DNA of 12,959 nucleotides from Deltaproteobacteria bacterium (GTDB taxonomy: Bacteria > Myxococcota > XYA12-FULL-58-9 > JAUUZB01): assembly GCA_030590185.1 (NCBI GenBank), contig JAUUZB010000019.1, positions 1-12,959 of the forward strand. Direction: 5' to 3'. Positions 1 through 12,959 of the stretch are shown here, one piece after another. The notes beneath the pieces were generated by a model, which searched no databases, was not told where the DNA came from, and worked only from the letters and a program-made list of their open reading frames with translations. Position 1 is the stretch's first letter. Every line of letters starts with the position of its first letter. The translations under genes and the position numbers were made by a program.

Positions 1-72
1 GCGGTGGCTGGGGACCTCAGCGTCCGCCGGGTCGGCGCGCTGGGTGACGATCAGGGTTTTGGAGAGATGCAT
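1..72 (-). CDS. proS: Prolyl-tRNA synthetase, N-terminal fragment
   Basis: Reading the minus strand from the ATG at 72 gives 24 codons running off the left edge: MHLSKTLIVTQ, then RADPADAEVPSH and R. This matches the start of class II bacterial prolyl-tRNA synthetases, which begin with M-x-x-S-x-x-L-x-x-T and then PADAE-V-x-SH before the LMLRAG motif. The enzyme charges tRNA-Pro with proline in the cytoplasm. Only about 24 of an expected 570 or so residues are visible, so the catalytic motifs cannot be checked. A weak AAGAG ribosome-binding site lies 7 bases before the ATG. The gene diverges from the cyclophilin gene, with about 140 bases between the two starts for both promoters. The call rests only on this short N-terminal signature. 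Confidence 0.72.
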   Translation of the reverse strand, partial: MHLSKTLIVTQRADPADAEVPSHR

Positions 73-201
73 GGCCGGGCTCTTACGGGAAAAATGCTGG
101 TGACGCCAGCCACCTCGTTCGCTGATTCGTGAGCTGCCGTCATCCGTGATGTCCTGAGGTGCATCGGCTCACACCGCTTGATGAAGTCTCCGGCCCGCGC
201 T

Positions 202-206
202 AGGTG
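202..206 (+). promoter_or_regulatory. Ribosome-binding site of the cyclophilin gene
   Basis: AGGTG lies 6 bases before the ATG at 213. It decides the start: the upstream in-frame GTG at 204 is part of this site, so an extension beginning there (residues MRG before MTNPT) is unlikely. Confidence 0.6.
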
Positions 207-212
207 CGGGGC

Positions 213-722
213 ATGACAAACCCCACCGCAAAATTCGAAACATCCTTGGGAGAGTTTGAGGCCGAGATCTTCGTGGACGAGATGCCGATCACGGGCGGCA
301 ACTTCGTGCGCCTGGTCAACGACGGCTTCTACGGCGGCCTCCACTTCCACCGGGTCATCGCCAACTTCATGAACCAGTTCGGCTGTCCCCACAGCAAGGA
401 CCCGAACAGCCCCCGGGCGGGCACCGGCGATTCGCCCCACGGCCGAATCAAAGATGAGCACCCGGCGGAGCACCGGATCTCGAACGAGCCTGGCACCCTA
501 TCGATGGCCAACGCCGGGCCCAACTCGGGCAGCTCCCAGTTCTTCATCAACACAATACACAACGACTTCCTGGACTACTTCACGCCCGGGCAGTCCAAGC
601 ACCCGGTCTTCGGCAAGGTCACCAGCGGCATGGATGTGGTCACGGCCATCAACACCACACCGACCGATGGCAACGACCTCCCCAAGACCCCGGTGCAGAT
701 GATCCGCATCACGATGATCTAA
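213..722 (+). CDS. Cyclophilin-type peptidyl-prolyl cis-trans isomerase
   Basis: A single-domain 169-residue cyclophilin that catalyses cis-trans isomerisation of prolyl bonds in proteins. Family landmarks are present: FHRV with the catalytic Arg47, F52-M53 and Q55 of the FMxQ segment, [12 protein letters not shown] (about 94 to 105), SQFF (108 to 111), and H130-x-VFGKV. By comparison with human cyclophilin A, the Arg, Phe, Gln and His active-site positions are kept. The cyclosporin-contacting Trp is replaced by Phe119, as is common in bacterial enzymes. The usual Q-GG after the catalytic Gln is Q-FG here, followed by an insert ([15 protein letters not shown]) seen in one bacterial subgroup. 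There is no signal peptide, so it is probably cytoplasmic. ATG 213 is chosen because AGGTG lies 6 bases upstream. It diverges from proS and converges on the giant lipoprotein gene. Confidence 0.95.
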
Positions 723-742
723 AAGCTCTCCTGCGGGGGAGA
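721..742 (-). terminator. Possible weak terminator after the cysteine-rich lipoprotein gene
   Basis: On the minus strand TCTCC and GGAGA form a 5-bp stem with a 6-base loop, followed by GC and four T residues. The T tract overlaps the stop codon of the converging cyclophilin gene. It lies about 118 bases past the lipoprotein stop. The stem is short and the T run is only four, so this is tentative. The 723 to 859 stretch holds nothing else I can name. Confidence 0.25.
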
Positions 743-859
743 CGCGATGCGTTTCTCAGCACGAAGACGGGTCGCACCTGGCTGTGGGGGGCAGCAGCGC
801 CTGGAGGGGATCGAATGACGGGGAGGGTCGTCACGCCCCCTTGGTGCGCCTACACGCTA

Positions 860-3800
860 CTAGAAGTAGTCCAATCGCACGGCGACCCAGTCGAGGGAAT
901 AATCCCGCCACTGAGTGTTGGCGGTCGGTCTCAGGCGCACTTGGAAATTCGCGTCCGTCAGCTCGCCCTCCACGAAGTTGTGGCCCCAACCCTCCCCGGT
1001 GCCCACGACGTACGACACCTCTGTCGGGGTCAACAAAGGCGTCACCTTGGGGAACGTCCACGAGGCGCCGCCGTCCCACGACAGCGAGATGCACAAGAAG
1101 GGGTCCGAGTCGATGGCGTCCGCCCAGACATCCGTGCGGACCTCGATTTCACCAATGGTCGATCCCGCCGGCAGGCCGAAGCCGAAGTTGTAGAACCCGT
1201 GGAGGTCGTGGCCGTCGCCGTCGCACGCAGCGACGGTGGCCCACCCGTCATTGACGTCTTGGGCGAAGCCGCCACCGTCCGTCATGGCGTCGTCTGGCTG
1301 GATCTCAAACCCGTCGTTGTTGCCTCCTTGCAGCGCGCTGTTGGCCGTGGGGCTCACCCAACCGGTGTTCTGCCACACCGGCGTCGGACCGAAGTTGACG
1401 TCGACCGGAATCCAATCGAGGAAGAAATCCCTCGGGTTGGCGTCCGAGTTGCTCGTGACCCGGACCCGGAAGGTGGCGTCCGAGAGCTCGTCGGATATCC
1501 AGGTGCGCCCCCAGTTGTCGTAGGCGCCGCCGAAGAGCACCGTGTGCTCGGGGAGCCCCTCTTGGTTGTCGATATTCTGCGCGGTCCAGGTGGCACCGCC
1601 GTCCCCGGACAGCTCCACCGCCATGGAGTTGGCGCCGTTCACCGACTCGAGCCGCCAGTCCATGCGAACCGTGATCCCCTGCACGTCGCAGCCCGCGGGG
1701 ACGCCGAAGCCATAGTCATAGAATTGGTGGCGATCCCCCATGCCGTTGATGTTGCCGGCCTCGTCGACGCCATCGGTATACGCCTCGGTGGGCGTGACCT
1801 CGAAGCCATCGCCGTCGCCGCCGGTGTCGGCCGCGTTGTTGGTCTGGTTGCGCCAGCCAGTGCTCGCCGGAGGACACGCCGAGCAACCGCTGTCGGCGCC
1901 GTCGATATCGCCGTCGCAGTCGTTGTCCCAGGTGTCGGAGCAGTTACCCCCGGTCTCACTGATCGTCGGCGCGCAGAGATCACCGCAAGGCCCCGCATCG
2001 TCGCAGTCCTCCTCGACGCAGACCCCGTCGACGTCGGCGTCCGTACAGGGGGCCGTATAGCAGTAGGCGTTGCCATCATCGCAGTCGCTGCAGTCGCTGA
2101 CGTACCCTCCGGGCGCGACGCAGCGAGAGGCGCTCGCGCCGCTGTCGCCGTAGGTGTCGCCGTCGGTATCCGCGCAGTACGTCACGCAGGCCCCGGTCAC
2201 CACGCCGTCGCACGTCGGTCCCGTTACCGGATCGTCGTCGCAATCCTCCTCGACGCAGATACTGTCGCCGTCGGCGTCCGTGCAGCCGGCGACATAACAA
2301 AAAGTGTTGCCGTCGTCGCAATCGCTGCAATCGCTGACAAACCCCCCGGGCGCCATGCAGCGTGACGCGGTCGTGCCGCCGTCGCCGAAGGTGTCGCTGT
2401 CCGTATCGGCACAAAAAGTCGTGCAGGCACCGCTGACCACGCCATCGCAGGTGGGGCCGGTTACCGGATCGTCGTCGCAGTCCTCCTCGACGCAGATCCC
2501 ATCGAGGTCACCATCGGTGCACCCGGCGGCGTAACAATAGATATTGGAGTCGTTGCAGTCGCTGTTGTTGCCCACGTAGCCGACCGGCGGCGCGCAGCGG
2601 CTGGTGCTCGACGCGAGGTTGCCGAAGCCGTCACCGTCCGTGTCGGCAAAGAAGGTCGCGCAGCTGCCGACCACCACGCCGTCACAGGTAGGGCCGGTGG
2701 CCGGGTCGTCGTCGCAGTCCGCTTCGGCGCACACCCCGTCCGCATCGGCGTCGATGCAGCCGGCAGCGTAACACCACTCGTTGCCATCGTCGCAGTCGCT
2801 GCAGTCGAACACGTAGCCCCCGGGCGCGACGCATCTCGAGGCGGTAGCGCCGGCGTCCCCCCGGGTGTCGATATCCGTATCGGCGCAGAAGCTCGTGCAG
2901 GCACCTACCCCCACCCCGTCGCAGCCCCCGCCGGTGACCGGATCATCATCGCAATCCTGCTCCACGCAGGTGCTGTCGCCGTCCGCGTCGGTGCACGGCG
3001 CGGCGTAACAGTAGGCGTTGCCATCGTCGCAGTCGCTGCAGTCCAACACGTGACCCACGGGCGCCACGCAGCGCGAGACGCTGCTGCCGTTGTCGCCGAA
3101 GGTGTCGCTGTCGCCGTCGGGGCAAAAGACCGAGCAGGCCCCCCCCACCACGCCGTCGCAGCTCGGACCGGTGACCGCGTCGTCGTCGCAGTCCTCCTCG
3201 ACGCATACGCCGTCGCTGTCGGCGTCGAGGCAGGGCGTGGTGTAACAATATGGGTTGCCGTCGTTGCAATCGGTGCAGTCGCTGACGAAACCGACGGGCG
3301 CCACGCAACGCGACGCGCTCGTGCCGATGGTGCCGTAGGTGTCGCTGTCCGTGTCGGCACAGAAGGTCGCGCAGACACCCGTGACCACGCCGTCACAGGT
3401 CGGGCCCGTGATCGGGTCATCGTCGCAATCCTGCTCCACGCACACCCCGTCGCTGTCGGCGTCTACGCAGCCCGCCGCAAAGCAATAGCTGTTGGTGTCG
3501 TCGCAATCACTATTATCCGGCACGTAGCCCACCGGCTGCGCACAATCCGTCAGCGTGTCGCCGGCGTCGCCATGGGTGTCGCCGTCGACATCGCGGTACC
3601 AGGAGATCGCGCTGTCTTCGTCGACCTCCGTGTCGCAGTCGTTGTCGGCGAGATCACAGCCGTCGCTGCCGGCCCGGCCCGGGTTGCACAGGGAGCCGTG
3701 GAGATCGTTGCAGTTGGGGTCGGCCCCATCGACGTCCGCGCAATCGGTGGCATCGGCGACGTAGCCCGCCGGCTGGACGCAGACCACCTGAAAGACGGCG

Positions 3801-6247
3801 ACGTTGCCATAGCCGTCACCATCCGCGTCCTCATACCAGGTGACATCGGAGTCCTCGTCGGTCAGGCCGTCGCAGTCATTGTTGGCGTTGTCACAGACGT
3901 CCGCCCCATCCAGACCCGGGTTGCACAGGGAGCCGTCCTGGTTGCCGCAGGCCGGGTCGCTCACCGGGGTGTCGGCGCAATCGGTGTCGTCCGCCACGTA
4001 CCCGCCGGGCGCCGTGCACGCCGCCTGGGGCGCGCCCGGGTTGCCGTAGGTGTCATTGTCGTCGTCCGCGTACCAGAGCAGATCCGGATCCTCATCGGTC
4101 AGGCCGTCACAGTCATTGTTGGCGCCGTCGCAACCGTCTGAGCCGTCGAAGCCCGGGTTGCACTGGTTGCCATCGAGACCGCCACAGGCGGGATCCGCCA
4201 CCGGTGCATCCGCGCAGTCGGTGTCGTCCGCGACATGACCGGCGGGTTGCCCGCAGACCACCAGGGAGACCGCGGCGTTTCCATAGCCGTCGGCGTCCGC
4301 ATCCTCGTACCAGGTGAGGTTGGAGTCTTCATCGGTCGCGCCGTCGCAGTCGTTGTTGGCGCCGTCACAGATGTCCGAGCCGGCGAGGCCGGGGTTGCAT
4401 TGCGCGCCGGGGAGACCGCCGCAATTCGGATCCGACAGCGGTACATCCGCGCAGTCGGTGTCATCCGCCACGTAGCCCGCGGGTTGACTCCAGGCATCCT
4501 GGGTCGCGCCCGCGTCACCATAGCCGTCGCCGTCCGCGTCGGCGTACCAGGTGGTGCCGCCATCTTCATCTATCAACGTGTCGCAGTCATTGTCCGCGCC
4601 GTCACACAGGTCTGCGCCGGCGAGGCCCGGATGACACGACGCACCGTTCAAACCGTTACAATTCGGATCCGGCCCGTTGGTGTCGGCGCAGTCGGAGCCG
4701 TCCGCGACGTGGCCCGCCGGTGGCGTGCAGGCGGAGACCATTGCCCCCGGGTTGCCGTAACCGTCGCCGTCCGCGTCAGCGTACCAGGCCAGGTCCGGAT
4801 CCTCGTCGAGGGAGAGATCGCAATCGTTGTTGGCGCCGTCGCAGACGTCCATTCCGGCCAAGCCCGGATGACAACTCGAGCCGGGCAGGCCGTTGCAGCT
4901 CGGGTCCGGGCCGTCGATCTCGGCGCAGTCGCCGCTGTTCGCGACGTGCCCCGCCGGTTGCGCGCAGACCACCTGGCCCGCGGCTGGGTCGCCAAAACCG
5001 TCCCCATCCACGTCGGCGTACCAGGTCAGGTCCGAGTCCTCATCGATGTCGGCGTCGCAGTCGTTGTTGATGCCATCGCAGATGTCGGAGCCGGCGAGGC
5101 CGGGGTGGCATTGGTCACCGGGCAGGCCGCCGCAATTCGGATCGCTCCCGGGCGTGTCAGCGCAATCCGTGCCGTTGCTCACGGTCCCCGCGGGTTGCGC
5201 GCACCCGCCCTGGGCCGCGGCCGGATCGCCGTAACCATCCCCGTCGGCGTCTAGGTACCAGGAGGCCTGGGGATCTTCGTCGACATCGCCGTCACAATCG
5301 TTGTCCGTACCGTCGCAGATGTCGGCGCCGGCGAGGCCCGGGTTGCAGTCCACGCCGCAGTCGGTCGGATTGTCGTTGCAGTCATCCCCACCGTTGCAGG
5401 CCGCGTCGACATAGCCATCGCCGTCGCTGTCCTTATCCGCCGCGCCATAGCTGCACCGGCCGGCCTCGCAGGAGTAGACGCTGTAGCACGGATTGATGCA
5501 CTCGGAGGCGTCGGTGCAGATCGACACCGTCAGCACCTCGACACGGGTCGTGGCCGGCACCAACCCGCTCAACCCGTGCATGGTCCAACGCACCTCGAGG
5601 GTGAGATCCACCAGCTCGGCGATCGGCGTGCCGCGGGTCTCCTGCACGCTGGTCGCCGTCGACACGGTCTCGCCCGCTGCCACCTCTGCCGGCAGCGTGA
5701 GCGGCCCGGCCACGGTCAGGATCCCGGCCGGGGCAGTGGTTACGTCGCCCTCGACCGCGACGGTCGCGGTCGAGACGGAGCGCGACTGCACTTCTAACGT
5801 GAGCGACGTCGTCTCACCGAGGGCGATGTCCGGCGTCATGGATAGGGTCGCGGTCACCGGCGCCACCACCTCGAAGATGTCCACCGCCGACACCGACAGA
5901 TCTTCGGAGAGCACCACCGTCAGGCCGTGGGTACCCACCTCGAGCGTGTCAGGCACCACCGCGGTGATCCGCGTCGGGTCGTGGACGACGACATCTTCGA
6001 GCGCCACTGCACCCAGGGTCACCGAGATCTCGCCGACCTCGGCGACGCTGCCGTCGAGATTGACTTGGATCGGGACGATGAAACCCTCCCCCGTGATTTC
6101 GACCTCGGCCCGCTCCCCGACCACGGCGACCGCGGGATCGATCCCGGCGATAGCGATATCGCCGTCAGCGGCAGGCGAAGTGGAGCAGCGGCAGCCAGGC
6201 AAGAGCGCAGCCGCGACGAGTAGCCCGATGACGACAGATCTGGACAT
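860..6247 (-). CDS. Giant cysteine-rich MopE-repeat lipoprotein (1795 aa)
   Basis: An exported protein. Residues 1 to 19 form a lipoprotein signal (basic start, VVIGLLVAAA core, LPGC lipobox, lipidated Cys19). Residues about 31 to 127 resemble an IPT/TIG Ig-like domain and 128 to 243 look like another beta domain. Residues 242 to 270 are a small cysteine knot, and 271 to 329 a short MopE-like cap. Residues 330 to 1435 are fourteen 79-residue units rich in DxDGDxYG, DCxD and NNDCDG motifs, like the putative metal-binding (MopE) family, whose Asp clusters are expected to bind Ca2+ or another cation. A cap (1436 to 1458) and two homologous beta-rich domains (about 1463 to 1619 and 1624 to 1795) follow. 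The start at 6247 is preferred over the longer frame from 6316 because it begins the signal peptide and has GGGAGAGGGG 11 bases upstream. A surface stalk or adhesin-like role is inference; no enzyme motif is seen. Confidence 0.9.
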   Translation of the reverse strand: MSRSVVIGLLVAAALLPGCRCSTSPAADGDIAIAGIDPAVAVVGERAEVEITGEGFIVPIQVNLDGSVAEVGEISVTLGAVALEDVVVHDPTRITAVVPDTLEVGTHGLTVVLSEDLSVSAVDIFEVVAPVTATLSMTPDIALGETTSLTLEVQSRSVSTATVAVEGDVTTAPAGILTVAGPLTLPAEVAAGETVSTATSVQETRGTPIAELVDLTLEVRWTMHGLSGLVPATTRVEVLTVSICTDASECINPCYSVYSCEAGRCSYGAADKDSDGDGYVDAACNGGDDCNDNPTDCGVDCNPGLAGADICDGTDNDCDGDVDEDPQASWYLDADGDGYGDPAAAQGGCAQPAGTVSNGTDCADTPGSDPNCGGLPGDQCHPGLAGSDICDGINNDCDADIDEDSDLTWYADVDGDGFGDPAAGQVVCAQPAGHVANSGDCAEIDGPDPSCNGLPGSSCHPGLAGMDVCDGANNDCDLSLDEDPDLAWYADADGDGYGNPGAMVSACTPPAGHVADGSDCADTNGPDPNCNGLNGASCHPGLAGADLCDGADNDCDTLIDEDGGTTWYADADGDGYGDAGATQDAWSQPAGYVADDTDCADVPLSDPNCGGLPGAQCNPGLAGSDICDGANNDCDGATDEDSNLTWYEDADADGYGNAAVSLVVCGQPAGHVADDTDCADAPVADPACGGLDGNQCNPGFDGSDGCDGANNDCDGLTDEDPDLLWYADDDNDTYGNPGAPQAACTAPGGYVADDTDCADTPVSDPACGNQDGSLCNPGLDGADVCDNANNDCDGLTDEDSDVTWYEDADGDGYGNVAVFQVVCVQPAGYVADATDCADVDGADPNCNDLHGSLCNPGRAGSDGCDLADNDCDTEVDEDSAISWYRDVDGDTHGDAGDTLTDCAQPVGYVPDNSDCDDTNSYCFAAGCVDADSDGVCVEQDCDDDPITGPTCDGVVTGVCATFCADTDSDTYGTIGTSASRCVAPVGFVSDCTDCNDGNPYCYTTPCLDADSDGVCVEEDCDDDAVTGPSCDGVVGGACSVFCPDGDSDTFGDNGSSVSRCVAPVGHVLDCSDCDDGNAYCYAAPCTDADGDSTCVEQDCDDDPVTGGGCDGVGVGACTSFCADTDIDTRGDAGATASRCVAPGGYVFDCSDCDDGNEWCYAAGCIDADADGVCAEADCDDDPATGPTCDGVVVGSCATFFADTDGDGFGNLASSTSRCAPPVGYVGNNSDCNDSNIYCYAAGCTDGDLDGICVEEDCDDDPVTGPTCDGVVSGACTTFCADTDSDTFGDGGTTASRCMAPGGFVSDCSDCDDGNTFCYVAGCTDADGDSICVEEDCDDDPVTGPTCDGVVTGACVTYCADTDGDTYGDSGASASRCVAPGGYVSDCSDCDDGNAYCYTAPCTDADVDGVCVEEDCDDAGPCGDLCAPTISETGGNCSDTWDNDCDGDIDGADSGCSACPPASTGWRNQTNNAADTGGDGDGFEVTPTEAYTDGVDEAGNINGMGDRHQFYDYGFGVPAGCDVQGITVRMDWRLESVNGANSMAVELSGDGGATWTAQNIDNQEGLPEHTVLFGGAYDNWGRTWISDELSDATFRVRVTSNSDANPRDFFLDWIPVDVNFGPTPVWQNTGWVSPTANSALQGGNNDGFEIQPDDAMTDGGGFAQDVNDGWATVAACDGDGHDLHGFYNFGFGLPAGSTIGEIEVRTDVWADAIDSDPFLCISLSWDGGASWTFPKVTPLLTPTEVSYVVGTGEGWGHNFVEGELTDANFQVRLRPTANTQWRDYSLDWVAVRLDYF
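863..1861 (-). other. Two tandem homologous C-terminal beta-rich domains
   Basis: Residues about 1463 to 1619 and 1624 to 1795 of the giant lipoprotein are two copies of one domain. Both contain GFE[VI]xP, A-x-TDG, a Y-x-[YF]GFG[VL]PAG segment, I-x-VR-x-D, DGGA[TS]WT, EL[ST]DA-x-F-x-VR and a closing D[FY]-x-LDW motif. The alternating pattern and the 'mathematically smooth' Gly/Trp-rich turns suggest a jelly-roll-like sandwich. The second copy contains extra cysteines (VAACDGDG and FLCIS). I do not recognise a named family. Being at the free end of a lipid-anchored array, they are the likely contact or binding heads (inference). Confidence 0.6.
1943..3364 (-). repeat. B-type 79-residue repeat block (units 9 to 14)
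   Basis: Six in-frame units of exactly 237 bases: 3364-3128, 3127-2891, 2890-2654, 2653-2417, 2416-2180 and 2179-1943. The typical unit begins FCADTDSDTYG, then SRC-x-x-P-x-G-[YFH]-V, DCSDCDDGN, YCY-x-x-x-C, D-x-D-x-D-x-x-C, DCDDDP-x-TG and CDGV. Typical cysteines lie at unit positions 2, 20, 30, 33, 40, 45, 54, 59, 69 and 77. Unit 12 lacks Cys2 and Cys30 together. The end of unit 14 departs from the pattern (Cys65 and Cys69, none at 77) before a MopE-like cap. Confidence 0.93.
3365..3601 (-). repeat. Hybrid unit 8 joining A-type and B-type repeats
   Basis: This 79-residue unit starts as type A (WYRDVDGDTHG, then C-AQP-x-GYV) and finishes as type B (NSYCFAAGC, VDADSDGVC, DCDDDPITG, CDGV). 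It has eight cysteines at 20, 33, 40, 45, 54, 59, 69 and 77. The A-specific 43, 51, 61 and 68 are gone, and the B-specific pair 2 and 30 is not yet present. Its length equals all its neighbours, so the family switch causes no register shift. Confidence 0.9.
3602..5260 (-). repeat. A-type (MopE-like) 79-residue repeat block (units 1 to 7)
   Basis: Seven in-frame units of exactly 237 bases: 5260-5024, 5023-4787, 4786-4550, 4549-4313, 4312-4076, 4075-3839 and 3838-3602. The unit consensus is WY-x-D-x-DGDGYG, C-x-x-P-x-G-[YH]-V-A, DCAD, DP-x-C, C-[HN]-PG-x-x-G-x-D, CD-x-x-[ND]-NDCD and DED. Cysteines lie at unit positions 20, 33, 43, 51, 61 and 68. Unit 4 has Trp (TGG, 4492 to 4490) in place of Cys20. 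The units are diverged at both protein and DNA level, so this is an old array rather than a fresh duplication. Confidence 0.95.
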
Positions 6248-6258
6248 CCAGCCGGCTG

Positions 6259-6268
6259 CCCCTCTCCC
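6259..6268 (-). promoter_or_regulatory. Ribosome-binding site deciding the giant lipoprotein start
   Basis: GGGAGAGGGG on the minus strand lies 11 bases before the ATG at 6247. It supports this start, which also places the lipobox Cys at residue 19, over the in-frame ATG at 6316. Confidence 0.55.
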
Positions 6269-6391
6269 GGTTGGGGTGGACGCCCATAATGTAGCAGTCC
6301 AGCCGGCAGAGCGCACACCGCAAAAAATCGTACAACTGCGCAGGTCGGCCGGCGCCAGACGGGCTCTCGAGAGTTCCTGTACAGATACGCC

Positions 6392-7390
6392 CTACTTCCG
6401 CCCCGCCTCGGCGATCGCTTCGAGGGCCTCCTCGGCGATCTCGACCACGTCGGGGTTCGCGTCGCCCAACAATCCCCGCAGGGGCTCCACCGCCCCGGGC
6501 AGCGCGATCTTGCCCAATAGATCCGCCGTGTCCCCGCGCAAGGCCGCGTCGGCTCCGTCGGTCCCAAGGATCTCCACTAGGGCGGGCAGCAACTCGTCCA
6601 GGGCTCCCACCTCGAGCTCGAGGGCCGCCTCCGCCGCCATCATCAAGCCCATTCGTTCCGACAGGGCGCTGCCCCGCCAGCCGGCGGCGAAGGCCTCTCG
6701 ACCCGAGCCATCCACCAGGCGTTGCGCCGCGTCCGCGAATCGTCCCACCGTGATCAACGACGCGAACACCTCCGCCTCGTAGGCCGGAGTCCCCCGCGCC
6801 AGCAGTTTCTCCGCCAGCTCCGAGCCGCGCCAGGCCCCGGTGATCGACAGCCCCCCATCCACTACGGTCAGCGGCACCGACCGCGCGCCGAAGGACTTGG
6901 CGAGCTCCGGAAAAAACTGCGCGTCGATCACCGTCGTGCGGATCGCGGGGCTCAACAGGCTCAAGCCGGTGGCGGCGCGCACGGTGTGCGGGCAGTTGGG
7001 ACAGGCGGCGGCGATGAAGATGATCACCTCGATCGGGTCAGCGAGCTCGGCAACCTGCTTCTGCCACGCCTCGGCCGCCGGTGTCTCTGTCCCTATTTGA
7101 CACACGGCCTCGAGGAAGGGCGCCGCCTCTGGTCCCTCCGGTGCCGCTAGGTAACGGATCACGGGTCGGCCCGCGTCATGGAGCACCAGCGCTGGTCGGG
7201 CCGGCAGCTCGGCGTCCTCCTGCTCCCGCCGCACGACCACCCTGCCGCCGCCCACCTCCTCGAGCTGGGCCGCGAGCCCCACGAGCTGGTCGTTCAAGGG
7301 ATGATCCGCGGCGACGTGCAGACTCAACTCCACCGGGTTCTGCTCGCTCCGCTCGGCGAGGGCGGCTTCGATCTCGGATGTGTCGAGCAC
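6392..7390 (-). CDS. Double thioredoxin-fold protein with HEAT-like C-terminus
   Basis: A 332-residue protein with no signal peptide, so probably cytoplasmic. Residues about 18 to 98 look like a thioredoxin fold without a CxxC motif. Residues about 117 to 198 are a second fold with CPNC at 130 to 133 and a cis-proline loop SVP (Pro173). The pairing of an inactive and an active fold, and the segment around CPNCPHTV and LSLLSPAI, resemble the N-terminal domain of AhpF and archaeal protein disulfide oxidoreductases, which exchange dithiol and disulfide. Residues about 240 to 328 are Ala/Leu-rich helices, the last part with a HEAT-like pattern (LLGKIALPGAVEPLRGLLGD). There is no FAD or NAD domain, so it is not an AhpF. 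The GTG start at 7390 is chosen because AGGAGG lies 6 bases upstream. It begins one base past the stop of the glycosyltransferase gene, so the two are probably translationally coupled. Confidence 0.82.
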   Translation of the reverse strand: MLDTSEIEAALAERSEQNPVELSLHVAADHPLNDQLVGLAAQLEEVGGGRVVVRREQEDAELPARPALVLHDAGRPVIRYLAAPEGPEAAPFLEAVCQIGTETPAAEAWQKQVAELADPIEVIIFIAAACPNCPHTVRAATGLSLLSPAIRTTVIDAQFFPELAKSFGARSVPLTVVDGGLSITGAWRGSELAEKLLARGTPAYEAEVFASLITVGRFADAAQRLVDGSGREAFAAGWRGSALSERMGLMMAAEAALELEVGALDELLPALVEILGTDGADAALRGDTADLLGKIALPGAVEPLRGLLGDANPDVVEIAEEALEAIAEAGRK

Positions 7391-7391
7391 C

Positions 7392-8552
7392 TCACTCCTC
7401 CTGTTCGGCGCGTCGTAACGCCTCCTGATAGACGCGGTCGATCTGCTCCCCAACCGTCTCCCGGCTGTACAGCCCGCGGGCGCGGGTGCTCAGGCGGTCG
7501 CGATCGAAGCTCCCGCGTCGATCGAGCATGTCGCTGAGGGCCGCGGCGAGCGCTCCTGGGTCGCTGGGCGTGCACAGGATGCCGTTGTCGGGCCCGATCA
7601 CCTCTGGGATCCCACCGACCCGGGTGCCGACCACCGGCAGTCCGCAGCAACCGGCCTCGAGCGCCACGCAGGGCAGGTTCTCCCACAAACTGGGGAGCAC
7701 CAGAAAATCAGCGCCCTGCATGCGCTGCGCGACCTCGGGCTTGGATAGGGCGCCGACGAAACGCACCCGCCCGGCGAGTCCGAGCTCCTGCGCTAGCTCT
7801 GTGTAGATCTGTCGCTGCGGACCGTCCCCGACCAACTCGAGCTCCCAATCGCGGCGTTGTTTCTGCAACCGCGCGGCGGCGCGCAGCAGGCCTTCGACAC
7901 CCTTGACCGGCACCATGCCGCCCACGAACAGGATCCGGGCCTTACGGCCCCGCGGCGCCGTGGTTGGCGGTCGAAAGAGCTCGGTGTCGACCGCGTTCGG
8001 CACGATTTGGTAGCGCGGGAAGAGATCGTAGCGGTTGATGCCATCGAGCAACGCCGCGCTCACCGGCATCACCACCGACGCGCCACCGTAGCCGGTCTTC
8101 GCCTCGAGCTGTTGGCGCGGGGTCAGCAACCGGCGCGGAAAATCGGAGGCGTGCTCGGTGAGCACCATCGGCACGCCAGCGAGCTTGGCGATCACGGCGC
8201 CCGGCACCGCCGCCTTGTAGATGTTCGCGTGGACCAACTGCGGCACGAAACCGCGGCGCAGCAAGCCCTCGTGGGCGCGAGCCGCGGCGTGCAGATACAT
8301 CAACCAGTGGGTCATCGGGATCGGCGAGGCGCCGTAAAACAGGTCGAAGGTGCGCAGCCCAGCGCAGATGGCCGGATCGCGCTGCTCCTCGAGCCGCCAG
8401 GTCACGCTGGGCAGCAGCCGCGGACCGTGCATCACGACCACGTCGTGGTGCAGCGCCACCGCCCGGGCGTGCTCGCGCACGAAGATCGATTGCACCGGCT
8501 CCTCGGCGGTGGGGTAGGCGGCGGTGATGAATAGGATGCGCAGGCGCGACAC
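7392..8552 (-). CDS. GT4-family glycosyltransferase
   Basis: A 386-residue GT-B fold enzyme predicted to move a sugar from a nucleotide donor to a glycan or lipid acceptor at the inner face of the membrane. The N-terminal half has the ILFITAAYP start, VHANIYKAA and LTEHASDF acceptor-side segments. The C-terminal half has VPNAVDT (184 to 190), ILFVGGMVPVKG (207 to 218), VGDGP (241 to 245) and LWENLPCVALE with the E-x7-E pair Glu291 and Glu299, followed by GLPVV and GGIPEVI. This is the standard family 4 pattern. The start codon is GTG at 8552; only a weak AGG lies upstream. It is the first gene of the minus-strand block, immediately followed by the thioredoxin-fold gene, and it diverges from another GT4 gene. 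The sugar and acceptor cannot be told from sequence. Confidence 0.92.
   Translation of the reverse strand: MSRLRILFITAAYPTAEEPVQSIFVREHARAVALHHDVVVMHGPRLLPSVTWRLEEQRDPAICAGLRTFDLFYGASPIPMTHWLMYLHAAARAHEGLLRRGFVPQLVHANIYKAAVPGAVIAKLAGVPMVLTEHASDFPRRLLTPRQQLEAKTGYGGASVVMPVSAALLDGINRYDLFPRYQIVPNAVDTELFRPPTTAPRGRKARILFVGGMVPVKGVEGLLRAAARLQKQRRDWELELVGDGPQRQIYTELAQELGLAGRVRFVGALSKPEVAQRMQGADFLVLPSLWENLPCVALEAGCCGLPVVGTRVGGIPEVIGPDNGILCTPSDPGALAAALSDMLDRRGSFDRDRLSTRARGLYSRETVGEQIDRVYQEALRRAEQEE
7395..7402 (-). promoter_or_regulatory. Strong ribosome-binding site at the stop/start junction
   Basis: AGGAGGAG on the minus strand lies inside the last codons of the glycosyltransferase gene, 4 bases before the GTG at 7390. 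It fixes the start of the thioredoxin-fold gene and argues against the in-frame ATG at 7453. Confidence 0.8.
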
Positions 8553-8646
8553 GGTCGGGCCAGCCTAATCGATCGGACGCCCGGAGTTGAGCGATTTGTT
8601 GCGACGTGATCCCGGGCCCCCGCTTCTGCTATGAGCGTCTGAGCCC

Positions 8647-9945
8647 ATGGCCCCCCTCCGCATCGGCATGGTCCTCGCGGATCGCGCGTCCCTGCCGGAC
8701 ATCCGCGTCGACAAAGAAGCGCGCGCCCTGATCGACGCCGGCCATCGCGTCGCGTTACTCGCCGGCGGTGATGAGAGCCTGGATTCGGGCGCCGCGGCGC
8801 CGGTCGGTGTCGAGGTCTACCGTTGCGACGCACCGATCCTCTCCCTCGCCGGTCTCGGGCCGCGACCCAAGCCCCGCCTGCTGCTCGCCGGCCTGCGCGG
8901 CGCCCGGCGCGATCCACGTTTTTGGGCCCGCGCCACCGGCGTCGAGGGGCTGCGTTTTTACGCCGACGCCATCTCGGCGCCCTGGAGCGACGCCATCCGG
9001 CGCTTCCTACGCGTCTTCCGGCCCCAGGTCCTGCACGTCCACGATCTGCTCGCCCTGCCCACGGCGCTGCGGGTGGCCCGTGGCGTGGGGTTGCCGGTGG
9101 TGGCCGATCTCCACGAAAACTGGCCGGCCTATCTCGAAGCGGTGGCGGCAGGCCTAACCGGCCTCGAGCGTCGCGCCTTTGTCACGGTCTGGGATCCGGC
9201 GCGCTGGCGTAGGATCGAGGCGGAGCTGTTGCCGCTGTGCGCCGCCGTCATCGTGGTGGTGCCCGAGGCGGCCGCGCGCCTGCGCGCCTACCCGTTGACC
9301 CGCGACGCAGTAGTCCTGGTCTCGAACACCGAGCCGCCGCTGGTCTCCGAGCCCACCCCGACCCCCGGCTATGAACATCGCTGGGTGGCGCTCTACGCCG
9401 GTAGCGTGGACCACGCCCGCGGGCTCGAGACGATCCTACACGCCACCCCCGAGGTCGCCGCCGTTGAGCCGCGCTTCTTGCTCCTCGTGGTCGGCGCCAA
9501 CCCCGAGTGGCGCGAGCGGCTCACCCGCCTAGCGCAACGGTTGGGCGTCGAGCGTCACGTCGAGATCCTGGGTTGGCGACCGCGACCGGAGATCCCCGGC
9601 TTCATCGCCGCGAGCCAGGCCTGCCTGGTTCCCCACCGGAACCTCGAGCACACCAACACCACGGTGCCCCACAAGCTGTTCCAATACCTCGCCCACGGCA
9701 AACCGGTGGTGGCCAGCAGCTGCCCGCCCCTCGCCCGCATTCTGAAGGAGACCGGCGCCGGGGTCGTGTTCAACGCCGATAGCGCCCCGGACGCCGCCCG
9801 CGCCCTCATTCAACTCATCGAGACGCCTAGCCTAGCCAAGTCCATGGGGAACCGCGGCCGAGACGCCGTGGACGATCCCTGGGGATGGCGAAAGGACGCC
9901 GATCGCCTGTGCGATCTCTATGGACGCATCCGGTCCAGTATCTAA
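8647..9945 (+). CDS. GT4-family glycosyltransferase, second and divergent
   Basis: A 432-residue GT-B fold enzyme. The N-terminal half has the glycine loop before DIRVDKEARALIDAGHRV, the VLHVHDLLALPTA segment (128 to 140) and DLHENWP (154 to 160). The C-terminal half has LYAGSVDHARGLE (249 to 261), a VVGANP strand (281 to 286) and TTVPHKLFQYLAHGKPVVAS (338 to 357), the family 4 nucleotide-sugar site. The glutamate often found in KLFEY is Gln346, a variation that also occurs in the family. It is only distantly similar to the minus-strand GT4, so they are not recent duplicates. ATG 8647 is the only sensible start, though no good ribosome-binding site precedes it. The 94 bases between the two glycosyltransferase starts must hold both promoters; I see no convincing boxes there. 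The substrate is unknown. Confidence 0.9.
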   Translation: MAPLRIGMVLADRASLPDIRVDKEARALIDAGHRVALLAGGDESLDSGAAAPVGVEVYRCDAPILSLAGLGPRPKPRLLLAGLRGARRDPRFWARATGVEGLRFYADAISAPWSDAIRRFLRVFRPQVLHVHDLLALPTALRVARGVGLPVVADLHENWPAYLEAVAAGLTGLERRAFVTVWDPARWRRIEAELLPLCAAVIVVVPEAAARLRAYPLTRDAVVLVSNTEPPLVSEPTPTPGYEHRWVALYAGSVDHARGLETILHATPEVAAVEPRFLLLVVGANPEWRERLTRLAQRLGVERHVEILGWRPRPEIPGFIAASQACLVPHRNLEHTNTTVPHKLFQYLAHGKPVVASSCPPLARILKETGAGVVFNADSAPDAARALIQLIETPSLAKSMGNRGRDAVDDPWGWRKDADRLCDLYGRIRSSI

Positions 9946-9948
9946 CCA

Positions 9949-10045
9949 CCTGAAATCAAAGCTGTTTACAAACCCAGGGAGTGACGCAAAGCGTCGCAAG
10001 ATCCTGAAAATAAAGGAGAAATCAGGCAACCGGCCACTCCAAAAC
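9949..10045 (+). promoter_or_regulatory. Candidate structured leader with GEMM-like core
   Basis: This AT-richer stretch between the glycosyltransferase and the TULIP-like lipoprotein has several RNA-like elements. GACGCAAAGC (9983 to 9992) is the core string of c-di-GMP-I (GEMM) riboswitches, and ACAAACC precedes it (9968 to 9974), in the same order as in that class. GACGC-AAA-GCGTC also makes a local hairpin (9983 to 9995). CCTGA (10003 to 10007) pairs with TCAGG (10022 to 10026), leaving AAGGAG (10013 to 10018) in the loop. A second CCTGA (9949 to 9953) could compete for the same TCAGG. The GNRA-capped stem and the 3' half of a real GEMM are not evident, so this may be a degenerate member or chance. 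Confidence 0.27.
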
Positions 10046-10086
10046 CCGATAGTATGATTACGATCAAGGCCACCCTGGACGCCGCC

Positions 10087-12627
10087 ATGTCTAAGAGCAA
10101 CCCTCTCCTCCTCCTAGCCACCCTGGCCATCGCCGCCTGTGGTGCAGCGCCCGCCGACGTCACGCCCTACGAGCGTTCGGCCGGTATCACCGTGGAGGAA
10201 GCGTCCTACGAGCTCGTGACCCTGGCCAACCAAACCGAGACCGCCCTCGGCGAGAGCTTCTCCGTGCGCTGCCTGATGTTGCGCGACGGCGACCTGTACG
10301 TGGTCGACACCGGCATCAGCGTCGACACCCACCCGGCGGTCGAGAGCCTCGTGGTCGATGGCGACCAAGTCGAGATCACGCCGGCCGTGGCCGGCAGCCT
10401 GCACGTGGCCTGTCGCACCGCCGATGGCGAGGCGGTCGATCCGATCGGCGTCGAGATCGAGGTGAGCGCCTATCTCCCCGCCCAGTGGACGGTCGAGCCC
10501 CCCGAACAAGACTGCTTTGGCCAGACCGATCGATTGGCGATCAACTACCAAGTCGAGGACGCCGTGGGCAACCTGGTCAACGGCACCGAGATCGACGTCG
10601 ACATCCAACCGAGCACCGGCGTGCTCGGCACCACCGGCACCGGCTTCCGCTTCACCGTGGACGGCACGTACCAGGTGACCGTCAGCCTGCTCGGCGAGGT
10701 CGATCCCCAGAACACCATCGAGCCGGTACAGTTCAACATTCGCGTCGACGCCACCCCGCCGGTCTTCGCGATCACCAGTCCCATCCGCGGCCAGACCCTG
10801 CAGGTCGGCACCATGGCCGACCAAGCGATCACCGTCACCGGCTCGGTCCAGGACGAGGCTTCCTCGATCACCGCCCTCGTCATCGACGGCGTCGAGCAGC
10901 CGGTCAGCGGCGACGGTCTCGAGGAGACCTTCAACACCACCCACGACAGCCGCTGGGGCCTGTCGGTGGTCTCCGGTCACGCCGAGGACGCCTGTGGCAA
11001 CGTCGCCTACGTGACCGTGCCCTTCCTGCGCAGCCCGAGCTACTACGCGGCCGCGACCTCCGCCAATCCCGCCGCCGTCGTGCCGAGCGCCCTGGCCGCC
11101 CAGGTCAGCCAGTCCCTGGTCGACGACGGCGACCGCAGCGACCTCGACGATCTGGCCAGCGTCGGTCAATACATCCTCTCCGACTACGCTTTCAACGGCA
11201 TGTTGGTCCCCGGCGCGGAGCTGAGCTCGAATGAGCCCCGCGACGACTGCACCGGCTTTCCCGGCCCGACCTTCGCGAGCACCGGTCACCTGGCCCTGCG
11301 CCACCCGAACGCCGGACGCCTGGTCAACATCGACCCCTTCGTCGACAATCTCTCCTTCGTCGGCGGCGGCGTCGACTTCGCCGTACGCGTCGACAATTTC
11401 GACTTCCCGCTGCAGGTCGACGTCGAGGTCATTCAATGCGCGCTCGGTGCGCCGACCATCGATGAGTTCACGGTCGACGCCTGGGTGGGGTTCGACCACC
11501 TCGCGGCCGCCGGAGTGGTGGGCGCCAACCTCGTCGATGGCCGGGTCGCCGCCAGCGTCGAGAGCATCGACTTCGTCGTCGACGGTCTCTACATCGACAT
11601 GGATTGTGGGATGATGGACTGGGCCTGCGACACCATCGTGGATCTGATCATCGGCGCCGCCGAAGATATGGTGGAGCGTGAGGTCGAGAGCGCGATCGCC
11701 GAGATGGTCCCGCCCCTGCTCACCGACATCCTCGCTGACGTCTCGATCGACACCACCGTGGCGCTGCCCGCCCCGATCAACACGCAGCTCGGCGTCGCCG
11801 CTCACCTCTCGAACCTCGCCTTCTGCGGCCCCTCGGTTGGGCTACCCATGCCGAGCGTCTGCCACGCCGACAACACCGTCCCGGGCTCGACCCTGCTCGG
11901 CCTGAGCAGCCAAGTTTATCCCCTCAGCCGCGGCCCTGGGATCCCCGCCATCGCCCGCGGCGCCATCCGCGCCAGCGTCGGCCCAACCCCCACCTTCGAC
12001 TCCGCCGCCACCTCCTTTGGCGTGGCGGTCAACGAAGACGCCCTGAACCAAGCCCTGTGGGCGGTTTGGTACGGCGGTGCCCTCGACATCCCGGACGTGG
12101 CCGCCGCGCTGCCGCTCGTCCCGGAGGGGGTCGACATCTCGGTGTACGCCGGGCTGCCCCCGGTCCTGATGCCGGGCCGCAACGGCAACCTGTTCGAGAT
12201 CGGGCTCGGCGACCTCCAGGTCGAAGGCAGCGTCGACATCAACGCCCTGCTCGGCAACCCGGACGCGCCGCCGCAGTTCGTGTCGCTCAGCATGACCTTG
12301 AGCCTGGTGGCCGGCGCCGCGGTCAGCGCTGATCACGATGTCAACGCGGTACGCATCAGCCTCGATCCGGAGCCGCAGATCTTCGTCGAGATCCACCAGA
12401 TCGACGACTACACCTACGGACAGCTCCTCGGTGAACGGCTCGCCGAGACACTCTCCGAGGCGCTCACCGGCCTGCTCGGTGAGGCGCTCAGCGTGGTCCA
12501 GCTCCCCTCCTTCGACCTGAGCGGCACCGCCGGCCTCCCGAGTGGCACCGTCTGGGGCCTCACCGACGCCGCGGCCACCCAGGACACTGGCTGGGTCGCG
12601 CTCAGCGGCTCGCTAGGAACTCTGTAA
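10087..12627 (+). CDS. Lipoprotein with Ig-like and BPI-like (TULIP) domains
   Basis: An 846-residue exported protein. The signal peptide has Lys3, a LLLLATLAI core and lipobox IAAC, with lipidated Cys18. Residues about 30 to 222 look like two beta domains, and 223 to 313 an Ig-like domain (TPPVFAITSP start, ITVTGSVQD). Residues about 395 to 620 and 640 to 846 follow the order of the two barrels of BPI/LBP proteins: strands, a long amphipathic helix (about 515 to 550, with DTIVDLIIG and VESAIAEMVPPLL), then FGVAVNEDALNQALWAVW (644 to 661) with YGGALDI, GLPPVL, and a final LPS-x-x-L and WVALSGSL. Such barrels bind or carry lipids. This assignment is at fold level only. ATG 10087 is preferred over ATG 10054 because it begins the signal peptide; neither has a strong ribosome-binding site. 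TATGAT at 10053 to 10058 could be a -10 box, but no -35 is clear. Confidence 0.78.
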   Translation: MSKSNPLLLLATLAIAACGAAPADVTPYERSAGITVEEASYELVTLANQTETALGESFSVRCLMLRDGDLYVVDTGISVDTHPAVESLVVDGDQVEITPAVAGSLHVACRTADGEAVDPIGVEIEVSAYLPAQWTVEPPEQDCFGQTDRLAINYQVEDAVGNLVNGTEIDVDIQPSTGVLGTTGTGFRFTVDGTYQVTVSLLGEVDPQNTIEPVQFNIRVDATPPVFAITSPIRGQTLQVGTMADQAITVTGSVQDEASSITALVIDGVEQPVSGDGLEETFNTTHDSRWGLSVVSGHAEDACGNVAYVTVPFLRSPSYYAAATSANPAAVVPSALAAQVSQSLVDDGDRSDLDDLASVGQYILSDYAFNGMLVPGAELSSNEPRDDCTGFPGPTFASTGHLALRHPNAGRLVNIDPFVDNLSFVGGGVDFAVRVDNFDFPLQVDVEVIQCALGAPTIDEFTVDAWVGFDHLAAAGVVGANLVDGRVAASVESIDFVVDGLYIDMDCGMMDWACDTIVDLIIGAAEDMVEREVESAIAEMVPPLLTDILADVSIDTTVALPAPINTQLGVAAHLSNLAFCGPSVGLPMPSVCHADNTVPGSTLLGLSSQVYPLSRGPGIPAIARGAIRASVGPTPTFDSAATSFGVAVNEDALNQALWAVWYGGALDIPDVAAALPLVPEGVDISVYAGLPPVLMPGRNGNLFEIGLGDLQVEGSVDINALLGNPDAPPQFVSLSMTLSLVAGAAVSADHDVNAVRISLDPEPQIFVEIHQIDDYTYGQLLGERLAETLSEALTGLLGEALSVVQLPSFDLSGTAGLPSGTVWGLTDAAATQDTGWVALSGSLGTL

Positions 12628-12654
12628 AAAACCGGACCGGCGCCGGGGCGCCCC
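12626..12654 (-). terminator. Possible terminator of the right-edge membrane protein gene
   Basis: Immediately after the TAG at 12657, the minus strand has a very GC-rich self-complementary run (GGGGCGCCCC, then CCGGCGCCGG and CCGG) followed by six T residues (12631 to 12626). Several short stems are possible, none long. The T tract overlaps the stop codon of the converging lipoprotein gene. Confidence 0.4.
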
Positions 12655-12959
12655 CTAGAATTCGAAGGCAGTCGTCGCCGCCGCGGAGGTACTCCCCGCC
12701 GAGGTGGTCGGCGTAGGTTGCAGGACGAACAGATCGACGATGGCGAGCGCCGCGCCGGCCGCGGCCACCACCGCGCCCACCACGAACAATGCCGTCGAGG
12801 TGCCAGCCATGCCCTCGGCCTCAGTCTGTTGCTCCAGGGCCGCGACTTGCGTGTGGGTTGCAGGGCTGATCTCGCCGCGTAGGGAGACCGCCTGACTACC
12901 GGTGACGCCACCGCCGATCCCCGCGACCAGGATGCCGGCGCCGCCGACCCCTGCGCCGA
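12655..12959 (-). CDS. Membrane protein, C-terminal 100 residues (partial)
   Basis: The minus-strand frame ending at TAG 12655 to 12657 is open to the right edge and gives 100 residues. Visible residues 1 to 19 are a Gly/Ala/Val-rich hydrophobic stretch (GILVAGIGGGVTG). Then comes a polar loop (about 21 to 55, with LEQQTEAEGMAG) and a second hydrophobic stretch (56 to 79, ALFVVGAVVAAAGAALAI), ending in a Thr/Ser/Ala tail and AFEF. Two helices joined by a Q/E-rich loop near the end are common in myxobacterial proteins with tetratricopeptide or PEGA domains, but those domains would lie outside the window, so this is only a suggestion. It converges on the TULIP-like lipoprotein gene, with 27 bases between the stops. 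The codon pattern and hydrophobicity favour this frame over the arginine-rich alternatives. Confidence 0.72.
   Translation of the reverse strand, partial: GAGVGGAGILVAGIGGGVTGSQAVSLRGEISPATHTQVAALEQQTEAEGMAGTSTALFVVGAVVAAAGAALAIVDLFVLQPTPTTSAGSTSAAATTAFEF

Follow-up and report, generated by a model that had tools for sequence, protein, structure and literature searches.

The window, a stretch of 12,959 nucleotides from contig JAUUZB010000019.1 of a Deltaproteobacteria bacterium (assembly GCA_030590185.1), carries a minus-strand gene whose product contains a tandem array with a strict period of 79 residues. Judged by homology over the array, the product is a kind of MopE-related "putative metal-binding motif" protein (PF11617); what is new here is a variant of the known MopE-type repeats with 79-residue units. 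The account considered probable is that of an exported, probably lipid-anchored stalk protein made of MopE-type modules, the lengths of which would have been inherited by duplication while indels were purged from the module cores. Relatives occur with many repeat lengths, which speaks against a fixed rise per unit and leaves the array explicable without one; the comparison suggests that a constant length, where an array has one, is inherited and is no requirement of the family.

Gene architecture and periodicity of the array

The open frame on the minus strand covers 860-6316 (1818 aa) and extends 5' to a GTG at 6316; the ATG listed in Table 1 was chosen as the probable start because of the signal peptide. 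This peptide, MSRSVVIGLLVAAALLPGC, stands at the beginning of the protein and is taken to be a lipoprotein-type signal by the lipobox rule, applied by eye. The middle of the protein is an acidic, Cys-rich tandem array, preceded by an N-terminal region and followed by a C-terminal domain in two copies, which are identical at 60 of 157 aligned residues in a local alignment; the C-terminal part has no match in Pfam at E <= 0.1, and Rfam and tRNA scans of the window returned no match.

Table 1. Parts of the array gene, in window positions.
Feature	Positions	Strand	Basis or remark
Repeat-protein gene, stop codon included	860..6247	-	probable ATG start at 6247
Lipoprotein-like signal peptide MSRSVVIGLLVAAALLPGC	6191..6247	-	read off translation
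Unit 0, A-type tail in register, without A head	5261..5356	-	A consensus match
A units 1-7 (H-X-M), each of 79 residues	3602..5260	-	
Hybrid unit 8, A-type head and B-type tail (H-L-X)	3365..3601	-	
B units 9-13 (H-L-X), each of 79 residues	2180..3364	-	
B unit 14, good match through residue 61 only	1997..2179	-	B consensus
C-terminal domain, first copy	1391..1864	-	local alignment of both copies
C-terminal domain, second copy	866..1369	-	local alignment of both copies

Fourteen heads lie within residues 353-1458 (the first start at 353 and 432, the last at 1380), and the head-to-head spacing is 79 residues in 13 of 13 cases. Identity at a lag of 79 residues is 0.60, compared to a maximum of 0.13 in 300 shuffles (lags 79, 158 and 237). 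The C.PG motif occurs eight times, also at a spacing of 79 residues, when the tail of unit 0 is included; unit 0 (residues 321-352) precedes unit 1 and stands behind a different head. The initial annotation had counted fourteen 79-residue units, and its spacing stands in full; the length of unit 14 is undefined, since it matches the B consensus well only up to residue 61 and is not followed by another head, which leaves 13 complete units. The division into seven A units, one hybrid and six B units was borne out, with WY-type units at 1-7, the hybrid at 8 and FC-type units at 9-14. The heads are 79 residues apart across both types as had been described, and the W-Y of the A type (units 1-8) falls on the F-C of the B type with two exceptions, FF in unit 12 and YC in unit 14.

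Absence of indels, also proposed earlier, is true within each type: same-type neighbours among units 1-13 (hybrid counted as B) align gap-free in 11 of 11 pairs at 56-68% identity. It does not extend to pair 7/8 at the change of type, where the alignment requires 24 gap positions. TRF reports 3% indels in 3802-5143; the in-frame protein alignment shows none. The hybrid receives the B length automatically, as a junction anywhere inside the shared head would give it, and is therefore not an independent observation of 79.

The 1106 residues of the array comprise 219 Asp, 24 Glu, no Lys, 9 Arg and 107 Cys. Each of the fourteen units contains the D.D.D loop of the head as well as a DC.D/E element. 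In unit 4 (4313-4549, minus strand) a Trp replaces the Cys20 found in the other 13 heads, leaving that unit with an odd number of cysteines. Cys2 and Cys30 occur together in five of the 14 window heads (units 9, 10, 11, 13 and 14), and neither is present in the remaining nine. The combination of Cys2 with Cys30 is absent from all 3328 homologous heads that have exactly this length, and one of them has Cys2 alone; a looser count flagged two homologous heads, the second cysteine of which sits elsewhere. The pattern is suggestive of a Cys2-Cys30 disulfide specific to B heads, within this window only.

Family membership and module composition of the units

At E <= 0.001 the array is matched by 3054 proteins, and the 119 others of the best 120 carry a precomputed PF11617 assignment; the named matches among those listed include Bacteroidota and Myxococcota, with single ones from Thermodesulfobacteriota and Patescibacteria. 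The A array itself scores 15.0 bits (E 0.03) against PF11617, below the curated cut-off of 27 bits, and the B array has no match to the profile, which according to PMC6189053 spans just a small region of MopE/CorA. When A units 4-7 are aligned with 12 homologous fragments, the D, P and C columns are invariant or nearly so. The motif residues of PF11617 (DC.D ... P ... C ... C ... D) are present in the A units around an insert of at most 13 residues, and are lacking in the B units. Each of the 13 members of alignment A2 has a PF11617 match at E <= 10, with values of 0.056 for the window member and 3.1e-46 for the best.

The window array shares with MopE-related PF11617 arrays the head DxDxDGxG...C..P.G.V....DC.D, the lengths of the head segments and a large number of units; the A units also contain the canonical MopE tail C-DG-x-x-NDCD-x-x-x-DE. 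The usual unit of these arrays has 66-71 residues, in contrast to 79 in the window, and in the window A units 13 further residues, a Cys pair among them, separate DC.D from PG. A regular expression for this insert matches seven times in the window and once among 201 homologues, at an unrelated-looking site in P0085. B-type units with the Cys-pair motif of module X (defined below) occur in two of the 201 homologues, the metagenomic proteins P0121 and P0127, which align to 97% and 95% of the B query with 44% and 39% identity. A genome scan for B-type units gave 24 pattern matches, of which one was confirmed, a weak relative from Saprospiraceae (L001) without such an array; among plasmids, two records from Persicobacter came up with identities of about 30%. 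The literature search found no paper naming a MopE-related protein or Myxococcota repeats with a putative metal-binding motif, and none of the papers listed is about these repeats in its title and the start of its abstract.

The initial annotation held that A and B share little beyond the first 35 positions. This is correct in register, where the tails are 8.0% identical compared to a column-permuted mean of 9.7% and 67% of permutations reach the observed value; homology of the tails in register was accordingly rejected. Out of register a second shared element appears: A residues 36-51 match B residues 62-77 at 27.8%, compared to 10.3% for permuted columns, a value reached by 0.6% of 5000 permutations and the best of 64 offsets (the next being 19.3%). 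In both stretches cysteines stand 10, then 8 residues past a DC cysteine. A and B units thus have two modules in common, a head of 35 aa (H) and a Cys-pair module of 16-18 aa (X); the canonical MopE tail of 28 aa (M) and a second short acidic loop of 26 aa (L) complete the set. An A unit is H-X-M (35+16+28) and a B unit H-L-X (35+26+18), so that 79 is reached by two routes. An A unit is 13 residues longer than the canonical 66-residue unit with which it was aligned, and a B unit is longer than the 74/75-residue units of P0121 and P0127 by four or five. P0121 and P0127 share the H-L-X order with the window and differ from it in a unit of 74/75 residues and a shorter X; P0121, the best-scoring B-type relative, also has H-X units of 48/49 residues mixed with those of 74/75 within one array, as is expected if modules are gained and lost.

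Because 79 is the sum of two different sets of modules, the shared value amounts to one coincidence, not fourteen, and the simplest explanation for the agreement of A and B in length is that their module sizes happen to add up alike. Two arrays drawn at random from the 201 homologues have the same modal length with a probability of 0.196; 79 being rare, the agreement is somewhat surprising for a coincidence and to that extent speaks against the account considered probable. It could be proposed that the two module orders are tuned to one length, holding metal sites or Cys bridges at constant axial spacing along a rigid rod; this is judged quite improbable, and if true it would describe a length-matched composite rod built from interchangeable modules.

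Unit length among relatives and the origin of its uniformity

Unit lengths were compared in 202 arrays, the window and 201 homologues, the latter being the distinct rows of the best 120 of 3054, 1607 and 4432 matches, a sample in which long, window-like arrays are over-represented. Spacings were counted from a profile scan of heads, and uniformity was counted over spacings of 40-100 residues. The profile yields 3847 head-to-head spacings in the 202 arrays; only 14 of these are of 79 residues, and all but one of the 14 belong to the window array. Modal unit lengths range from 40 to 92 residues and are mostly 66-71 (64 arrays at 66, 45 at 69, 38 at 68 and 17 at 71). Freely varying unit lengths in homologues had been named at the outset as the observation that speaks against structural selection of unit length; 193 of the 202 arrays hold 2 to 9 lengths, leaving nine that are fully uniform, the window among them. 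Of the 185 arrays that contain six or more neighbour pairs of 60-80 residues, 93 have unequal lengths in half or more of these pairs. The window array is nonetheless more regular than is typical of its family: equal length is seen in 1186 of the 2225 homologous neighbour pairs (53%) with an identity of 50-75%, a rate at which 11 equal pairs out of 11 are by themselves unlikely (about 0.001).

The part of the unit that varies was located by parsing 1,159 canonical units from 144 homologues with one regular expression; none of these units is from the window. Five internal segments are found at one length in 91, 94, 96, 99 and 98% of the units, a constancy favoured by the parser, which dropped units outside its allowed ranges; the linker between the final cysteine block and the head that follows is mostly 10 to 17 residues long and its commonest value accounts for 31%. 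The parser ranges weaken the core-constancy half of this contrast and leave the linker-variation half intact. The length of the core is constrained and the distance from unit to unit much less so; indels seem to be excluded from the compact core, and no common rise per unit is required. The earlier claim that unit length is under structural selection is thereby retained for the inside of the unit, and the solenoid or rod of fixed rise to which it was attached is unsupported. This comparison sets a nearly length-locked core apart from a free linker, and the construction of units from exchangeable modules provides a concrete definition of the folding unit; it is also a caution that uniform repeat length is no proof of a solenoid.

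Uniformity by recent duplication alone, with no time for indels to arise, is extremely improbable. Tandem arrays do expand by duplication, and 142 homologous neighbour pairs are at least 85% identical, but neighbours in the window array are just 56-68% identical; adjacent same-type units have dS of 0.68-1.43 and dN of 0.21-0.39 (dN below dS), and four-fold sites differ at 46% between A units and 43% between B units, where 56% is expected of unrelated sequences. Synonymous sites are close to saturated, so the units are old copies with their length kept rather than fresh duplicates, and recent duplication was rejected for the window array because it is contradicted by this divergence. The same divergence bears on homogenisation, in which recombination in the shared 35-residue heads would keep the register and remove length variants without any structural need. 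The hybrid unit, which changes from A to B just past the shared head, is in keeping with such exchange, as are three-unit patterns (71, 69, 71) that recur in some homologous arrays as if lengths had been copied in blocks; frequent conversion would however have prevented the high divergence of the units, and in the divergence matrix adjacent units are barely closer to one another than units of the same type that lie far apart, which makes homogenisation unlikely as the main cause.

A rod of fixed rise, in which a solenoid-like superhelix selects the unit length and A and B have converged on 79, draws on the 13 equal spacings over two unit types at high synonymous divergence. Long equal runs are also seen elsewhere: at least 10 equal spacings occur in 50 of the 202 arrays, some at a mean neighbour identity of 46-53%, and at least 13 in 23, the window being included in both counts. 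The rarity of fully uniform arrays and the mixing of lengths in about half of the scorable ones, together with a variable part that is linker and the mixed units of P0121, stand against this reading, which is considered improbable. Inheritance of length by duplication is therefore preferred, with each type having received one length as the array grew through old duplications and with purifying selection removing indels from the compact core; this order of events is the one that would account for the array. In P0010, P0047, P0056 and P0075 a pattern of three unit lengths, for example 71-69-71 or 68-71-69, returns along the array, and lengths in these homologues seem to have been copied with blocks of units.

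Structure comparison, proposed function and neighbouring genes

AlphaFold2 models were obtained for A units 4-7 (13 alignment rows; pLDDT 40, pTM 0.18) and for units 8-11 (5 alignment rows; pLDDT 64, pTM 0.26), the latter with averages over ten residues that are about 69-86 in the heads and dip under 50 around unit positions 36-45; both appear too poor to count for or against a constant stacking geometry. Foldseek against the PDB and VIA-align found no fold match for the poor model of units 8-11, and single-sequence PDB searches with the two halves of the array matched no chain. A PDB search with the A profile returned three rows, of which MopE of Methylococcus capsulatus (2VOV, E 0.014) is the sole plausible relative; the B profile returned three weak polcalcin rows alone, at E 0.86 and above. 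MopE shares with the window protein the PF11617 type of motif, of which it has a single copy close to the N-terminus, and the match is confined to one 33-residue stretch. This stretch falls inside the N-terminal 46 residues, which PMC3423442 describes as absent from the crystal form; no solved structure of a unit was thus found in the PDB searches, yet motifs of the MopE type are present in thousands of large proteins from bacteria. As regards a C-terminal copper-site domain like that of 2VOV, the direct PDB comparison covered the array halves and the Pfam scan the C-terminal part, with no match in either.

The DxDxD head loop and the DC.D/E element of each unit most likely bind Ca2+, and the cysteine pairs most likely form short-range disulfides, predicted as C43-C51 in A units and C69-C77 in B units. 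With Ca2+ bound and the disulfides closed, the highly charged chain would become a stiff stalk, resistant to proteases, on which the C-terminal domains would be held away from the cell; given the lipoprotein-type start and the duplicated C-terminal domain, a surface stalk stiffened by Ca2+ and braced by disulfides is the most likely function. Thrombospondin type 3 repeats are chains of acidic loops with disulfides, arranged around Ca2+. Their relation to the window array is one of resemblance only, there being no PDB sequence match and, for a poor model, no Foldseek match. PMC3123361 describes Dx[DN]xDG as a Ca2+ motif known in many folds and mentions a binuclear form of it in thrombospondin type 3 repeats, and PMC3423442 reports that calcium protected MopE against proteolysis.

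The ORF upstream on the same strand (6392-7453, minus) contains a thioredoxin-like domain (Thioredoxin_3) with a CPNC motif and a HEAT_2 match; it also matches a protein disulfide oxidoreductase model below the cut-off of that model, and no signal peptide is evident by eye. A redox link is possible between this ORF and the adjoining gene with its cysteine-rich array. An 857-aa lipoprotein-like ORF at 10054-12627 (plus) has no Pfam match at E <= 0.001. Two divergent genes near the array gene, at 7392-8552 (minus) and 8647-9945 (plus), contain family 4 glycosyltransferase domains.
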